64,000 bases of DNA from Georgenia muralis (GTDB lineage Bacteria > Actinomycetota > Actinomycetes > Actinomycetales > Actinomycetaceae). Every line of letters starts with the position of its first letter. Within the stretch, counting starts at the first letter, position 1. The DNA lies in assembly GCF_003814705.1 (NCBI RefSeq), contig NZ_RKRA01000001.1:1426001-1490000 (forward strand), in the 5' to 3' direction. The translations under genes were made by a program, and so were the position numbers. This document shows positions 1 to 64,000 of this stretch, piece after piece. The notes under the pieces were generated by a model that was not told the origin of the DNA, searched no databases, and saw only the letters and a list, made by a program, of their open reading frames with translations.

Positions 1-1748
1 TCCGCGACCTCGACCCCACCCGCCCGCTGCACTACGAGGGCGACTGGTCGTGCGAGCACGTCGACGTCTACTCCCGGATGTACGCCACCTCTGAGGAGGT
101 CGCCCTTATCGGTCGCGGCGAGGAGACGCCCCTGCCCGACGGCGGCCTCGACGCGCGTCGTCGTGCGATGCCGTTCGTCCAGTGCGAGTACGCCCACGCC
201 ATGGGCAACGGACCTGGCGGCCTGTCCGACTACGACGCCCTCTTCGACGCCCACCCCCGGCTCATGGGCGGGTTCGTCTGGGAGTGGATCGACCACGGCA
301 TCACCACCCGCGACGACGACGGCACCGTGTTCGCCGGCTACGGCGGCGACTTCGGCGAGGAGCTCCACGACGGCACCTTCATCGCCGACGGCATGCTCCT
401 GCCCGATCGCACCCCCTCCCCGGGCGTGGTCGAGATGGCGGCGGTCTACGCCCCGGTCCGCGTCGACGTCGACCCGGCGCACCCGGGCGAGCTGACCGTG
501 CGCAACCGGTACGCCTTCCGCGACACTTCGCACGTCCGGCTCGTCTGGTCCCTCACCGCCGACGGTGAGGAGGTCGCCACCGGCGAGCTCGACGAGACCC
601 CGCTCGCGCCGGGGACGTCCCGGACGTTCGCACCTGCGGCGGACCTCCTCGACGGCGTCGACGCGGACCCGCGGGCCGCCCTGTGGTGGACGGTCCGCGC
701 CCTCCAGCGCGACGGTGTGGCCGGCGACGCCGCCTGGGCGTCCCCCGGCACCGAGCTGGGGGCCGGCCAGCTGCTCCTGCGCCCCGCCGGACCGCTCCCC
801 GCGGCGGCCGGGAGCGCGGGTCGCGCGGAGGGCGCCAGCCCGGCTCGAGCGCAGGCCGGGGGTGACTCCGCCGGCGCCCGTCCGGCGCGCACGGACGACG
901 GCGGGTTCACCGTCGGGCCCGTACGCCTGGACCGGTCGGGCCGGCTCGTCGCCATCGGTGAGCGGCGCGTCGGCGTGGCCCGTGTCGACGCGTGGCGCGC
1001 CCCGACCGACAACGACGCCCGCACGTCCTGGAACGACCCCATCGGTGACGCGGATGCCTGGGAGCGCGCCGGCCTGACGCGGCTCCACGAGCGGCTCGAC
1101 ACGGTCGGGGTCGACGGCGAGGCGCTCGTCGTCACCGGCCGCACCGCCGGCTCCGCCACCGACTGCGGCCTCGGGGTGCGCTACACGTGGCGCCCGGTGG
1201 ACGAGCAGGCCGTCGACCTCACGCTCGAGATCACCCCTGAGGGACGCTGGCCCGGGTCCGTCGCCCGCCTCGGTCTGCTCCTCGCGATCGAGCAGCCCGA
1301 CGCGGGTGACGTCATGGTCGACTGGGTGGGTCTGGGCCCGCTCGAGTCCTACGCCGACTCGGCGAGGGCGGCGCTCGCGGGCCGGTGGCGCCACACCGTG
1401 GCCGAGCTGCAGACCCCGTACACCCACCCGCAGGAGAACGGTGCCCGGCGCGGCGTGACCCGAGCCGCGCTCGACCTCGGCGGGGCGACGCTCGGTCTCG
1501 AGGCCGGCGGGGTCACGGTGGGCGGCCGGACGGTGCACGGGTTCGAGCTCACCGCCCGCCCGTGGTCCGACCGGGCTCTGGCGGCGGCCGCGCACCCGCA
1601 CGAGCTCGTTGCTGACGGGATGCTCTGGCTGCACCTCGACGCCGCCCAGCACGGTCTCGGCTCGGCCGCGTGCGGGCCCGGCGTGCTGCCGAACGCGCGC
1701 CTCGTGCCCACGCCCGTGAGCCTGGAGGTGCGCCTGACGATCGGCTGA
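1..1748 (+). CDS. lacZ: beta-galactosidase, GH2 family (C-terminal part, 5' end outside window)
   Basis: The reading frame is open from base 3, so the gene begins left of the window and about 581 residues are visible. It would hydrolyse terminal beta-D-galactosides. The segment around the catalytic nucleophile is clear: CEYAHAMGN with the Glu codon at 186-188, followed by GGFVWEWIDHG, both typical of LacZ-type GH2 enzymes. The acid/base Glu lies upstream and is not visible. After the TIM barrel come a beta-sandwich region and the C-terminal bgal_small domain (W/D-rich RAPTDND motif near 1000). A low-complexity Ala/Gly/Arg linker (about 800-895) separates them, which is unusual. No downstream gene is clearly co-transcribed. 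Confidence 0.93.
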   Translation, partial: RDLDPTRPLHYEGDWSCEHVDVYSRMYATSEEVALIGRGEETPLPDGGLDARRRAMPFVQCEYAHAMGNGPGGLSDYDALFDAHPRLMGGFVWEWIDHGITTRDDDGTVFAGYGGDFGEELHDGTFIADGMLLPDRTPSPGVVEMAAVYAPVRVDVDPAHPGELTVRNRYAFRDTSHVRLVWSLTADGEEVATGELDETPLAPGTSRTFAPAADLLDGVDADPRAALWWTVRALQRDGVAGDAAWASPGTELGAGQLLLRPAGPLPAAAGSAGRAEGASPARAQAGGDSAGARPARTDDGGFTVGPVRLDRSGRLVAIGERRVGVARVDAWRAPTDNDARTSWNDPIGDADAWERAGLTRLHERLDTVGVDGEALVVTGRTAGSATDCGLGVRYTWRPVDEQAVDLTLEITPEGRWPGSVARLGLLLAIEQPDAGDVMVDWVGLGPLESYADSARAALAGRWRHTVAELQTPYTHPQENGARRGVTRAALDLGGATLGLEAGGVTVGGRTVHGFELTARPWSDRALAAAAHPHELVADGMLWLHLDAAQHGLGSAACGPGVLPNARLVPTPVSLEVRLTIG

Positions 1749-1828
1749 GCGGTGGACTCGGCCGGCGGGCGTAGGCCTGGCCCTCGGCTGAGCCCCGGCC
1801 TGGGCCGAGCCCGGCCTCAGCCGAGTCC

Positions 1829-2290
1829 CTACGTGCCGGAGACCGGCCACACCACCCGGGTGCGCCAGGTGGCGGGGTCGGGGTCGGACTCCGGCCCCGA
1901 CTCGTAGATCTCCCACATCTCGGCGGAGGCGGTGAGGCCCTTCTCCCCGAGCCAGGTCTCGATGGCCTCGTACGTCTCGTGGAGGGCGTCGTAGCTGCCG
2001 GTGTGCACCGCCTCGACGGCACGGCCGGCGGGGAGTGCGCCGCCGGCGATCTCCCCGCCGGAGAACGCCTCCAGCACGGGGAAGCCCGCCTCGACGTCCA
2101 CGGTCTCGCCGACGGGGCCGCGGTAGCGGGCGTACGGAGCGCCGGCCGGCGCCACGCCCGCCTCCCGCAGGGCCTCGAAGACCTCGTGGAAGGCGTCGTC
2201 GAAGAACGCCGGCAGCTCGGTGGTGCGCACCTGCCGGCGAATGCCTGCCGTGAGCTGCTCCGGCTCCTCGATGATCCTGAACTCCGTCAC
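1829..2290 (-). CDS. GyrI-like / AraC effector-binding domain protein
   Basis: A protein of 153 residues with the look of the stand-alone GyrI-like (SHS2/effector-binding) fold: an EPEQLTAGIRRQVRTTELPAFF start, a central PYARYRG strand, and a DALHETYEAIETWL helix near the C-terminus. Family members bind small hydrophobic or cationic ligands, and some are linked to multidrug sensing. There is no DNA-binding domain here. I chose the GTG at 2290 because a GGGAGG ribosome site lies just upstream; an upstream ATG at 2356 would add a basic, non-conserved tail. The gene seems monocistronic. The ligand is unknown. Confidence 0.75.
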   Translation of the reverse strand: MTEFRIIEEPEQLTAGIRRQVRTTELPAFFDDAFHEVFEALREAGVAPAGAPYARYRGPVGETVDVEAGFPVLEAFSGGEIAGGALPAGRAVEAVHTGSYDALHETYEAIETWLGEKGLTASAEMWEIYESGPESDPDPATWRTRVVWPVSGT

Positions 2291-2394
2291 GACCGACCGA
2301 CCTCCCTCACCAGGCGGGGCCCGGCGCGGACGCCGCCACCACGATCGAACACCCACCGCGAGCCCCGCGTCCAGGGACCCGCGTCCGGAGGACT

Positions 2395-3151
2395 TCAGCG
2401 CGGCGCCATGCGCAGCGCGCCGTCCATGCGGACCGTCTCGCCGTTGACGTAGTCGTGCTCGATGAGTGCCAACGCCAGCTGGGCGAACTCAGCGGGCCGG
2501 GCCAGGCGCGGCGGGAACGGCACCCCGGCCGCCAGGCGTGCGCGGTACTCCTCGTCGATCGTGGCCATCATCGGCGTCTCGACGATCCCGGGCGCGATGG
2601 TGTTGACCCGGATCCCGTACCGGGCGAGGTCGCGCGCGGCCGGCAGCGTGAGGCCGACGACCCCGCCCTTGGAGGACGCGTACGCGGCCTGTCCCACCTG
2701 GCCCTCGTACGCGGCGACCGAGGCGGTGTTGATCACCACGCCGCGCTGACCGCCGTCGTCGGGCTCGGTCGCGGCGATGTGCTCGGCGGCCAGCACGAGC
2801 ACCGTGAAGGTGCCCACGAGGTTGATCGCCACGACCTTCGCGTACAGGCCGATGTCGTGCACGCCGCGGCGGCCCAGGATCCGTGCGGAGGGGGCGATGC
2901 CGGCGCAGCTCACCACGACCCGCAGCGGGGCCGCGCCGCTCGCTGCCTCCGGCGATGGCGGCCCGTACCTGTGCCTCGTCGGTGACGTCCGCGGCGAGGT
3001 AGGTGATGCCGGGGTGCGCGGCGCCCTCCAGGGCTGCCGGCAGGTCGAGCGCGTACACCGACGCACCGTGCTCGCTCAGCATCCGCGCCGTCGCGGCGCC
3101 CATCCCTGACGCCCCGCCCGTGACGACAGCGGCGACCCCCTTGACCCGCAT
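2395..3151 (-). pseudogene. SDR-family oxidoreductase with a single-base frameshift
   Basis: The two halves of one short-chain dehydrogenase lie in different frames. The first half runs from ATG 3151 (ribosome site GGGAGGAC) and carries the Rossmann motif TGGASGMG. The second half carries VVSCAGIAP, NTASVAAYEG, the catalytic YASSKGG and the C-terminal GETVRMDGALRMAP. Together they match the 3-hydroxyacyl-CoA dehydrogenase type-2-like subfamily. The frames join at about 2947-2952, where one extra C in the plus-strand run (2949/2950) breaks the frame; removing it gives an uninterrupted protein of about 250 residues. Everything else looks intact, so this is either a recent inactivation or a sequence error. 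Confidence 0.8.
2945..2953 (-). other. frameshift point in the SDR gene
   Basis: On the coding strand the text reads ATCGCCGGAGGCAGC where ATC GCC GAG GCA GCG would keep the SDR frame. One surplus base in the GG/CC doublet shifts the frame between the NAD-binding half and the catalytic half. Confidence 0.7.
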
Positions 3152-3279
3152 CGGCAGTCCTCCCTCGACGGCCGGCCCCGTCGCCGGCGCCGCCAGCCTA
3201 CGGGCGGCGCGGTCAGGCCGGATGTCCCAGCGCGCAGCATCAGGCGTCGGCTCTCGCCGTGGACCGACCACTCGCGCCG

Positions 3280-4893
3280 TCAGTCGGCTGAGGTACTCGG
3301 TCCGGGGGTCGGCGGCGACCCCGTGCCCGGCGGTGATCCGGTGGTCGGTGGTGACCCTGGGGTCGGCGGTGACCCTGGGGTCGGTGGTGACCCTGAGGTC
3401 GGTGGTGATGCCGGGGTCGGGGGCGACCCGGGGCTCGGTGGCGATCCGGGGCTCGGTGGTGTTCCGGGGGTGGTGATGGGGGTGGTGCCGGTGGGGGTGC
3501 CGTGGCGGTCGAGGAAACGCCAGTGGGTGGGGTGGCGTTCGATGGTGAGGTGTTGGGCGTGGACGTGGTCGTGGTGGTGCCAGCACAGCAGGATGGCGTT
3601 GGTGATGTCGGTGGGGCCGTGGTGGGCGTACCACCAGAGGTTGTGGTGGATCTCGCCCTCGCCGGGTGGGGCGTCGCAGCCGGGGTACTGGCAGTGCCGG
3701 TCGCGGGCGATGATCGCCCGGGTCTGGGCGGTGGTGAAGAGGCGTTCTTCGCGGCCGACGTCGAGGATCTCGGCGTCGGGGCCGAAGATGACGCGGTGGA
3801 CGGCGCTGGCGCAGGCCAGGCGTTGGAGCAGGGTGAAGGGGATGGGGGTGTTGTCGGCCAGGGTCGCGGCCTCGATCCCGGCGAGGACACCGGGGTCGAG
3901 GTCGGCGGTGATCCGGGCCAGGGCGTCCCCGTCCTCGCCCGCGTCCTCGACGCCGCCCGTGCCGGCGTCACCCCGCCCGGCGCCGCCGGCGCCGCCGGCG
4001 CCGCCGGTGCCGTGTGCGGAGGCGGCGACCAGGGCGAGGAGGGTGTCCAGGGTGGTGGTCACGGCCAGGTGGGGGCGGATCCGGGCGGTGGGTTGGAGGG
4101 TGCCGGAGTCCAGGGCGAGGTGGGTGAGGCCGTTCAGGGCCGCGGCGCGGCGTTGGGCGGGGGTGCGGGTGTCCCCGGCGGGCGGGACGCCGGTGCGGGC
4201 GGTGAGGGCTTCTTTCAGGGCGGTGGCGTTGGCGGTGGCGAGGAAGCCGCGTAGGAGGGACCCGCCGGGGACGTCGGAGATGAACAGCTCCTCACGGTCC
4301 AGGTCGTCGGTGTAGGACCGGTCGGCGGCGTCGGGGTCGGTACGGATGGCCCAGTGCTGGACCAGGCGGGTGAACCGGGCCACGTCCAGGCCCATCGCGT
4401 GGGTGAGGAGGAAGTCCTCACCCAGCTCGGGGTCGGCCAGCTGCGCCACCCGGGCGGGGGTGTCGGTGGCGTGGCGGATCAGGACCCCGACGTGCTCGTC
4501 ACTGATCATCCCCGCGGACAGGGCCGTGGCGGTGGCGGGCAGGACCTCGCGCAGGGCCCGGGCGGTACGGACCCGCCGGGCGGCGGTGGCGGGGTGGGCG
4601 CCGGTGGTCTGGCGGACCCAGGCGGGCAGGGTCCTGGCCCCGCCGGTGGCCCACCGCCCGTCGGCGTCGACCGCGGCCAGGACCTTGGCCTCCAGGCCGG
4701 TGAGGTGACGGCGGACCCGCTCCAAGTCCTGGGCGGTCTGGGCCAGGGCGGTGAACGCCAGCCCGTGCACGTCCAGCTCCGCCAACCCCGCGCACGCGGT
4801 CAGCAGGTCGGCGACCCCGGCCGCCAACGCGGTCCCGGGATCGACCACCGCCTCCGCCGCCACCACACACCCCCCAGGGCACACCGCCCCCAT
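3280..4893 (-). CDS. DUF222 / HNH endonuclease (13E12-repeat family)
   Basis: A protein of 537 residues. The N-terminal two thirds is the DUF222 helical domain of the 13E12 repeat family. The C-terminal HNH nuclease motif follows (ARDRHCQYPGC ... EIHHNLWW ... NAILLCWHHHDHVH), with the Cys pairs and His residues expected for an HNH fold. A Gly/Ala linker lies near residue 300. The C-terminus is a hexapeptide array (PPTPGS-like, nine units, residues 479-532) after the nuclease. The family is multicopy in many actinobacteria, and in mycobacteria several members are SOS-regulated. Here a LexA-like box and a DnaA-box pair lie upstream. The biological role is not established; a mobile or selfish-DNA origin is often suggested. 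Confidence 0.9.
   Translation of the reverse strand: MGAVCPGGCVVAAEAVVDPGTALAAGVADLLTACAGLAELDVHGLAFTALAQTAQDLERVRRHLTGLEAKVLAAVDADGRWATGGARTLPAWVRQTTGAHPATAARRVRTARALREVLPATATALSAGMISDEHVGVLIRHATDTPARVAQLADPELGEDFLLTHAMGLDVARFTRLVQHWAIRTDPDAADRSYTDDLDREELFISDVPGGSLLRGFLATANATALKEALTARTGVPPAGDTRTPAQRRAAALNGLTHLALDSGTLQPTARIRPHLAVTTTLDTLLALVAASAHGTGGAGGAGGAGRGDAGTGGVEDAGEDGDALARITADLDPGVLAGIEAATLADNTPIPFTLLQRLACASAVHRVIFGPDAEILDVGREERLFTTAQTRAIIARDRHCQYPGCDAPPGEGEIHHNLWWYAHHGPTDITNAILLCWHHHDHVHAQHLTIERHPTHWRFLDRHGTPTGTTPITTPGTPPSPGSPPSPGSPPTPASPPTSGSPPTPGSPPTPGSPPTTGSPPGTGSPPTPGPSTSAD
3298..3459 (-). repeat. 18-nt coding minisatellite (nine hexapeptide units)
   Basis: Nine tandem 18-nt units in the 3' end of the DUF222/HNH gene encode PP(S/T)(P/S/T)(G/A)S-type hexapeptides. 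The unit is whole-codon, so copy-number changes would keep the frame. The encoded tail is probably disordered. Confidence 0.85.
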
Positions 4894-4937
4894 TCACGGG
4901 GCGTTTCGAATCGACTCCTCTACCCGCCACCAATTTA

Positions 4938-4953
4938 TCGAACGCGCGTACGG
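4938..4953 (-). promoter_or_regulatory. candidate LexA (SOS) box upstream of the DUF222/HNH gene
   Basis: On the gene's strand the site reads CCGTACGCGCGTTCGA. The actinobacterial LexA consensus is TCGAAC-N4-GTTCGA; the right half-site is perfect and the left has two mismatches. It lies 45 bases upstream of the start codon. Confidence 0.45.
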
Positions 4954-4986
4954 GACCGCAATACCTCCGACTCGTGTAAATCAATT

Positions 4987-5010
4987 TGTGGATAAACGCA
5001 GATATCCACA
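4987..5010. promoter_or_regulatory. inverted pair of DnaA boxes
   Basis: TGTGGATAA at 4987-4995 is the exact reverse complement of the consensus DnaA box TTATCCACA. ATATCCACA at 5002-5010 is a one-mismatch box in the other orientation. Together they form a perfect inverted repeat TGTGGATA-N8-TATCCACA in a locally AT-rich stretch. There is no dnaA/dnaN context, so this is not the usual oriC; a regulatory or DnaA-titration site is possible. Confidence 0.55.
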
Positions 5011-5206
5011 GCTGCCGCTCATGCACAAGTGCGCACCACCGCGATCGCACGTCGCGTGCTCGCTCAGGTGGAACCGCACTGAGACGGGTCACGACGCCGA
5101 CACCAGGCCACAGGTGGCGTCGCGGCAGGCGCGCCGTTGAGCCCACGGTGCGAAGAATGATGTCGGTCGCGGCCCGAGGAGTGCGGTCAGACCAGACGCG
5201 GCGTGG

Positions 5207-5248
5207 CGAGTGTGCACGGTCGCGGGGTGACGAGTGTGCACGGTCGCG
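5207..5248. repeat. 18-bp direct repeat, 24-bp spacing
   Basis: CGAGTGTGCACGGTCGCG occurs exactly at 5207-5224 and again at 5231-5248. No gene covers it. Confidence 0.85.
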
Positions 5249-5355
5249 CGCCCATGGCCGCCAAGGTGGAGAGCCATCCGTGATGGGACGACGTCCTCGC
5301 ATGCTTTCGGGTGCAACTACGGGGTCGGCGCCGCATATCAACGAGCGCGGTGCTG

Positions 5356-5489
5356 AACTTCTGCGAGACGCAGCGCCGCATTTTCGCGGACGCAGCTCCG
5401 GATTCTTGTGGGACGCAGCTCCATTCTCGTGGGATGAAGCTCCGCATTCTTGCGGGACGCAACGTCGAATTTCTGCGGGACACGGTGCC
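5356..5489. repeat. six degenerate tandem copies of a 21-24-nt unit
   Basis: Units resembling ATTCTTGCGGGACGCAGCTC start near 5356, 5380, 5402, 5423, 5446 and 5469. The TTCT-GCGGGACGCAG core is conserved and the ends drift. Unit length varies (21-24), so the array does not keep a reading frame and is unlikely to be coding. Copies are adjacent without unique spacers, so it is not CRISPR. Confidence 0.75.
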
Positions 5490-5620
5490 CAGTCCTACGG
5501 ACGCCCCTGCTGTGCCGGTATCAGAACCGTTCGCTGCCGGTCACCCGGGTCTTGGCGCGCCTCGCCGTCGGAGCGGCTCGGTGAGCAGGCGCCCGCCGGA
5601 CGCGTCGCACCCGTCCGGCG

Positions 5621-6517
5621 CTACCCCGGCACCCGGCAGCGCCAGGCCCCCGGGACCACACGCCACGTGCGCGAGGCGTGCGGCCCCGTCACCTCGCCGT
5701 CGGCATTCGTGCGGAAGGCGTCCTCCGGCCCCACCGCCTCGACCCGCACCTCGGTGCCCCGTGCCAGGACGACGTCGTCGCGGCCGAGGTGTTCCCCGTG
5801 GCGCAGGTCGCGGGCGTAGCCGGCCCGTGCCAGCGGCCCCGTGGCGGTGGCGACGACGACGTCGGCGAGCCCGTCGTCGGGCTCGGCGTCGGGGGCAACC
5901 TGGGTGCCCCCGCCGATCGAGGACCCGAGCCCGACGGTGACCATGAGGACGTCGCCCTCGTGCAGCACCGTCCCGTCCAGCGTGATCCGCAGGCGCCAGC
6001 CGGTGACGCCCGTTCCTGCGCGCAAGGCGCCGACGGGGTAGGCGGCCGGCCCGAGGACCTTCTTGAGGCCTTCGGCCTTCGCAGCGGCCTCGGCGCCGAC
6101 GCCGGCGTGCACGGCGTTCACGACCACCGCTCCGTCGTCGTCGACAAGGAGGTCCAGGGACCGCGTCCTACCGGTGAGAGCCACCCGCGCGGCCGCCTCC
6201 GCGTCCAGCGGGAGGCCGAGCCCCCGGGCGAGGTCGTTGCCCGTGCCGAGCGGCACGATCGCGAACGGTCCGACGTCCGCGGTCGTTCCCAGCCTGGCGA
6301 GGGTGTCGAGGCAGGCATGGATCGAACCGTCGCCGCCCATGATGACCACGTCGCGCCCCTCGGCGCCGGCGAGGGCTCGGCACAGCTCGGCGGGGCCGTC
6401 GGGGGCGACGACCTCGACCTCCCCGGCGCCGCGCAGGACTGCGAGGGCGGCGGTCACCGCCTCGTCGTCGGCGGAGCCGGCGGCGGCGTTGGCCAGGACC
6501 AGACGTGGGTGCGGCAT
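5621..6517 (-). CDS. diacylglycerol kinase-family lipid kinase
   Basis: A protein of 298 residues of the DAGK catalytic family (YegS/BmrU/DgkB type), which phosphorylates diacylglycerol or a related lipid at the membrane face using ATP. GGDGS (residues 61-65) and GTGNDLARGLGL (91-102) are the nucleotide- and substrate-binding signatures. The C-terminal half has the expected beta-sandwich with GGG(T)QVAPDAEPDDG. The start at ATG 6517 is supported by a TACCGT hexamer six bases upstream, the pattern of a leaderless transcript. The gene follows the LLM oxidoreductase by 23 bases on the same strand but seems to own this promoter. Confidence 0.87.
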   Translation of the reverse strand: MPHPRLVLANAAAGSADDEAVTAALAVLRGAGEVEVVAPDGPAELCRALAGAEGRDVVIMGGDGSIHACLDTLARLGTTADVGPFAIVPLGTGNDLARGLGLPLDAEAAARVALTGRTRSLDLLVDDDGAVVVNAVHAGVGAEAAAKAEGLKKVLGPAAYPVGALRAGTGVTGWRLRITLDGTVLHEGDVLMVTVGLGSSIGGGTQVAPDAEPDDGLADVVVATATGPLARAGYARDLRHGEHLGRDDVVLARGTEVRVEAVGPEDAFRTNADGEVTGPHASRTWRVVPGAWRCRVPG

Positions 6518-6523
6518 GGGTGA

Positions 6524-6529
6524 ACGGTA
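6524..6529 (-). promoter_or_regulatory. -10 element for leaderless lipid-kinase mRNA
   Basis: TACCGT on the minus strand, six bases before the ATG at 6517. It fits TANNNT and would place the transcript start on or next to the start codon. No Shine-Dalgarno sequence is present. Confidence 0.55.
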
Positions 6530-6540
6530 GACGCCCGCCC

Positions 6541-7599
6541 TCAGCCCCGCAGAGCCGCGACGACAGGACCGAGCGCCCGTGCGTCGGTCTGGATGACGAG
6601 CGTCGTGACGACCGAGCGCTCCCAGGCGCCGAGCTGCTCCCGCAGCTGGGCGGGGCTGCCCGCGAGGGCGACGTCGAGCACGAGGTCGGTGGGCACCGCC
6701 GCGGCGGCGCCGGCCCGGTCGCCCGCGGCCCAGCGCCGGCTCACCTCTGCGCACGCGGCCTCGTGGCCCAGACGCTCGAGGGCGGCGCGGTGGAAGTTCG
6801 CGGTCGAGGAGCCCATCCCGCCGATGTACAGCGCGAACATGGGGCGCAGCGTGTCCGCGGCCGCCTCGACGTCGCTGCCCAGGGCCACCGGCGCACCCGC
6901 GCAGATCTCGAACGCCGCCGGCGGGGCCAGGTGGGCGGAGCGACGCGCGAACCCCTCCGCGAGGAGCTCGGCAGCCGCGTCGGAGGTCCGCGGCGCGAAG
7001 AAGGTGGGCAGCCACCCGTCGGCGATCTCCGCCGCCAGCGCGGTGTTGCGCGGCCCCTGGGCGGCGAGGTGGACGGGCAGGTCGGGGCGTAGCGGGTGCA
7101 CCGTGGGGCGCAGCGCCTTGCCCTGGCCGCCGGGGTAGGGCAGCCGGTAGTGGCGGCCGTCGAGGTGGACGGGCGCGTCACGGCGCAGGACCTGCCGGAC
7201 GACGTCGACGTACTCCCGCGTGCGCTCGAGCGGACGGGGGTAGGGCTGGCCGTACCAGCCCTCGACCACCTGCGGGCCGGAGGCGCCCAGCCCGAGGACG
7301 AACCGCCCGCCCGAGAGGTGGTCAAGGGTCAGGGCCGCCATCGCCGTCGCCGTCGGGGTGCGCGCCGCCATCTGCGCCACCGCGGTGCCCAGCCGGACGT
7401 GCCTGGTGCTCGCCCCCCACCAGGCGAGCGGGGTGAGCGCGTCGGAGCCGTATGCCTCCGCCGTCCAGACCGAGTCGAGCCCGAGCTCGTCGGCGAGGCG
7501 GACCGCCTCGGCGGCGCCGGGCGGGGGACCGGCGGACCAGTACCCCACGGAGTAGCCCAGCCTCAGGGGTGCGGCGCCGTCGTCCATGACCGTGATCAT
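6541..7599 (-). CDS. LLM-class flavin/F420-dependent oxidoreductase
   Basis: A protein of about 352 residues with the bacterial luciferase-like TIM barrel. Recognisable segments are LGLDSVWTAEAYGSDALTPLAWW near the N-terminus, the LDHLSGGRFVLGLGASGPQVVEGWYG core and PVHLAAQGPRNTALAAEIADGW. These match actinobacterial F420-dependent methylene-tetrahydromethanopterin-reductase-like enzymes. The substrate is unknown. The start is uncertain: ATG 7599 and ATG 7587 are both plausible, and a longer frame to 7689 adds a non-conserved Ser/Pro-rich leader that would collide with the divergent gene. No strong ribosome site is seen. Confidence 0.85.
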   Translation of the reverse strand: MITVMDDGAAPLRLGYSVGYWSAGPPPGAAEAVRLADELGLDSVWTAEAYGSDALTPLAWWGASTRHVRLGTAVAQMAARTPTATAMAALTLDHLSGGRFVLGLGASGPQVVEGWYGQPYPRPLERTREYVDVVRQVLRRDAPVHLDGRHYRLPYPGGQGKALRPTVHPLRPDLPVHLAAQGPRNTALAAEIADGWLPTFFAPRTSDAAAELLAEGFARRSAHLAPPAAFEICAGAPVALGSDVEAAADTLRPMFALYIGGMGSSTANFHRAALERLGHEAACAEVSRRWAAGDRAGAAAAVPTDLVLDVALAGSPAQLREQLGAWERSVVTTLVIQTDARALGPVVAALRG

Positions 7600-7691
7600 G
7601 CCGCACGGCGGCGACCGGGTGAGGATGGGGAAGGACGACGCCGGCGACGACGGCGCGACGGTGCCGGGGACGGCGGAGCTGGAGGTCACGG

Positions 7692-8315
7692 ATGGGTGTG
7701 CACTGGCGCTTCCGAGGGCACATCGCCGGGGTCGGCACGGCCGAGGGCACCCGTCTGGTGGTGGGCCACTGGCCGAGCTCGCCGTTCGGTCCGTTCTCCG
7801 ACGTCATGGTCGAGCGCCGGGACGGCCGGCGGATCCTCCTCGCCCCGGACCGCCGGGTCGCGGACTTCGTCGCCGCGACCTACCGCTTCGACGAGGTCCG
7901 CCTCGTGCCGGTGCGGGTGCGCCGGTCCGCCGTCGGCTGGCGGGTCGACGCCGGGCCGCTCGAGCTGGAGATCGCGTCGGGCCGCCGCGCGCCGCTCGGC
8001 CACCTCCTCCGCCTGGTGCCCGGGCCGGTCGCCGAGTCGCTGACGTGGGCCCGGCTCGTCGGTCCGGTGGCGGCGCTGGTCCTGCCCGGCGTCCGGACCA
8101 CCGGGTCGGCGGGCGGTGGCCGGGTCGAGTGGTACGGCGCCCGGGACGTGCACCGGATCGCCGCCGCCCGGGTCCGCTGGGAGGGCCGCGACCTGGGCGG
8201 CCTGCGCCCGGTCGAGCCGCCCACGCGCTTCGGGTTCTCCTCCACCCCGGCGACACCGTCCGTGGTCACCGTGACCACCGGTGTGCGCGGCACCGGTGCG
8301 CGAGGGGCAGGCTGA
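7692..8315 (+). CDS. conserved actinobacterial protein of unknown function
   Basis: A soluble protein of 207 residues with no domain I can name. Its N-terminus (WRFRGHIAGVGTAEGTRLVVGHW) and a SPFGPFSDVMVE segment look like those of small conserved actinobacterial hypothetical proteins. It is rich in beta-strand-like stretches and has no signal peptide, membrane segment or cysteine. The ATG at 7692 follows a GGAGG at 7681-7685 with good spacing. It is divergent from the LLM gene at 7599 and convergent with the next LLM gene, so it is probably transcribed alone. Confidence 0.75.
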   Translation: MGVHWRFRGHIAGVGTAEGTRLVVGHWPSSPFGPFSDVMVERRDGRRILLAPDRRVADFVAATYRFDEVRLVPVRVRRSAVGWRVDAGPLELEIASGRRAPLGHLLRLVPGPVAESLTWARLVGPVAALVLPGVRTTGSAGGGRVEWYGARDVHRIAAARVRWEGRDLGGLRPVEPPTRFGFSSTPATPSVVTVTTGVRGTGARGAG

Positions 8316-8394
8316 CGGCGCGTCCGGGCGGGCCAGGCGCGTCCAGCGGCGGCCGGCCCGCCCTGCGCCGGGAGTGTGCCGGAAGTGCCGCCGG

Positions 8395-9318
8395 TCAGCT
8401 CACCTCCGGCATGATCTCCGCGGCGACGAGGTCGAGGTGCTCGAGGTCGGTCATGTCGAGGCACTGCAGGTACAGCCGCGAGATCCCCAGCTCGGCCATC
8501 TCCGCGATGCCCTCGAGCACCTCGTCCGGGGTGCCCGCCAGGCCGTGCTCGCGCAGCTCGTCCGGCTCCCGTCCGATGGCGTCGGCCCGGCGGGTGACCT
8601 CGGCCTCGTCGGCGCCCACGCACGCGACGAACGCCGCCGAGTAGACGAGGTCGCCGGGGTCCCGACCGGCCTCCTCGCAGGCGGCACGCACCCGGGCGAT
8701 CTGGTGACGTATCTCCGACTTCTCGGGGAAGGACTGGTTGTACTCGGCAGCGAACCGGGCCGCCAGGCGCGGGGTCCGGCGGGGCCCGCCGCCACCGATG
8801 ATGATCGGCAGCGGGTCCTGCACCGGCTTGGGCAGGGCGGGGGAGTGCTCGAGGCGGTAGTGCTCGCCGGAGTGGTCGAAGGTCTCGCCGACCGGCGTGG
8901 CCCACAGGCCCGTGACGATCTCGAGCTGCTCCTCGAGCATCCCGAACCGCCTGGCCGGGAAGGGCACCCCGCAGGCACGGTGCTCCTGCTCGAACCACCC
9001 GGTGCCCAGGCCGAGCTCGACGCGGCCGCCGGACATGGCGTCGACCTGCGCCACCTGCACGGCGAGGAGGCCGGGGTGGCGGAACGTGGCGGAGGAGACG
9101 AGCGTGCCCAGCCGGATGGTCGACGTCTCCCGCGCCAGCCCCGCGAGGGTCACCCATGAGTCCGTGGGACCGGGCAGCGGGTCGCCGTCGCCCATGCGCA
9201 GGAAGTGGTCGGAGCGGAAGAACGCGTCGAAACCCAGGGCCTCGGCGCGCCGGGCCATCGCGAGCTGGTCGTCGTAGGAGGCGCCCTGCTGGGGCTCGGT
9301 GAAGATCCTCAGGTCCAT
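8395..9318 (-). CDS. LLM-class F420-dependent oxidoreductase
   Basis: A second luciferase-like TIM-barrel oxidoreductase, 307 residues. Diagnostic segments are EALGFDAFFRSDHFLRMG, STIRLGTLVSSATFRHPGLL, VDAMSGGRVELGLGTGWFEQEH and LPIIIGGGGPRRTPRLAARFA, all typical of F420-dependent LLM enzymes. The first LLM gene (6541-7599) is only distantly similar, so this is not a recent duplicate. ATG 9318 has no ribosome site; CAGGCT six bases upstream could serve as the -10 of a leaderless transcript. Confidence 0.87.
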   Translation of the reverse strand: MDLRIFTEPQQGASYDDQLAMARRAEALGFDAFFRSDHFLRMGDGDPLPGPTDSWVTLAGLARETSTIRLGTLVSSATFRHPGLLAVQVAQVDAMSGGRVELGLGTGWFEQEHRACGVPFPARRFGMLEEQLEIVTGLWATPVGETFDHSGEHYRLEHSPALPKPVQDPLPIIIGGGGPRRTPRLAARFAAEYNQSFPEKSEIRHQIARVRAACEEAGRDPGDLVYSAAFVACVGADEAEVTRRADAIGREPDELREHGLAGTPDEVLEGIAEMAELGISRLYLQCLDMTDLEHLDLVAAEIMPEVS

Positions 9319-9451
9319 GCACCCAGCCTGCCAGAGCGGGCCGACAACCGGCCCGTGAGCGGGCACGGGTGCGCGACGCCGACCGGCTGCCACGGGGACC
9401 CGCGCGCCCGCGCAGCCCGTGCGCGCGGGTGTGCCGGTCGTGCCCCGCGCC

Positions 9452-9457
9452 TACCCT
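9452..9457 (+). promoter_or_regulatory. -10 element of the winged-helix gene
   Basis: TACCCT, eight bases before ATG 9466, with no Shine-Dalgarno sequence between. Confidence 0.5.
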
Positions 9458-9465
9458 TGGACCAC

Positions 9466-10611
9466 ATGACCGTCGACGTCGCGCGCCTCCGCCTGGCCGC
9501 ACAGCGCCTCGTCGGCCCCGGCGAACCGACCGCGACCGACGCGGTCCGGTGGATGACCGCGATGCAGGCGCAGGACTACCCCGGCGCCCTGGCGTCGGTG
9601 ATGCTGCGTACGGAACGCGCCGGCGCGCCCGACCCGGGCGGCACCTCCCACGACGGCGGCGCCTCCGACGACGGCGGTGCCACCGACCACCGCGGTGCCA
9701 CCGACCACCGCGGCGTCCGCGCCGCCCTGGACACCGGCGCCGTGGTGCGCTCCTGGCCGATGCGCGGGACTCTCCACCTCGTGGCCGCCGAGGACCTGGG
9801 CTGGATGCTGTCGCTGACGAGCGAGCGGCTCCTCACCGGCGCCGCCCGCCGCCGTGAACAGCTCGGCATCGACGACGCGATGCTCGGGCGTGCGACGACG
9901 CTCGCCGTCGAGGCCCTGACCGGCGGCCGCTCGCTCCGTCGCGCCGAGCTGGTGCAGCTGTGGGAGCGCGACGGCCTGCTCGGCGTCCCGCAGCGCGGCT
10001 ACCACCTGCTGTGGCACCTTTCACAGCGCGGCCTGACGTGCTTCGGCCCGACGGACGGCGCAGAGCAGCGGGTCGTCCTGCTCGACGAGTGGGTGCCGGC
10101 GCCGCACCGGCCGGGCCGCGAGGAGGCGCTGGGGGAGTGGGCGGTGCGCTACTTCCGCAGCCACGGGCCCGCCACCGTAACCGACTTCCGGTGGTGGACC
10201 AAGCTCACCGCTGCGGACGCCCGCACCGGTCTCGCCCTCGCGCGGGGCCGTCTCGAGGCGGTCGACGTCGACGGCGTCGAGCACCTCATGGACCCGGCCA
10301 CGCCACAGCGCCTGGCGGACGCACGGTCCGAGGCCGGCGGCGTCCTCCTCCTTCCCGGCTTCGACGAGCTGATCCTCGGCTACGCGGACCGGTCCGCGAC
10401 CCTCGACCCCGCCCACGCCGGACGGGTGGTCCCCGGCGGCAACGGGATGTTCCGGCCGACGGTCCTCGCCCGGGGCCGGGTCGTGGGCACCTGGCGGCGG
10501 GTCGGCAGCGGCTCCCGGCGGCACGTCGAGGCCGAACCGTTCACCGAGCTCCCGGTAACCGTCCGGCGCGGGGTCGAGCGCCGCGCGGCGGAGTACCCGG
10601 CGGTGGCATGA
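9466..10611 (+). CDS. winged-helix DNA-binding domain protein (HTH_42/AlkX-like)
   Basis: A protein of 381 residues of the winged-helix HTH_42 family, whose members include DNA-damage-associated and glycosylase-related proteins. Supporting segments are AVRWMTAMQAQDYPGAL, RSWPMRGTLHLVAAEDLGWML, RAELVQLWERDGLL and the C-terminal LLLPGFDELILGYADRS ... GNGMFRPTVLARGRVVGTW. A low-complexity insert (9640-9711) made of four 18-nt repeats falls between the first two blocks. The stop overlaps the next start by four bases (ATGA), so the GH3 gene is translationally coupled. Enzyme activity cannot be told from the sequence. Confidence 0.85.
   Translation: MTVDVARLRLAAQRLVGPGEPTATDAVRWMTAMQAQDYPGALASVMLRTERAGAPDPGGTSHDGGASDDGGATDHRGATDHRGVRAALDTGAVVRSWPMRGTLHLVAAEDLGWMLSLTSERLLTGAARRREQLGIDDAMLGRATTLAVEALTGGRSLRRAELVQLWERDGLLGVPQRGYHLLWHLSQRGLTCFGPTDGAEQRVVLLDEWVPAPHRPGREEALGEWAVRYFRSHGPATVTDFRWWTKLTAADARTGLALARGRLEAVDVDGVEHLMDPATPQRLADARSEAGGVLLLPGFDELILGYADRSATLDPAHAGRVVPGGNGMFRPTVLARGRVVGTWRRVGSGSRRHVEAEPFTELPVTVRRGVERRAAEYPAVA
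9640..9711 (+). repeat. four 18-nt in-frame repeats
   Basis: Units at 9640, 9658, 9676 and 9694 encode G(G/T/A)(S/T)(H/D)(D/H)(G/R)-type hexapeptides. The last two units are identical. The insert sits in an otherwise conserved winged-helix protein. Confidence 0.85.
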
Positions 10612-11792
10612 CCTCGCGACCACCCACCCGGCGAGCCTTCCTCTCGGGAGGGCTCCTCGCCGCGCTCGCGGCCTGCGCCGGACCGGACACCGCCCGGCGG
10701 CTCGGCGCACCGGCGGCCCGGCCCACCGAACCTCCCGCAGCCTCCGCGCCGGCGCCCACGCCGACCCCGACAGCGCCGCCCCGGCCGCCGCTGGAGGTGA
10801 TGGCGGGCCAGATGCTCATGCTCGGCTTCCCCGGCACGGTCCTCGCCCCGGACAACCCGGTGGTTGCCGAGCTCTCCGAGCGCCACCTCGGCTCGGTGGT
10901 CCTCTTCTCCGCCGGCGGTGCGTCGAACGTGGCCTCGCCCGAGCAGGTGGCCGCGCTGACGGCGTCCCTCCAGGAGGTGGCGGCGTCCCCGCTGATCGTC
11001 GCCGTCGACCAGGAGGGCGGCCGGGTGGCGCGCCTCGGTCCGGCGCGGGGCTTCCCGCCGACGTCGTCGGCGCGGGACCTCGGTCGCGGCGACCCCGCCG
11101 CCACCCGGGCGGCGTCGGCCGAGATGGCGCGAACGCTCGCCGCCGCGGGCGTCACCCTCAACCTCGCCCCGGTCGTCGACGTCGACACCTACCCGGCCAA
11201 CCCGGTGATCGGCTCGCTGGGGCGAAGCTTCTCGGCGGACCCGCGGCTGGTGGCCGAGCACGCCGCCGCGTTCGTCCAGGGCCACCACGACGTCGGCGTC
11301 CTCACGACGCTCAAGCACTTCCCCGGCCACGGCAGCTCACGGGGGGACACCCACGCCGGGCTCGTCGACGTCACCGCCACCTGGGACGCGGTCGAGCTCG
11401 AGCCCTACCGCGCGCTCGTCGACGCAGGTCTCGCCGACGCGGTCATGGTCGCCCACGTCGTCAACACCGCCCTGGACCCGCGGTACCCGGCGTCGCTGTC
11501 CGCGGCGACGGTCAACGGGCTCCTGCGCGGTGAGCTGGGGTACCGCGGCATCGTCATCAGCGACGACCTGCTCATGGGGGCCGTGGCCCGGGAGTGGGGG
11601 TTCGAGGAGGCGGTGCGCCGAGCCGTGCTCGCCGGGACCGACATCGTCCTGCTCGCGTCGGTCACGCACGGGGCCCGGGCCCACGCGGCCATCCTGGCGA
11701 TGGTCGAGGCCGGGGAGGTCAGCGAGGCGCGCCTCGCGGCGTCCTACGAGCGGGTGCAGGCGCTCAAGGCCCGCTCCCTCGCGGCCGGCTGA
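10608..11792 (+). CDS. GH3 beta-N-acetylhexosaminidase-like lipoprotein, Tat signal
   Basis: A protein of 394 residues of the NagZ-like GH3 family, which removes beta-linked N-acetylglucosamine or related residues. The N-terminus has a twin-arginine motif (TRRAFLS, residues 7-13), a short hydrophobic segment and a lipobox LAAC with Cys23. It should therefore be exported folded by Tat and anchored as a lipoprotein. A Pro/Ala/Thr linker follows. KHFPGHG (236-242) and the DTH motif (247-249, acid/base His) are intact, and VISDD supplies the nucleophile Asp319. ATG 10608 overlaps the upstream stop. A cell-wall or chitin-fragment role is inferred. Confidence 0.88.
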   Translation: MTSRPPTRRAFLSGGLLAALAACAGPDTARRLGAPAARPTEPPAASAPAPTPTPTAPPRPPLEVMAGQMLMLGFPGTVLAPDNPVVAELSERHLGSVVLFSAGGASNVASPEQVAALTASLQEVAASPLIVAVDQEGGRVARLGPARGFPPTSSARDLGRGDPAATRAASAEMARTLAAAGVTLNLAPVVDVDTYPANPVIGSLGRSFSADPRLVAEHAAAFVQGHHDVGVLTTLKHFPGHGSSRGDTHAGLVDVTATWDAVELEPYRALVDAGLADAVMVAHVVNTALDPRYPASLSAATVNGLLRGELGYRGIVISDDLLMGAVAREWGFEEAVRRAVLAGTDIVLLASVTHGARAHAAILAMVEAGEVSEARLAASYERVQALKARSLAAG

Positions 11793-11812
11793 GTGCTGGC
11801 GTGGAAGAGCCC

Positions 11813-11840
11813 ACGGGTCCGGCCGTTCGGCCGGTGCCGT
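11813..11840. terminator. weak hairpin after the GH3 gene
   Basis: CCGGCC-GTTC-GGCCGG at 11819-11834, extendable by ACGG/CCGT across two mismatches. No T-run follows. Confidence 0.35.
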
Positions 11841-12073
11841 GTAGGACGAGCTCACGGCCCCGCGGGCTCCGGTGACCACCTGGTTCTCGCCGCCGCGTGG
11901 CGGGAGGACCGGCAGGTCCGTCCGCTGACGGCTAGCGGGTGGCCACCTCACGCGTCCTGTAGGAATTCACCTCTGGACCACCTCCTCTCTCGTGTGCGCA
12001 CAACGGTAAGCACCTCACCTGGGCGCTGTCACCCCCTTTTCGGGACGCGACGCTCCCCTGGCACGATGGTCCC

Positions 12074-12607
12074 GTGACCGCCTCCGACCCGTACCGCGTC
12101 CTCGTCGTCTGCACCGGCAACATCTGCCGTTCGCCCATGGGCGAGGTGGTGCTGCGCGAGCGGCTCCGCGAGGCCGGGCTCGACGGCGCCGTCGAGGTCG
12201 CCTCGGGCGGGGTCAGCGACGAGGAGCGCGGCAACCCCATCGACGAGCGGGCGCACTCAGTGCTCGTCGAGCGTGGCTACTCCCCCCACGTCCACCGCGC
12301 GCACCGGGTCGAGGAGGAGGAGATGGCCGCCTACGACCTCGTCCTGGCCATGACCACCGAGCACGCCCGGGTGCTGCGCCGCCGCGCCCACGGCGTGACG
12401 GACGCCGCGGAGATCCGCCTCTGGCGCGAGTTCGACGCGACCGCGCCGCGTCTTGCCGACGGCGCCGCCGAGCACCACCTGGACGTGCCCGACCCCTGGT
12501 ACGGCGACCGGGAAGGCTTCTACGACACCCTCGAGGCCGTCGAGCGAGGCGCCCTCGGTGTCCTCGACCACGTGCGGGAGCGCCTGGGCGTCACTCCTCG
12601 GCCGTGA
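12074..12607 (+). CDS. low-molecular-weight protein-tyrosine phosphatase
   Basis: A protein of 177 residues that hydrolyses phosphotyrosine (or arginine phosphate in some relatives) in the cytoplasm. The P-loop CTGNICRSP holds catalytic Cys13 and Arg19 near the N-terminus, and DPWYG near residue 140 supplies the general-acid Asp. The length is slightly above the usual 150-165. The GTG at 12074 was chosen because the P-loop must sit close to the N-terminus; CACGAT six bases upstream may be a leaderless -10. The 3' end overlaps the convergent phosphoribosyltransferase gene by 17 bases. Confidence 0.9.
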   Translation: MTASDPYRVLVVCTGNICRSPMGEVVLRERLREAGLDGAVEVASGGVSDEERGNPIDERAHSVLVERGYSPHVHRAHRVEEEEMAAYDLVLAMTTEHARVLRRRAHGVTDAAEIRLWREFDATAPRLADGAAEHHLDVPDPWYGDREGFYDTLEAVERGALGVLDHVRERLGVTPRP

Positions 12608-13169
12608 CCGGTGGCTGCGCCGACCACGGGAACGTGATCCACAGGTCGGTGCGGCGCCAGACGTAGTCCGGCTCGATGACCGAGCGGGGCTTGGCGTAGA
12701 CGACGGCGGAGCGTGCGTCGACAGCGACCGTCTCCCCGGTGGTCACCGCGCCGTCGCCGTCGACGTCGGCCGGCAGGCCCCGGGTGCGGATGAGGTCCAT
12801 GACGAGCGCCAGCGTGCGACCGGAGTCCGCGACGTCGTCGACGACGAGCACGCGCTTGCCCGGCAGCTCCGAGGTGTCCATGAGCGGGGGCAGGACGACC
12901 GGTTCGGGCAGGGTCTCGGCCACGCCGGTGTAGAACTCGACGTTGAGCGTGCCCATCGCCTTCGTCCCCAGCGCGTACGCGACCGCCCCGGCGGGCACGA
13001 GGCCGCCCCGGGCGACGGCGATGACGAGGTCGGGCATCCACCCCGAGCGGACGACCTCGCGCGCGAGCTCTCGCGCGGCCTCCCCGAACTGGGCCCAGCC
13101 GAGGACCTCGCGCTCCTGCTCCTCGGTGGTGCTGGCGCCGTCGTCGAAGGCGCGGGTCGTCTCGCTCAT
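12591..13169 (-). CDS. phosphoribosyltransferase with an EF-hand-like insert
   Basis: A protein of 192 residues with a type-I PRTase fold. The PRPP-binding loop VLVVDDVADSGRTL (residues 107-120) and an upstream VIAVARGGLVPAGAVAYALGT segment resemble actinobacterial xanthine/hypoxanthine-type PRTases, so a purine-salvage role is likely. After the PRPP loop, residues 135-146 read DVDGDGAVTTGE, a perfect canonical EF-hand loop pattern; this is unexpected in a PRTase. ATG 13169 has TAGGCT six bases upstream, suggesting a leaderless transcript. The C-terminal coding end overlaps the phosphatase gene tail to tail. Confidence 0.85.
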   Translation of the reverse strand: MSETTRAFDDGASTTEEQEREVLGWAQFGEAARELAREVVRSGWMPDLVIAVARGGLVPAGAVAYALGTKAMGTLNVEFYTGVAETLPEPVVLPPLMDTSELPGKRVLVVDDVADSGRTLALVMDLIRTRGLPADVDGDGAVTTGETVAVDARSAVVYAKPRSVIEPDYVWRRTDLWITFPWSAQPPVTAEE

Positions 13170-13175
13170 CCGCCC

Positions 13176-13181
13176 AGCCTA
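13176..13181 (-). promoter_or_regulatory. -10 element of the phosphoribosyltransferase gene
   Basis: TAGGCT on the minus strand, six bases before ATG 13169, without a Shine-Dalgarno sequence. Confidence 0.6.
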
Positions 13182-13189
13182 GGGCCGCG

Positions 13190-13255
13190 CCGACCGGGAC
13201 CTCCGCGACCGCCGACCGGGACCTCCGCGACCGCCGACCGGCACCTCTGCGACCG
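13190..13255. repeat. three tandem 22-bp repeats
   Basis: CCGACCGGGACCTCCGCGACCG at 13190-13211 and 13212-13233 (identical), and a two-mismatch copy at 13234-13255. They lie between two minus-strand genes, just upstream of the phosphoribosyltransferase promoter. Confidence 0.9.
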
Positions 13256-13299
13256 CGGGCGCGGACCGGCCCGCGTGCCCGGCAGCCGCGTCGACCTGC

Positions 13300-13917
13300 T
13301 CAGCGGCGCATCGAGACGTGCACGTGGTCGAAGTGGCCGCCGACGGCGTCGGTCGGGTCGTACACCCCACCGCCGTCGTAGGGGGCCCAACCCAGGTGCG
13401 GACGCGAGTCCACCCAGATCCGGCCCTGCCAGATCACGTACCGCACCTCCAGGGCGTCGGCGTGCCGGCGCAGCCACTCCGCGGTGGCCCAGCCCTCGGC
13501 GAGGTCCGTGCCGGTGGCGAACTCCCCGGCGGGGCCGGGGAAGAAGTCGCACGCCCGGCCGGCCGGGTGGTCGCTGCCCGGGTTCCAGGCGTGCTCGCTC
13601 CAGCACGTCGCCGGCTGCGCGCCGAACGCGGCGGTGACCTGCCCGAGCATCCACGCCGTCGGCGCGGTCAGGCACCCGCCGGTGCCGGTGGGGTCCGTCG
13701 CCGTGCAGCCGCCCTTCTCGCCGGTGAAGGGTGCCGGCGCCCCGGGGAGGGGGATGCTCACGGGCGCGGCGGGCCCGCCGACGATCCGGTCCGCCGGCCG
13801 GGCGTCCCAGGCCGCGAGGCCGGCCAGGGCGAGGGCGGCGAGCGCCACCGCGCGCAGCACGCCGGCGGCCGGACGTCCGGCGCGGTGGCCGGGTCCGTGC
13901 GTCGGGACGCCCCCCAC
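13300..13917 (-). CDS. secreted or membrane-anchored M15-like domain protein
   Basis: A protein of 205 residues. A hydrophobic stretch near residues 20-36 (VLRAVALAALALAGLAAW) looks like an N-terminal anchor or signal peptide. The C-terminal domain contains SDHPAGRACDFFPG, a WLRRHADALEVRYVIWQGRIW segment and GGHFDHVHVSM. The spaced His/Asp residues (SDHP..ACD..HFDHVH) resemble the metal site of M15/D-Ala-D-Ala peptidase-like extracellular domains common in actinobacteria. A cell-wall role is inferred. The start is a GTG at 13917 and is uncertain. Confidence 0.75.
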   Translation of the reverse strand: MGGVPTHGPGHRAGRPAAGVLRAVALAALALAGLAAWDARPADRIVGGPAAPVSIPLPGAPAPFTGEKGGCTATDPTGTGGCLTAPTAWMLGQVTAAFGAQPATCWSEHAWNPGSDHPAGRACDFFPGPAGEFATGTDLAEGWATAEWLRRHADALEVRYVIWQGRIWVDSRPHLGWAPYDGGGVYDPTDAVGGHFDHVHVSMRR

Positions 13918-13957
13918 CAGATGGTGGATTCGGAGGGCGGGTCACCCGTGCGCGGCC

Positions 13958-13963
13958 TAGCAT
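13958..13963 (+). promoter_or_regulatory. -10 element of the P-loop kinase gene
   Basis: TAGCAT six bases before ATG 13970, with no Shine-Dalgarno sequence. Confidence 0.55.
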
Positions 13964-13969
13964 CCGATC

Positions 13970-14599
13970 ATGGAGCCAGCGCCGTCCTCCGCCCGCCGTT
14001 ACGTCCTCAACCGTCTCGCCGAGGGCCTCGTGGCGCGGGCCCGGGACGTGAGGTGCCTGCGGGTCGCGATCGACGGCCCCGACGCCGCCGGGAAGACCAC
14101 GTTCGCCCGTCAGCTCGACGACATCCTCACCCCGATGCTCCACGACGGCGCCGAGGTCCGCCGGTTCAGCACCGACGAGTTCATGGTCCCCATCCAGGTG
14201 CGGCGCTCACCCGCGGCGGCGGACCCGGCCTGGCTCTACGCGCACGCCTACGAGCTGGACCGGATCCGCGAGACCGCGCTCGGTGCGGACCACGACCCGC
14301 CGGGCACGATCGTCCTCGTCGACGGCATGTCGATGCAGCGCCCCGAGCTCGCCGACCTGTGGGACGTCACGATCTACCTCTCGGTCACCGAGGACGTGGC
14401 CATCCAACGGGTCCGGATCCGGGACCGTCACATCTACAACGACGACCAGCTCGGTGCCCTCGAGCACCGCTACCGGGAGCGGTACTTCCCCGCCCTGCGC
14501 CTGTACGTCGAGCGCGACGACCCGGTGACCAGGGCCGACGTCCTCATCGACATGCACGACGTCGACAAGCCCGTCGTCGTGCGCTGGGACGGCTTCTGA
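13970..14599 (+). CDS. uridine kinase-like P-loop kinase
   Basis: A protein of 209 residues with Walker A GPDAAGKTT (36-44), a STDEF segment and IVLVDGMSMQRPELADLWD followed by a DRH-containing lid (IRDRHIYND). This is the layout of uridine kinase/phosphoribulokinase-like nucleoside kinases. The exact substrate cannot be read from the sequence. ATG 13970 lies six bases after TAGCAT, so the mRNA is probably leaderless. It is divergent from the secreted M15-like gene. Confidence 0.83.
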   Translation: MEPAPSSARRYVLNRLAEGLVARARDVRCLRVAIDGPDAAGKTTFARQLDDILTPMLHDGAEVRRFSTDEFMVPIQVRRSPAAADPAWLYAHAYELDRIRETALGADHDPPGTIVLVDGMSMQRPELADLWDVTIYLSVTEDVAIQRVRIRDRHIYNDDQLGALEHRYRERYFPALRLYVERDDPVTRADVLIDMHDVDKPVVVRWDGF

Positions 14600-14671
14600 C
14601 CTTCCCGGGCGCGTGCAGGCGGTCCGCCGGGCGTTGGGGACAAAGTCCCAGAATCCGGACTCGGACGAGCC

Positions 14672-14677
14672 TAGGCT
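14672..14677 (+). promoter_or_regulatory. -10 element of the pnt operon
   Basis: TAGGCT six bases before the GTG at 14684, with no Shine-Dalgarno sequence. The whole pntAA-pntAB-pntB unit would be read from a leaderless transcript. Confidence 0.6.
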
Positions 14678-14683
14678 CGGTCT

Positions 14684-15967
14684 GTGATCACCATCGCAGC
14701 CCCACGGGAGCCATCTCCTGAGACCCGGGTGGCCCTGGTGCCGGACATCGTCTCGGCACTGGTGCGCGCCGGCCACCGCGTCCTCGTCGAGTCCGGCGCA
14801 GGCGCCGCCTCGACCCACCCGGACGAGGCCTACACGGCCGCCGGCGCCGAAGTCGTCCCGGCGATCGACCTCGCCGCCGTCGACGTCCTCGCCCACGTCA
14901 CCCCGCTGCCGGCCACGGCGTTCGGCCGGCTCCGGCCCGGGGCGGTGACCCTGGGACTGGAGTCGCCGCTCGACGACGACGAGCGCCTCGCCGCGGCGAA
15001 CGCGAACCGGCTCACGGTGCTGGCCTTCGAACGGCTCCCCCGGACCTCCCGGGCCCAGTCGATGGACGTCCTGTCCTCCCAGGCGCTCGCGGCCGGGTAC
15101 CGGTGCGTCCTCGAGGCCGCCATCCGACTCCCGCGGTTCTTCCCGCTCGCCATGACCGCCGCGGGCACGGTCCCGCCGGCGAAGGTGGTCGTCCTGGGCA
15201 TCGGCGTCGCCGGGCTCCAGGCCATCGCCACTGCCAAGCGCCTGGGCGCGAAGGTCGCCGCCAACGACATCCGGCCCGACTCCGCCGAGGAGGCCCGCTC
15301 GGTGGGCGCGACGTTCATCGACGTCGGGCTCGACGCCGCCGAGGGCACCGGCACCGGCGGGTACGCCCGGGCCCTGGGCTCCTCGGCCGCGGAGCGTCAG
15401 CAGGCCGCGCTCGCCCCACACATCGCCGACGCCGACGTCCTCATCACCACCGCGGCCGTCCCCGGCCACCGCGCCCCTCTGCTCGTGACCGCTGCGATGG
15501 TGGCCGCGATGCGGCCCGGCTCGGTCGTCGTCGACCTCGCCGCCTCCACCGGCGGCAACGTCGAGGCCTCGCGCCCGGGTGAGGACGTGCGCGTCCCCAG
15601 CTCGCGCGGTGCCGGTGAGGTGACGGTCGTCGGCCTCGCCTCGGCGCCGTCCGACCTGCCCGCTGACGCCTCGCGCCTGTACGCCAAGAACGTCGCGAAC
15701 GTCCTCGCCCTGCTGGTCGCGGACGGCGAGCTCGTCGTCCCGCTCGACGACGACATCGTCGCCGGTCTCGCCCTCACCCACGAGGGCGTCACGCGCGACC
15801 GTGACGGTGCGCCCGTGGCGCCGCCCGCCGCGCCGGTCGCCGACGCCGCGCCGGTCGCGCCCGAGACGGACGTGACCACCCCGCCGGGTGCGGACCTGAT
15901 CTCACCGGTCTCGCCCGACACCGCCGGTGAGGACCGCACCACGAGCTACGCGGGAGGCCGGCGATGA
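14684..15967 (+). CDS. pntAA: NAD(P)+ transhydrogenase subunit alpha, part 1
   Basis: A protein of 427 residues, the soluble NAD(H)-binding dI domain of proton-translocating transhydrogenase, which exchanges hydride between NADH and NADP+ using the proton gradient. EPSPETRVALVPD, the RAQSMDVLSSQA segment and the Rossmann motif VVLGIGVAGLQAIATAKRLGA are characteristic. After about residue 365 there is a Pro/Ala/Val-rich disordered tail, replacing the membrane part that is encoded separately. The start is GTG, with a -10 just upstream. The stop overlaps pntAB by four bases (ATGA). Confidence 0.95.
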   Translation: MITIAAPREPSPETRVALVPDIVSALVRAGHRVLVESGAGAASTHPDEAYTAAGAEVVPAIDLAAVDVLAHVTPLPATAFGRLRPGAVTLGLESPLDDDERLAAANANRLTVLAFERLPRTSRAQSMDVLSSQALAAGYRCVLEAAIRLPRFFPLAMTAAGTVPPAKVVVLGIGVAGLQAIATAKRLGAKVAANDIRPDSAEEARSVGATFIDVGLDAAEGTGTGGYARALGSSAAERQQAALAPHIADADVLITTAAVPGHRAPLLVTAAMVAAMRPGSVVVDLAASTGGNVEASRPGEDVRVPSSRGAGEVTVVGLASAPSDLPADASRLYAKNVANVLALLVADGELVVPLDDDIVAGLALTHEGVTRDRDGAPVAPPAAPVADAAPVAPETDVTTPPGADLISPVSPDTAGEDRTTSYAGGRR

Positions 15968-16284
15968 GCGGCATCACGATCCTGACCCTCTTCGTCCTGA
16001 CGGCCTTCGTCGGCGTCGAGGTGGTCTCGAAGGTCTCCTCGACCCTGCACACCCCGCTGATGTCCGGCGCGAACGCCATCCACGGCATCATCCTCGTCGG
16101 CGCGATCGCCGTCACCGCCCACGCGACCGAGCCCTGGCTCATCGTGCTCGGGTCCCTCGCGACCCTGCTCGCGACCGTCAACCTCGTCGGCGGGTTCGTC
16201 GTCACCGACCGGATGCTCGAGATGTTCTCCGGCCGGCCCAAGCAGCCCCAGCGTGAGTCCGAGATGGCCGGTGACCCCCGATGA
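15964..16284 (+). CDS. pntAB: NAD(P) transhydrogenase subunit alpha, part 2
   Basis: A membrane protein of 106 residues forming part of the dII proton channel. It has three hydrophobic helices and the conserved SSTLHTPLMSGANAIHGI segment. It is the split-gene counterpart of the C-terminus of long PntA proteins. Both ends overlap neighbours by four bases (ATGA on each side), so translation is coupled through the operon. Confidence 0.95.
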   Translation: MSGITILTLFVLTAFVGVEVVSKVSSTLHTPLMSGANAIHGIILVGAIAVTAHATEPWLIVLGSLATLLATVNLVGGFVVTDRMLEMFSGRPKQPQRESEMAGDPR

Positions 16285-17672
16285 ACCTCCTGCCCGCCGC
16301 CGTGGCCGAGGTCATCTACCTCGCCGCCGCCGTCTGTTTCATCCTCGCGCTCAAGGGCCTGTCGTCCCCGCGTGGCGCCCGCCGGGGCAACCTCCTCGGC
16401 GCGCTCGGCGCGGCGATCGCCGTGGTCACGGTGCTGCTCTCCACGGACTTCCGCGGCGCCAACCTCGCCTTCGTCCTCGGCTCGGTCGGCATCGGCTCCG
16501 CCGTCGCCGTGCCCGCCGCGCGGCGGGTCAAGATGACCGAGATGCCGCAGCTCGTCGCCATCTTCAACGGTGTGGGCGGTGGCGCTGCCGCCGTCGTCGG
16601 CGTCATCGAGCTCGCCGAGTGGATGGGGACCGAGCCCGGCGCCGTCGCGACGACGGCGACCGCGTTCGCGATCCTCGTCGGCTCGACGTCCCTCCTCGGC
16701 TCGATCCTCACCTACTTCAAGCTGCAGGGGACCATCACCTCGCGGCCGATCGTCGTGCCGTTCGCTGCGCCGCTCATGGTCGCGGCGCTGGTCGCCGGCG
16801 TCGGGGTGGGGGTCGCGGTGGCCCTCACCGGCAACGTGTGGCTCGGCGTCGTCCTCATGGCCGTCGGCCTGGCCTTCGGCGCGCTGCTCGTCCTGCCGGT
16901 CGGCGGGGCGGACGTGCCGATCGTCATCTCCCTGCTCAACGCCTTCACCGGCCTGACGGTGGCGGCGTCCGGGTGGGCGATGTCCAACACCCTGCTGCTG
17001 GTGGCCGGCACGCTCGTCGGCGCGTCCGGCTCGATCCTCACCATCGCCATGGCGACGGCGATGGGCCGCTCGGTGACGGGCATCCTCTTCGGGGCCCTCA
17101 AGGGCGGCTCCACGGCCGGGTCCACGCAGACCTCGGACCGCCCCGTCCGCCGCGCGCAGGCCGAGGACGTCGCCATCACCCTCGCCTACGCCAACAAGGT
17201 CGTCGTCGTCCCCGGCTACGGCCTGGCGGTGGCGCAGGCCCAGCACGTCGTCGCCGAGCTCGTCACGGCTCTGCGGGCCCGCGGCGTGGACGCCGTCTAC
17301 GGCATCCACCCGGTGGCCGGGCGCATGCCCGGGCACATGAACGTCCTCCTCGCCGAGGCGAACGTGCCCTACGAGCTCCTCGTCGAGGCCGACGACATCA
17401 ACGCCGCCATGCCCTCGACCGACGTCGTCGTCGTCGTGGGGGCGAACGACGTGGTCAACCCCGCGGCCCGGACCGACCCGGGCGCGCCGATCTACGGCAT
17501 GCCGATCATCAACGCCGACCAGGCCGGCCAGACGATCTTCCTCAAGCGCTCCATGCGGCCCGGGTTCGCGGGCATCGAGAACGAGCTCCTCTTCTCGGAG
17601 AAGACGCAGGTCCTCTTCGGTGACGCCAAGGAGTCCCTCACGAACGTGGTGGGTGCGCTCAAGGAGGTCTAG
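16281..17672 (+). CDS. pntB: NAD(P) transhydrogenase subunit beta
   Basis: A protein of 463 residues. About nine hydrophobic segments (membrane part of dII) are followed by the soluble NADP(H)-binding dIII domain. dIII is marked by VVVPGYGLAVAQAQH, GIHPVAGRMPGHMNVLLAEA, DVVVVVGANDVVNPAA and the KRSMRPGFAGIENELLF loop. The protein is full length. It is the last gene of the operon; a bidirectional hairpin at 17707-17738 closes the unit. Confidence 0.95.
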   Translation: MNLLPAAVAEVIYLAAAVCFILALKGLSSPRGARRGNLLGALGAAIAVVTVLLSTDFRGANLAFVLGSVGIGSAVAVPAARRVKMTEMPQLVAIFNGVGGGAAAVVGVIELAEWMGTEPGAVATTATAFAILVGSTSLLGSILTYFKLQGTITSRPIVVPFAAPLMVAALVAGVGVGVAVALTGNVWLGVVLMAVGLAFGALLVLPVGGADVPIVISLLNAFTGLTVAASGWAMSNTLLLVAGTLVGASGSILTIAMATAMGRSVTGILFGALKGGSTAGSTQTSDRPVRRAQAEDVAITLAYANKVVVVPGYGLAVAQAQHVVAELVTALRARGVDAVYGIHPVAGRMPGHMNVLLAEANVPYELLVEADDINAAMPSTDVVVVVGANDVVNPAARTDPGAPIYGMPIINADQAGQTIFLKRSMRPGFAGIENELLFSEKTQVLFGDAKESLTNVVGALKEV

Positions 17673-17706
17673 CCGGTCGCGGCCCGGCCGGCCGTGACCA
17701 GCAGGG

Positions 17707-17738
17707 TGGAGCCCTGGTCCTGTCGGATCAGGGCTCCA
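17707..17738. terminator. bidirectional terminator between pntB and the solute-binding gene
   Basis: TGGAGCCCTG and CAGGGCTCCA form a perfect 10-bp stem around a 12-base loop. The right arm lies inside the last codons of the convergent solute-binding gene. There is no T-run. Confidence 0.6.
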
Positions 17739-19200
17739 TCGCCGTGTTGGCGGCGTCCTGCGCCCGGGCGAGCGCCGCCGGCACGGGCGCGAGTCCGACG
17801 TACATCTCGCCGAGGACCGGCGTCAGCGCCGCCAGCCCGGCCCGGACCCGGGGGCCGGACGGTGCGGGCACCGCGGCGTCGAGCTCGAAGAACGGTGCCA
17901 CGTCGACACCCTGCTCGGACCAGTGCTCGACGAAGGCGTCCGTCGCGCCCACCGTGGCGGGCGGGGCGACACCCTGCCCGGCGAGCGCGGCCTGACCGTC
18001 GGCCGAGCCGAGCCACCGCAGCACCGCCACCGCGGCGCCCTCGTCCTCCGTCGCAGCGTTGCCGACGGCGGCGACGCCGTCGACCACCGCGACCCGCCCC
18101 TCAGGACCGGCCACCAGCGGGGCGAGCGCCCACGGTCCGCGCGCCGACTCGGCGACGGCCCGCAGGTCCGCTGCACCGGACTGGAGGAGCGCGAGGCGCC
18201 CTCCGGTGAACTGGTCCACCGCGGAGGGGCCGCCGGCGACGACGGGCGGTGCGGTGCGGTGCCGGGTGACCATGTCGACGAGGTAGCCGAAGGTCTGCTC
18301 ACCCCGTGCCGAGGCGAAGGCGAACTCGCCCTCGGCCATGAGGGCGGCGTCGTTCTGGGCGAGGAAGGAGCCGGCGATCGCGAGGAGGTCGCCCTGCGCG
18401 TCGAAGCCGTAGGTGGCCGGGGCGGCGGGGTCGAAGCCCTCGTCGTCGGCGCGTCGTCCGGAGGAGTCGGTTGTCAGGGCGCGCGCGGCGTCGAGCAGGG
18501 TGTCGTCCGGGGCGGGCGGGTCGCCGTCGTCGGTGGTGTCCTCGGTGGGCGGGTCGCCGCCGTCGGTGGGCGGGTCGTCGTCGGTGGGGTCCTCGGTGGG
18601 CGGGTCCTCGCCGGCGTCGTCCCCGTCGGTGCGGCTCCCGCTCGCCCCCGTCGTGGCGGCGCCGGCCGCCGGGGCCCAGGTGAGCTCCTCGACGTCCACC
18701 CCGGTCGACTCCACCATCTCCACGTCGTAGTACAGCGCGACGGGGTCCCACAGCTGCGGCACCCCCCAGACCGTGCCGTCGCGGCTGAAGAGGTCGGTGA
18801 CGACGCCGACCCACTCGTCGTGCTCGTCGCCCAGGGCGGCTCCGACGTCGACGAGGGCACCCTCCTCGGCGTAGCGCGCGTAGCCGGCGCCGTCGGCCCA
18901 GAAGAGGTCGGCCATCTCCCCGGCCGCGAGGTCCGTCTCCACCCGGTCCCAGTACTCCGCACGCGGCACGACCTCGACCTCGACGCGGATGTCGGGCTGC
19001 TCGGTCATGAACGCGTCGAAGGACTCCGCGTAGGCACGGGCGGCGGCGGCGTCCCACACGCGCAGGGTGACGCTGGCCGAGCCGTCGTCGGTGGGGGCGG
19101 CCAGCCCGGCGTCACCCGCCTCCGTGGTGCACGCGGCGAGGGCGAGCGCGCTCCCCGCGACCGCCGCGGCCGTGCCACGGGGGCGACGGGGGGATCTCAT
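17728..19200 (-). CDS. ABC transporter solute-binding lipoprotein (family 1) with acidic insert
   Basis: A protein of 490 residues. A signal peptide ends in the lipobox LAAC (Cys24), and the family-1 (sugar-type) binding fold follows: VTLRVWDAAAARAY, YWDRVETDLAAGEMADLFWADG, GTVWGVPQLWDPVALYYDVEMVESTGVD and a GGRLALLQSG hinge segment. Where relatives have a short loop before the DAAxxLT helix, this protein carries a repetitive Asp/Pro/Thr/Glu insert (about residues 177-233). ATG 19200 is preceded by AGGAG. No permease or ATPase gene is nearby, so it is an orphan component. The ligand is unknown; a sugar or oligosaccharide is likely by family. Confidence 0.87.
   Translation of the reverse strand: MRSPRRPRGTAAAVAGSALALAACTTEAGDAGLAAPTDDGSASVTLRVWDAAAARAYAESFDAFMTEQPDIRVEVEVVPRAEYWDRVETDLAAGEMADLFWADGAGYARYAEEGALVDVGAALGDEHDEWVGVVTDLFSRDGTVWGVPQLWDPVALYYDVEMVESTGVDVEELTWAPAAGAATTGASGSRTDGDDAGEDPPTEDPTDDDPPTDGGDPPTEDTTDDGDPPAPDDTLLDAARALTTDSSGRRADDEGFDPAAPATYGFDAQGDLLAIAGSFLAQNDAALMAEGEFAFASARGEQTFGYLVDMVTRHRTAPPVVAGGPSAVDQFTGGRLALLQSGAADLRAVAESARGPWALAPLVAGPEGRVAVVDGVAAVGNAATEDEGAAVAVLRWLGSADGQAALAGQGVAPPATVGATDAFVEHWSEQGVDVAPFFELDAAVPAPSGPRVRAGLAALTPVLGEMYVGLAPVPAALARAQDAANTAMEP
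18502..18630 (-). repeat. in-frame low-complexity repeat inside the solute-binding gene
   Basis: GGTGGGCGGGTC-type repeats encode DPPTEDPTDD/DPPTDGG/DPPTEDTTDDG blocks. They interrupt an otherwise normal binding-protein fold and keep the frame. Confidence 0.8.
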
Positions 19201-19374
19201 CGGTGCCACTCCTGTTGCGGGCTCGGCGCTCCCGGGTCGGTGCCGGGATCGGGGCGCCTCCGGCAGGTTATCGTCCGGTACGCGCTCCGTCATAGATACG
19301 TCAAGGACCGGAATCGTTTCGTGACCTGCAGGGGGGTGGCACAGTAGGCGCACACGACGACGAGGTGGCAGGCA

Positions 19375-22293
19375 ATGACGCTCACGCTGGACCCCACCGC
19401 CCTGGCGGGACTGTCGGCCGCCGGCGGCCCCGACCACGTCTCCACCGCGCTGGTGGACCGGGTGCGCCTCGCGCACGACGCGTCGCACTACCTCCTCACG
19501 CCGAAGGCCGTGGTCACCGCGACGTCGCCCGAGCAGGTCGCGGCGGTCATGGCCGCCGCCACCCGTGCGCGCACGCCGCTGACGTTCCGCGCCGGGGGGA
19601 CGTCCCTGTCGGGACAGGCCTCGACCGACTCGGTCCTCGTCGACGTCCGGCGTCACCAGGCGCGGGTGGAGGTGCTCGACGACGGCGCCCGGGTGCGCTG
19701 CCAGCCCGGCGCGGTCCTGCGCCGGGTCAACGCCGCCCTCGCCCCGCACGGCCGCCGCCTCGGTCCCGACCCCGCGAGCGAGATCGCCTGCACCCTCGGC
19801 GGCATCGTCTCGAACAACTCCTCAGGCATGACGTCGGGCACGACGATGACGGCGTACCGCACCCTGGACTCGATGGTCCTCGTCCTGCCCGGCGGCACGG
19901 TCGTGGACACCGGCCCGCCCGACGCCGACGAGCGTCTGCGTGCCCTCGAGCCGGACCTCCACGCCGGGCTGGCGCGGCTGCGCGACCGCGTGCGCGTCGA
20001 CGCCGGGCTCCGGGCGAAGGTCGAGCACCAGTTCTCGATGAAGAACACGATGGGCTACGCCCTCAACGCCTTTCTCGACCACGACCGCCCGGCCGACATC
20101 CTCGCCCACCTCGTCGTCGGTGCGGAGGGCACGCTCGCCTACATCGCCGAGGTCACCCTGCGCACGGTGCCCGCCCAGCCGCACGCGGCGACCGCGCTGT
20201 GCGTCTTCGAGACCATCGACGCGGCCACCGACGCGATCATCCCGCTCACCGCGGCCGGCGCGGACGCCGTCGAGCTCCTCGACGCGTCGTCCCTGCGCGT
20301 CTCCCAGCGTGACCCCAAGGCGCCCGAGGTCATGCGCGCGCTCGCGGTGCGTGACCACACCGCCCTGCTCGTGGAGGTCCAGGACCACACGGCCGAGGGC
20401 CTGGCGGCCCTGACCGCCGGGCTGCGCCCGGTCATCGGGGGCCTGGCGCTGAGCGCCCCGGCCGAGCTCACCACCGACCCGGTCGCCCGCGGCCGGATGT
20501 GGGTGACCCGCAAGGTCCTCTACGCCGCCGTCGCCGGTGCCCGGCCGCAGGGCACCACGGCGCTGCTGGAGGACATCGTCGTCCCGCCGCCGGCCCTGCC
20601 CGCGACCGTCCGGGACCTGGGGGTGCTCCTCGCCCGGTACGGCTACGACGACGCGGTGATCTTCGGCCACGCCAAGGACGCGAACCTGCACTTCCAGATC
20701 AACCCGCACCTCGACGTGGCCGCCGAGCTGGACGCCTACGCCGCGTTCACCGAGGACCTCGTCGATCTCATCCTCGGGGCGGACGGCTCGCTCAAGGCCG
20801 AGCACGGCACCGGGCGGATCATGGCGCCGTACGTGCGCCGTCAGTTCGGCGACGAGCTGTACGAGGTCATGCGCGAGGTCAAGGCCCTGTGCGACCCGGC
20901 CGGGATCCTCAACCCCGGCGTGGTCCTGGACGACGACCCCGAGGCGCACCTGAAGAACCTCAAGCTCTTCCCGGCCGCCCACCCCGAGCTCGACCGGTGC
21001 GTCGAGTGCGGCTACTGCGAGCCCGTGTGCCCCTCGCGGAACACCACGACGACGCCGCGGCAGCGCATCGTCCTGCTGCGCGAGATGGCGGTCTCGACGC
21101 CGCAGCGGCGGGCCGAGCTCGAGGACGAGTACACCTACCAGGCCGTGCACACCTGCGCCGCCGACTCGCTGTGCGTGACGGCGTGCCCGGTGGGCATCGA
21201 CACCGGGAAGGTCATGAAGTCCTTCCGTGCCGCGTCACGGCCGCTGCCGGTCCGCACGGCCGGCGCGCTCGCAGCCGGGGCGTGGGGCCCGGCCACCACG
21301 GCCATCCGTGGCGCGCTGCGGGTCGCCGGTGCGGTGCCGACGCCGGTCCTGCGGGGCCTCACGGCGGGGGTGCGGGCCGTGGCGGGGGAGACCCTGCGGG
21401 ACTGGATCCCGCAGGTCGGCGACGACCTGCCCGGGCCGGGCGGCCCCCGTCGGGCCCTGGCCGCCGCGTCCCCGGCGGTCGTGGCCGGGGCCGGAGCCGG
21501 CCCCGGAGCCCGACCGGGGCCGGGCGCCGGTCCGGACGGCACCGGGACGGCGGACGTCGTGTTCTTCCCGGCGTGCATCGGCTCGATCTTCGCCGCCGAG
21601 GGCGGTGGGGACGGCGCCGGGGCGGCGTTCCTGCGCCTGTGCGAGCGGGCAGGGCTGCGCGTCGCGGTGCCCGAGGGGATCGACTCCCTGTGCTGCGGCA
21701 CCGTGTGGGAGTCCAAGGGCCTGACCGACGGCGCCGCCGCCATGGCCGCCCGCGTCGCGGCCTCGGTGTGGCGGCTGACGCGGGGCGGTCGGGTGCCGCT
21801 GGTGTCGGACGCCTCGAGCTGCAGCCACGGCCTGGCAGGCATCGGCAAGCACCTCACCGGGACCGCCGCCGAGAGGTGGGGCCGGGTGCGCACGGTCGAC
21901 GCCGTGACGTTCACCCGCGAGGAGGTGCTGCCACGTCTGGCCGTCGAGCCGTCCCGGCGCGTGCCCACCCTCGCGCTGCACCCCACGTGCTCGGTCGTCC
22001 ACCTCGGCGCCGTGGAGGACCTCACCGAGGTCGCCCGCGCGGCCGCGACCGACGTGACGGTCCCCGTCGCGTGGGGGTGCTGCGGCACCGCGGGCGACCG
22101 GGGCATGCTCCACCCCGAGCTCACCGCCGGCGCGACCGAGGCCCAGGCGGCCGAGATCGCCACGCTCGAGCGTGACCAGGGGCCGTTCGCGGCCTACGCC
22201 TCCTGCAACCGCACCTGCGAGATGGGCATGACCGCCGCCACCGGCCGCCCGTACCGCCACGTCCTCGAGGTACTCGAGGAGGTCACCCGGTAG
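19375..22293 (+). CDS. FAD-linked 2-hydroxyacid (D-lactate type) dehydrogenase fused to Fe-S/CCG domains
   Basis: A protein of 972 residues with three modules. First is an FAD-binding PCMH domain (about 40-200; FRAGGTSLSGQ, LGGIVSNNSSGM). Next is FAD_oxidase_C (about 290-530; FGHAKDANLHFQIN, KAEHGTGRIMAPYV). Last is a ferredoxin-like part with Cys542, 545, 548, 552 (CVECGYCEPVCPS) and a second motif CAADSLCVTACP in which the usual second Cys is Asp. Then come GlpC-type CCG segments (SLCCGTVWESKG, HPTCSVVHLG, WGCCGTAGDRG). It should oxidise D-lactate or another D-2-hydroxyacid and feed electrons to the respiratory chain at the membrane. The ribosome site (GGTGG) is modest. Confidence 0.92.
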   Translation: MTLTLDPTALAGLSAAGGPDHVSTALVDRVRLAHDASHYLLTPKAVVTATSPEQVAAVMAAATRARTPLTFRAGGTSLSGQASTDSVLVDVRRHQARVEVLDDGARVRCQPGAVLRRVNAALAPHGRRLGPDPASEIACTLGGIVSNNSSGMTSGTTMTAYRTLDSMVLVLPGGTVVDTGPPDADERLRALEPDLHAGLARLRDRVRVDAGLRAKVEHQFSMKNTMGYALNAFLDHDRPADILAHLVVGAEGTLAYIAEVTLRTVPAQPHAATALCVFETIDAATDAIIPLTAAGADAVELLDASSLRVSQRDPKAPEVMRALAVRDHTALLVEVQDHTAEGLAALTAGLRPVIGGLALSAPAELTTDPVARGRMWVTRKVLYAAVAGARPQGTTALLEDIVVPPPALPATVRDLGVLLARYGYDDAVIFGHAKDANLHFQINPHLDVAAELDAYAAFTEDLVDLILGADGSLKAEHGTGRIMAPYVRRQFGDELYEVMREVKALCDPAGILNPGVVLDDDPEAHLKNLKLFPAAHPELDRCVECGYCEPVCPSRNTTTTPRQRIVLLREMAVSTPQRRAELEDEYTYQAVHTCAADSLCVTACPVGIDTGKVMKSFRAASRPLPVRTAGALAAGAWGPATTAIRGALRVAGAVPTPVLRGLTAGVRAVAGETLRDWIPQVGDDLPGPGGPRRALAAASPAVVAGAGAGPGARPGPGAGPDGTGTADVVFFPACIGSIFAAEGGGDGAGAAFLRLCERAGLRVAVPEGIDSLCCGTVWESKGLTDGAAAMAARVAASVWRLTRGGRVPLVSDASSCSHGLAGIGKHLTGTAAERWGRVRTVDAVTFTREEVLPRLAVEPSRRVPTLALHPTCSVVHLGAVEDLTEVARAAATDVTVPVAWGCCGTAGDRGMLHPELTAGATEAQAAEIATLERDQGPFAAYASCNRTCEMGMTAATGRPYRHVLEVLEEVTR

Positions 22294-22298
22294 CGCCG

Positions 22299-22361
22299 CG
22301 CCACCCACGAGTCGGCTCGCGCCACCCACGAGTCGGCTCGCGCCACCCACGAGTCGGCCTC
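22299..22361. repeat. three tandem 21-bp repeats between convergent genes
   Basis: CGCCACCCACGAGTCGGCTC-type units begin at 22299, 22320 and 22341; the first two are identical and the last diverges at its end. They fill the gap between the dehydrogenase stop and the SprT-like stop. Confidence 0.9.
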
Positions 22362-23262
22362 ACCCGGGCGGGCGGACCGGCTCGACGTACTCGAACGGCA
22401 CCGTGAGGACGCCGCGCCCCGCCCGCACGTGGTACCTCGTCCGCGCGCTCTTGACCACCGCGCCCTCGACTCCGTGGTACCGGCCCGGCGCCGTGAGTCG
22501 GACGGTCCAACCCGGCCCCAGGCCGCCGCTCGCGGCCCGCACCGCGAGGCGCATCTCGGGGGTGAGCGGCGGGTCCGCGATCTCGGGCGGCGGCTCCTCC
22601 ACCCGCCACCGCCGGCCGTCGTCGTCGAGCACCCAGTCCTCGCCGTCGGCCTCGAGCTGGTCGTGCACCCACCAGGGCTCGCCCGTCCGGCGGCTCGTCT
22701 CGGTGCCGCCGCGCCCGGCGAGCGCGTCGGCGTAGAGCTCGGCCGCCCGGCGCCGCCGGCTCCCGGCCAGCGCATTGAGCAGCTCGCGCTCGTACCGCTG
22801 GCCCATCGGCACCTGACGCCCGTGGAAGGTCCACCGGAGAAGGAGGTCGGGGTTGAAGGACGGGTCGCAGCGCGCGCAGCTCGACGGGCGGGCGGGGCGG
22901 CGGTGCCGGTCGAAGGCGTGACCGCGCGGGCACACCCCGCGCCAGGGCGCCGGTGCGCGCGGGGCCTCCGCATCGACGAGGCGGGAGCCGGAGCAGCCGA
23001 GGGCCAGTGCCTTCGCCCGCCAGACCGCGTCGTGGCCGTGCTTGGGCCCGACCAGTGCGTGGGCGATCTCATGCAGGACCGTGTCCCGCACCTGCTCGAC
23101 GTCGTAGAGCGACATGAGGTGCCGCGAGACCGAGATCGTCCGACGGTCGAAACGGCACACCCCCGCACGCCGCTTGGCACCGTCGAGGGTGAACGCCCAC
23201 GACGTCAGGCCGTGCCGGTCCATGAGCTCCCGGCCCAGCGCCACCACCTCCCGCAGGTCCAT
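22360..23262 (-). CDS. SprT-like zinc metalloprotease domain protein
   Basis: A protein of 300 residues. The SprT-like N-terminal domain has the zinc motif HEIAH (His64, Glu65, His68) followed by KHGHDAVW. A CPRGH...CARC motif around residues 120-145 is the expected zinc ribbon. The C-terminal half (WVHDQLEADGEDWVLDDDGRRWRV ... GWTVRLTAPGRYHGVEGAVVKS) is a separate beta-rich domain I cannot name. Relatives (Spartan/SprT) process DNA-protein crosslinks or are uncharacterised; here the function is inferred only from the fold. ATG 23262 follows GGGAGGGAG, and an alternative upstream start is not needed. Confidence 0.85.
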   Translation of the reverse strand: MDLREVVALGRELMDRHGLTSWAFTLDGAKRRAGVCRFDRRTISVSRHLMSLYDVEQVRDTVLHEIAHALVGPKHGHDAVWRAKALALGCSGSRLVDAEAPRAPAPWRGVCPRGHAFDRHRRPARPSSCARCDPSFNPDLLLRWTFHGRQVPMGQRYERELLNALAGSRRRRAAELYADALAGRGGTETSRRTGEPWWVHDQLEADGEDWVLDDDGRRWRVEEPPPEIADPPLTPEMRLAVRAASGGLGPGWTVRLTAPGRYHGVEGAVVKSARTRYHVRAGRGVLTVPFEYVEPVRPPG

Positions 23263-23425
23263 CGCCGCTCCCTCCCTCGTTCCCGCTGAGAGGAGGTTAC
23301 GGGGCGCTACCGACACCGGCTCCGACCCTGCGGTGCGCCGCACGGGTGGCTGTGGACGAGCCGCCCTGTGGGCAGTCCCACGCCTCGACCCGGAAGGAGC
23401 GCTCCGTCCGCGGTGTTCTCCCGGT

Positions 23426-24724
23426 ATGACCCCCACCGCGCCGGCCCGGACCGCCCAGCAGCGTCAGGGTGGGCAGCGTCAGGACGCAGCGTGGCAGGAG
23501 GGAGCTCGCCGGCGCGCGACGCTCACGGACGGCCGGCGCCGGGCGGACGTCGTCGTCGTGGGGGCCGGTCAGGCCGGGCTCTCGGCTGCCTACCACCTGC
23601 GCCGTCTCGGGCTCGTCCCGGCCACGGACCCGACCGGTCCCGCCGCCACCGCCCCGGCCGTCACCGGTACCGCGGCAGATCGTCCCGCGGCCGCCGGGTT
23701 CGCAGTCGGCGGCGGCGCGCTGGGGTGGCCCCCCGGCGGTGCGGGCACCTACGTCGTCCTCGACGCCGAGGCCGGGCCGGGAGGGGCGTGGCGCCACCGG
23801 TGGCGGTCCCTGCGCATGGCGACGGTCAACGGCATCCACGACCTGCCGGGCGCGCCCCAGCCGACGGTCGATCCCGCCGAGCCGTCCGCGGAGGCCCTCC
23901 CGCGATACTTCGCGGACTACGAGAGCGCCTTCGAGCTGCCGGTCCTGCGGCCCGTGTCCGTACGGTCGGTCCACCGCGCCGGCGCCGACCTCCTCCTCGA
24001 CACCGACGCCGGGACCTGGCTCGCCGGCGCCGTCGTCAACGCCACGGGTACGTGGACCCGGCCCTTCTGGCCCCGCTACCCCGGTCAGGAGAGCTTCGCC
24101 GGACGTCAGCTCCACGTGGCCGACTACGTCTCTGCCGAGGAGCTCGCCGGGAAGCACGTCGTCGTCGTGGGTGGCGGGATCTCCGCCGTCCAGCTTCTCG
24201 AGGAGATCTCCCGGGTGACCACCACGTCGTGGTTCACGCGGCGCGAACCCCTCTGGCGCGACGAGGAGTTCGACGCCGACGCGGGCCGTCGGGCCGTCGC
24301 CCTGGTCGAGGAGCGCGTGCGGCAGGGTTTGCCGCCGGCCAGCGTCGTCTCCGTCACGGGGCTCATCTGGCGCCGCGAGCTCCGTGCCGCAGCTACCCGG
24401 GGTGTCCTGGACCGCCGGCCGATGTTCACCCGGATCGAGCCCCGTGGCGTCCGGGCGGCCGACGGGACGTTCCAGCCCGCGGACGTCATCGTGTGGGCCA
24501 CGGGCTTCCGTGCCGCGCTCGACCACCTCGCGCCGCTCGGCCTGCGCTCGCCCGGGGGCGGGATCGTCATGGCCGGCACGCAGGTCGCGTCCGAACCCCG
24601 CATCCACCTCGTGGGCTACGGGCCGTCGTCGTCGACCGTGGGTGCGAACCGCGCAGGCCGCGACGCCGCACGTGCGCTCGTCGGACGTCTGGCCGGGCGA
24701 CGCCGCGCGGTGGTGGGAGGCTGA
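23426..24724 (+). CDS. flavin-containing monooxygenase-like NAD(P)/FAD oxidoreductase
   Basis: A protein of 432 residues with the FAD motif GAGQAG (46-51), a second dinucleotide motif VVVVGGGISAVQLLEE (NADPH) and ATGF near the C-terminus. This is the architecture of FMO/CzcO-like group-B monooxygenases. Between the first helix and the second strand of the FAD domain there is a Pro/Ala/Thr/Gly-rich insertion of roughly 45 residues (about 62-108). The first about 40 residues are a hydrophilic, Gln/Arg-rich leader. The next gene starts five bases after the stop, so the two are probably co-transcribed. Confidence 0.83.
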   Translation: MTPTAPARTAQQRQGGQRQDAAWQEGARRRATLTDGRRRADVVVVGAGQAGLSAAYHLRRLGLVPATDPTGPAATAPAVTGTAADRPAAAGFAVGGGALGWPPGGAGTYVVLDAEAGPGGAWRHRWRSLRMATVNGIHDLPGAPQPTVDPAEPSAEALPRYFADYESAFELPVLRPVSVRSVHRAGADLLLDTDAGTWLAGAVVNATGTWTRPFWPRYPGQESFAGRQLHVADYVSAEELAGKHVVVVGGGISAVQLLEEISRVTTTSWFTRREPLWRDEEFDADAGRRAVALVEERVRQGLPPASVVSVTGLIWRRELRAAATRGVLDRRPMFTRIEPRGVRAADGTFQPADVIVWATGFRAALDHLAPLGLRSPGGGIVMAGTQVASEPRIHLVGYGPSSSTVGANRAGRDAARALVGRLAGRRRAVVGG

Positions 24725-24729
24725 GCCCC

Positions 24730-26295
24730 ATGGTCGACGTCCTCGCCGCCTCACCCCTGCTCTCGATGATGGTGGTCGTCGCGGTGGGCACGCTCATCGG
24801 CACGATCCCGTTCGGCCCGTTGCGCTTCGGACCCGCCGGCGCCCTCTTCGTCGGGCTGGCGGTCGGCGCCCTGGACCCCCGGCTGGGCGAGGGGCTCGGC
24901 CTCCTGCAGACCCTCGGCCTGGCGCTGTTCGTCTACACGGTCGGACTCGGCGCCGGCTCGGGGTTCTTCCGTGACCTGCGCCGCCAGCTCCCGCTGCTGG
25001 GCGGCGCCGTCGGTGTCCTCGCGCTCGTCGCCGTCGCGGCGATCGTCCTGGGCGCCGCGCTGGGGCTCACGCCCGGGCTGCGGTCGGGGGCGTTCACCGG
25101 CGCCCTGACCTCCACCCCGGCTCTCGCCGCCGCGACGGAGCTCGCCGGGTCGGAGGAGCCCGCGGTCGGCTACGCCCTGGCCTACCCCGTCGGCGTCGTC
25201 GTCACCATCCTCGCCGTCGGGGCCGTGCTGTCCCGCTCGTGGCCTGCGCGGCGCGACCGGGGCTCGGTCGCCGGGGTGGGTCTGGTGGACATCTCCGTCG
25301 AGGTGCTGCACCCGGCACGGATCGCGGACCTGCCCGAGGTCGCGGAGGACCGCGTGCGGCTGTCCTACCTCCAGCGAGCGGGCCGCACCCGCGTCATCGA
25401 CCCCGACGAGGAGCTCCTGGCGGGGGACCGGGTGGTCATGGTCGGGCCGGCGGAGGCGGTGGCCGCGGCGCGCGAGCGCCTGGGGCGCCGGGTCAGCGAG
25501 CACCTGGCCCACGACCGCAGCACCGTCGACTACCGCCGGTTCATCGTCTCCCGGCCCGCGCTCGCCGGACGCACGGTCGCCGACCTCGACGTCCCCGGGC
25601 GCTTCGACGGCGTCGTCACCCGGGTGCGGCGCGGCGACCTCGACCTCCTCGCCTCGGACGACTTCGTCCTCGAGCTCGGCGACAAGGTCCGGGTCATCGT
25701 GCCGCGGGGGCGGATGGACGAGGTGCGCGAGCTCTTCGGCGACTCCGAGCGCCGGGTCAGCGAGGTCGACGCCCTCTCCCTGGGGATCGGCCTGGCCGCC
25801 GGTCTCGCCGTCGGCCTGCTCACGCTGCCCCTGCCCGGTGGGGCGAGCTTCGCCCTCGGCTCGGCCGCGGGTCCGCTCGTCGTCGGGATGGTCCTCGGCC
25901 GCCTCGAGCGCACCGGCCCGCTCGTGTGGGGCCTGCCCATCGCAGCGAACCTCACCATCCGCCAGCTCGGGCTGCTGCTGTTCCTCGGGGCGACCGGCCT
26001 CGCGTCCGGTCAGGCGTTCGCGTCGGCGGCGTTCACCGGCGAGGGGCTGCGCGTGGTCGTGCTCGCGCTGGCTCTCAGCGTGCTCACGGCGGCGCTGTTC
26101 GGGGTGCTCGCCCGCACCGCAGGGGTGAGCACCGCCCGGGCAGCGGGTGCGCTCGCCGGCCTGGTGGGCCAGCCCGCGATCCTCGCCTACGCCAACGGGC
26201 GCGTCACCGACGAGCGGGTGGAGGCCGGCTACGCCGCCCTCTTCGCCGTCGGGATCATCGCCAAGATCCTCCTCGTGCAGGTCATCGGGAGCTGA
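24730..26295 (+). CDS. AspT/YidE-type transporter (two membrane domains around TrkA-C)
   Basis: A protein of 521 residues. Two homologous hydrophobic domains (about 1-170 and 345-521; FGPLRFGPAGALFVGLAVGAL and PLVVGMVLGRLERTGPLVWGLP) flank two TrkA-C-like soluble domains (about 185-340; GDRVVMVGP, LELGDKVRVIVPRGRM). This is the layout of the aspartate:alanine exchanger superfamily (AspT, YidE, YbjL). Each half contains a TSTPALAA or GQPAILAYAN type loop. The substrate is unknown. It lies five bases after the monooxygenase gene and converges on hrpA. Confidence 0.88.
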   Translation: MVDVLAASPLLSMMVVVAVGTLIGTIPFGPLRFGPAGALFVGLAVGALDPRLGEGLGLLQTLGLALFVYTVGLGAGSGFFRDLRRQLPLLGGAVGVLALVAVAAIVLGAALGLTPGLRSGAFTGALTSTPALAAATELAGSEEPAVGYALAYPVGVVVTILAVGAVLSRSWPARRDRGSVAGVGLVDISVEVLHPARIADLPEVAEDRVRLSYLQRAGRTRVIDPDEELLAGDRVVMVGPAEAVAAARERLGRRVSEHLAHDRSTVDYRRFIVSRPALAGRTVADLDVPGRFDGVVTRVRRGDLDLLASDDFVLELGDKVRVIVPRGRMDEVRELFGDSERRVSEVDALSLGIGLAAGLAVGLLTLPLPGGASFALGSAAGPLVVGMVLGRLERTGPLVWGLPIAANLTIRQLGLLLFLGATGLASGQAFASAAFTGEGLRVVVLALALSVLTAALFGVLARTAGVSTARAAGALAGLVGQPAILAYANGRVTDERVEAGYAALFAVGIIAKILLVQVIGS

Positions 26296-26331
26296 GGGTC
26301 CTCGCGGCCCGGCACGTTCTGACAGCGGTGC

Positions 26332-29300
26332 TCACACCTCGGCGAGGGCCTTGCGGATCCGCTTCTCCGAGACCTTCACCGGGGTGCCGAGCTGCTGGGC
26401 GAAGAAGCTGACCCGCAGCTCCTCGATCATCCACCGCACCTCGTCCAGCGCGGCGTCGCGGGCGGGGTCCGGCGCCATCCTCGCGCCGGCCTCGACCGCC
26501 GCCGCGTGGGCGTCCTCGAGCTCGCCGACCGTCCACGCCAGGTTCGCGTCCTGGTGGACGTTGACCTGGGCCCGCTCGATCCGCCGCTGCGCGGCCCGCA
26601 GGTAGCGCGACAGGTGCACCAGACGCTCGGGCGGGGTGGCCGAGACGAAGCCCGGACCCACGAGCCGCGCCACCTGGTCGCGGACCTCCGTGAGGGTGTT
26701 GAGGAGGAACATCGACGTCGCCCCCTTGATGGCCACGTCCAGCTCACGCCGGGCGTCGAGGATCGCCACCACCAGGCCGACCAGGCGGTGGACCCGCTCC
26801 TCCAGCTCGGCCCGCACGTGCGCGACGAGCGCGTCGTGCCGCTCGGCCTCGCGGACCGGGCGCCCGCCGTGCGCGGCCGTCCACTCGTCGACGAGCGCAC
26901 CGACCGCGGCGAGCTGGACGTCGGCCACGAGCTCCTCGGTGGTCCGGTACGGGCTGGCCGCCAGGGTGAGCGCCTCGCGCCCGGTCCACCGGGTCGTCAC
27001 GCGCTGGGTGCTCAGCGTCGTCTCCGTCAGGACCAGGCGCCGCAGCCCGACGCGGTGGGCCCGGGCCTGCTCGCCGGCGTCGGCCAGCACGCGCAACGAC
27101 ACCGTGACCGCACCGCCCTTCCCGCGCACCTCGACGAGCGCGGGGTAACCCCGCACCGTCAGCCCTTGGGCGCCGGTGGACTCGACCACCGCCGGGATGA
27201 CCCCGCCGGGGACGTCGGGGAAGGCGGTGAGGTCGTGCTGCTCGGGGAGCATGGGCGTCAGGGCCGTCCCGCCGGGTCGGCCGGCGTCGGCGCGGCCCGT
27301 CGTCCCGACCGACCCGGCCGCGACCGCCGGCCCCGGGGCACCTGCTGGGACGCCCGCGCCGGCGCGCGCCTCCTCCATCGCCAGCGCCACGGCGCCGCGC
27401 ACGGCGGCACTGACCGCCTGCTGCGTCTGCGGGGCGAGCTCGCGCTGGAGCGCCACGAGGTTCTTGCCCTCCGACAGCACGGCGCCCCGGGCGGAGAGCA
27501 CCCGGAACGTCACCCGGAGGTGGTCGGGGAGCTTCTCGTCGTCCCAGGCGTCGTCGGGGACCTCCACCCCGCGCAGCCGCCGCACGGCGTCGGCGAAGGC
27601 CTCGCGGTAGCTGGGCGCGCCCGGCGGGGCCGGGGCGACCTCCGCCCACGGCGGGAGGTGGGCGACGACGTCGCGGGCGACGTCGGGGGCGGGGACGAGC
27701 TGGACGCGGACCTTCTTGGGCAGGGCCCGGATGGTCGCCGTGGCCAGGTCGAGGGCCAGGCCCGGCACCATCCAGTCGAAGCCGTCCGGGCGGAGGCGGG
27801 CGAGGACCTCCACCGGCACGTGGACCGTGACGCCGTCGGCGTGGGTGCCGGGTTCGAACTGGTACGTCAGCGGCAGGGTGAGGTCACCCTGGCCCCAGGT
27901 GTCGGGGAAGTCGTCACCGGTGATCTCCCCGGCCCCGGGCACGAGGAGGTCGAGGGTGAAGGTGAGCAGGTCCGGATCCTCGCGGCGGGCGCGCTTCCAC
28001 CAGGAGTCGAAGTGCCGGGCGGAGACGACGTCGTCGGGCACCCGCTCGTCGTAGAAGGCCAAGAGGCCGTCCTCGTCCAGGACGAGGCCGCGGCGCCGGG
28101 CCCGGGCCTCGAACTCCGAGGCCTCGGCGAGCAGCTCGCGGTTGCGCTCGTAGAACTGGTGGTGCGTGCGCCACTCGCCACCGACGAGCGCGTGCCGGAG
28201 GAACATCTCCCGGGCCAGCTCGCGGGCGGTAAGATCGCCCAGGACGAGGTCGCCGAGCCGGCCGAGGAGCACCGGCCGGTCGGCAACCAGGGTCATGCCG
28301 TAGAGCATGACCTTCTCCTTGACCATGGCCGCACCCTGCTTGGCCGACCAGTACGGCTCGGAGTAGACCCGCCGGACGAGGTGCGCGGCGACCGGCTCGA
28401 CCCACTCCGGCTGGATCCGCGCCACCGTCCGGGCGAAGAGCCGCGACGTCTCCACGAGCTCGGCCGCCATGACCCACGCCGGGGTCTTGCGGGAGAGCCC
28501 GGAGCCGGGCCAGATCGTGAACCGGGTGCCGCGGGCGCCGGCGTACTCGCGGCGCCGCTCGTCCCACGAGCCGAGGTTCGACAGCAGGCCGACGAGGAGG
28601 GACTGGTGCAGCGCGTCGGCCGCGACGGCGTCGGCGGACCGGCCCACCGCGACGGCGGCGCGCGCGGTGTCGGGGCGGCCGTCCGGGGTGGACCCGGCGG
28701 TGGCGGCGATGTCGTCCTCGTGCGGCAGGGCGATGGGCTTGAGGGTCAGCCCGAGCGGCTTGGCGAGCTGGCGCAGCTGGGCGACGACGTCCTGCCACTC
28801 CCGCACGCGCAGGTAGTTGAGGTGCTCGGCGCGGCACAGACGCCGGAACGCCGAGCCGGAGAGGTCACGCTGCTGGGTGCGCAGGTACCGCCAGAGGTTG
28901 AGGTAGGCGAGGAAGTCCGACGTCGGGTCGGCGAACCGGCGGTGCTTCTCGTCCGCCGCCTGCTGGTGCTCGGCGGGGCGCTCGCGCACGTCCTGGACGC
29001 TGAGCGCCGCGACGACGACCATGACCTCCGCCGCGCAGCCGTTCCGCTGCCCCTCGAGCAGCATCCGGCCCAGTCGCGGGTCGATGGGCAGCTGGGCGAG
29101 CTGGCGCCCGACCGGGGTGAGCCGCCGGCGGGGGTCGCTCGCCTCGGGGTCCAGCGCCCCGATCTCGTGCAGGAGCTGGACGCCGTCGCGCACGGCCCGG
29201 GTGTCGGGCGGGTCGACGAACGGGAACCTCGCGACGTCGCCCAGGCCGAGGGCCGCCATCTGGAGGATGACGGCGGCGAGGGAGGTCCGCAGGATCTCCG

Positions 29301-30765
29301 GCTCGGTGAACTCGGGGCGGGCGGCGTAGTCGGACTCGGAGTAGAGCCGGATCGCGATGCCGTCCGCGACGCGTCCGCACCGGCCCGAGCGCTGGTTGGC
29401 GCTGGCCTGCGAGACCGGCTCGATGGGCAGGCGCTGGACCTTCGTGCGGGTGGAGTACCGCGAGATCCGGGCCGTTCCGGGGTCGATGACGTAGCGGATG
29501 CCCGGGACGGTGAGGGAGGTCTCGGCGACGTTCGTCGCCAGGACGATGCGCCGGGTGCTGTGCGCCTCGAAGACGCGGTGCTGCTCGGCGGAGGACAGCC
29601 GCGCGTACAGGGGGACGACCTCGACGGCGCCGGGCACCGTCGAGCGGGCGCCCGGGGCGACGTACCGGTCCCCGAGGTGCTCGGCCAGCGCGACGTGGGT
29701 GTCGCGGATCTCCCGCTCGCCGGAGAGGAAGACGAGGATGTCGCCGGGTCCCTCGGCCATGAGCTCGTCCGCGGCCCGGACGATGCCGGTGACCTGGTCC
29801 AGCGGCTCCTCCGCGGGTGGCCGTGCGCGACCGCCGGCCTCCTCGGCGTCGTCGTCGGCCGCGTCGTCCTCGACGAGGGGCCGGTACCGCAGCTCCACGG
29901 GGAAGGTGCGCCCGGAGACCTCCACGACCGGCGCCGCGCTCAGCAGCTCGCCGTCGGGCCGGCCGCCCTCCCGGACGCCGAAGTGGGCGGCGAAGCGGGC
30001 GGAGTCGATCGTGGCCGAGGTGATGATCACCTTGAGGTCGGGCCGGCGGGGCAGGAGGTTGGCGAGGTAGCCGAGGATGAAGTCGATGTTGAGGCTCCGC
30101 TCGTGGGCCTCGTCGACGATGATCGTGTCGTAGCGCCACAGCATCGGGTCCCGCTGGATCTCGGCCAGGAGGATGCCGTCGGTCATGAGCTTGACCAGGG
30201 TGGTGGGCGAGACCTGGTCGGTGAAGCGGACCTGGTACCCGACGGCGCCGCCGAGCTCGACGCCGAGCTCCTCGGCGATGCGCTCGGCCACCGTTCGGGC
30301 GGCGATCCGGCGGGGCTGCGTGTGCCCGATCGTGCCGGTGACGCCGCGGCCGAGCTCGAGGCAGATCTTGGGGATCTGGGTGGTCTTGCCCGAGCCGGTC
30401 TCGCCGGAGACGACGACGACCTGGTGGTCGCGGATGGCGGCCGCGATCTCCTCGCGACGGGCCGAGACGGGGAGCTGCTCGGGGTAGGTGATCCGCGGCA
30501 GCGCGGAGCGGCGGGCCGCGAGCTGCGCGGGCGTGTACGGGCGGAAGCCGCCGCGCTCGCGGGCGGCGGGGTCGCGGCGTCCGGTGGTCTGGTGCTCGCC
30601 CGAGGTTCGCTCGCCCGACTGGCGTTCGCCCGAGCTTCGCTCGCCGGTCTGTCGCTCACCCGGCCCGCGGCGGGGACGCCCACGGCGCCGGCCGCGCCCG
30701 GTGCCGGCGCCATCCGCGCCGGTCCCGGCCGCCCCGGCTGCCGTCGTCTCCTCGCTCACGGTCAC
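26332..30765 (-). CDS. hrpA: ATP-dependent RNA helicase HrpA (DEAH-box)
   Basis: A full-length HrpA of 1477 residues. Walker A GETGSGKTT (121-129), DEAH (218-221), SATID and the QRSGRCGR motif VI are present, followed by HA2, OB-fold and the long HrpA-specific C-terminal domain (DUF3418). It unwinds RNA; relatives help resolve stalled or collided ribosomes. The N-terminus is a basic leader with five GER(Q/S/T)(T/S) repeats. Starts at GTG 30765 or GTG 30759 are both possible; GAGAAT just upstream could be a -10. It is divergent from an MFS gene across 56 bases. Confidence 0.95.
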   Translation of the reverse strand: MTVSEETTAAGAAGTGADGAGTGRGRRRGRPRRGPGERQTGERSSGERQSGERTSGEHQTTGRRDPAARERGGFRPYTPAQLAARRSALPRITYPEQLPVSARREEIAAAIRDHQVVVVSGETGSGKTTQIPKICLELGRGVTGTIGHTQPRRIAARTVAERIAEELGVELGGAVGYQVRFTDQVSPTTLVKLMTDGILLAEIQRDPMLWRYDTIIVDEAHERSLNIDFILGYLANLLPRRPDLKVIITSATIDSARFAAHFGVREGGRPDGELLSAAPVVEVSGRTFPVELRYRPLVEDDAADDDAEEAGGRARPPAEEPLDQVTGIVRAADELMAEGPGDILVFLSGEREIRDTHVALAEHLGDRYVAPGARSTVPGAVEVVPLYARLSSAEQHRVFEAHSTRRIVLATNVAETSLTVPGIRYVIDPGTARISRYSTRTKVQRLPIEPVSQASANQRSGRCGRVADGIAIRLYSESDYAARPEFTEPEILRTSLAAVILQMAALGLGDVARFPFVDPPDTRAVRDGVQLLHEIGALDPEASDPRRRLTPVGRQLAQLPIDPRLGRMLLEGQRNGCAAEVMVVVAALSVQDVRERPAEHQQAADEKHRRFADPTSDFLAYLNLWRYLRTQQRDLSGSAFRRLCRAEHLNYLRVREWQDVVAQLRQLAKPLGLTLKPIALPHEDDIAATAGSTPDGRPDTARAAVAVGRSADAVAADALHQSLLVGLLSNLGSWDERRREYAGARGTRFTIWPGSGLSRKTPAWVMAAELVETSRLFARTVARIQPEWVEPVAAHLVRRVYSEPYWSAKQGAAMVKEKVMLYGMTLVADRPVLLGRLGDLVLGDLTARELAREMFLRHALVGGEWRTHHQFYERNRELLAEASEFEARARRRGLVLDEDGLLAFYDERVPDDVVSARHFDSWWKRARREDPDLLTFTLDLLVPGAGEITGDDFPDTWGQGDLTLPLTYQFEPGTHADGVTVHVPVEVLARLRPDGFDWMVPGLALDLATATIRALPKKVRVQLVPAPDVARDVVAHLPPWAEVAPAPPGAPSYREAFADAVRRLRGVEVPDDAWDDEKLPDHLRVTFRVLSARGAVLSEGKNLVALQRELAPQTQQAVSAAVRGAVALAMEEARAGAGVPAGAPGPAVAAGSVGTTGRADAGRPGGTALTPMLPEQHDLTAFPDVPGGVIPAVVESTGAQGLTVRGYPALVEVRGKGGAVTVSLRVLADAGEQARAHRVGLRRLVLTETTLSTQRVTTRWTGREALTLAASPYRTTEELVADVQLAAVGALVDEWTAAHGGRPVREAERHDALVAHVRAELEERVHRLVGLVVAILDARRELDVAIKGATSMFLLNTLTEVRDQVARLVGPGFVSATPPERLVHLSRYLRAAQRRIERAQVNVHQDANLAWTVGELEDAHAAAVEAGARMAPDPARDAALDEVRWMIEELRVSFFAQQLGTPVKVSEKRIRKALAEV
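30586..30660 (-). repeat. five 15-nt in-frame repeats in the hrpA N-terminus
   Basis: Encodes GERQT-GERSS-GERQS-GERTS-GEHQT (residues 36-60), a charged and probably disordered segment ahead of the helicase core. Confidence 0.85.
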
Positions 30766-30808
30766 CCATTCTCACCGATGCGCGGGGCCGCGGCGCCCGG
30801 GGGGCGTC

Positions 30809-30814
30809 TACCCT
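30809..30814 (+). promoter_or_regulatory. -10 element of the MFS gene
   Basis: TACCCT seven bases before GTG 30822, with no Shine-Dalgarno sequence; fits a leaderless transcript. Confidence 0.55.
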
Positions 30815-30821
30815 CGGCCGG

Positions 30822-32021
30822 GTGAGCACCGACCGGCGGCGCGGCGCCGGGCTCGTCCTTCTCCTGGGCGCGCTGACCGCCCTGGGTCCGCTGACCATCA
30901 ACCTGTACCTGCCGGCGTTCCCCGCGATCGCCGCCGAGCTCGGCGCCGACCAGGGGCAGGTGCAGCTGACCATGACCTCGGCGCTGCTCGGCCTCGCGGT
31001 GGGGCAGCTCGTGGCCGGGTCCGTCTCCGACGCGGTCGGGCGCAAGCTCCCCCTCCTCGTCGCGTACGGGCTGTACGTGCTGGTCTCGGCGGGGATCGCC
31101 GCCGCACCCGGCATCGAGGCGCTCCTGGTCCTGCGCGCCGCCCAGGGTGTGCTCGGTTCGGCCGGGATGGTCATCGCGCTCGCCGTCGTGCGGGACACCC
31201 GGGAAGGGGTCGCGGTGGGCCGGACGATCTCCCGGCTCATGCTCGTCGTCGGCGTCGCTCCGGTGCTCGCGCCGGCGCTGGGCTCGCAGCTGCTCCTCGT
31301 GGGCTCGTGGCGGCTGCTGTTCGTCGCCCTCGCCGTCCTCGCGGCGGTGCTCGTCTTCCTGGTGGCGCTCGCTCTGCCCGAGTCCCACCCGCCGGAGCTG
31401 CGACGGGTGGGTGGGACCGCAGGAGCGGTGCGCTCCTACCTCGGCCTGCTGCGCGAGCCCAGCTTCGTCGGGCTGGTGGCCGTGGCCGGGCTCGTCATGG
31501 CCGGGCAGTTCACCTACATCACCGCCTCGACGTTCGTCTTCCAGGAGATCTATGGACTCAGCGCCCAGCAGTTCGGCGTCCTCTTCGGCGTGGGCGCGCT
31601 AACCGTGACCGCGGGCACCCAGGTGACCGGCTACCTCCTGGGCCGGCTCCGGGGCGAGCGCATCGCCGGCATCGCGATCGGCGTGGCCCTGACGGGCGCG
31701 GCCGGGATCGTGGTCGTCGCGCTCACCGTGGGTACCGGACCGGGGCTGCTCTGGCCGCTGCTGCTGGCCGTGCTGCCCACCATCGGGGCGGTCGGGATGA
31801 TGTTCCCGGTGATCCCCGCGATCGCCCTGGGGCGGCACCGGCACGACGCCGGCAGTGCGGCCGCCCTCATCGGCGCCGCCCAGTTCGGCATGGCTGCACT
31901 GGGCGCCCCCGTCTCGGGCCTGCTCGGCGGGTCGGTGGCGACGATGGGTGCCGTCATGGCGGTCGCCTTCGCTCTCGCCGGGGCGGTGATGGTCGCGGTG
32001 GCGCGGGCCGTGCGCGAGTGA
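30822..32021 (+). CDS. MFS drug-resistance transporter, Bcr/CflA type
   Basis: A membrane protein of 399 residues with twelve predicted helices. LGALTALGPLTINLYLPAFP at the N-terminus, a DAVGRKLPLL loop-2/3 signature and a RAAQGVLGSAGMVIALAVVRD helix 4 are typical of the Bcr/CflA proton-drug antiporters. It exports small molecules; the substrate is unknown. The GTG start is fixed by the -10 seven bases upstream. Confidence 0.92.
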   Translation: MSTDRRRGAGLVLLLGALTALGPLTINLYLPAFPAIAAELGADQGQVQLTMTSALLGLAVGQLVAGSVSDAVGRKLPLLVAYGLYVLVSAGIAAAPGIEALLVLRAAQGVLGSAGMVIALAVVRDTREGVAVGRTISRLMLVVGVAPVLAPALGSQLLLVGSWRLLFVALAVLAAVLVFLVALALPESHPPELRRVGGTAGAVRSYLGLLREPSFVGLVAVAGLVMAGQFTYITASTFVFQEIYGLSAQQFGVLFGVGALTVTAGTQVTGYLLGRLRGERIAGIAIGVALTGAAGIVVVALTVGTGPGLLWPLLLAVLPTIGAVGMMFPVIPAIALGRHRHDAGSAAALIGAAQFGMAALGAPVSGLLGGSVATMGAVMAVAFALAGAVMVAVARAVRE

Positions 32022-32218
32022 TGCCCTTAGCGCGGTGCTGTTCGCCAGCCTCGGCGCGAGCGATCCCCTTGTTGCCCAGTGATCCCCGCAGACCACTCTC
32101 ACTCGGCTACGGAGGGATCGTTCGGTCGCGGGGGGATCGTTTCGCCGGGGCATCGTTCGGTCATGCGCGGATCGGTGCGAGGCGGACCGGCGGCCCGCAC
32201 GGTGCGAGACTCGGGGTC
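32022..32218. repeat. degenerate GGGATCG-type repeats, both orientations
   Basis: Near 32115, 32134, 32150 and 32169 there are four units resembling GGATCGTTCGGTC with 16-19-base spacing. Inverted versions (GCGATCCCC, GTGATCCCC) lie near 32060 and 32079. No gene or clear stem is formed. Confidence 0.5.
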
Positions 32219-32728
32219 ATGGAGACGACCCCGCCGGTGGACGAGGCGATCGAGCTGTTCTGGGCCGAGGCGCGCAAGGTCGTCGGGCTCACCCGCCTGG
32301 ACGTCATCGTGGGCACCAGCGACACCGCCTCGCTCACCCCGCCGGCGTGGTCGTTCGGCGAGACCGCCGAGCAGGCCGACGAGCTCGTGGCGCTGGTCCT
32401 CGCCGGGCGACGGACCGCCACGTCGAGCGCCCTGTGGGAGTGGGAGGCTGAGGACGAGGACCTCCCTCGCCCCGGTGACCTCGCCATCGTCTGCGACGGC
32501 GCCGGGCTCCCGCGCGCGCTCGTGCGCACCGACGCCGTGGAGGTCGTCCCCTTCGATGCGGTCGACGCCGAGCACGCCCGGGCCGAGGGCGAGCCGAGCC
32601 TGGACTCCTGGCGGCGCGAGTACCGGGACCACCTCGCCGCGGCGGTCGCACCTCGGCAGCTCGCCCCGGACGTGCCCCTCGTGCTCGAGCGTTTCACCGT
32701 CCTGCACCCCAGGCCCCGCCGGACGTGA
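32219..32728 (+). CDS. ASCH domain protein
   Basis: A protein of 169 residues that is almost entirely an ASCH domain (PUA-like beta barrel): LVLAGRRTATSSALWEWEAEDEDLPRPGDLAIVCDG is the core, and DSWRREYRDHL follows. ASCH proteins bind RNA or modified nucleosides; some act on N4-acetylcytidine. The function here is not established. ATG 32219 has GAGACT seven bases upstream, a weak leaderless-type -10. Confidence 0.88.
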   Translation: METTPPVDEAIELFWAEARKVVGLTRLDVIVGTSDTASLTPPAWSFGETAEQADELVALVLAGRRTATSSALWEWEAEDEDLPRPGDLAIVCDGAGLPRALVRTDAVEVVPFDAVDAEHARAEGEPSLDSWRREYRDHLAAAVAPRQLAPDVPLVLERFTVLHPRPRRT

Positions 32729-32730
32729 AT

Positions 32731-32769
32731 CGGGCCGGCTCCACACCCCTGCAGGATGGAGCCGGCCCG
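32731..32769 (+). terminator. terminator hairpin after the ASCH gene
   Basis: CGGGCCGGCTCCA (32731-32743) and TGGAGCCGGCCCG (32757-32769) are perfectly complementary: a 13-bp GC-rich stem with a 13-base loop, two bases after the stop. No T-tract, as is common in high-GC actinobacteria. Confidence 0.75.
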
Positions 32770-32952
32770 TGCCCGACCAGTGTGCGCATCACACGTCCGC
32801 CAGCGCATCCCCAGCGGCCACCACATGGACCCCTGTGTCCAGCATGCGATACCAGAGTGGGGCGGGGCTGTGATGACGCTTCGGGCCGACGTGGCGGGGA
32901 CCCGCTCCGCCGAGGTCCCGGGCCCGGCGGTGCCCCGGTGCGAGGATGAGGC

Positions 32953-34008
32953 GTGCGCGCGATCGGCTGGCTCCTCGTCCTGGTGATCTCTGGTGCCGCC
33001 GCGCTCACGCTGGACCTGGAGTGGGCGGTCAACCTCCACCGGGACTGGAGCGGGTGGACGACGGTCGCGCCGGTCTCCCAGGTCATCGCGATGCGCTCGC
33101 TCGTGGCGATCGGCTTCATCGTGCTGGCCGTCATCACCCTCGTCGTCGGGATCGTCCGCAAGGTGGGCTTCCGGGGCGGCACGCGGACGCTGGTCCTCGG
33201 GCTGGCGCTCGCCGTCGTCGGCGTCGGGCACGGCTGGGTGCTGACGGAGCGCGGCCTGGACAACCCCGGACGTCTCACCGTGGACGGCGGGGTGCGGCCG
33301 GGCGACCTCGGCACGGGCGAGATCACGGTCCTGACGCTGAACACCCTCGGTGGCCGCACCGGCGTGGAGGACGTGGCTGAGCTCGCCGGTCCGAACGGCG
33401 CCGACGTCGTCGTCCTTCCCGAGACGTCCCGCGCGACGGCGGAGGAGCTCGCCGCCGCCCTCGCCGCGTCCGGCGCGACCTTCCAGGTGTTCGACGCCGC
33501 CGGTGCGCAGGACGGGCCCGCCGGCTCGACGGCGATGCTCGTCTCGGCCGCGCTCGGCGAGTACGTCCAGACGCCGGGGCCGGACACACGCTTCGGCGCC
33601 GTGCGGGCCGAGCCCGCCACCGGCGTCGGCCCGGTGCTGGTGGGGGTCCACCCCGCGCCGCCCAGCGGCGACCTCCACGACGTCTGGGAGGAGGACCTCG
33701 CCGCCGTCACCGCCCTCTGCGCGCCGCGCACCACGCGGGGCCTCATCCTCGCCGGCGACCTCAACGCCACCCTCGACCACGCCCCGCTGCAAGACATCGG
33801 CCGCTGCGTCCACGGCGCCGCCGGCGCCGGCGCGGGCGGGGTGGCGACCTGGCCTACCCGCACCCCGGAGTGGCTCGGTGCCGCGATCGACCACGTCATC
33901 GCCGACGGCGAGGCGTACGAGCCGACCCAGGCCGCGGTGGTCGAGGTCGGCGGGAGCGACCACCGGGCGCTGCTCGTGCGGCTGCGGCCGGTGGGATCCG
34001 ACCGGTAG
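32953..34008 (+). CDS. membrane-anchored endonuclease/exonuclease/phosphatase family protein
   Basis: A protein of 351 residues. Three N-terminal hydrophobic segments (about 3-18, 48-66 and 76-93) anchor an EEP domain outside or inside the membrane. The catalytic signatures are TLNTLGG, VVLPETS (metal-binding Glu), LAGDLNATLDH, AIDHVI and SDHRALLV. EEP enzymes cleave phosphodiesters in nucleic acids or phosphoinositide-like substrates; this one's substrate is unknown. Start is GTG 32953, with no clear ribosome site. Confidence 0.87.
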   Translation: MRAIGWLLVLVISGAAALTLDLEWAVNLHRDWSGWTTVAPVSQVIAMRSLVAIGFIVLAVITLVVGIVRKVGFRGGTRTLVLGLALAVVGVGHGWVLTERGLDNPGRLTVDGGVRPGDLGTGEITVLTLNTLGGRTGVEDVAELAGPNGADVVVLPETSRATAEELAAALAASGATFQVFDAAGAQDGPAGSTAMLVSAALGEYVQTPGPDTRFGAVRAEPATGVGPVLVGVHPAPPSGDLHDVWEEDLAAVTALCAPRTTRGLILAGDLNATLDHAPLQDIGRCVHGAAGAGAGGVATWPTRTPEWLGAAIDHVIADGEAYEPTQAAVVEVGGSDHRALLVRLRPVGSDR

Positions 34009-34071
34009 GCCCCCGCTCGTGGAACAGAAAATCCCTCGCCCGGGGCGGTTCGGTGATGCGACCGTGGACCC

Positions 34072-35163
34072 ATGCGGACCATGAGCCTCCAGGAGTTCAC
34101 GGCCGTCACGGACGCCCTGTCCCCGGCGGTGCTCGAGGGTTGCCACGAGGTGCAGACCGAGACCTTCGTGGCGGTGCTGGGCCACGACGACTTCGCCGAG
34201 CCCGCCACCGGGCTCCGCGCCGACCTGGCCGACCAGCGCCACGAGGACAAGGTCCTCCTCGTCGCCCTCGCCGACGGCGTCGCCGAGAGTCCCGCCGACG
34301 TGCTGGGGTACGCCTGGCTCGTCCTGCACCGTGAGGACAACCGCCACCTCGCCGGCCTCGACATCCTCGTGCGCCCGTCCGCGCGGCGCGCCGGCATCGG
34401 CACGGCGCTGTGGCGCGCGGCCGAGGCGCGGGTCCGGGCGGCCGGGCGCACCACCGTGACCTCGTGGAGCGTCCACGGACCGGAGCCGGAGGACGGACCC
34501 GGCGTCCTCGCCGCGCCGACGGGGGCCGGGCGGGTCCGCGCCGACGACCCCGCCACGCGCTTCGCCCTCGCGCACGGCTTCGTCCTGGAGCAGACCGAGC
34601 GCCACTCGACCCTGGCGCTGCCGGTCCCGCCCGAGCGGCTGGAGAGCTGGCGGGCCGAGGCGGCCGCGGTCGCGGGCCCGGACTACCGCCTCGTCTCGTG
34701 GACGGGGTCGACGCCGGAGGAACGGCTCGCGGGCATGGCCGCGCTGCGCAGCCGCATGAGCACCGACGTCCCCTCCGCCGGGCTCGAGTTCGAGGAGGAG
34801 GCGTGGGACGCCGAGCGGATGCGGCACGCCGACGAGCAGCTCGTCGCGCGCGGCGGGTCGCAGGTGGTCACCGCCGTGGAGCACCTGCCCTCCGGCGAGC
34901 TGGTCGCGTTCACCGCCCTGGACCGCCGCGAGCAGGACGTCATCTTCCAGCAGGACACCCTGGTCCGGGCCGACCACCGTGGGCGCCGCCTCGGCCTCCT
35001 GGTCAAGGCGGCCAACCTCCAGCTCCTGGCCCGGACCTTCCCAGGTGCACGCCGGGTGCACACCTGGAACGCCGGCGAGAACCGCTTCATGCTCGACATC
35101 AACGAGCGCATGGGGTTCGTCCCCGCCAGCGTCGAGGGTGCGTGGCAGCTGCGCCTGGCGTGA
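34072..35163 (+). CDS. tandem GNAT N-acetyltransferase
   Basis: A protein of 363 residues with two GNAT folds. The first contains LDILVRPSARRAGIGTALWRAAEARV (acetyl-CoA loop RRAGIG). The second contains DTLVRADHRGRRLGLLVKAANLQLL and ENRFMLDINERMGFVP. This two-domain layout is common in Streptomyces/Micrococcales acetyltransferases of unknown target, and is related to the mycothiol synthase-type arrangement. ATG 34072 and ATG 34081 are both in frame; GACCGT six bases before 34072 favours the first. Confidence 0.88.
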   Translation: MRTMSLQEFTAVTDALSPAVLEGCHEVQTETFVAVLGHDDFAEPATGLRADLADQRHEDKVLLVALADGVAESPADVLGYAWLVLHREDNRHLAGLDILVRPSARRAGIGTALWRAAEARVRAAGRTTVTSWSVHGPEPEDGPGVLAAPTGAGRVRADDPATRFALAHGFVLEQTERHSTLALPVPPERLESWRAEAAAVAGPDYRLVSWTGSTPEERLAGMAALRSRMSTDVPSAGLEFEEEAWDAERMRHADEQLVARGGSQVVTAVEHLPSGELVAFTALDRREQDVIFQQDTLVRADHRGRRLGLLVKAANLQLLARTFPGARRVHTWNAGENRFMLDINERMGFVPASVEGAWQLRLA

Positions 35164-35219
35164 GAGCGGCACGTCCGGCAGCTCGGCCCGGCAGCTCGGC
35201 CCGGCTGCGGCCCGGGTCC

Positions 35220-35987
35220 TCAGTCCGGCGGGAGGTGGGCGGCGAACCAGTCCAGCGCGAGCCGGGCGACCTCGTCCATCCGGTCGCCCACGCCGGGCTC
35301 GGCGCCCGCGAGGAGCTCGAGCCGGGAGCCGGTGGGCAGCAGGTGCAGCCCCTCGCGGGTGATGACCACCTGGTCGCTTGCCTCCTCGGTGTGGTCGCCG
35401 TGGACGAGGAGGACGGGCACCTTGACCGACCCGAGCAGCTCCGCCTGGTCGATGAGCGAGAAGTCGGCGAGGGTCTGGCGGGAGATCACGGAGTACTCCC
35501 GGGCGGCGGCGACGTTGTCGTCGGGGATGCGCGCGTGCCCCAGCCGTTCGAGGTCGTCGAGCTGCCCGGGCGAGAAGATCTCCTCCCACGGGTACGACAT
35601 CGGGCCCGTCATCGCGCCGGTGAGGACCATGGTGACGACGTGCGGCGCCGCCGCGCGCATCGCCGCGAGCGTGCCGAACGAGTGGGCGTGCACGGCCTGG
35701 ACCGGGTAGCCCTCCTCGGCGAGCCACTCCGACGCCGAGCGGATGTCCTCGACCTCTCCCGCCACCGTGACGACGTCGTCGTCGCTGGCACCGCAGCCGG
35801 AGAGGTCCACCTGGAGGGTGGCGTACCCGGCGGCGCGGTACGCGGCGGCGAGCCGGTCGAACCGGGTCGAGGAGTGGCGGTCGGCGAGGAAGCCGTGGAC
35901 GAAGAGCACCGCCGCGTGGCCGGCGCCGTGCTCGAAGGTCCCCGCGAGGTGGGCGCCGCGGGGCGTGTTGATCGAGACGTCGGCCAT
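35220..35987 (-). CDS. alpha/beta hydrolase
   Basis: A protein of 255 residues of the alpha/beta-hydrolase fold, probably an esterase or peptidase-like enzyme of the cytoplasm. Oxyanion region VHGF (about residue 31), QVDLSGCGASDD and the elbow around HAHSFGTLAAM (GHSxG-like, here AHSFG with Ser as nucleophile) are visible. VLLVHGDHTEE gives the acid Asp, and a His in the C-terminal LHLLPTGSR region may complete the triad. ATG 35987 has both a GGAGG just upstream and TACCGT six bases upstream. Confidence 0.88.
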   Translation of the reverse strand: MADVSINTPRGAHLAGTFEHGAGHAAVLFVHGFLADRHSSTRFDRLAAAYRAAGYATLQVDLSGCGASDDDVVTVAGEVEDIRSASEWLAEEGYPVQAVHAHSFGTLAAMRAAAPHVVTMVLTGAMTGPMSYPWEEIFSPGQLDDLERLGHARIPDDNVAAAREYSVISRQTLADFSLIDQAELLGSVKVPVLLVHGDHTEEASDQVVITREGLHLLPTGSRLELLAGAEPGVGDRMDEVARLALDWFAAHLPPD

Positions 35988-35993
35988 GCCTCC

Positions 35994-35999
35994 ACGGTA
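35994..35999 (-). promoter_or_regulatory. possible -10 of the alpha/beta hydrolase gene
   Basis: TACCGT six bases before ATG 35987. A GGAGG fills the six-base gap, so either leaderless or very short-leader translation is possible. Confidence 0.4.
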
Positions 36000-36148
36000 A
36001 AGGGTTGGTATGGGAGCGGTCAGCGTCTTCGTCCGTGGTCTCGCATGGCGGCTGATGGTGACGGCGGACGGGCGGGCGACGGTGACGTGGGCAGACGCGC
36101 AGACGGGCGGACGGGCGGCGGTCGAGGACGTGCGCGGGCCCGGGGGCG

Positions 36149-36721
36149 TCAGGAGCCGCTGCCGACGGCGGCCGCCAGGCGGTCGAGGCACGCCCGCCAG
36201 AACTCCTTGGTCTCCGCGACCGCGTCCGCGCCCGGCAGCCTGGTGTGCTGGACCGCTACCCGGACCTTGGCCCGGCCGTCGCGCCCCGGCGGCACGGCCT
36301 GGAGGAGGACGCTCACCCGGCTGCCGTCGTCGCCCCGAAGCCGGAGCGACCGCGGCTCGGTCGCACCCACGAGCGGCCAGTCGACGTCGAGCCAGTCGCT
36401 GCGCAGGTCCTCCTCGCCCAGGTAGGGCCAGACCTGCTCCGCGGTGGCATGCAGGGTCCGCGTCACCCCCGCCTCGAAGTGCCCGAGCGAGCTCTGCCCG
36501 GGTAGGCGCAGGCCGCGGGCCTGCTCGTAGCCCACCGTCACCGACTGCGCCCACCAGGCGTCGACGTCGTGCTCGCCGCCGAGCCAGCGTGCGATGCGGG
36601 CGTGGTCCCACTCGCGCGCACCCGCGTCGTCGAGGAGCGTGTACCAGGCCGCGCGGGAGCGGCCCGTGGCTGCCTCGAGCCGCTCGTCGCCGACCTGCTG
36701 CTCCTGGCCGCGGATGCCCAT
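36149..36721 (-). CDS. DUF4287-like/SRPBCC two-domain protein
   Basis: A protein of 190 residues. The N-terminal part (RAAWYTLLDDAGAREWDHARIARWLGGEHDVDAWWAQSVTVGYEQARG) is the helical DUF4287-like domain. The C-terminal half (GVTRTLHATAEQVWPYL ... VRVAVQHTRLPGADAVAETKEFWRACLDRL) is a START/SRPBCC (AHSA1-like) ligand-binding fold. Such fusions are common in actinobacteria without known function. ATG 36721 lies seven bases after TAGGCT. Confidence 0.8.
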   Translation of the reverse strand: MGIRGQEQQVGDERLEAATGRSRAAWYTLLDDAGAREWDHARIARWLGGEHDVDAWWAQSVTVGYEQARGLRLPGQSSLGHFEAGVTRTLHATAEQVWPYLGEEDLRSDWLDVDWPLVGATEPRSLRLRGDDGSRVSVLLQAVPPGRDGRAKVRVAVQHTRLPGADAVAETKEFWRACLDRLAAAVGSGS

Positions 36722-36728
36722 GGCGGCG

Positions 36729-36734
36729 AGCCTA
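36729..36734 (-). promoter_or_regulatory. -10 element of the DUF4287/SRPBCC gene
   Basis: TAGGCT on the minus strand, seven bases before ATG 36721. Confidence 0.5.
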
Positions 36735-36753
36735 CGCGCGGGCGCCGCTCCGG

Positions 36754-37071
36754 TCAGCGCTGCTGGCGCAGCCGGTCCATCTCCGCGGCGATCTCCGCCG
36801 GTCCGGGCGGCGGGGAGTAGACGTCCATCGCGTGGAACAGCAGCCCGATGCCCCAGCCGAGGATCGGGAAGACGGGCCAGAAGAACGCCGCCGCCCCGGT
36901 CATCCACCAGATGACCACGAGCAGGAGGTTCACGCTGACGTAGGCCAGGAGGTGAGCCCTGAAGTCGCGCTTGTCCTTGAGCCGCTTGATGGCAAGACGG
37001 CGGAGCTCGGCCTCGTCCGGGACGGGGTCGGCCGCGCCCGAGGTGTACTGCCCGGGCGTGTACTGGGTCAT
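36754..37071 (-). CDS. small 2TM domain membrane protein
   Basis: A protein of 105 residues. A Gln/Thr/Pro-rich N-terminus is followed by a basic RRLAIKRLKDKRDFRAH segment and two hydrophobic helices (about 43-60 and 66-83; LLAYVSVNLLLVVIWWMTG, FFWPVFPILGWGIGLLFHA), then a short charged tail. This is the 2TM domain family often found next to histidine kinases or alone. The function is unknown. ATG 37071 follows GAGGAGAT. Confidence 0.85.
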   Translation of the reverse strand: MTQYTPGQYTSGAADPVPDEAELRRLAIKRLKDKRDFRAHLLAYVSVNLLLVVIWWMTGAAAFFWPVFPILGWGIGLLFHAMDVYSPPPGPAEIAAEMDRLRQQR

Positions 37072-37229
37072 GGTGATCTCCTCACTCCCCCCACAGCAGC
37101 GTCCGCCCGGGGTCGACCCGGGGCAAGGGTCCTCGGTCCCCGCGGCGGGTCCGCCCGCGTACCCGTGGGCGCGCCGGGTGCGCCGTCCGGGTGCGCGGGT
37201 GCCCGCCGGGTGGGCCGTCGCTCGCGCGC

Positions 37230-37451
37230 TCAGGTCCTGGGCAGCCGTCCCCTGGTGAAGTACAGGATCGGACCGACCCAGCTGATCGCGATGACACCGG
37301 CCCACCGGGTCTTGCCGCCGGCGACCGCCCTAGCCGGCCGTCGAGCGAGGTCCACCCACGCCGTGACCGCCAGCGCGACCTCCGCGACACCGAGCGCGGT
37401 GACGGCCCGCCGCTGGGTGGTGCTCAACTCGGACCAGCTGCGCGCGGCCAT
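37230..37451 (-). CDS. small PLDc_N-type membrane protein
   Basis: A protein of 73 residues with two hydrophobic helices (about 13-33 and 47-65; AVTALGVAEVALAVTAWVDLA and AGVIAISWVGPILYFTRGR). The W-x-x-I-x-x-x-x-x-G-P-I-x-Y-F pattern matches the phospholipase D-N (PLDc_N) domain, here as a stand-alone protein. ATG 37451 follows GAGGAG. The function is unknown. Confidence 0.8.
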   Translation of the reverse strand: MAARSWSELSTTQRRAVTALGVAEVALAVTAWVDLARRPARAVAGGKTRWAGVIAISWVGPILYFTRGRLPRT

Positions 37452-37577
37452 GGGGACTCCTCGTCTCGGGTGGGACCAGTCTCGCCGACCCTCCCCGGCC
37501 GCGGCCAGGGCCCAAGGGCTCGACGGCGCCACCGACCTGCGCCACGCTGGGGCCCACGCCGAGGAGAAGGAGCCCCC

Positions 37578-38519
37578 GTGACCCGGTCCCGACCGCCCGC
37601 CGGCGGCGCCACCGGCTCGCTCGTCCTCGTCGCGCGCGCCTACGGCGGTCCGGAGCAGCAGGCGCTCGTCGAGCGGGACGTCACCGCGCCCGGCCCCGGC
37701 GAGGTGCTCGTCCGGGTCCGCGCGGCCGCCGTCAACCCGGCCGACGTCAAGCGGCGCGAGGGCCTCTTCGGGACCACCCGGACCCCGCCCGTCCCCCTCG
37801 GCCTGGAGCTGTCCGGCGTCGTCGAGGCGCTCGGCCCGGACGTCACGGACCTCGACGTGGGCGACGGCGTCGTGGGCAGCCCGCGTCCGGGTGCCGGCGC
37901 CTTCGCCGAGCACACCCTCGTCCGGCGGCGCGACGTCGTCCCCAAGCCCGCCGCTCTGCCGCACGACGTCGCCGCCACCCTCCCGATCGCCGGGACGGCG
38001 GCCTGGGACGCGTTCCACCAGGTCGACCCCGGCCCCGGCCGCACCCTCCTGGTCGTCGGGGTGGGAGGCGGCGTCGGCGATCTCGTGGCCCAGCTGGCCG
38101 TGGCCGCCGGGACCCGGGTGGTCGGCACCGGCAGCGAGAGCAAGCGCGCCCGCGCCGAGAGCCTCGGGGTCACGTTCGTGACCTCCGGGCCTGCGGCGCT
38201 CGCGGCCGTGCGGGCCGCCGGCCCGGTGGACGCCGTGCTCGACCTCGCCGGTGGTGAGGCGCTGCGCAGCCTCGTCGAGGTCGTGGCCGACCGCGCGAGC
38301 GTCGTCAGCGCGGCCGACCCCACCGCCGCCGTCGCGCTCGGGGGCCGGGCGCTCGTGCGGGGACCGGACGTGCTCGCGGACGTCGTCGCCGCGGCCGCGG
38401 AAGGACGACTGTGCCCGAACGTCACCGCGACCTACCCGCTGACGCGCGCGGCCGAAGCCCTGGCGCAGGTGGAGGGCCGGCACGCCGCCGGCAAGGTGGT
38501 GGTCCTGCCCGGTGCCTGA
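37578..38519 (+). CDS. NADP-dependent zinc-free alcohol dehydrogenase/quinone reductase family protein
   Basis: A protein of 313 residues of the medium-chain dehydrogenase/reductase superfamily. LVLVARAYGGPEQ, AAAVNPADVKRREG and PLGLELSGVVEALGPDV mark the GroES-like domain; LLVVGVGGGVGDLVAQLAVAAGTRVVGTGS is the Rossmann motif. The zinc-binding Cys/His residues are absent, so a quinone- or enoyl-reductase-like activity is likely. The GTG start is preceded by GGAG. Confidence 0.87.
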   Translation: MTRSRPPAGGATGSLVLVARAYGGPEQQALVERDVTAPGPGEVLVRVRAAAVNPADVKRREGLFGTTRTPPVPLGLELSGVVEALGPDVTDLDVGDGVVGSPRPGAGAFAEHTLVRRRDVVPKPAALPHDVAATLPIAGTAAWDAFHQVDPGPGRTLLVVGVGGGVGDLVAQLAVAAGTRVVGTGSESKRARAESLGVTFVTSGPAALAAVRAAGPVDAVLDLAGGEALRSLVEVVADRASVVSAADPTAAVALGGRALVRGPDVLADVVAAAAEGRLCPNVTATYPLTRAAEALAQVEGRHAAGKVVVLPGA

Positions 38520-38570
38520 ACCGCACGTCTCAGGGCGTGGGATGTGGGGGCCGCATGCTGGCGTGAACGC

Positions 38571-38590
38571 CCATACCCCGGCGAGTATGG
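38571..38590. other. short inverted repeat before the SAM riboswitch
   Basis: CCATAC (38571-38576) and GTATGG (38585-38590) around eight bases. It lies in the probable promoter region of metF; it could be an operator or simply part of the leader. Confidence 0.4.
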
Positions 38591-38592
38591 AG

Positions 38593-38679
38593 CGTCCATC
38601 CCGAGCGGCCGAGAGACCTGGCTCCCCGACGCCGCAGCAACCCGCGCCCGCGGGTGCTCCCGCCAGGACCGATGGAGCG
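38593..38679 (+). ncRNA. SAM riboswitch (S-box-like) in the metF leader
   Basis: The leader has the conserved S-box segments GCGGCCGAGAGACCTGGCT, GCCGCAGCAACCC and GGGTGCTCCCGCCAGG in the right order. P1 forms between CGTCCATC (38593-38600) and GATGGAGCG (38671-38679). The Shine-Dalgarno GGAG (38674-38677), nine bases before the metF start, is inside the 3' strand of P1. SAM binding should therefore hide the ribosome site and switch metF off, consistent with feedback control of methionine synthesis. Confidence 0.8.
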
Positions 38680-38686
38680 TGATCCG

Positions 38687-39730
38687 ATGTCCACCTCTAG
38701 CCTCTTGGCTGTGCCGACCACCCGCCCCACGGTCTCCTTCGAGCTCTACCCGCCACGGCGGCCCGAGCTCGGCGAGGTCGTGTGGCAGCGGATCCTGCGG
38801 CTGGCCGAGGCCGGACCGGACTTCTTCTCCGTCACCTACGGCGCGTCGGGGTCGTCCCGCGACGCCTCCGAGCGCCTGGTCCGCCGCATCCTCGACGAGA
38901 CCGGCGTTCCGGTCATCGCCCACCTGACCTGCGTCGGGACGACCCGGGAGGAGCTCGGCGCGCTCGTCCGTCGTCTGCTCGGGCTGGGCGTGCGGGACTT
39001 CCTCGCGCTGCGCGGCGACCCGCCGGCCGGGCAGTCCGTGTGGGCCCCGGCGGCCGGTGGTCTCGCCCGCTCGAGCGAGCTCGTCGATCTCATCCGCCAG
39101 GTCGAGGCCGAGGAGCTCGGCGCGCCCCGCGCCGACGGCGGCCGGGAGGCCGGGGCCACGACGGCCGAGCCCTCGCCCGTCGCCCGCGAGCTGGGGGTGG
39201 ACCCGGCCGACGTCGTCTCCGTCGCCGTGGCCGCCTACCCCTGCGGGCGCAGCCACACGCGCGAGGCCGAGCTCGCGGCGCTGCGGGAGAAGCAGGCGGC
39301 GGGCGCGGACTTCGCCATCACCCAGGTCTTCTACGACGTCGACTCCTACGCCTCCCTGGTGGCGGACGCCCGTGCGGCCGGGGTGCTCATCCCGATCCTG
39401 CCCGGCATCATCCCGCTGACGGACCCCGGCCGCCTCGCCCGGCTCGGAGAGCTCACCGGCGTCGACGTGCCGCCGGCCCTGACGGCCCTGCTCGCCGTCG
39501 ACGACGAGACCGAGCGCCTGCGCCGGGGCGTGGCGGCCACCGTGGACCTGGTCGAGGGCGCGCTCGCCGCCGGTGCACCCGGGCTGCACCTGTACACGTT
39601 CAACCGGGACCGGCCGGCGCTGGACGTCCTGGAGGCCCTGCGCGAGCGCGGCGTCAGCAATCCCGCGCTGCCCCCGTCCCTGCGGGGGGACCCGGCCCGG
39701 CCGGGCGCCCTGCCGCTCGAGCGCCGCTGA
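38687..39730 (+). CDS. metF: 5,10-methylenetetrahydrofolate reductase
   Basis: A protein of 347 residues that reduces methylene-THF to methyl-THF with FAD for methionine synthesis. TVSFELYPPR, DFFSVTYGASGSSRD, HLTCVG, LALRGDPP (FAD region), AAYPCGRSHT, KQAAGADFAITQVFYD and GLHLYTFNRD are the family blocks. An Ala/Gly-rich insert near residues 145-158 is mildly unusual. ATG 38687 is chosen over upstream in-frame starts because those fall inside the riboswitch. A GNAT gene starts one base after the stop. Confidence 0.95.
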   Translation: MSTSSLLAVPTTRPTVSFELYPPRRPELGEVVWQRILRLAEAGPDFFSVTYGASGSSRDASERLVRRILDETGVPVIAHLTCVGTTREELGALVRRLLGLGVRDFLALRGDPPAGQSVWAPAAGGLARSSELVDLIRQVEAEELGAPRADGGREAGATTAEPSPVARELGVDPADVVSVAVAAYPCGRSHTREAELAALREKQAAGADFAITQVFYDVDSYASLVADARAAGVLIPILPGIIPLTDPGRLARLGELTGVDVPPALTALLAVDDETERLRRGVAATVDLVEGALAAGAPGLHLYTFNRDRPALDVLEALRERGVSNPALPPSLRGDPARPGALPLERR

Positions 39731-39731
39731 C

Positions 39732-40235
39732 ATGGCCGTGCTCGCCCGCCTGGACGTCGGCGGCGAGACGGTGGTGCTGCGCCGCGCCGTCGCCACCGAC
39801 GTCGCCGGCATCGTCGAGCTCCTCGCCGCCGACCAGCTCGGTGGCGGCCGGGACGGCGGTGACCTCGCGCCGTACCTCGCCGCCTTCGCCGCGATCGACG
39901 CCGACCCCGCGCAGCTGCTCGTCGTCGCGGTCGACGACGAGGGCCGGCTCGCCGCCACCTTCCAGCTCTCCTTCATCCCCGGTCTGGCCCGGCGGGGGAG
40001 CCTGCGCGCCCAGGTCGAGGCGGTCCGCGTGGCACCGGACCGCCGCGGCGGCGGGCTGGGCCGGGCCATGATCACCTGGGCCGTGGACGAGGCCCGGCGG
40101 CACGGCTGCACCCTCGTGCAGCTGACCACCGACAAGCGGCGCACCGGCGCGCGCCGCTTCTACGAGGGGCTGGGGTTCACCGCCACCCACGAGGGGATGA
40201 AGCTTCTGGTCGCAGCGGACGGCGACGGCGTCTAA
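39732..40235 (+). CDS. GNAT N-acetyltransferase
   Basis: A protein of 167 residues with the GNAT acetyl-CoA loop in AVRVAPDRRGGGLGRAMITWAVDEARRHG and the C-terminal TGARRFYEGLGFTATHEGMKL. The substrate is unknown. ATG 39732 comes one base after the metF stop with no separate ribosome site, so it is probably co-transcribed with and coupled to metF. Confidence 0.9.
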   Translation: MAVLARLDVGGETVVLRRAVATDVAGIVELLAADQLGGGRDGGDLAPYLAAFAAIDADPAQLLVVAVDDEGRLAATFQLSFIPGLARRGSLRAQVEAVRVAPDRRGGGLGRAMITWAVDEARRHGCTLVQLTTDKRRTGARRFYEGLGFTATHEGMKLLVAADGDGV

Positions 40236-40282
40236 CGTGTTCGCGGGCCTCGACCGGGGCCCGCGAGAACGTGGGAGGACAC

Positions 40283-41140
40283 ATGCAGCAGCGCCGTATC
40301 GGCGACCGTCCCGTCAGCGCGATCGGTCTCGGCGGGATGCCGATGTCGATCGAGGGCAGGCCGGACGAGGCAAGGTCCATCGCCACCGTGCACGCGGCCC
40401 TCGACGCCGGCATCACCCTCATCGACACCGCTGACTCCTACCACCGCGACCCCACCGACGTCGGGCACAACGAGCTCCTCATCGCCAAGGCCCTGCGCCT
40501 GGCCGGGGCCTCCGCCGCCGACGTCCTCGTCGCGACCAAGGGCGGGCACCGCCGTCCGGGGGACGGCACGTGGACCAAGCAGGGCGACGCGGCGTACCTG
40601 CGCAAGGCCTGCGAGGCGTCCCTGCAGCGGCTCGACGTCGAGGCGATCGGGCTCTACCAGTTCCACCGGCCGGACCCGGCGGTCCCGTACGAGGAGTCGG
40701 TCGGCGCGATCCGCGACCTGCTCGACGAGGGCAAGATCCTCATGGCCGGCATCTCCAACGCCGACCCCGACCAGATCCGCCTCGCCCAGGAGATCCTCGG
40801 CGGGAGGCTCGTCTCGGTGCAGAACCAGTTCTCGCCGTCGTTCCGCTCCAGCGAGCCCGAGCTCGAGCAGTGCGCGGAGATGGGCATCGCGTTCCTGCCG
40901 TGGAGCCCCCTGGGCGGCATCAGCCGCGCCGGCGAGCTCGGGTCCACCCACGCCACCTTCGCCGAGGTCGCGGCCGAGCGGGGCGTCAGCCCCCAGCAGG
41001 TGGCCCTGGCGTGGGAGCTGGCCAAGGCCGACGTCGTGATCCCCATCCCGGGTGCGTCCCGGCCGGAGAGCGTGCTCGACTCCGTCGCCGCGGTCGAGCT
41101 CGAGCTCACGGCCGAGGAGCTGGCCCGGCTGGACGGCTGA
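40283..41140 (+). CDS. aldo/keto reductase
   Basis: A protein of 285 residues of the AKR superfamily, an NADPH-dependent carbonyl reductase. IGLGGMPMS, LIDTADSYHRD (catalytic Asp and Tyr), VATKGG (Lys), GLYQFHRPD (His), GISNA and the C-terminal IPIPGASRPES are present. ATG 40283 follows GGGAGGAC. A 15-bp-arm palindrome ends the unit. Confidence 0.93.
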   Translation: MQQRRIGDRPVSAIGLGGMPMSIEGRPDEARSIATVHAALDAGITLIDTADSYHRDPTDVGHNELLIAKALRLAGASAADVLVATKGGHRRPGDGTWTKQGDAAYLRKACEASLQRLDVEAIGLYQFHRPDPAVPYEESVGAIRDLLDEGKILMAGISNADPDQIRLAQEILGGRLVSVQNQFSPSFRSSEPELEQCAEMGIAFLPWSPLGGISRAGELGSTHATFAEVAAERGVSPQQVALAWELAKADVVIPIPGASRPESVLDSVAAVELELTAEELARLDG

Positions 41141-41145
41141 GCGTG

Positions 41146-41175
41146 GGGCCGGCCCGGAGCGCTCCGGGCCGGCCC
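41146..41175. terminator. bidirectional terminator, perfect 30-bp palindrome
   Basis: GGGCCGGCCCGGAGC is followed directly by its exact reverse complement. It lies between the convergent aldo/keto reductase and thioredoxin-CcdA genes. With no loop in the text, the central bases must open to form one. Confidence 0.75.
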
Positions 41176-41182
41176 GGCCGCC

Positions 41183-42595
41183 TCACCGGCGCAGGCTCTT
41201 CTCGCTCCCGACGTGGATCCCGAGCCGCGGCAGGACCACGCGGTGGACGAGCAGCACGAGCGCGGTCGCGGCGAGGGCGACGGCGAAGACGGCGAGCGAG
41301 GAGCCGACGTCACCCATGAGATCCGGGTCGACGATCATGACCACCGCCAGGGTGAGCATGAGCATGCCACCGGCGAGCTTGAGCAGCCGACCCTGCTTCT
41401 CCTGCAGCCGGGTGGCCCGCAGCCCGACGACCGCGGCGCCGAAGACGGCCAGCTCGTCGAGCTGGTAGATCAGCAGGTACAGCGCCAGCAGGAGGACGAA
41501 GGTGCCCGCGGTCGCGCCCTGGCTGGTGAGGAGGTTCGTCCACAGAACGGGGAACCCGGCGGTGCAGGAGAACTCCACGAGCGAGACGCCCGCGGCGAGG
41601 ACCACGGTCGCGCCCACGAGGGCCGGCAGCGAGTCGCCCTTGGCGAGCACGGCGCGCATGCCGCGGTACAGCCCCGGCCGGCGCTCGTCCGCGATGGTGA
41701 AGGACAGGCCCTGCCGGTACCAGAAGTAGTCCTTGATGTTGACGACGGCGAAGAACAGCGCCACGAGCGCGACGAGCACGTGCAGCCACGCCGACATGCC
41801 CACCACGGTGAGGACCGTGAACAGCCCGGTGATGAACAGGCCGTAGATCGCGGCGGTGACGGTGATGAAGGTCAGCCCGATGACGGCCGTGCGCCGGCGC
41901 GAGCCGCTGTGCAGGGTCAGGGCGAGCAGGACGGAGAGCACCCACAGCGAGCACGGGTTGAACCCGTCGACGACGGCGATGAGCGCGGTGCTCACGGTGA
42001 GCGAGTGCGTCCCGAGGTCCACCTCCCCGAGGAGCGGCAGGCGCAGCACCTCCGTGGCCGCGGGGGCCGCCGGCTCCGGCCCGGCCGCCGCCGGCGGGTC
42101 GAGCACGCCTGGCCCGCCCGCGCGGGCGACCTCGCGGGCGTCGAGGCACCCGCGTTCGGCGCAGGTGGCGACGGCGGCCTCGATCTCGGCCCCGTTGAGT
42201 TGCGCGGAGAAGCCGACCCAGTACTCCTCACCGAGGAAGATCAGCGGCACGCCGGTGGGCTCGAAGCCGAAGCCGGCGGCCATCTCGGCCATCGGCTCGC
42301 GGTTCTCGGGGTGGTTCCAGACCTCGTAGTCCACGACCGTGGCGCCGTAGGTCTGCGCCAGCGAGGCGAGGAACGGGCCGGCCTCGGCGCAGTGCGGGCA
42401 CCCGTCGCCCCAGAAGTAGTAGATCGTCGGCTTCACGGGCTCCACCGGTGCTGCCGCTGCACCGGACCACCCGGCCGCCGCGCCGGCGAGGCCGTCCGGC
42501 ACGGTGCGGGCGGTCGCCGGCGTGACGGCCGCGACGGCGGTCGCCACCAGGATCGCGAGGAGCGCCAGGACGGCACCGAGGGTCGCTCGCCGCAC
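41183..42595 (-). CDS. thioredoxin-like / CcdA (DsbD-type) fusion membrane protein
   Basis: A protein of 470 residues. An N-terminal hydrophobic anchor (about 4-24) is followed by an extracytoplasmic thioredoxin-like domain with CPHC (Cys66, Cys69; FWGDGCPHCAEA). A CAERGC pair and a Pro/Ala linker follow. The CcdA/DsbD-like transmembrane domain carries FNPCS (Cys215) and EFSCTAGFP (Cys344). It should move reducing power across the membrane for cytochrome c or disulfide reduction. The GTG 42595 start has GGGAGG just upstream. Carrier and thiol donor on one chain is the notable point. Confidence 0.85.
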   Translation of the reverse strand: MRRATLGAVLALLAILVATAVAAVTPATARTVPDGLAGAAAGWSGAAAAPVEPVKPTIYYFWGDGCPHCAEAGPFLASLAQTYGATVVDYEVWNHPENREPMAEMAAGFGFEPTGVPLIFLGEEYWVGFSAQLNGAEIEAAVATCAERGCLDAREVARAGGPGVLDPPAAAGPEPAAPAATEVLRLPLLGEVDLGTHSLTVSTALIAVVDGFNPCSLWVLSVLLALTLHSGSRRRTAVIGLTFITVTAAIYGLFITGLFTVLTVVGMSAWLHVLVALVALFFAVVNIKDYFWYRQGLSFTIADERRPGLYRGMRAVLAKGDSLPALVGATVVLAAGVSLVEFSCTAGFPVLWTNLLTSQGATAGTFVLLLALYLLIYQLDELAVFGAAVVGLRATRLQEKQGRLLKLAGGMLMLTLAVVMIVDPDLMGDVGSSLAVFAVALAATALVLLVHRVVLPRLGIHVGSEKSLRR

Positions 42596-42725
42596 CGGTC
42601 GCCTCCCTCGCCGCCCCGGCGCCGTCGCCGCCGGTCCGACGGGGCTCGAGACCGGCCCCGCCCTCCCATCGTGGGGCCCGGGGCAGGGTCCACGCCGCGG
42701 ACCCAGGTCCCGCACGGGTCCGTGC

Positions 42726-44024
42726 TCAGCGGTGGCTGACCTCCGGCAGGGTGCGGCCGACGGCGACCCCCACCAGACCCAGAGCGGCGAGGAGCAGGAG
42801 CGCGGCCTCGGCCCCGATCGTCGCCAGCGCCCCCGAGACGGCGCCGACGACCAGGAGCAGCACCCCCATCGCCGTGTTCGCCACCGCCACGTACTCGGTG
42901 CGCCGGTCGCCCTCGGCCATGTCGACGACGTAGGTCTTGCGCGCCACCCGGATCCCGATGTGGGTGAAGGCGAGAAGCAGGTAGACGAGCGGGTGGAGCC
43001 ACCACGACTCCCGGGCCGCAGCCACGAGCCGCAAGGCGAGGAAGGCCAGGACGAGCAGCGACGCGGCACCGGCCCCGGCCACGAGGAGGGTCCGGCTCGA
43101 GCGGTCGGCCAGCCGGCCGAACAGCCGGCCGCCGAGCAGGCCGGCCACGCCCGAGGCGATGACGAACGGACCGAGGCCACCGAGGCCCACCCCACCCTCC
43201 GCGGCGGCGAGCGCGACGACGAACGGCGGGCTCGGGGCCGAGACGAGCAGGAGGGTCCGCACGGTGACGAAGCGGCGGAACGGTGCGTCGGAGCGCAGCA
43301 TCGACCAGGAGCGGGCGAGCCAGCCGGGACCGTCCGGCGGCCGGGCGGCGGGCTCCGTCGGGGGCTCGACGATACCGGAGTAGACGACGAGGGCGAGGAC
43401 CCAGGTCAGGGCGGCCGCGCCGAGCAGCGCCGCGAGCACGGGTGGGGCGACGTCGTCCCCGCCGAGGGCGCGGATGCCGAGCCCGAGGGTGATCGCGACC
43501 ACGCCGGACAAGACGGTCGCGATGCCGTTGATCTGCCCGCGCTGGCCCTTCGGGACGGTCCGGCCGAGGACGTCCTTGTCCACCAGCGACGTCATCGCCC
43601 GGGCGAGGGCGAACACCGCCAGGGCAGCGAGCACGACCACCCCCGCCACGGCCCCGGTGGTCGTCGCCGCCGCGAGGGCCATCGCCGCGGTGGCCCCGGC
43701 CTGGCCCGCGGCGCCGGCGACCCACAGGCCCTTGCGCACGCGGTGGCGCTGCACCCAGGGCGACAGGGCCGCCTGGGGGAGCATCGAGCCGGACTCCCGC
43801 ACCGGCACGAGGAGGGCGACCAGGACGGCGGGGGCACCGAGGGAGGCGAGCAGCCAGGGCAGGACGGTCTTGGCGCTGACGACCTGGTCACCGGTGCTGA
43901 TCAGTGCGTTCGCGGCGATCTGGCGCAGCCCGTTGGCGGGCAGGCGGGCCGGCTCCGGCGCGGCGCCGGCCGCGACGGGGCCGGGGCGGACGAGGCGGCG
44001 GTAGAGCCGTTCGGCGGTGGGCAT
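42726..44024 (-). CDS. MFS-family transporter
   Basis: A protein of 432 residues with about twelve hydrophobic helices and an MFS layout. RAMTSLVDKDVLGRTVPKGQRGQINGIATVLSG is a conserved loop segment, and RLFGRLADRSSRTLL the second-half signature. I do not recognise the subfamily. ATG 44024 is 20 bases after the ppk2 stop on the same strand, so the two are probably co-transcribed; no strong ribosome site is seen. Confidence 0.82.
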   Translation of the reverse strand: MPTAERLYRRLVRPGPVAAGAAPEPARLPANGLRQIAANALISTGDQVVSAKTVLPWLLASLGAPAVLVALLVPVRESGSMLPQAALSPWVQRHRVRKGLWVAGAAGQAGATAAMALAAATTTGAVAGVVVLAALAVFALARAMTSLVDKDVLGRTVPKGQRGQINGIATVLSGVVAITLGLGIRALGGDDVAPPVLAALLGAAALTWVLALVVYSGIVEPPTEPAARPPDGPGWLARSWSMLRSDAPFRRFVTVRTLLLVSAPSPPFVVALAAAEGGVGLGGLGPFVIASGVAGLLGGRLFGRLADRSSRTLLVAGAGAASLLVLAFLALRLVAAARESWWLHPLVYLLLAFTHIGIRVARKTYVVDMAEGDRRTEYVAVANTAMGVLLLVVGAVSGALATIGAEAALLLLAALGLVGVAVGRTLPEVSHR

Positions 44025-44044
44025 GGCGGCATCGCAGAAGCGGC

Positions 44045-44959
44045 TCAGGCCCGCGAGGGATCCTCCACCAGCGCCGAGGCGTGGTCCGGCACGTACGAGG
44101 ACACCGAGATCGGCGGACGCCGGTAGCCCGTGCCGGCGGGCCGCTCGGGAAGCTCGACCGGCCCCCGGGAGGGGACGTCGTGGTAGGGCAGGGACTCGAG
44201 CAGGTGGTGGATCATGTTCAGCCGCGCCTGCTTCTTGGAGTCGCTGGCCACGTGGTACCAGGGCGCCGACGAGGTGTCCGTGTGGACCATCATCTCGTCC
44301 TTCGCGCGGGAGAAGTCCTCCCACCGGGTGATCGACTCCAGGTCGATCGGGGAGAGCTTCCACTGCCGCAGCGGGTCGTGCAGGCGCTTGCGGAACCGGG
44401 CGAGCTGCACCTCGTCCGAGACGGAGAACCAGTACTTGCGCAGGTGGATGCCGTCCTCGACGAGCATCTGCTCGAAGATCGGGCACTGGCGCATGAACCT
44501 CTTGACCTCCTCCGCGGAGGCGAAGCCCATGACCTTCTCCACCCCGGCGCGGTTGTACCAGGAGCGGTCGAACAGGACCATCTCCCCGGCGGCGGGCAGG
44601 TGCTCGACGTAGCGCTGGAAGTACCACTGCCCCTTCTCGCGCTCGGTGGGCGCGGGCAGCGCCGCGATGCGCACCACGCGCGGCGAGAGGTACTCGGTGA
44701 TCCGCTTGATCGTCCCGCCCTTGCCGGCGGCGTCGCGGCCCTCGAAGATCACCACCACGCGGGCGCCGGTCTCCTTGACCCACGTCTGGAGCTTGCCGAG
44801 CTCGCCCTGGAGCCGGTAGAGCTCGGCCGCGTAGACCTTCGGCGGGATCCGGGTCGTGTGGAACCCGCTCTCCTCGCCGCCGGCGACGTGGCCGTCGCGC
44901 TCGCCGTCACGCTCGCCGCCGGGGCCGTCGTCCGTGTCGCGCCGCTTCGCGTGAGCCAT
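44045..44959 (-). CDS. ppk2: polyphosphate kinase 2
   Basis: A protein of 304 residues that transfers phosphate between polyphosphate and nucleotides. Walker A GRDAAGKGG (74-82), Walker B/lid LFDRSWYNRAGVE (Asp131) and PRQWKLSPIDLESITRWEDFSRAKD-type segments are typical of class I PPK2 enzymes. A charged, Gly/Asp/Glu-rich N-terminal 30 residues is variable in the family. ATG 44959 lies six bases after TAGCCT. Probably first gene of a two-gene unit with the MFS gene. Confidence 0.93.
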   Translation of the reverse strand: MAHAKRRDTDDGPGGERDGERDGHVAGGEESGFHTTRIPPKVYAAELYRLQGELGKLQTWVKETGARVVVIFEGRDAAGKGGTIKRITEYLSPRVVRIAALPAPTEREKGQWYFQRYVEHLPAAGEMVLFDRSWYNRAGVEKVMGFASAEEVKRFMRQCPIFEQMLVEDGIHLRKYWFSVSDEVQLARFRKRLHDPLRQWKLSPIDLESITRWEDFSRAKDEMMVHTDTSSAPWYHVASDSKKQARLNMIHHLLESLPYHDVPSRGPVELPERPAGTGYRRPPISVSSYVPDHASALVEDPSRA

Positions 44960-44965
44960 GGCGCA

Positions 44966-44971
44966 AGGCTA
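44966..44971 (-). promoter_or_regulatory. -10 element of ppk2
   Basis: TAGCCT on the minus strand, six bases before ATG 44959; no Shine-Dalgarno sequence. Confidence 0.6.
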
Positions 44972-45051
44972 GACCTGGCACCGCGCGCGCGGCGGGGCGA
45001 TCCGACCTAGGCTCGGGGCCAGACCGCACCACTGACGCACGGAGGTATTCC

Positions 45052-45378
45052 ATGGGCAAGCTCTCGTTCCTCACCGGCGCCGGCATCGGCTACGTCCTCG
45101 GAGCCCGCGCCGGCCGCGCCCGCTACGAGAAGATCAAGGGTGCGACCGCGAAGCTGTGGGAGAACCCGAAGATCCAGCAGAACGTCCACAAGGTCGAGAC
45201 CAGGGTCACCGACGCCGCGAAGAACAGCGGGTCCCAGCTGACCGACAAGGTCGCCTCCACCGTCAAGGGCAAGCTCTCCGGCTCGCGCGGCGCGCACCAC
45301 CCCGACTTCCCCGTGGGCAACACCGGCCGGGGCACGGACGGCCCGATGCCGCCCACCACGCCGCAGCCCCCGCTCTGA
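45052..45378 (+). CDS. small YtxH-like protein
   Basis: A protein of 108 residues. A Gly-rich N-terminal hydrophobic segment (GKLSFLTGAGIGYVLGARAGRARYEKIKG) resembles YtxH-type envelope-stress proteins. An amphipathic, Lys/Glu-rich middle and a Pro/Thr/Gly-rich tail follow. The function is unknown. ATG 45052 has GGAGG with good spacing. TAGGCT at 45008-45013 is a good -10, giving a leader of about 35 bases. Confidence 0.82.
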   Translation: MGKLSFLTGAGIGYVLGARAGRARYEKIKGATAKLWENPKIQQNVHKVETRVTDAAKNSGSQLTDKVASTVKGKLSGSRGAHHPDFPVGNTGRGTDGPMPPTTPQPPL

Positions 45379-45453
45379 CGCAGCCGATCGTCCGACCGAC
45401 ACCGGCGGCCCGTCGTGGCCGCCGGAGCCGGCGCGCAGGTGAAGACTGATCCC

Positions 45454-46242
45454 ATGCCCGTTCTGCGTGCCCTGGTCCGCCGTCCCGGACCCCGTCTGGC
45501 CGAGGGGATCGTCACCCACGCGAGCGGCGGCCCGGTGGACGTCGCGCTCGCGCACCGGCAGTGGGCCGAGTACGTCCGTACCCTCCAGGACGCCGGCTGG
45601 CAGACCCTGGAGGTCGAGCCCGCCGACGACCAGCCCGACGCCGTCTTCGTCGAGGACGCCCTCGTCGTCTACGGCGACCTCGCCGTGCTCACCCGCCCCG
45701 GCGCCCCCGGGCGGCGGGGCGAGCTGCCCGCCGTCGGGGAGGCCGCCGCCGAGGCGGGGTACCGGGTCGCGCGGATCGAGGCGCCGGGCACCCTCGACGG
45801 CGGCGACGTCCTGAAGTTCGGCGGCACCGTCTGGGTGGGTCGCAGCGCCCGTACCGACGACGACGGCATCCGCCAGCTCGCCGCCCTTCTCGAGCCGATG
45901 GGGGCGCGGGTCGTCCCGGTCCCGGTGCGTTCGGTCCTCCACCTCAAGTCGGCCGTCACCGCCCTGCCCGACGGCACCCTCGTCGGCCACCCGCCGCTCG
46001 TCGACCACCCCTTCGACGCCCTGCTGCCCGTCCCCGAGCCCAGCGGTGGCCAGGTCGTCCTCCTCGAGCACGGCACCGTCCTGCTCGCGGCCAGCGCGCC
46101 GCGCACGGCGGAGCTGCTCCGCAGCCGCGGCCACCGCGTGGTCACGGTCGACATCAGCGAGCTCGAGAAGCTCGACGGCGGTGTGACCTGCCTGTCGGTG
46201 CGGCTGCGCGACGAGGGCGCCGCCGCCGGGGCGCGGTCGTGA
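45454..46242 (+). CDS. dimethylarginine dimethylaminohydrolase-family amidinotransferase-fold protein
   Basis: A protein of 262 residues of the DDAH/guanidino-group-modifying superfamily. DAVFVEDALVVYGD, LTRPGAPGRRGE, LDGGDVL, catalytic His163 in HLKSAVT and Cys246 in GGVTCLSVR are all in place. It would hydrolyse methylated arginine or a related guanidine to citrulline and an amine. ATG 45454 is preferred over a longer in-frame start. The next gene overlaps by four bases (GTGA). Confidence 0.9.
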   Translation: MPVLRALVRRPGPRLAEGIVTHASGGPVDVALAHRQWAEYVRTLQDAGWQTLEVEPADDQPDAVFVEDALVVYGDLAVLTRPGAPGRRGELPAVGEAAAEAGYRVARIEAPGTLDGGDVLKFGGTVWVGRSARTDDDGIRQLAALLEPMGARVVPVPVRSVLHLKSAVTALPDGTLVGHPPLVDHPFDALLPVPEPSGGQVVLLEHGTVLLAASAPRTAELLRSRGHRVVTVDISELEKLDGGVTCLSVRLRDEGAAAGARS

Positions 46243-47198
46243 GCGCACCGGACCGGCCCGCGCCGGGTCCGGGGCCCGGCACACCGGAGCCGGCCACGAC
46301 GCCCGGGCGGGGCGTCGGTCTCGTCGGTCTCGGCGCGATGGGCCGGCCCATGGCCCTGCATCTGGCACGCACCGCCGCCGAGCGCGGGACCGAGCTGGTG
46401 GTCACCACCCGGCGTCCCGGCACCGCCTCCGCGGCCCTCGCGGCCGGCGCACGCTGGGCCGCCACGCCGCGCGAGCTGGCGGCGCGCTGCGACGTCGTCG
46501 TCGTGATGGTGCCGGACCTGCCCGACCTGCGCGCGGTCACCGACGGCGACGACGGGCTCCTCGCCGGGATCGCCGGGCCCACCGTCCTCGTCATCGGCGC
46601 GACCGTCTCACCGCAGGGGGTCCGCGACCTCGGTGCCGACCTTCGTGAGCGCTCCGCCGGCCGGCTGCGCCTGGTCGACGCCCCCGTCAGTGGCGGGGTC
46701 GAGGGCGCCGCCGATGCGACGTTGTCGATCATGGTCGGCGGCGACGCGGACGACGTCGCCCGCGCGGAGCCGTGGCTGCGGGCCCTCGGCCGGCCGGTCC
46801 ACCTCGGCCCGCTCGGCAGCGGCGAGGTGGCCAAGGCGTGCAACCAGCTCGTGGTGGCCGCGACGACGGCGGCGCTCGGCGAGGCGGCCGTCGTCGCGGA
46901 GCGCGCCGGTCTGGACCTCGCGGCGCTGCTGGACCTCCTGGGCTCGGGCTACGCCGGCTCCCGGCTCCTCGAGGTCAAGAGGCACAAGCTCGTCGCCCAC
47001 GACCACAGCCCGGCCTCCCCGGCACGCTTCATGATCAAGGACCTGGCCTTCGCCGCCGAGGCCGCGGAGGGGGCCGGGGTGGTGCCGGCACTCCTGCCCG
47101 CCCTGCGTGAGCTGTACACCGCCCTCACCGCCGCGGGGCTCGGCGACCTGGACTCCACGGTCGTTCAGCGATACCTCGAGGAGCGCACCCGCGACTGA
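46239..47198 (+). CDS. 3-hydroxyisobutyrate dehydrogenase-like NAD(P)-dependent beta-hydroxyacid dehydrogenase
   Basis: A protein of 319 residues. The Rossmann motif VGLVGLGAMGRPMALHLA, the DAPVSGGVEGA substrate signature, GSGEVAKACNQL (catalytic Lys) and the C-terminal KDLAFAAEAAEG mark the 6-phosphogluconate/3-hydroxyisobutyrate dehydrogenase-like family. The first about 25 residues are a Pro-rich leader. The GTG at 46239 overlaps the DDAH stop, indicating a two-gene operon with coupled translation. The natural substrate is unknown. Confidence 0.9.
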   Translation: MSAPDRPAPGPGPGTPEPATTPGRGVGLVGLGAMGRPMALHLARTAAERGTELVVTTRRPGTASAALAAGARWAATPRELAARCDVVVVMVPDLPDLRAVTDGDDGLLAGIAGPTVLVIGATVSPQGVRDLGADLRERSAGRLRLVDAPVSGGVEGAADATLSIMVGGDADDVARAEPWLRALGRPVHLGPLGSGEVAKACNQLVVAATTAALGEAAVVAERAGLDLAALLDLLGSGYAGSRLLEVKRHKLVAHDHSPASPARFMIKDLAFAAEAAEGAGVVPALLPALRELYTALTAAGLGDLDSTVVQRYLEERTRD

Positions 47199-47337
47199 CC
47201 GCTCAGCACCGGACGCCCGGTTCTCGTCACCTCCGGTTTTTCGTTGCCCTGACAGCGATTCTTCGGTCCTGCGAACAGTGGGCGATTCCACCCCGGGGGG
47301 GGTTGGGAGGGCCCTCGTCCGCTGCGATGATGGACGG

Positions 47338-48426
47338 ATGCCCGCCTCCTCCGCCTATTCCGTGCGCCCCCCGAGCAAGGAGCAGGTGCGCCGGTGGCGC
47401 CAGTACCTCGCCGACGAGCGGGCCGAGGCGGCGGTGTACCGCCACCTCGCCGCCCGTCGCCAGGGCGAGGAGCGCGAGATCCTCCTGGGCCTGGCCGAGG
47501 CCGAGGCCCGGCACGAGCAGCACTGGCGCGACCTCCTCGGCGAGCAGGTGGGGCGCCCCGTCCGCGGCGCCCTGCGGGTCCGGCTGCTCGCCCGGCTGGC
47601 CCGGATGTTCGGCGGGGTCTTCGTCCTCGCCCTGGCGCAGAGCGCCGAGCAGCGCTCTGCCTACGACGGCGACGGCGACGCCACCAGCGCGATGGCCGCG
47701 GACGAGCGCGTCCACGGCGAGGTCGTCCGGGCGCTGGCCGCGCGCGGCCGCTCGCACATGTCCGGCACGTTCCGGGCCGCCGTCTTCGGGGCGAACGACG
47801 GGCTCGTGTCCAACCTCGCCCTGGTCCTGGGCGTCGGCGCCGCGGGCGTGAGCTCCGGGACCGTGCTCCTGACCGGTGTGGCGGGCCTGCTCGCCGGCGC
47901 CCTCTCCATGGGGGCGGGGGAGTACGTCTCGGTCCGCTCCCAGCGCGAGCTCCTCGACTCCTCCCGGCCGGACCCCCGCTCGCACGAGAGCCTGCCGGAC
48001 CTCGACGTCGACGCCAACGAGCTGGCGCTGGTCTACCGCGCCCGCGGGATGGACCCCGCCGCGGCGAGCGCGCACGCGACCGAGGTCCTCGCCCGTGTTC
48101 GCGACGGCCACCACGTCCCGGACCGGGCGGAGCCCGACTACGAGGAGATCGGCACCGGCTGGCGGGCCGCGACGTCGAGCTTCATGTTCTTCGCCGTCGG
48201 TGCCCTCGTCCCGATCCTGCCCTACCTGCTCGGCGCCACGGGGCTCTCCGCTGTGCTCCTCGCCACCGGCCTGGTGGGGATCGCCCTGCTCGGGACCGGC
48301 GCCGTCGTCGGGGTCCTCTCCGGTGCGCCGCCCCTGCGCCGGGCGCTGCGCCAGCTGGCCATCGGGTACGGCGCGGCCGGGGTCACCTACCTGCTCGGCC
48401 TCGGCTTCGGGACCACGGTGGCCTAG
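47338..48426 (+). CDS. ferritin-like domain / VIT1-CCC1 iron-manganese transporter fusion
   Basis: A protein of 362 residues. The N-terminal about 120 residues form a ferritin-like four-helix bundle with ADERAEAAVYRHLA, EAEARHEQHWRDLL and ADERVHGEVV (Glu/His metal ligands). The C-terminal part is a VIT1/CCC1-family transporter: GANDGLVSNLALVLGVG, LAGALSMGAGEYVSVRSQRE and five membrane segments. Such fusions sense or bind iron and export Fe/Mn. ATG 47338 (GATGAT six bases upstream) is the best start; the 139-base gap before it has no clear Fur-like box. Confidence 0.9.
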   Translation: MPASSAYSVRPPSKEQVRRWRQYLADERAEAAVYRHLAARRQGEEREILLGLAEAEARHEQHWRDLLGEQVGRPVRGALRVRLLARLARMFGGVFVLALAQSAEQRSAYDGDGDATSAMAADERVHGEVVRALAARGRSHMSGTFRAAVFGANDGLVSNLALVLGVGAAGVSSGTVLLTGVAGLLAGALSMGAGEYVSVRSQRELLDSSRPDPRSHESLPDLDVDANELALVYRARGMDPAAASAHATEVLARVRDGHHVPDRAEPDYEEIGTGWRAATSSFMFFAVGALVPILPYLLGATGLSAVLLATGLVGIALLGTGAVVGVLSGAPPLRRALRQLAIGYGAAGVTYLLGLGFGTTVA

Positions 48427-48587
48427 CGCCGTCACTTCCCGGCCCGACGGTGACGTCGGGCCCGGACGCCGCCTCCCCGCGCATGGCAGGTGGCCCGAGG
48501 GGCCGGTGCCCCCCGCTGCGGTGCCGCCCCGCCGCGGTGCGTCGAGCGACGACCGCCGGACGCCGGGACGGGAGGGCGGTTCGGGTG

Positions 48588-48680
48588 ATGACGCTCGGCT
48601 TCTCGCTCGCCGGCCTGGCCGTGTCGCTCGCTGTCCTCGCACCCAACCTCGCGCTCGTGGCGCTCTACGACGGCCTGTGA
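48588..48680 (+). pseudogene. truncated N-terminus of a small membrane protein gene
   Basis: Thirty codons from ATG 48588 (ribosome site GGGAGG upstream) encode MTLGFSLAGLAVSLAVLAPN and a short hydrophobic continuation. This looks like the first helix of an actinobacterial integral-membrane protein family of about 190 residues that I cannot name. The frame stops at 48678-48680, and a rhamnulokinase fragment begins at once. The gene seems to have lost its 3' part in a deletion. Confidence 0.5.
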
Positions 48681-49200
48681 GTGCGATACCCCCTCACCGG
48701 GCGACGCACGGCCCAGCTCTTCGCCGCCGACCCGGACCGGGCCGAGGCGCTCGCCGGGCCCGCCCTGCGCTGCGTCGTCGACGTCGACGACTCGGCGTTC
48801 CTGCCGCCGGGCGACATGCCCGCCCGGATCGCCGAGGCCGCCCGGCGCACCGGGCAGCGCCCGCCGGAGAGCCCGGCCGAGACCGTGCGCTGCATCCTCG
48901 ACTCCCTCGCCCTGGCCTACCGGCGCGCCGTGCGCATGGCGGCCGGCCTCGCCGGGCGCAGGGTCGGGTGGTCCACCTCGTCGGCGGCGGGGCGCGCAAC
49001 GCGCTGCTGTGCTGCCTCACGGCCGCGGCCACCGGCCTACCCGTCGTGGCCGGGCCCACCGAGGGCGCGGCGCTGGGGAACCTCCAGGCCCAGGCCCAGG
49101 CCCTCGGCGATGTCGCACCGGGCCTGCCCGCCCTGCGCCGGGTGGTCGCCGCCTCCGTGCCGACCACCTCCTACGAGCCCACCCAGGACGAACCCACCGG
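48681..49200 (+). pseudogene. rhamnulokinase C-terminal remnant with a frameshift
   Basis: The first frame reads DDSAFLPPGDMPARIAEAAR, TGQRPPESPAETVRCILDSL and ALAYRRA, matching the region before the conserved C-terminal ATP site of RhaB-type kinases. Near 48960-48968 the frame changes and continues VVHLVGGGARNALLCCLTAA, TGLPVVAGPTEGAALGNLQA and QAQALGDV, the RhaB C-terminus. No N-terminal two thirds is present in the window. The gene is dead: truncated at its 5' end and frameshifted. Confidence 0.75.
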
Positions 49201-49273
49201 CACCGTGGCCCGGTGGACCACGCAGAGGACCTGCTGCGGCCGTGAGGGTCGCGCACCGTCAGAAGGAGACACC

Positions 49274-49540
49274 ATGCCCGTGACCGTCCCCGACCCCGAG
49301 CTCATGGCGGCCAACGCCGCCGGCCTGCGCGAGCACGAGATCGTCCTGTGGAGCAAGCACGGGGTCATGGCACGCTCGGACCTGTCCGTCACCCGGGCGG
49401 TGGACCGCATCGAGTACGCCGAGACCGGCGCCCGCTACGAGTACATGGACCTCGTGGCTGGCGGCCGCGCCCAGGGGCTGACCCGGGAGGAGCTGCACGC
49501 CGTCGTCGAGGCGTTCGACGTGCCGACGACGCTCGCCTGA
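49274..49540 (+). pseudogene. rhamnulose-1-phosphate aldolase-like C-terminal remnant with intact ribosome site
   Basis: Eighty-eight codons from ATG 49274 encode VPDPELMAANAAGLREHEIV, LWSKHGVMARSDLSVTRAVD and RIEYAETGARYEYMDLVAGG, the C-terminal part of class-II aldolases of the RhaD type. The metal-binding N-terminal domain is missing. A strong AGAAGGAGAC ribosome site precedes the ATG, so the original gene start may have been joined to the C-terminal part by an internal deletion. It could still be translated, but is unlikely to be an active aldolase. Confidence 0.7.
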
Positions 49541-49565
49541 CCGAGCGCCGGCCTCGCCGGGCGAC

Positions 49566-49579
49566 GGAAAGCGCTTGCC
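49566..49579. promoter_or_regulatory. LacI-type operator at the SDR operon promoter
   Basis: GGAAAGCGCTTGCC is a near-perfect palindrome of the LacI/GalR class. It overlaps the -35 hexamer TTGCCA (49575-49580), which is followed after 17 bases by CAGGAT (49598-49603). A bound repressor would block polymerase. Confidence 0.7.
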
Positions 49580-49603
49580 AGCACCGGGCCGGGCTGGCAG
49601 GAT
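49575..49603 (+). promoter_or_regulatory. promoter of the SDR-FAD oxidoreductase-SGNH operon
   Basis: TTGCCA - 17 bases - CAGGAT, about 85 bases before the SDR start. Confidence 0.5.
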
Positions 49604-49688
49604 CGGGTGGGACCCGCGATGACCCGTGGGCCCCGCCGCGAGGCGGACCGGCACCGGAGCGGGCCGGCCACGACGAGGAAGGGCGACG

Positions 49689-50462
49689 ATGCCGAAGGTT
49701 GCGATGATCACCGGCGGGAACCGCGGGATCGGTCTGGGGATCAGCGAGCGGCTCCTCGACGAGGGTTACGCCGTCTCGATCCTGGCCACCCGGGAGGAGC
49801 CAGCCGACGTCATGGGCGCCCTGCGCGAGCGCGGCGAGGCGATCTACGTGCGCGGCTCGGTCGCCGACCTCGACGACCACGCCCGCTACGTCGACGCCAC
49901 GCTCGAGGCGTTCGGGCGGATCGACGTCCTCGTCAACAACGCCGGTGTCGCCCCGACCGTGCGTGACGACATCCTCGTCGCGACGCCGGAGAGCTACGAC
50001 CGCGTCATGGACATCAACCTGCGCGGGCCGTACTTCCTCACCCAGCGGGTCGCCGCGGCGATGATCGAGGCGCGCGGCGAGCTGACGGAACTGCCCGAGG
50101 CCCCGATCGGCACGATCGTCAACGTCTCGTCCATCTCCGCGACCGTCGTGTCGACCAACCGCGGGGAGTACTGCATGTCCAAGGCCGGCGGGGCCATGGC
50201 CACCCAGCTGTGGGCGGCGCGCCTGGCGCCGGAGGGCATCGTCGTCTACGAGGTCCGGCCCGGCGTCATCGCCACCGACATGACCTCCGGCGTCAAGGAG
50301 AAGTACGACGCCCTGTTCGCCGGCGGACTCGCGCCCATGCCTCGGTGGGGCCGCCCGTCCGACGTCGCGGGCGCCGTCGCCCAGCTCGTCGCCGGCCAGA
50401 TGCCCTACTCCACCGGCGACGTCATCAACGTCGACGGCGGCATGCACATCGCCCGGCTGTGA
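49689..50462 (+). CDS. SDR-family oxidoreductase (3-ketoacyl-ACP reductase-like)
   Basis: A protein of 257 residues. TGGNRGIGLGISERL (NAD(P) motif), NNAG, NVSSISATVVSTNRGEYCMSKAG (Ser, Tyr, Lys triad) and the C-terminal GDVINVDGGMHI are classical SDR features. It resembles the 3-oxoacyl-ACP-reductase-like SDRs that often act on sugars in catabolic clusters. ATG 49689 has GGAAGG upstream. It is first in the operon with the FAD oxidoreductase (39-base gap) and SGNH gene, under the LacI-type operator at 49566. Confidence 0.9.
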   Translation: MPKVAMITGGNRGIGLGISERLLDEGYAVSILATREEPADVMGALRERGEAIYVRGSVADLDDHARYVDATLEAFGRIDVLVNNAGVAPTVRDDILVATPESYDRVMDINLRGPYFLTQRVAAAMIEARGELTELPEAPIGTIVNVSSISATVVSTNRGEYCMSKAGGAMATQLWAARLAPEGIVVYEVRPGVIATDMTSGVKEKYDALFAGGLAPMPRWGRPSDVAGAVAQLVAGQMPYSTGDVINVDGGMHIARL

Positions 50463-50500
50463 CCGCCGAGCCCGCGCCCACCGCGTCCTGGAGGACCGCC

Positions 50501-52588
50501 ATGCCCCACGACCCGCAGCCCCTGACCATCGCCGAGAAGGAGGTGCCCGTCGTCACGGCCAACACCGTCGTCGTCGGCACCGGCTCGGCCGGCTTCTGCG
50601 CCGCCGACCGGCTGGTCGACTTCGGCCAGGACGACGTCGTCATGGTGGTCGACAAGGTCGGCGCCGGGGCGAGCCGCAACGCCGGCTCGGACAAGCAGAC
50701 CTACTACAAGCTCACGCTCTCCGGCTCCGACCCCGACTCGGTCCACGAGATGGCCCGGACCCTCTTCTCCGGCGGGGCGATGGACGGCGACAACGCGCTC
50801 GCCGAGGCGGCCCTGTCCGCGCGGGCGTTCCTGCACCTGTGCGACCTCGGTGTCCCGTTCCCGCAGAACCGGTACGGGGAGTTCATCGGCTACAAGACGG
50901 ACCACGACCCCCGGCGTCGCGCCACCTCCGTGGGTCCGTACACGTCGCGGTCGATGGTCACCCAGCTCGAGGAGAAGGTGAACCGGGACGGCACGCGCAT
51001 CTTCGACGACTGCCGCATCGTCGACCTCATCACCGCCGGCGGCGCCGTCGTCGGCCTGCTCGTCCTGCGCCTGGACGTCCCCTTCGACGGTGCCGAGAGC
51101 CCGTTCATGCTCTTCCGCTGCACCAACGTCGTCTACGCCACCGGCGGCCCGGCGGGGCTGTACGCCACCCGGGTCTTCCCCAACGGCCAGTGGGGCGCCT
51201 CGGGGGCGGCCTACCGGGCGGGCGTGCGCGGCAAGAACGTCACGGAGTGGCAGTTCGGCCTCGCCTCGACCCGGCCGCGGTGGAACGTCTCGGGCACGTA
51301 CATGCAGGTGCTGCCCCGGTTCGTCTCCACCGACGCCGACGGCGGCGACGAGCGCGAGTTCCTCTCCGAGGCCATCCCCGACTACGGCCGCCAGCTGTCG
51401 CTGATCTTCCTCAAGGGCTACCAGTGGCCCTTCGACGTCCGCAAGGCGCTGGACGGCTCGTCGCTCATCGACCTCCTCGTCTACCGCGAGACCGTCCTGC
51501 GCGGGCGCCGCGTGTTCCTCGACTTCCGGTCCAACCCGGTCCGGCCCGAGCTGGACGCAGGGGAGCTCAGCCCCGAGGCGCACGCCTACCTCGAGCGGGC
51601 CGGCGTCCTCTTCGGCACGCCGATCGAGCGGCTGCAGCACATGAACCGCCCGGCCTACGACTTCTACCTCAACAAGAACCCGTACGTGGACCTCGAGAAG
51701 GAGATGCTCGAGATCGACGTGTGCGCCCAGCACAACAACGGCGGCCTCGTCGTCGACACGTGGTGGCAGTCCAACCTCACCGGGTTCTTCCCGGTGGGGG
51801 AGGCCGGCGGCGCCCACGGCGTCTACCGTCCGGGCGGTGCCGCGCTCAACAGCGGCCAGGTGGGCGCCACGCGGGCGGCGGAGTTCATCGCCGCCCGCCG
51901 CACGGACGCACCCGTGGACGACGCGGCCTTCGCCGCCGCGGCCGAGCCGGTGCTCGCCGGAGCCGTCGAGCTGGCCGCCGCCGCGACCGCCCGGTTCGCC
52001 GGCGGCGAGGAGGACAACACCGGTGACCTCCTGCGCGAGGTCGGGGAGCTCATGAGCGCCAAGGCCGGACCGGTGCGCTCGGCGCAGTCGATCCACGAGG
52101 CGCTCGTCCAGGTCCAGCGCTGGCTCGCCGACTACGAGCGGTTCGTCAGCGCCGACGGCGGGTCGCGCCGGGCCGTCAACCGCACCTTCCTCGTCCGCGA
52201 CATCCTCACCACCGCCTACGTCTACCTCTCGGCGATGGCCGACTACGTCGGCCACGGCGGGCGGTCGCGCGGGTCGGTGCTCTACACCGACCCCGAGGGC
52301 TCGCTGCCGCTGGCCGGGTTCGGTGCCGACGCCGAGCGGGAGCTGGACCTGCCCGAGCTGTTCCGCTTCAGCCTCGACGGCGGGGCGCTCGACGGGGAGA
52401 TTCAGGAGACCTGGTGGACGCCGCCGCCCGGCGAGGCGGACGGCGGGACTCCTGGCGCGCACGAGGACGGCGTCGACGGCGCGGGCCAGGTCGGGTTCGA
52501 GTGGCGACCCGTGCGCCCGATCCCCGAGGACGACGACTTCTTCGAGAACGTCTGGCGGGAGTTCCGCGAGCACCGCAACATCTACTGA
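50501..52588 (+). CDS. FAD-dependent oxidoreductase (fumarate reductase flavoprotein-like)
   Basis: A protein of 695 residues of the FAD_binding_2 family. NTVVVGTGSAGFCAADRL is the FAD motif, VYATGG the middle segment, and GFFPVGEAGGAHGVYRPGGAALNSGQVGA the C-terminal FAD-binding block. The C-terminal about 200 residues are a helical succinate-dehydrogenase-like domain and a charged tail. Its role is not known; with an SDR and an esterase-like gene, oxidation or dehydration of a sugar-derived acid is plausible. ATG 50501 follows GGAGGACC. Confidence 0.88.
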   Translation: MPHDPQPLTIAEKEVPVVTANTVVVGTGSAGFCAADRLVDFGQDDVVMVVDKVGAGASRNAGSDKQTYYKLTLSGSDPDSVHEMARTLFSGGAMDGDNALAEAALSARAFLHLCDLGVPFPQNRYGEFIGYKTDHDPRRRATSVGPYTSRSMVTQLEEKVNRDGTRIFDDCRIVDLITAGGAVVGLLVLRLDVPFDGAESPFMLFRCTNVVYATGGPAGLYATRVFPNGQWGASGAAYRAGVRGKNVTEWQFGLASTRPRWNVSGTYMQVLPRFVSTDADGGDEREFLSEAIPDYGRQLSLIFLKGYQWPFDVRKALDGSSLIDLLVYRETVLRGRRVFLDFRSNPVRPELDAGELSPEAHAYLERAGVLFGTPIERLQHMNRPAYDFYLNKNPYVDLEKEMLEIDVCAQHNNGGLVVDTWWQSNLTGFFPVGEAGGAHGVYRPGGAALNSGQVGATRAAEFIAARRTDAPVDDAAFAAAAEPVLAGAVELAAAATARFAGGEEDNTGDLLREVGELMSAKAGPVRSAQSIHEALVQVQRWLADYERFVSADGGSRRAVNRTFLVRDILTTAYVYLSAMADYVGHGGRSRGSVLYTDPEGSLPLAGFGADAERELDLPELFRFSLDGGALDGEIQETWWTPPPGEADGGTPGAHEDGVDGAGQVGFEWRPVRPIPEDDDFFENVWREFREHRNIY

Positions 52589-52603
52589 CGCCGGAGGGTC
52601 CCG

Positions 52604-53630
52604 ATGACTGCCGACTCCCCGGGCCGGTGTGCGGCTGGTCCTACGCACCTCGGCCACCGTCCTCGAGCTGGACGTCCGCGCCACCCGGACCCGGTTCACC
52701 GGGCGGCCGGTGGCCGACGCGGGCCGCTACGAGGCCGTCGTGGACGGCGCCGTCGTCGCCTCCGGCACCGCCGAGGCCCACGGGGTCGTCGAGCTCGACC
52801 CGGTGACCGGCCTCGGCAGCCGCCGGCCGGGCCCGGTGGCCACGGTGCGCCTCGGACCGCTGCCCACCGGCGAGAAGGACGTCGAGGTCTGGCTCCCGTA
52901 CGGGGAGATCACCGTGCTCGTCGCGCTGCGCGCCGACGCCCCGGTCGCCGCGGCCTCCGAGCAAACGCACCCGCGGTGGGTCCACCACGGGAGCTCGATC
53001 AGCCACGGCGCCTCGGCCACCGCACCCACGGGCACCTGGCCGGTCGTGGCCGCCCGGGCGGCGGGTCTGGACCTGGTCAACCTGGGCCTGTCCGGCAACG
53101 CGCTGCTCGACCCCTTCACCGCCCGCGCGATCCGGGACCAGCCCGCCGACGTCATCACCCTCAAGCTCGGCATCAACGTCGCCAACCACGACGGTTTCCG
53201 GCGCCGCACCTTCGCCCCGGCGGTGGACGGCTTCCTCGACACCGTTCGGGAGGGCCACCCGGACACCCCCGTCGTCGTCATCTCGCCGATCCTGTGCCCG
53301 ATGGTCGAGGACCGGCCCGGCCCGACGTCGATCGAACCGGACTCCCCGGGCGACGCCCCGTCCTTCCGGACCGCCGGCAGGCCCGAGGAGGTCGCGGAGG
53401 GCAAGCTGAGCCTGGCCGTGATGCGGGAGGTCCTCGCCGCCGTCGTCGCCCGGCGCCGCGCGGCCGGCGACGAGGCGCTGACCTACCTCGACGGCCGGGA
53501 GCTGTTCGGCGAGGCGGAGTGGGACCGGATGCCCATGCCCGACCTGCTCCACCCCCACGACGCCGGGCACCGGCACATGGGGGAGCGGTTCGCCGCTCTG
53601 CTGCCGGGGCTCGCCGGGCTGCGCCGCTAG
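52604..53630 (+). CDS. SGNH/GDSL hydrolase (possible 5' frameshift)
   Basis: The conserved frame runs from GTG 52629 (333 residues) and has an N-terminal beta-sandwich and an SGNH core: HGSSISHG (nucleophile Ser), LGLSGNALLDP, LKLGINVAN and DLLHPHDAGH (Asp/His). A deacetylase or carbohydrate esterase role is likely. However, the well-placed ribosome site GGAGGG and ATG 52604 lie in a different frame. Removing one base near 52628 would join MTADSPGR to VRLVLRTSA. Either the true start is the weakly supported GTG 52629 or there is a one-base frameshift or sequence error. The stop shares CTAG with the lacI stop on the other strand. Confidence 0.82.
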
Positions 53631-54640
53631 CGCGCCGGCGTCGACTCGCGCACGACGACCTCGCCCGCGAGGTGGACCTCGCGCGGCTCGCCCGGCCCCA
53701 GGGCCAGCTCGGTGGCCAGCACGCCGGCCTCCACGAGCGGGACCCGCACCGTGGTCAGCGCCGGGGTGATGTCGCGCAGGGTGGAGATGTCGTCGAACCC
53801 CGCCACGGCGACGTCGTCCGGCACGGAGACACCGGCGTCCCGGGCCGCGGCCATCGCACCGACCGCCATGACGTCGTTGACGGCGAAGACCACCTCGGGG
53901 CCCGCGTCGCGCCGGAGCAGCTCGGCCATGCCCTCGTACCCGCCGTCGCGGGTGAAGCCGGAGTGGACGACCGCGCCGTCCGCCAGGGGCGCGCCGAGCT
54001 CGTCGAGCGCCTCACGGAAGCCGCTGAGCCGGTCCCGGGAGGTGAGGTGGTCCACCGGGCCGGCGACGACGGCGAAGCGGCGGTAGCCGATCCCGTGCAG
54101 GTGCCGGGCGAGGTCGGCGGCCCCCTCGCGGTTGTCCACCACCACGGTGCTCATGCCCTCGAGCGGCTGGCTGACGAGCGCCACCGAGCCGCCGGCGGCC
54201 TGGAACCCCTCGAGCGCCGCGCGCAGCGCCGCGGTGCCCTCGGGGTCGTCGCGCCGGCCACCGGTGACCACGATGGCGCGGACACGCTGGCGGCGCAGGA
54301 GCTCGACGAAGCTCACCTCGCGGGCAGGGTCGTGCTCGGTGGAGGTGAGGACCACCGACAGGCCAGCGGCCTCGGCCGCCCGGGTCACCCCGGCGGCGAT
54401 CGCGGAGAAGTAGGGGTCGGCGATGTCGTGGACGATGAGCCCGAGGGAGGTGGTGCGCCCCCGGGCCATCGCCTGGGCGTTGGCGTCGGGGGAGTAGTGC
54501 AGCCGGGCCGCGGCGGCGAGGACCCGCTCGCGCAGCGCCGGTCCCACCGTCCGGTTGGTGCTGCCGTTGATCGCGCGCGACGCCGTCGCGAGGGACACGC
54601 CGGCCTCCCGGGCGACGTCGCTGAGGGTCGTGGTGCGCAC
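53627..54640 (-). CDS. LacI-family transcriptional regulator
   Basis: A protein of 337 residues. The helix-turn-helix TTLSDVAREAGVSLATASRAING is at the very N-terminus when GTG 54640 is used, as expected for LacI proteins; the longer frame to 54664 would extend into the operator. The C-terminal part is a periplasmic-binding-protein-like sugar sensor. The candidate operators are at 49566, 54649 and 59255. The leaderless -10 TACCCT lies six bases before the start, and the autoregulatory operator overlaps it. Tail-to-tail with the SGNH gene. Confidence 0.92.
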   Translation of the reverse strand: MRTTTLSDVAREAGVSLATASRAINGSTNRTVGPALRERVLAAAARLHYSPDANAQAMARGRTTSLGLIVHDIADPYFSAIAAGVTRAAEAAGLSVVLTSTEHDPAREVSFVELLRRQRVRAIVVTGGRRDDPEGTAALRAALEGFQAAGGSVALVSQPLEGMSTVVVDNREGAADLARHLHGIGYRRFAVVAGPVDHLTSRDRLSGFREALDELGAPLADGAVVHSGFTRDGGYEGMAELLRRDAGPEVVFAVNDVMAVGAMAAARDAGVSVPDDVAVAGFDDISTLRDITPALTTVRVPLVEAGVLATELALGPGEPREVHLAGEVVVRESTPAR

Positions 54641-54646
54641 CTGCTC

Positions 54647-54652
54647 AGGGTA
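54647..54652 (-). promoter_or_regulatory. -10 element of lacI
   Basis: TACCCT six bases before GTG 54640, with no Shine-Dalgarno sequence. Confidence 0.6.
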
Positions 54653-54662
54653 AAGGCTTTCC
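54649..54662. promoter_or_regulatory. LacI-type operator at the lacI promoter (autoregulation)
   Basis: GGTAAAGGCTTTCC; its reverse complement GGAAAGCCTTTACC matches the 49566 operator at 11 of 14 positions. It overlaps the -10 element, so binding should repress lacI. Confidence 0.6.
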
Positions 54663-54753
54663 ACCGTGCCGCGGCGGTCTTCGCCACTCGATAGTGTGGC
54701 CGCTGCCGAGGTGCGGCGGCTGCCGGGGCCGGACCCGAGGACCAGGAGGCACG

Positions 54754-55530
54754 ATGAGCCAGGCCGGGGGATCTCCCGTCGAGGCGGTCGACCGCGCCCT
54801 GCTCGCCCTCCAGGCCCTCGCCGACGCCGGCCCCCGCGGGCTGGTCCTCGCCGACCTCGCCGCGTCGCTGGGGCTGAACAAGACCACCACGCACCGGGCC
54901 CTCGCCGCCCTGAAGTTCCGCGACTTCGTCATTCAGGACGCCGTGAGCGGCCGGTACGTCCTGGGCCCCGGGGCCACCCGGCTGGGCGAGTCCTTCTACG
55001 CCGACGAGAACCTGCCCGCGCTCCTGCACCCGGCCCTCGTGGCCCTCGTGGCCGAGGTCGACGAGCTGGTCCACCTCGGCGTCCTCGCCGGGACGCAGGT
55101 CGTCTACCTCGACAAGGTCGAGCCGGAGCGGGCGGTGCGCGTCTGGTCGGCGATCGGACGGCGGGTCCCGGCGGCGACGACGGCGTTGGGTAGGGCGCTG
55201 CTGGCCTACCGCGGCACCGACCGGCCGGTGCTCGAGGGGTACGTCCGCTCCCTCCCGGACCCCTCGCCGGCCGTGGCGGAGCGCGCCTGGGCCGCGCTCG
55301 AGGAGGCCCGGGCCGGAGGGTTCGCCCGCGAGAGCGAGGAGAACGAGCCGGGCATCAGCTGCCTCGCGGTGCCGCTCCTGCGCCTGGGGGCCGCCGTGGC
55401 CGCCGTGAGCGTGACCGCCCCGGCCGAGCGCATGACCGAGGACCGCGTCGCCGCCCTGCGCGGGACGATCTCCCGCGTCCTGCCGCCCCTGCTGCCCGAG
55501 GGCTTCACGCTCCCCGAGCCGGCCCGCTGA
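54754..55530 (+). CDS. IclR-family transcriptional regulator (KdgR-like)
   Basis: A protein of 258 residues. The winged-helix domain contains VLADLAASLGLNKTTTHRALAAL (about 32-54); the effector domain contains LGVLAGTQVVYLDKVEP and ISCLAVPLL. Next to KDPG aldolase and KDG kinase, it is probably a KdgR-type regulator that senses a 2-keto-3-deoxy sugar acid. ATG 54754 has AGGAGG upstream. Divergent from lacI. Confidence 0.92.
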   Translation: MSQAGGSPVEAVDRALLALQALADAGPRGLVLADLAASLGLNKTTTHRALAALKFRDFVIQDAVSGRYVLGPGATRLGESFYADENLPALLHPALVALVAEVDELVHLGVLAGTQVVYLDKVEPERAVRVWSAIGRRVPAATTALGRALLAYRGTDRPVLEGYVRSLPDPSPAVAERAWAALEEARAGGFARESEENEPGISCLAVPLLRLGAAVAAVSVTAPAERMTEDRVAALRGTISRVLPPLLPEGFTLPEPAR

Positions 55531-55634
55531 CCCACGAGGTCCGACCGGCCGACGGTGCCCGGCGCCGGGCGCCCGCGATCCCTGGACCGGGGCGGTTGCG
55601 GCGGCGATGACGACGTGGCAGAGTGCGTTACACC

Positions 55635-55669
55635 TACCGTTATGCACGTTCCCCTGAGTGAAACGGAAC
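55635..55669 (+). promoter_or_regulatory. candidate promoter and IclR operator before eda
   Basis: TACCGT (55635-55640) is a -10-like hexamer. GTTCC (55648-55652) and GGAAC (55665-55669) form an inverted repeat just downstream, positioned as a roadblock or start-site operator. An IclR family role is inferred from the next gene. Confidence 0.4.
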
Positions 55670-55674
55670 CTTCC

Positions 55675-56301
55675 ATGGATGTCCTCCAGGCCCTCACCGA
55701 CGCCCGCCTGGTTCCCGTCGTCGTCCTCGACGACGCCGCCGACGCGGACCCGCTGGCCGCCGCCCTCGTCGCCGGCGGCCTGCCGGTCGCCGAGGTCACC
55801 TTCCGCACCTCCGCCGCCGAGGACGCCATCCGGGCCATGTCGGCCCGCGGTGACATCCTCGTCGGCGCCGGCACCGTGCTCACCGCCGAGCAGGTGGACC
55901 GCGCCGTCGACGCCGGGGCCTCCTACGTCGTCTCGCCCGGCCTGAGCCGGGCCGTCGCCGAGCGCTGCCGCGAGCGCGGCGTGCTCCCGCTGCCGGGCGC
56001 CGTGACCGCCACCGAGATTCAGGCCGCCCTCGAGCTCGGGCTCGACACGGTCAAGTTCTTCCCCGCCGGCACCTCCGGCGGCGCCCCCGCCATCAAGGCC
56101 CTCGCCGCGCCGTTCGGCGGTGTGCGCTTCGTGCCCACCGGCGGGATCGGGCCGAAGAACCTGCGCGAGTACCTCGACATCCCGGCCGTGGCCGCCGTCG
56201 GTGGGTCGTGGATGGTGCCGAAGAACCTCGTCGCCGCCGGCGACTTCGCCGAGGTGACCCGCCTGACCACCGACGCCGTCGCGCTCGCCGCCGGCGCCTG
56301 A
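55675..56301 (+). CDS. eda: 2-dehydro-3-deoxy-phosphogluconate (KDPG) aldolase
   Basis: A protein of 208 residues, the class I aldolase that splits KDPG (or KDPGal) to pyruvate and glyceraldehyde-3-phosphate. VAEVTFRT (Glu40), VGAGTVL, the Schiff-base Lys127 in TVKFFPA and GGIGPKNL are conserved. ATG 55675 is preferred; ATG 55642 in frame is a possible longer start. The kinase follows after 13 bases. Confidence 0.93.
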   Translation: MDVLQALTDARLVPVVVLDDAADADPLAAALVAGGLPVAEVTFRTSAAEDAIRAMSARGDILVGAGTVLTAEQVDRAVDAGASYVVSPGLSRAVAERCRERGVLPLPGAVTATEIQAALELGLDTVKFFPAGTSGGAPAIKALAAPFGGVRFVPTGGIGPKNLREYLDIPAVAAVGGSWMVPKNLVAAGDFAEVTRLTTDAVALAAGA

Positions 56302-56314
56302 GAGAGGACGAGAC

Positions 56315-57418
56315 ATGAGTGACCTGACGATCCGCCCCGCCGAGGAGTGCCAGTACGACGTCGTCTCCCTGGGCGAGGTCATGCTCCGCCTGGACCCGGG
56401 CGAGGGCCGCATCCGCACCGCCCGGAACTTCCGCGCCTGGGAGGGGGGCGGCGAGTACAACGTCGCGCGCGGCCTGCGCCGGTGCTTCGGTCTGCGTGGC
56501 GCCATCGTGACGGCACTGGCCGACAACGAGATCGGCCGCCTGGTCGAGGACCTCATCCTCACCGGCGGCCTCGACACCCGCTTCATCAGCTGGGTGCCGT
56601 ACGACGGCATCGGCCGCGGCGTGCGCAACGGCCTGAACTTCACCGAGCGCGGCTTCGGGGTCCGCGGCGCCGTGGGCGTCTCCGACCGCGGCCTCACCGC
56701 CGCGTCGCAGCTCGCCCCCGGCGACGTCGACTGGGACCACCTCTTCGGCGAGCTCGGGGTCCGGTGGCTGCACACCGGCGGGATCTACGCCGCACTGTCG
56801 GAGACGTCGGCCGAGACGGTCATCGCGGCCGTCACCGCCGCCAAGCGGCACGGCACGGTCGTCTCCTACGACCTCAACTACCGGCCCAGCCTGTGGAAGG
56901 CGATCGGCGGGCAGGACAAGGCGCGCGAGGTCAACCGCGAGATCGCCAAGCACATCGACGTCATGATCGGCAACGAGGAGGACTTCACCGCCTCCCTCGG
57001 CTTCGAGGTCGAGGGTGTGGACGAGAACCTCTCCGAGCTCGAGGTCGACAAGTTCGCCGCCATGATCGACAAGGTCGCGGCGGAGTACGAGAACTTCAAG
57101 GTCATCGCGACGACGATGCGCACCGTCCGCAGCGCCACCGTCAACGACTGGGGTGCCCTCGCCTGGTCGCGGGCGACCGGCACCGTCCAGGCCACCCACC
57201 GGCCCGGGCTGGAGATCCTCGACCGGGTCGGCGGCGGGGACTCCTTCGCCTCCGGGCTCATCTACGGCCTCCTCGAGGGTGAGCCCCTCCAGACGGCGGT
57301 GGAGTACGGGGCCGCGCACGGGGCGCTGGCGATGACCACCCCGGGCGACACGACCATGGCCAGCAAGGCCGAGGTGCTCAAGCTCGCCGGTGGTGGCGGG
57401 GCCCGCGTCGACCGCTGA
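56315..57418 (+). CDS. kdgK: PfkB-family 2-dehydro-3-deoxygluconokinase
   Basis: A protein of 367 residues of the ribokinase/PfkB family that phosphorylates 2-keto-3-deoxygluconate to KDPG for the aldolase encoded just upstream. ARNFRAWEGGGEYNVARGLRR is the substrate region; DRVGGGDSFASGLIYG with catalytic Asp309 is the PfkB signature. ATG 56315 follows GAGGAC. Downstream a 13-bp hairpin at 57447-57476 ends the unit. Confidence 0.92.
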   Translation: MSDLTIRPAEECQYDVVSLGEVMLRLDPGEGRIRTARNFRAWEGGGEYNVARGLRRCFGLRGAIVTALADNEIGRLVEDLILTGGLDTRFISWVPYDGIGRGVRNGLNFTERGFGVRGAVGVSDRGLTAASQLAPGDVDWDHLFGELGVRWLHTGGIYAALSETSAETVIAAVTAAKRHGTVVSYDLNYRPSLWKAIGGQDKAREVNREIAKHIDVMIGNEEDFTASLGFEVEGVDENLSELEVDKFAAMIDKVAAEYENFKVIATTMRTVRSATVNDWGALAWSRATGTVQATHRPGLEILDRVGGGDSFASGLIYGLLEGEPLQTAVEYGAAHGALAMTTPGDTTMASKAEVLKLAGGGGARVDR

Positions 57419-57446
57419 GGATCGGGTCGCACGACGACCGGCCGGG

Positions 57447-57476
57447 GGCCGGCCGACCCGCCGGGGTCGGCCGGCC
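57447..57476 (+). terminator. terminator after kdgK
   Basis: GGCCGGCCGACCC / GGGTCGGCCGGCC, a perfect 13-bp stem with a four-base loop; no T-run. Confidence 0.7.
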
Positions 57477-57527
57477 TCGCGCTGTCCGGGCGGAACCACG
57501 GGGGCCAGGCGTCGTCACTACCTTGCT

Positions 57528-57557
57528 CCAACTGGTGAAGCATGCTTCACTGGTTGG
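57528..57557. promoter_or_regulatory. 30-bp palindrome upstream of terC
   Basis: CCAACTGGTGAAGCA followed by TGCTTCACTGGTTGG. The inner GTGAAGCATGCTTCAC is perfectly palindromic. It lies just downstream of a TACCTT -10-like hexamer (57519-57524) and before the riboswitch; a repressor operator is likely, with the winged-helix protein at 58845 as one candidate. Confidence 0.6.
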
Positions 57558-57559
57558 GT

Positions 57560-57657
57560 AGGTGGAGGGGAGTATCCCCAGGCATCCCGTCGTCATGACG
57601 ACCCGGTCCAGGGTCCGGCGGATGCGGCCCGAGACGGGCTGGGAGAGACCTCCGGTC
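57560..57657 (+). ncRNA. yybP-ykoY (Mn2+) riboswitch in the terC leader
   Basis: GGGGAGTA (57567-57574), a CCCGTCGTCA / GACGAC hairpin and GAGACCTCC (57645-57653) follow the order and conserved loops of the yybP-ykoY Mn2+ riboswitch, known to precede TerC-family genes. P1 pairs GGAGG (57664 region counterpart at 57564-57568) with CCTCC (57649-57653). The same CCTCCGGTC (57649-57657) is also complementary to GACTGGAGG (57662-57670), which contains the ribosome site. Ligand binding, by locking P1, should free the ribosome site: an ON switch. Confidence 0.75.
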
Positions 57658-57682
57658 GGACGACTGGAGGGGATTTTCGTTG
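57658..57682 (+). promoter_or_regulatory. ribosome site and anti-ribosome-site hairpin of terC
   Basis: GGAGG (57666-57670) with TTG start at 57680. CCTCCGGTC/GACTGGAGG forms a nine-pair stem (one G-T pair) with a GGAC loop, which would sequester the ribosome site when P1 is open. Confidence 0.6.
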
Positions 57683-58744
57683 AACGTCTCGGTATGGGTG
57701 TGGTTGGCCGTCATCGGCTTCATCGTCGTGATGCTCGCCCTCGACCTCTTCGCGCACCGCAGGGCCCACGTGATCGCGGTGCGCGAGGCGGCGGTGTGGT
57801 CCGGTGTCTGGGTAGGGCTCGGGGTGGGCTTCGGTGTGCTGGTCTGGGCGGTGTACGGGGCGGAACCCGGCCAGCAGTACTTCGCGGGGTACCTGATCGA
57901 GAAGTCGCTCGCCGTGGACAACGTCTTCGTCTGGGCGATCATCTTCAGCTTCTTCGCCGTCCCGCGGGAGTACCAGCACCGGGTCCTGTTCCTCGGCGTG
58001 CTCGGCGCACTGGTGTTCCGGGGCGTGTTCATCGCCGCGGGGGCCGCTCTCATGGAGAGCTTCTCCTGGGTGCTCTACGTCTTCGCCGCGTTCCTCCTCT
58101 GGACGGGCTACCGGATGATCCGCTCCCGTGACGAGCACCTCGATCCCGAGCGGTCCGTGGTGCTCCGGCTGTTCCGCCGCTACGTGCCGATGGCCGACGC
58201 CTACTACGGCCAGCGTCTGGTGGTCCGTCAGGGCGGGGTCCTGGTGGCCACCCCGCTGCTGGCCGTCCTCGTGCTGGTGGAGGTCACCGACATCGTCTTC
58301 GCGGTGGACTCGATCCCCGCGATCTTCGCGGTGACGGACGACGTCTTCCTGGTGTTCACCGCCAACGCCTTCGCGGTCCTGGGACTGCGGGCGATGTACT
58401 TCCTGCTCGCGGACCTCATGCACCGCTTCGTCTACCTCAAGATCGGGCTGGCTCTGGTCCTGATCTGGGTGGGGATCAAGATGCTGCTCAAGATCGACCT
58501 GTTCTACGTCCCCACCGCGTTCTCCCTGGCCGTGGTGGCGACCATCATCGGTGTCTCGGTCGTGGCCAGCCTGCGCGCCACCCGCGGCCAGGGACGCCGG
58601 GCGCTCCCCACCTCCGACGTCGCCCCCTTCCGGGTCGCCACGGCCGACGAGCTCGCGCTCGTCGAGCCGCTCACGCCGCGTCGCCGCGCGCGTGGCCGTG
58701 TGCAGGAGAACGCGACGAGTGCCGACCGAGGGACGGGCCGGTGA
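57680..58744 (+). CDS. terC: TerC-family membrane protein (probable Mn exporter)
   Basis: A protein of 354 residues with about nine hydrophobic segments and a cytoplasmic C-terminal tail. LIEKSLAVDNVFVWAIIFSFF and LVEVTDIVFAVDSIPAIFAVT carry the conserved acidic metal-binding residues of the TerC/Alx family. Family members export Mn2+ or help metalate secreted proteins. The start is TTG 57680. Control by the riboswitch agrees with a manganese role. Confidence 0.92.
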   Translation: MNVSVWVWLAVIGFIVVMLALDLFAHRRAHVIAVREAAVWSGVWVGLGVGFGVLVWAVYGAEPGQQYFAGYLIEKSLAVDNVFVWAIIFSFFAVPREYQHRVLFLGVLGALVFRGVFIAAGAALMESFSWVLYVFAAFLLWTGYRMIRSRDEHLDPERSVVLRLFRRYVPMADAYYGQRLVVRQGGVLVATPLLAVLVLVEVTDIVFAVDSIPAIFAVTDDVFLVFTANAFAVLGLRAMYFLLADLMHRFVYLKIGLALVLIWVGIKMLLKIDLFYVPTAFSLAVVATIIGVSVVASLRATRGQGRRALPTSDVAPFRVATADELALVEPLTPRRRARGRVQENATSADRGTGR

Positions 58745-58844
58745 GGCCGCGCCCGACGGCGCATCTCCAGAACCCGCCGGCCGGGCCCGGGCCATCATGG
58801 TCACGGACGGGTCGCGCTGCCGGGACGAGCGAGGAAGGGATCTC

Positions 58845-59225
58845 ATGCCCGAGGTCGAGCCAGGACCGCCCGAGAGGCGCACCGAAGGCGAGCTCACGGC
58901 CAGGTCGGACGAGCGTGCGGGGTGGACCTTCCTGACGAACCACGCCCACGTTCTCCTCGCGGTGGCCGCCGCCCCGGACAGCCGCGTCACCGACGTCGCG
59001 CGACGGGTGGGCATCAGCTCGCGCGCGACCGTGGCCATCCTCAACGACCTGGAGGCGGCGGGCTACGTCCACCGGACCAGGCGCGGCCGCCGCACCCACT
59101 ACACGGTCGACCAGGGGCGCCCCTTCCGACATCCCACGACTGCGGCCCACGCCGTCGGTGAGCTCCTGGCCATCTTCGGTGCGCCCCGGGGAGAGGACGG
59201 CGCGGCGCCCGCGCCGTCCTCTTGA
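58845..59225 (+). CDS. small winged-helix (MarR/ArsR-like) regulator
   Basis: A protein of 126 residues. WTFLTNHAHVLLAVAAAPDS, VTDVARRVGISSRATVAILNDLEAAGYVHRTRRGRRTHYTV gives a clear winged helix with recognition helix and beta-wing. There is no metal- or ligand-binding domain I can identify. ATG 58845 follows GGAAGGGA. A possible partner site is the palindrome upstream of terC. The 3' end contains a terminator stem and also the -35 of the next operon. Confidence 0.82.
   Translation: MPEVEPGPPERRTEGELTARSDERAGWTFLTNHAHVLLAVAAAPDSRVTDVARRVGISSRATVAILNDLEAAGYVHRTRRGRRTHYTVDQGRPFRHPTTAAHAVGELLAIFGAPRGEDGAAPAPSS
59192..59222 (+). terminator. terminator stem inside the regulator gene's 3' end
   Basis: AGAGGACGGCGCG and CGCGCCGTCCTCT form a perfect 13-bp stem with a five-base loop that ends one base before the TGA. 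Confidence 0.65.
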
Positions 59226-59251
59226 CGTGGGCGTCGGCTCGCGCCTAAGTT
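59222..59251 (+). promoter_or_regulatory. promoter of the Gfo/Idh-DUF993-isomerase operon
   Basis: TTGACG (59222-59227) - 18 bases - TAAGTT (59246-59251). The best sigma-70-like promoter in the window; its -35 overlaps the stop of the preceding regulator. Confidence 0.7.
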
Positions 59252-59254
59252 GAA

Positions 59255-59268
59255 GGAAAGCGCATTCC
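59255..59268. promoter_or_regulatory. LacI-type operator at the Gfo/Idh operon
   Basis: GGAAAGCGCATTCC, matching the 49566 operator at 12 of 14 positions. It covers the expected transcription start just after the -10. Confidence 0.7.
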
Positions 59269-59317
59269 CGATGGCATGGACGCCGTCGCGGCCGCCCCGA
59301 GACCCGGAGGAACCCAC

Positions 59318-60475
59318 ATGACCACGCTGCGCATCGCGATGAACGGCATCACCGGACGCATGGGCTACCGGCAGCACCTCGTGCGCTCGATCCTGCCGAT
59401 CCGCGACGCCGGCGGGGTCGAGCTGCCCGACGGCTCCCGCGTGCAGGTCGAGCCGATCCTCGTGGGCCGCAACGAGAACAAGCTCCGCGAGCTCGCCGAG
59501 CTCCACGGCGTCGAGCACTGGACCACCGATCTCGACGGCATCATCGCCGACCCCACCGTCGACATCGTCTTCGACGCGTCCATGACGAGCCTGCGCCCCG
59601 CGACCCTCGCCAAGGCCATGCGCGCCGGCAAGCACATCTTCACCGAGAAGCCCACCGCCGAGACCCTCGAGGACGCCGTCGAGCTCGCCCGGCTGGGCGA
59701 GGAGTCCGGCGTCACCGCCGGCGTCGTCCACGACAAGCTCTACCTGCCCGGTCTGGTCAAGCTCCGCCGTCTCGTGGACGAGGGCTTCTTCGGCCGCATC
59801 CTCTCCATGCGTGGCGAGTTCGGCTACTGGGTGTTCGAGGGCGACGTCCAGGCCGCGCAGCGCCCCTCCTGGAACTACCGCAAGGAGGACGGCGGCGGCA
59901 TGACCGTGGACATGTTCTGCCACTGGAACTACGTCCTCGAGGGCATCCTCGGCTCCGTCGAGTCCGTCACCGCCAAGGCCGTCACCCACGTCCCGACCCG
60001 CTGGGACGAGAAGGGGCAGCCCTACGACGCCACCGCCGACGACGCCGCGTACGGGATCTTCGAGGTGCGCACTCCCGACGGAGACCCCGTCATCGCCCAG
60101 ATCAACTCCTCGTGGGCGGTGCGCGTCTACCGCGACGAGCTCGTGGAGTTCCAGATCGACGGCACCCACGGCTCCGCCGTCGCCGGGCTGAACAAGTGCG
60201 TCGCGCAGCAGCGCGGCCACACCCCCAAGCCGGTGTGGAACCCCGACCTGCCTGTCACCGAGTCCTTCCGCGACCAGTGGCTCGAGGTCCCCGCCAACGC
60301 CGACCTCGACAACGGGTTCAAGCTGCAGTGGGAGGAGTTCCTCGGCGACGTCGTCGCGGGACGTCCGCACCGGTACGGCCTGCTCTCCGCCGCCCGCGGC
60401 GTCCAGCTCGCCGAGCTCGGCCTGCAGTCCTCGGCCGAGGGGCGGCGCCTGGAGATCCCGGAGATCACCCTGTGA
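59318..60475 (+). CDS. Gfo/Idh/MocA-family sugar dehydrogenase
   Basis: A protein of 385 residues. The Rossmann part starts RIAMNGITGRMGYRQHL, has EKP (110-112; EKPTAET) and a second domain with DMFCHW (Asp198, His202; catalytic-type). Such enzymes oxidise a sugar or cyclitol, often at C3, with NAD(P). ATG 59318 follows GGAGGAACC. The stop overlaps the DUF993 start by four bases (GTGA). Confidence 0.92.
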   Translation: MTTLRIAMNGITGRMGYRQHLVRSILPIRDAGGVELPDGSRVQVEPILVGRNENKLRELAELHGVEHWTTDLDGIIADPTVDIVFDASMTSLRPATLAKAMRAGKHIFTEKPTAETLEDAVELARLGEESGVTAGVVHDKLYLPGLVKLRRLVDEGFFGRILSMRGEFGYWVFEGDVQAAQRPSWNYRKEDGGGMTVDMFCHWNYVLEGILGSVESVTAKAVTHVPTRWDEKGQPYDATADDAAYGIFEVRTPDGDPVIAQINSSWAVRVYRDELVEFQIDGTHGSAVAGLNKCVAQQRGHTPKPVWNPDLPVTESFRDQWLEVPANADLDNGFKLQWEEFLGDVVAGRPHRYGLLSAARGVQLAELGLQSSAEGRRLEIPEITL

Positions 60476-61710
60476 GCGCCCCGCCGGCCGGGACGGACCG
60501 CGTGGTGGTGGACCTGCCGAACGTCGTCGGCACCACCGACCCGTACGTCCTCGGCGCCCCCGGTCCCTGGACCCGGCCGGCGGGTCCTCTGACGGCGCGA
60601 CGCGCCTTCGCCGCCGCGCACGTCGTGCCCCTGACGACGGCGGACAACACCCCGGGCCGCCCGGCCGAGCTCGACTGGGACGCCACGCTGGGCTTTCGCC
60701 ACATGCTGTGGTCCTACGGTCTGGGCGTCGCCGAGGTCATGGACACCGCCCAGCGCGGCATGGGCCTGGACTGGGACGCCGCCGCGTACCTCATCCGGCG
60801 CTCGGCCGCCGAGGCGCGCTCGGTGGGCGGCCTGCTGGCGTGCGGCGCCGGCACCGACCACCTGACCCCCGGCCGGGTCGCCGAGCTTGTCGCGGGAGAC
60901 CGGGAGGCGGGCCTGCACGCCGTCACCGACGCGTACCGCGAGCAGCTGGGGACGGTCGCCGCCGCCGGTGCCACGCCCGTCCTCATGGCCTCACGCGCCC
61001 TGACGGCCGTGGCCCGGGACGCCGACGACTACCTCGCCGTCTACTCCACGCTGCTGTCGGAGGTGACCGAGCCGGTCATCCTGCACTGGCTCGGCGAGGT
61101 GTTCGACCCGGCGCTGGCCGGGTACTGGGGGGCCGGCGACCCGCACACCGCGGCGGCGACGGTGCTCGAGCTCCTGCGCGCCCACGGGGGAAAGGTCGAC
61201 GGCATCAAGGTCTCCCTCCTCGACGCCGGGTTCGAGGTGTGGCTGCGCGACCAGCTCCCGGCTGGCGTCCGGCTGTACAGCGGGGACGACTTCAACTACC
61301 CCGAGCTCGTCGTGGGTGACGACCGTAGCCACTCCGACGCACTGCTCGGCGTCTTCGCCGCCATCGCCCCGGCGGCCTCCACCGCCCTCCAGGCGCTGGA
61401 GTCCGGCGACGAGGCGGGCCGGGCCCGGGCGCTGGAGATCCTGCGTTCGACCGAGGCGCTCGGCCGGCACATGTTCGAGAAGCCGACACCTCACTACAAG
61501 GTGGGCATCGCGTTCCTGTCGTGGCTCAACGGGCACCAGCCCGGCTTCCAGATGGTCGGGGGCATGCAGTCGGCGCGGTCCGCGCGCCACCTCACCACCC
61601 TCTTCCGGCTCGCCGACGGCGCGGGCCTCCTGCTCGACCCCGACCGTGCCGCGCACCGCATGAGGGCCTTCCTCGAGGTCGCCGGCATCACTCCCGAGGA
61701 GACCCGATGA
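60472..61710 (+). CDS. DUF993 protein, dihydrodipicolinate synthase-like
   Basis: A protein of 412 residues of the DUF993 family, which is TIM-barrel-like and of unknown function. PVILHWLGEVFDP (201-213), DGIKVSLLD with Lys246 and GVRLYSGDDFNYPELV (265-280) align in order and spacing with PVILYNVP, GIKE and the LLSGDD strand of dihydrodipicolinate synthase/N-acetylneuraminate lyase. Lys246 sits where those enzymes form a Schiff base. A class I aldolase or dehydratase acting on a keto-sugar is inferred. Both ends overlap neighbours (GTGA, ATGA). Confidence 0.85.
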   Translation: MSAPPAGTDRVVVDLPNVVGTTDPYVLGAPGPWTRPAGPLTARRAFAAAHVVPLTTADNTPGRPAELDWDATLGFRHMLWSYGLGVAEVMDTAQRGMGLDWDAAAYLIRRSAAEARSVGGLLACGAGTDHLTPGRVAELVAGDREAGLHAVTDAYREQLGTVAAAGATPVLMASRALTAVARDADDYLAVYSTLLSEVTEPVILHWLGEVFDPALAGYWGAGDPHTAAATVLELLRAHGGKVDGIKVSLLDAGFEVWLRDQLPAGVRLYSGDDFNYPELVVGDDRSHSDALLGVFAAIAPAASTALQALESGDEAGRARALEILRSTEALGRHMFEKPTPHYKVGIAFLSWLNGHQPGFQMVGGMQSARSARHLTTLFRLADGAGLLLDPDRAAHRMRAFLEVAGITPEETR

Positions 61711-62600
61711 CCGACCTGTCCCGCCTCTCGCTCAACACCGCCACGACCAAGTCCTGGACCCTCGAGCAGGCCGTCGACGGCGCTGTGCGGGCCGGTCTGC
61801 CGGCCGTCGGCCTGTGGCGTGACCGCGTGGCCGAGGCGGGGCTCGAGCGCAGTGCGCGCCTCGTCGCCGATGCGGGGCTGCGCGTGTCCTCCCTGTGCCG
61901 CGGCGGGTTCCTCACCGCCGCCGACGACGAGGGACGGCGAGCCGCGGTCGAGGACAACCGCGCGGCGGTCGTCGAGGCCGCCACCCTCGGGACGCGTGAG
62001 CTCATCATGGTCGTCGGCGGGCTGCCCGCGGCGAGCGCGCCCGGCGGGCCGGCCCTGCCCGACGGCGACCGTGACGTCGTCGCCGCACGCCGGCGGGTGG
62101 CCGACCGGATCGGCGAGCTGGTCCCCTTCGCCGCCGAGCACGACGTCCGGCTCGTCCTGGAGCCGCTGCACCCGATCTTCGCCGCGGACCGGGCGGTGCT
62201 GTCCACCCTCGGTCAGTGCCTCGACCTCGCCGCGGACTTCCCGGCCGAGTCGGTCGGGGTGGTCGTGGACACCTACCACGTGTGGTGGGACCCGGAGCTG
62301 CGCACGCAGATCGCCCGGGCCGGGGCCGAGGGCCGCCTCGCCTCCTACCAGGTGTGCGACTGGATGCTGCCGCTCTCGGCCGACCCTCTGCTCTCCCGCG
62401 GGTACATGGGCGACGGCTACATCGACTTCCCCACGATCACCCGCTGGGTGAGCGAGGCCGGGTACACCGGCGACGTCGAGGTGGAGATCTTCCGCCAGGA
62501 GATCTGGGACGCCCCCGGCGACGAGGTGGTCGCCACCATCGCCGACCGGTACGTGCGACACGTCCTGCCCTCGCTCACCGCGCCCGTCCGCAGCGCCTGA
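61707..62600 (+). CDS. sugar phosphate isomerase/epimerase-family (AP endonuclease 2-like) protein
   Basis: A protein of 297 residues of the xylose isomerase-like TIM-barrel family. Metal-ligand candidates are Glu152 (LVLEPLHP), Asp188 and His191 (VVDTYHVWWDP) and Glu260 (VEIF). Family members isomerise, epimerise or, in some 3-keto-sugar pathways, eliminate or hydrate keto-sugars. ATG 61707 overlaps the DUF993 stop by four bases. Probably the last gene of the operon; a hairpin follows. Confidence 0.9.
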   Translation: MTDLSRLSLNTATTKSWTLEQAVDGAVRAGLPAVGLWRDRVAEAGLERSARLVADAGLRVSSLCRGGFLTAADDEGRRAAVEDNRAAVVEAATLGTRELIMVVGGLPAASAPGGPALPDGDRDVVAARRRVADRIGELVPFAAEHDVRLVLEPLHPIFAADRAVLSTLGQCLDLAADFPAESVGVVVDTYHVWWDPELRTQIARAGAEGRLASYQVCDWMLPLSADPLLSRGYMGDGYIDFPTITRWVSEAGYTGDVEVEIFRQEIWDAPGDEVVATIADRYVRHVLPSLTAPVRSA

Positions 62601-62615
62601 CGCGAGTAGCTGGCT

Positions 62616-62651
62616 CCGGCACCTGACCCTCACGCCGAAGGTCGGGTCCGG
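62616..62651 (+). terminator. candidate terminator after the isomerase gene
   Basis: CCGG-c-ACCTGACC and GGTCGGGT-c-CCGG form an imperfect stem (one T-G pair) around an eleven-base loop. No T-run. Confidence 0.45.
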
Positions 62652-62802
62652 GGCGGGACGCCCACGGGGACTCGTCGGGCGAGGGCTGTGTGTGCCCCGC
62701 CTCAGCAGCTCTGGACTCCGAAGCGCCCGGCCTCAGCGGTCCCGTCGCCCCCGCCCACGCCTGAGCCGCGGATCAGCGCCGGTCGGGGGTGGATGTCGGT
62801 GG

Positions 62803-62818
62803 TCGAATGTAGGTTCGA
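62803..62818. promoter_or_regulatory. LexA (SOS) box before the right-edge DUF222 gene
   Basis: TCGAATGTAGGTTCGA matches the actinobacterial LexA consensus TCGAAC-N4-GTTCGA with a single mismatch. It ends three bases before ATG 62822. Confidence 0.7.
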
Positions 62819-62821
62819 TGC

Positions 62822-64000
62822 ATGGTTCAGGACGGCGGTTCGCAGCCTCTCCCGGGTGGTCCCGGGAAGGTCGGTCGCGTGCCTGTCCCTGTGTCTGCCG
62901 AGCACGACGCGGCCAGTGAGCGGGCCGTGTCTGCCGGGCGGCCCTCGGCTCCCGAGCGGCCCACAGCGGCTCGCGAGCGGGTCGTGTCTGCCGGGGGCCG
63001 CGTCGAGGATCCTGTTCCAGCTCACGCTCCTGCTGTCGCTTCTTCTGCTGCCGCTCCTTCGTCTGCTGGCGGGGTCGTTGTCTCTGCTGGCGATGGTGCC
63101 TCGTGGTTCGAGGTGGCCGTGGAGGAGTACGTGGCGGGGGCGTGCGTGCAGGCGCGGCGGCGCGCCCGGCGCGAGCGTGGTCGTGGTCGGGGGGCCAAGG
63201 CGGTGCGGCGGGCGGTGGCCCGGACCGTGGCCGCGGGCCGGGCGCGGGGCCGGGTCATGGCCGACCACGCCCTCGCACCGGCCCCCGCGACGCCGGCCTT
63301 CGCGACGCCGGGCGTGGCGGGACCGGCCGCCGCGCGACCGGGCGTGGCGGGATCGGCCGTGGCGGGCGGCGCGGTGGTGGTGGAGGGCGCCGATCTGGCC
63401 GGGCTGGTCGGGGAGCGGTTGCCGGGCCGGTTCGTCCTGGTCGACCCGGTCGCGGCCCGGCTCGAGCGGATGGTCCCGGGCCCGGCGCTGACCGCGGCCC
63501 TGGCCGGCCTGGCCGTCGCGGACGCCACGGACGCGGCCCTGGTCGAGGCCGTCGCCGCGCACGAGCGGCTGATCTCGGCCGCGACCGCCGCCCAGGCGCG
63601 GGCCCTGGAGGAGCTCCTCGCCCGGCGCGGGTCCGGGACCTCGGCGCTGGCCCGGGTCGCGGACGAGGTCGCCGCCCGGCTGGGCATCACCCACCACGCG
63701 GCCGAGCGCCGGACCCACGCCGCGGGGGTCCTGGCCCAGTTCCCCGAGGTCGCCGACGCCCTGACCACCGGACGGATCGACCCCCGCAAGGCCCAGATCC
63801 TCACCCAGGACGAGACGGGCCTGACCCTGGAGGACCAGCGCGCCCTGGCCACCACCCTCCTGGACCGGGCCACCGAGCTCACCCCACCCCAGCTGCGTCA
63901 GGCCCTGCGCACCGCCGCGACCACCGCCGACCCCGCCGCCGCGGCCCGCCGCCACGACCGCGCCCACACCCACCGGGCCGTGACCATCACCGACGCCCCC
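62822..64000 (+). CDS. DUF222 (13E12-repeat) protein, N-terminal part, cut by window end
   Basis: The frame is open for 393 codons and runs off the window. From about residue 165 it is DUF222-like (GLAVADATDAALVEAVAAHER, ARVADEVAARLGITHHAAER, FPEVADALTTGRIDPRKAQI). The HNH motif, if present, is beyond the edge. The first about 95 codons are unusual: many end in T (GCT, TCT, CCT), unlike the rest of the window, and encode a Ser/Ala/Pro-rich leader followed by an Arg-rich stretch. An internal ATG at 63257 is a possible later start. The strong LexA box directly upstream indicates SOS control. Confidence 0.85.
   Translation, partial: MVQDGGSQPLPGGPGKVGRVPVPVSAEHDAASERAVSAGRPSAPERPTAARERVVSAGGRVEDPVPAHAPAVASSAAAPSSAGGVVVSAGDGASWFEVAVEEYVAGACVQARRRARRERGRGRGAKAVRRAVARTVAAGRARGRVMADHALAPAPATPAFATPGVAGPAAARPGVAGSAVAGGAVVVEGADLAGLVGERLPGRFVLVDPVAARLERMVPGPALTAALAGLAVADATDAALVEAVAAHERLISAATAAQARALEELLARRGSGTSALARVADEVAARLGITHHAAERRTHAAGVLAQFPEVADALTTGRIDPRKAQILTQDETGLTLEDQRALATTLLDRATELTPPQLRQALRTAATTADPAAAARRHDRAHTHRAVTITDAP

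Follow-up and report, generated by a model that had tools for sequence, protein, structure and literature searches.

A conserved Gfo/Idh-DUF993-isomerase operon with a LacI-type operator in Georgenia muralis, a candidate catabolic module around a divergent DHDPS-fold protein

Analysis of a 64,000-nucleotide stretch of the Georgenia muralis genome (hereafter the window) supports the view that genes for a Gfo/Idh/MocA oxidoreductase, a DUF993 protein and a xylose-isomerase-like protein work as a single conserved unit that is under a LacI-type operator, and that the DHDPS/NAL class-I aldolases almost certainly include DUF993 as a divergent branch. We propose that the unit is a LacI-repressed catabolic module in which the Gfo/Idh enzyme would oxidise a substrate, the TIM barrel would isomerise it or eliminate from it, DUF993 would cleave a C-C bond through Lys246 and glycerate would be the exit product, a proposal whose chances we regard as evenly balanced. 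A broader claim, toward which we are more doubtful than confident, is that DUF993 is a class-I C-C lyase for an undescribed substrate class (a keto-polyol and not a pyruvate-derived acid), and that the LacI regulon encodes an undescribed glycerate-yielding pathway found over several phyla that has its SDR, TIM-barrel and flavoprotein enzymes in common with a widespread E. coli operon. The fold and the family were known already, while the function, the pathway and the regulon are not described in the literature that we searched. With a retained lysine, a conserved operon and ties to both a regulator and glycerate kinases, the function of DUF993 becomes testable by growth and trapping assays. 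If the proposal is true, a C-C lyase with a rebuilt active site joins a superfamily used in synthesis, and operons present in many soil, rhizosphere and plasmid-borne gene sets are explained.

Layout and conservation of the three-gene operon

All three genes are on the forward strand, and a sequence-only reading of the window had given their coordinates and families as we find them by Pfam. The oxidoreductase gene (gfo, 59318-60475) encodes GFO_IDH_MocA domains and has PDB entry 3oqb as a relative (456 bits). The DUF993 gene (PF06187, 553.5 bits; 60472-61710) starts with a GTG codon and encodes a relative of 4dnh (405 bits), and the third gene (61707-62600) encodes a xylose-isomerase-like TIM barrel that matches AP_endonuc_2 at 111 bits and is related to 7vpf, 3ju2 (SMc04130) and 3qc0. 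Both junctions are four-base overlaps as that reading had stated, with GTGA at 60472-60475, whose GTG is the DUF993 start, and ATGA at 61707-61710. The solved homologues of all three proteins (3oqb, 4dnh, and 7vpf, 3ju2 and 3qc0, respectively) lack a described function. Alignments of relatives show that the EKP and DxxxH motifs of the Gfo/Idh protein are invariant, as are E151, D187, H190, D217 and E257 of the TIM barrel (numbering without Met1).

A scan of bacterial and archaeal genomes yielded at least 590 relatives of DUF993, and 80 of these were fetched for analysis of their neighbourhoods. In 76 of the 80, DUF993 is immediately preceded by gfo and immediately followed by the TIM-barrel gene, so the gene-neighbourhood survey that had been suggested as a check returned the same three-gene order nearly throughout. 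These loci are mostly from Actinomycetota, where the family is present in 29 of 396 sampled genomes, and they also occur in Paenibacillus, Thermosporothrix, Gemmatimonadetes and Deinococcales, with annotated plasmid loci adding Alphaproteobacteria and Erwinia. At loci where no adjacent Gfo/Idh gene was found, SDR or GMC genes adjoin DUF993. Transporters vary widely among the relatives and include NMT1-type ABC, MFS, TRAP and tripartite tricarboxylate systems; given this variety, there may be several substrates.

LacI-type operators and a second gene set

Upstream of gfo, at 59254-59269, lies AGGAAAGCGCATTCCC, a near-palindrome with a central CG that resembles a LacI-type operator. This pattern, which is new in this analysis, is conserved before gfo in most actinobacterial relatives in the form GGAAAGCGC[A/T]TTCC, beside a LacI-family gene, and in Streptomyces the form is AGAAAGCGCTTGCT. 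The claim that the three genes share one regulated promoter is supported as regards regulation by the conserved operator, but not as regards the promoter itself, as a consensus scan detected no sigma-70 site before gfo and no promoter or terminator on either side of the operon. When the whole genome was searched allowing at most one mismatch, the operator occurred at only two places and a reversed control gave none. One is the gfo site, and the other is a second LacI-type operator, GGAAAGCGCTTGCC, at 49566-49579, which is 9.7 kb upstream of the first and 110 bp before an SDR gene; its support consists of one genome together with its identity to a gfo-promoter site of Arthrobacter relatives. 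Between the two operators, on the reverse strand at 53627-54664, is a LacI-family gene whose product is 67% identical to the LacI of Georgenia subflava and scores 435 bits, versus 136 bits for the next-best LacI of the genome. It is the orthologue of the LacI gene that adjoins the operon in relatives, displaced from the operon in the window. The candidate operator that precedes the operon, together with the linked LacI gene, thus points to a LacI-family regulon, and the gene cluster as a whole reaches beyond the three genes to 49566-54664. A small HTH gene lies directly before gfo (58845-59225), but we discarded it as a candidate regulator, since none of the fetched loci contains a relative of it. 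Operators like that of gfo also precede NMT1-type ABC transporter genes in Nocardia, Rhodococcus and Mycobacterium, another TIM barrel in Arthrobacter, and both an MFS transporter and a Gfo-DUF6807 gene in Saccharopolyspora.

The second operator stands before three forward-strand genes. The first (49689-50462) encodes an SDR dehydrogenase of the PRK12745 type, named '3-ketoacyl-ACP reductase' (NCBIfam NF009386, 347.8 bits, cut-off 250). It is followed by a gene for a fumarate-reductase/aspartate-oxidase-like FAD-dependent oxidoreductase (50501-52588; PF00890, with weak NCBIfam matches) and one for a GDSL/SGNH esterase (52629-53630; PF13472/PF14606) that is probably co-transcribed with the other two. 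Relatives of the SDR adjoin DUF993 in Sagittula, Roseibium and Peteryoungia, and the esterase is 54% identical to part of an ORF that overlaps and follows the third gene of the operon in a Micromonospora locus (L091). These occurrences beside DUF993 elsewhere are independent support for tying the SDR set to the operon. The FAD protein, at a strict threshold, was found only in the window genome among 396 genomes of the phylum, and its gene was not found near DUF993 in other genomes. A KDG kinase and a KDPG aldolase were also considered as members of the regulon and rejected, since their genes have no operator, have an IclR gene of their own and are not conserved beside DUF993.

Fold and putative active site of DUF993

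Structure prediction, which had been proposed as a check on DUF993, gave an AlphaFold2 model (from 56 sequences) with a mean pLDDT of 94.5, and this model together with a Foldseek search identifies a DHDPS-type (beta/alpha)8 barrel. The first Foldseek match was 4dnh and all entries listed at ranks 2 to 50 were of the DHDPS family, these having E values of ~1e-8 and target TM scores of 0.68-0.85. A comparison of the DUF993 and DHDPS alignments by hhalign covered 232 columns (E 2.8e-5), whereas a profile-profile control with the third gene's TIM barrel gave no match (probability 0.8%), which argues that the likeness is specific to DHDPS and is not a general resemblance among TIM barrels. The three motifs on which the sequence-only reading had based an aldolase-like order, PVILHW, DGIKVSLLD and LYSGDD, are located at residues 201, 243 and 268 and do follow the DHDPS order, with PVILHW paired with PVILYD, VDGIKVSLLD with VKGVKDATGD and RLYSGDD with EFYSGDD. 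DUF993 therefore has in common with the DHDPS/NAL family (PF00701) a TIM barrel, a lysine on strand beta-6 at the Schiff-base position, SGDD after beta-7 and the order of these motifs. It nevertheless falls below the PF00701 cut-off, PF06187 being its sole Pfam match, and one other gene of the genome matches PF00701. The assignment of the fold is not new, since the name that NCBI assigns automatically to DUF993 proteins is 'dihydrodipicolinate synthase family protein' and 4DNH, which is SMc04132 of Sinorhizobium meliloti and 53% identical to DUF993 in a structural alignment, was solved by structural genomics in 2012. That protein belongs to the same DUF993 family and is uncharacterised, with its structure alone described.

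Conservation of Lys246 (codon 61207-61209, forward strand) had been singled out as decisive for a Schiff-base enzyme, and the residue is invariant in 63 of 63 sequences. It lies within strand beta-6 of the model (residues 241-247, numbering without Met1) and pairs with the DHDPS Schiff-base lysine in hhalign. Its suggested position at the barrel centre is borne out as far as the strand is concerned; that it faces the interior is what we infer from strand alternation, G244, K246 and S248 being invariant in contrast to I245 and V247. A conserved lysine has also been used as an argument for an aldolase in the case of DUF2090 (PMC9007349).

The residues that surround this lysine differ from those of DHDPS in ways that qualify the proposed aldolase likeness. 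DUF993 is longer (412 aa) and lacks the beta-5 tyrosine that is Tyr133 in E. coli DapA, having an invariant His205 instead. The G-T-T/S-G-E carboxylate-binding motif after beta-2 is also absent, and D91-T92-A93-Q94-R95 stands at that place, with D91, T92, Q94 and R95 invariant and position 93 not. Besides Lys246, the residues invariant in 63/63 sequences include His205, Asp91, Thr92, Arg95, Asp129 and Arg175. With both Tyr133 and GTTGE replaced, DUF993 does not appear to be an ordinary DHDPS/NanA-type pyruvate aldolase, and the absence of these two class-defining features of the pyruvate site means that its chemistry could differ from that of DHDPS. Hence the fold, the lysine and the motif order agree with the earlier suggestion, but the pyruvate site does not. 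The sequence is best explained by a member of the wider superfamily that probably works through an imine.

Glycerate kinases, the proposed pathway and related systems

Genes for two unrelated families of glycerate kinase recur beside DUF993, for which reason glycerate is the likely exit product of the module. The PF02595 family occurs there in Nocardia, Nocardioides, Arthrobacter, Pseudonocardia, Leekyejoonella and plasmid pAO1, and by motif in two Micromonospora loci as well, while the DUF4147/MOFRL family occurs in Microvirga, Erwinia, Peteryoungia and Roseibium; these loci span several orders and phyla. At the density of the window genome, which has two PF02595 genes in its 4.1 Mb, the ~1.2 Mb flanking the 80 fetched relatives should contain ~0.6 by chance; 8 were seen there, though not all of these loci are independent. 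A glycerate kinase is nearby in only ~1/9 of the 80 relatives and none is encoded within the window. That a glycerate kinase marks cleavage to glycerate is an argument that has been used for deoxyribonate catabolism (PMC6365646).

From these observations we infer both the order of the steps and a preference for cleavage over dehydration. The substrate would be a polyhydroxy compound, such as a sugar, a cyclitol or a sugar acid, either free or as a glycoside or ester. Oxidation of an alcohol to a ketone would fall to the Gfo/Idh enzyme, a role that an SDR or GMC enzyme would take over in variant loci, and the metal-dependent TIM barrel would then isomerise or eliminate the ketone. Lys246 of DUF993 would form a Schiff base with a carbonyl and promote retro-aldol cleavage of a C-C bond. 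His205 occupies the position that the proton-relay tyrosine has in DHDPS, and a polar set comprising D91, R95, D129, R175 and D272 presumably takes over the pyruvate carboxylate site. Of the fragments, one with three carbons would leave as glycerate and be converted by glycerate kinase to phosphoglycerate.

The rebuilt residue set around the lysine could also suit a different reaction. DHDPS-fold families include dehydratases, and DUF993 might use Lys246 as a Schiff-base hydro-lyase like 5-keto-4-deoxyglucarate or L-KDA dehydratase, with C-C cleavage occurring elsewhere. We consider this unlikely, as the recurrent glycerate kinases call for a product with three carbons and DUF993 is the only candidate aldolase that recurs in the operon.

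The levoglucosan enzymes LgdA and LgdB1 are a Gfo/Idh dehydrogenase and an AP_endonuc_2 TIM barrel and thus the same pair of families as in the window operon (PMC10066097), and the closest curated model for the Gfo/Idh protein is levoglucosan dehydrogenase (NF052479). Additionally, pAO1 encodes a GMC enzyme, distantly pyranose-oxidase-like, two genes upstream of its Gfo/Idh gene. A pathway for 3-keto-glycosides, resembling that for levoglucosan or C-glycosides, would have the Gfo/Idh enzyme oxidise C3, the TIM barrel carry out beta-elimination and DUF993 process the 3-keto-sugar or enone so released. This we judge improbable, as the NF052479 score of 69.7 bits is far under the cut-off of 650, and the levoglucosan paper on LG01 and LG02 presents no DHDPS-type gene although their species carry the operon (loci L048 and L039). 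Both closest described pairs, LgdA/LgdB1 and the inositol pair IolG/IolO, have curated cut-offs that the window operon fails, with the 5-keto-L-gluconate epimerase IolO model (NF041099) reaching 25 bits against a cut-off of 300, and on these grounds levoglucosan and inositol dehydrogenase were rejected as identities for the Gfo/Idh protein. Least probable is conversion of a sugar acid to a 2-keto-3-deoxy acid that DUF993 would split, as a KDG-type aldolase, into pyruvate and glyceraldehyde, the latter becoming glycerate; this would fit the enolase-superfamily genes annotated in operons of S. meliloti and Chelatococcus, the KDG kinase and KDPG aldolase genes between the two operons of the window, and the aldehyde dehydrogenase and glycerate kinase of pAO1, but DUF993 lacks the carboxylate-binding motif and tyrosine of pyruvate aldolases, and those KDG genes are behind the IclR gene and not LacI operators.

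The pathway had been put forward as undescribed, and nothing that we found speaks otherwise. NCBIfam has no DUF993 model, the PDB relatives are unannotated, and the literature searched holds no functional account for DUF993, PF06187, 4DNH or the S. meliloti locus tags, with SMc04132 and SMc04133 appearing there only in a PhaR proteomics table. The proposed module does have a partial and unexpected counterpart in E. coli, where an accessory operon located between ytfB and rplI encodes an SDR, a TIM barrel and a flavoprotein that share 36-38% identity with the window proteins. Unlike the window, this operon is without DUF993 and Gfo/Idh genes, and it also encodes a crotonase, a CoA transferase (CoA-thioester enzymes) and an MFS transporter. 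Enzymes in common with E. coli would move the question of function to a tractable laboratory host. The accessory operon is present in 3142 of 5426 complete E. coli genomes, and its crotonase and CoA transferase resemble products of genes that are beside DUF993 in Microvirga and Sagittula.

Gene order around the gfo operon

The LacI gene (53627-54664, - strand) is separated from the gfo operon, which encodes a Gfo/Idh protein, a DUF993 protein and a xylose-isomerase-like TIM barrel (59318-62600), by genes for an IclR regulator, a KDPG aldolase and a KDG kinase (54694-57418). Georgenia subflava has its LacI gene immediately next to gfo, so this region of the window has been rearranged. A small MarR/ArsR-like HTH gene (58845-59225) ends 92 bp upstream of gfo; relatives of this gene were sought at the other fetched DUF993 loci and none were found in any of them.

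Upstream of the second operator

Directly before the second LacI-type operator (49566-49579), inspection by eye of 48681-49540 picked out fragments that look like the C-terminal end of a rhamnulokinase, spread over more than one frame, and of a rhamnulose-phosphate aldolase. This segment is possibly a decayed rhamnose operon.

Related loci in other genomes

In G008, a genome from the same taxonomic order as Georgenia muralis, the DUF993 match is split into three abutting pieces and the gfo match into two (loci L027/L030), splits that we read as frameshifts or sequencing errors. A Gfo/Idh-DUF6807 protein encoded near the gfo-DUF993 operon at two loci (L053 10186-12288; L088 2545-3678) is a possible additional enzyme of the pathway, and in Saccharopolyspora (L088) a predicted LacI operator lies closely upstream of its gene. 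The nicotine megaplasmid pAO1 of Paenarthrobacter nicotinovorans (L111) carries Gfo/Idh-DUF993-glycerate kinase genes alongside a sugar ABC transporter, an AldH and a GMC oxidase with distant likeness to pyranose oxidase.

In E. coli SA186 (L165 6001-13420; also L163), ytfB and rplI flank an accessory operon that is present in 3142 of 5426 complete E. coli genomes. It encodes TetR, SDR, TIM barrel, crotonase, CoA transferase, flavoprotein and MFS proteins, and has three enzyme types in common with the predicted LacI regulon of the window.
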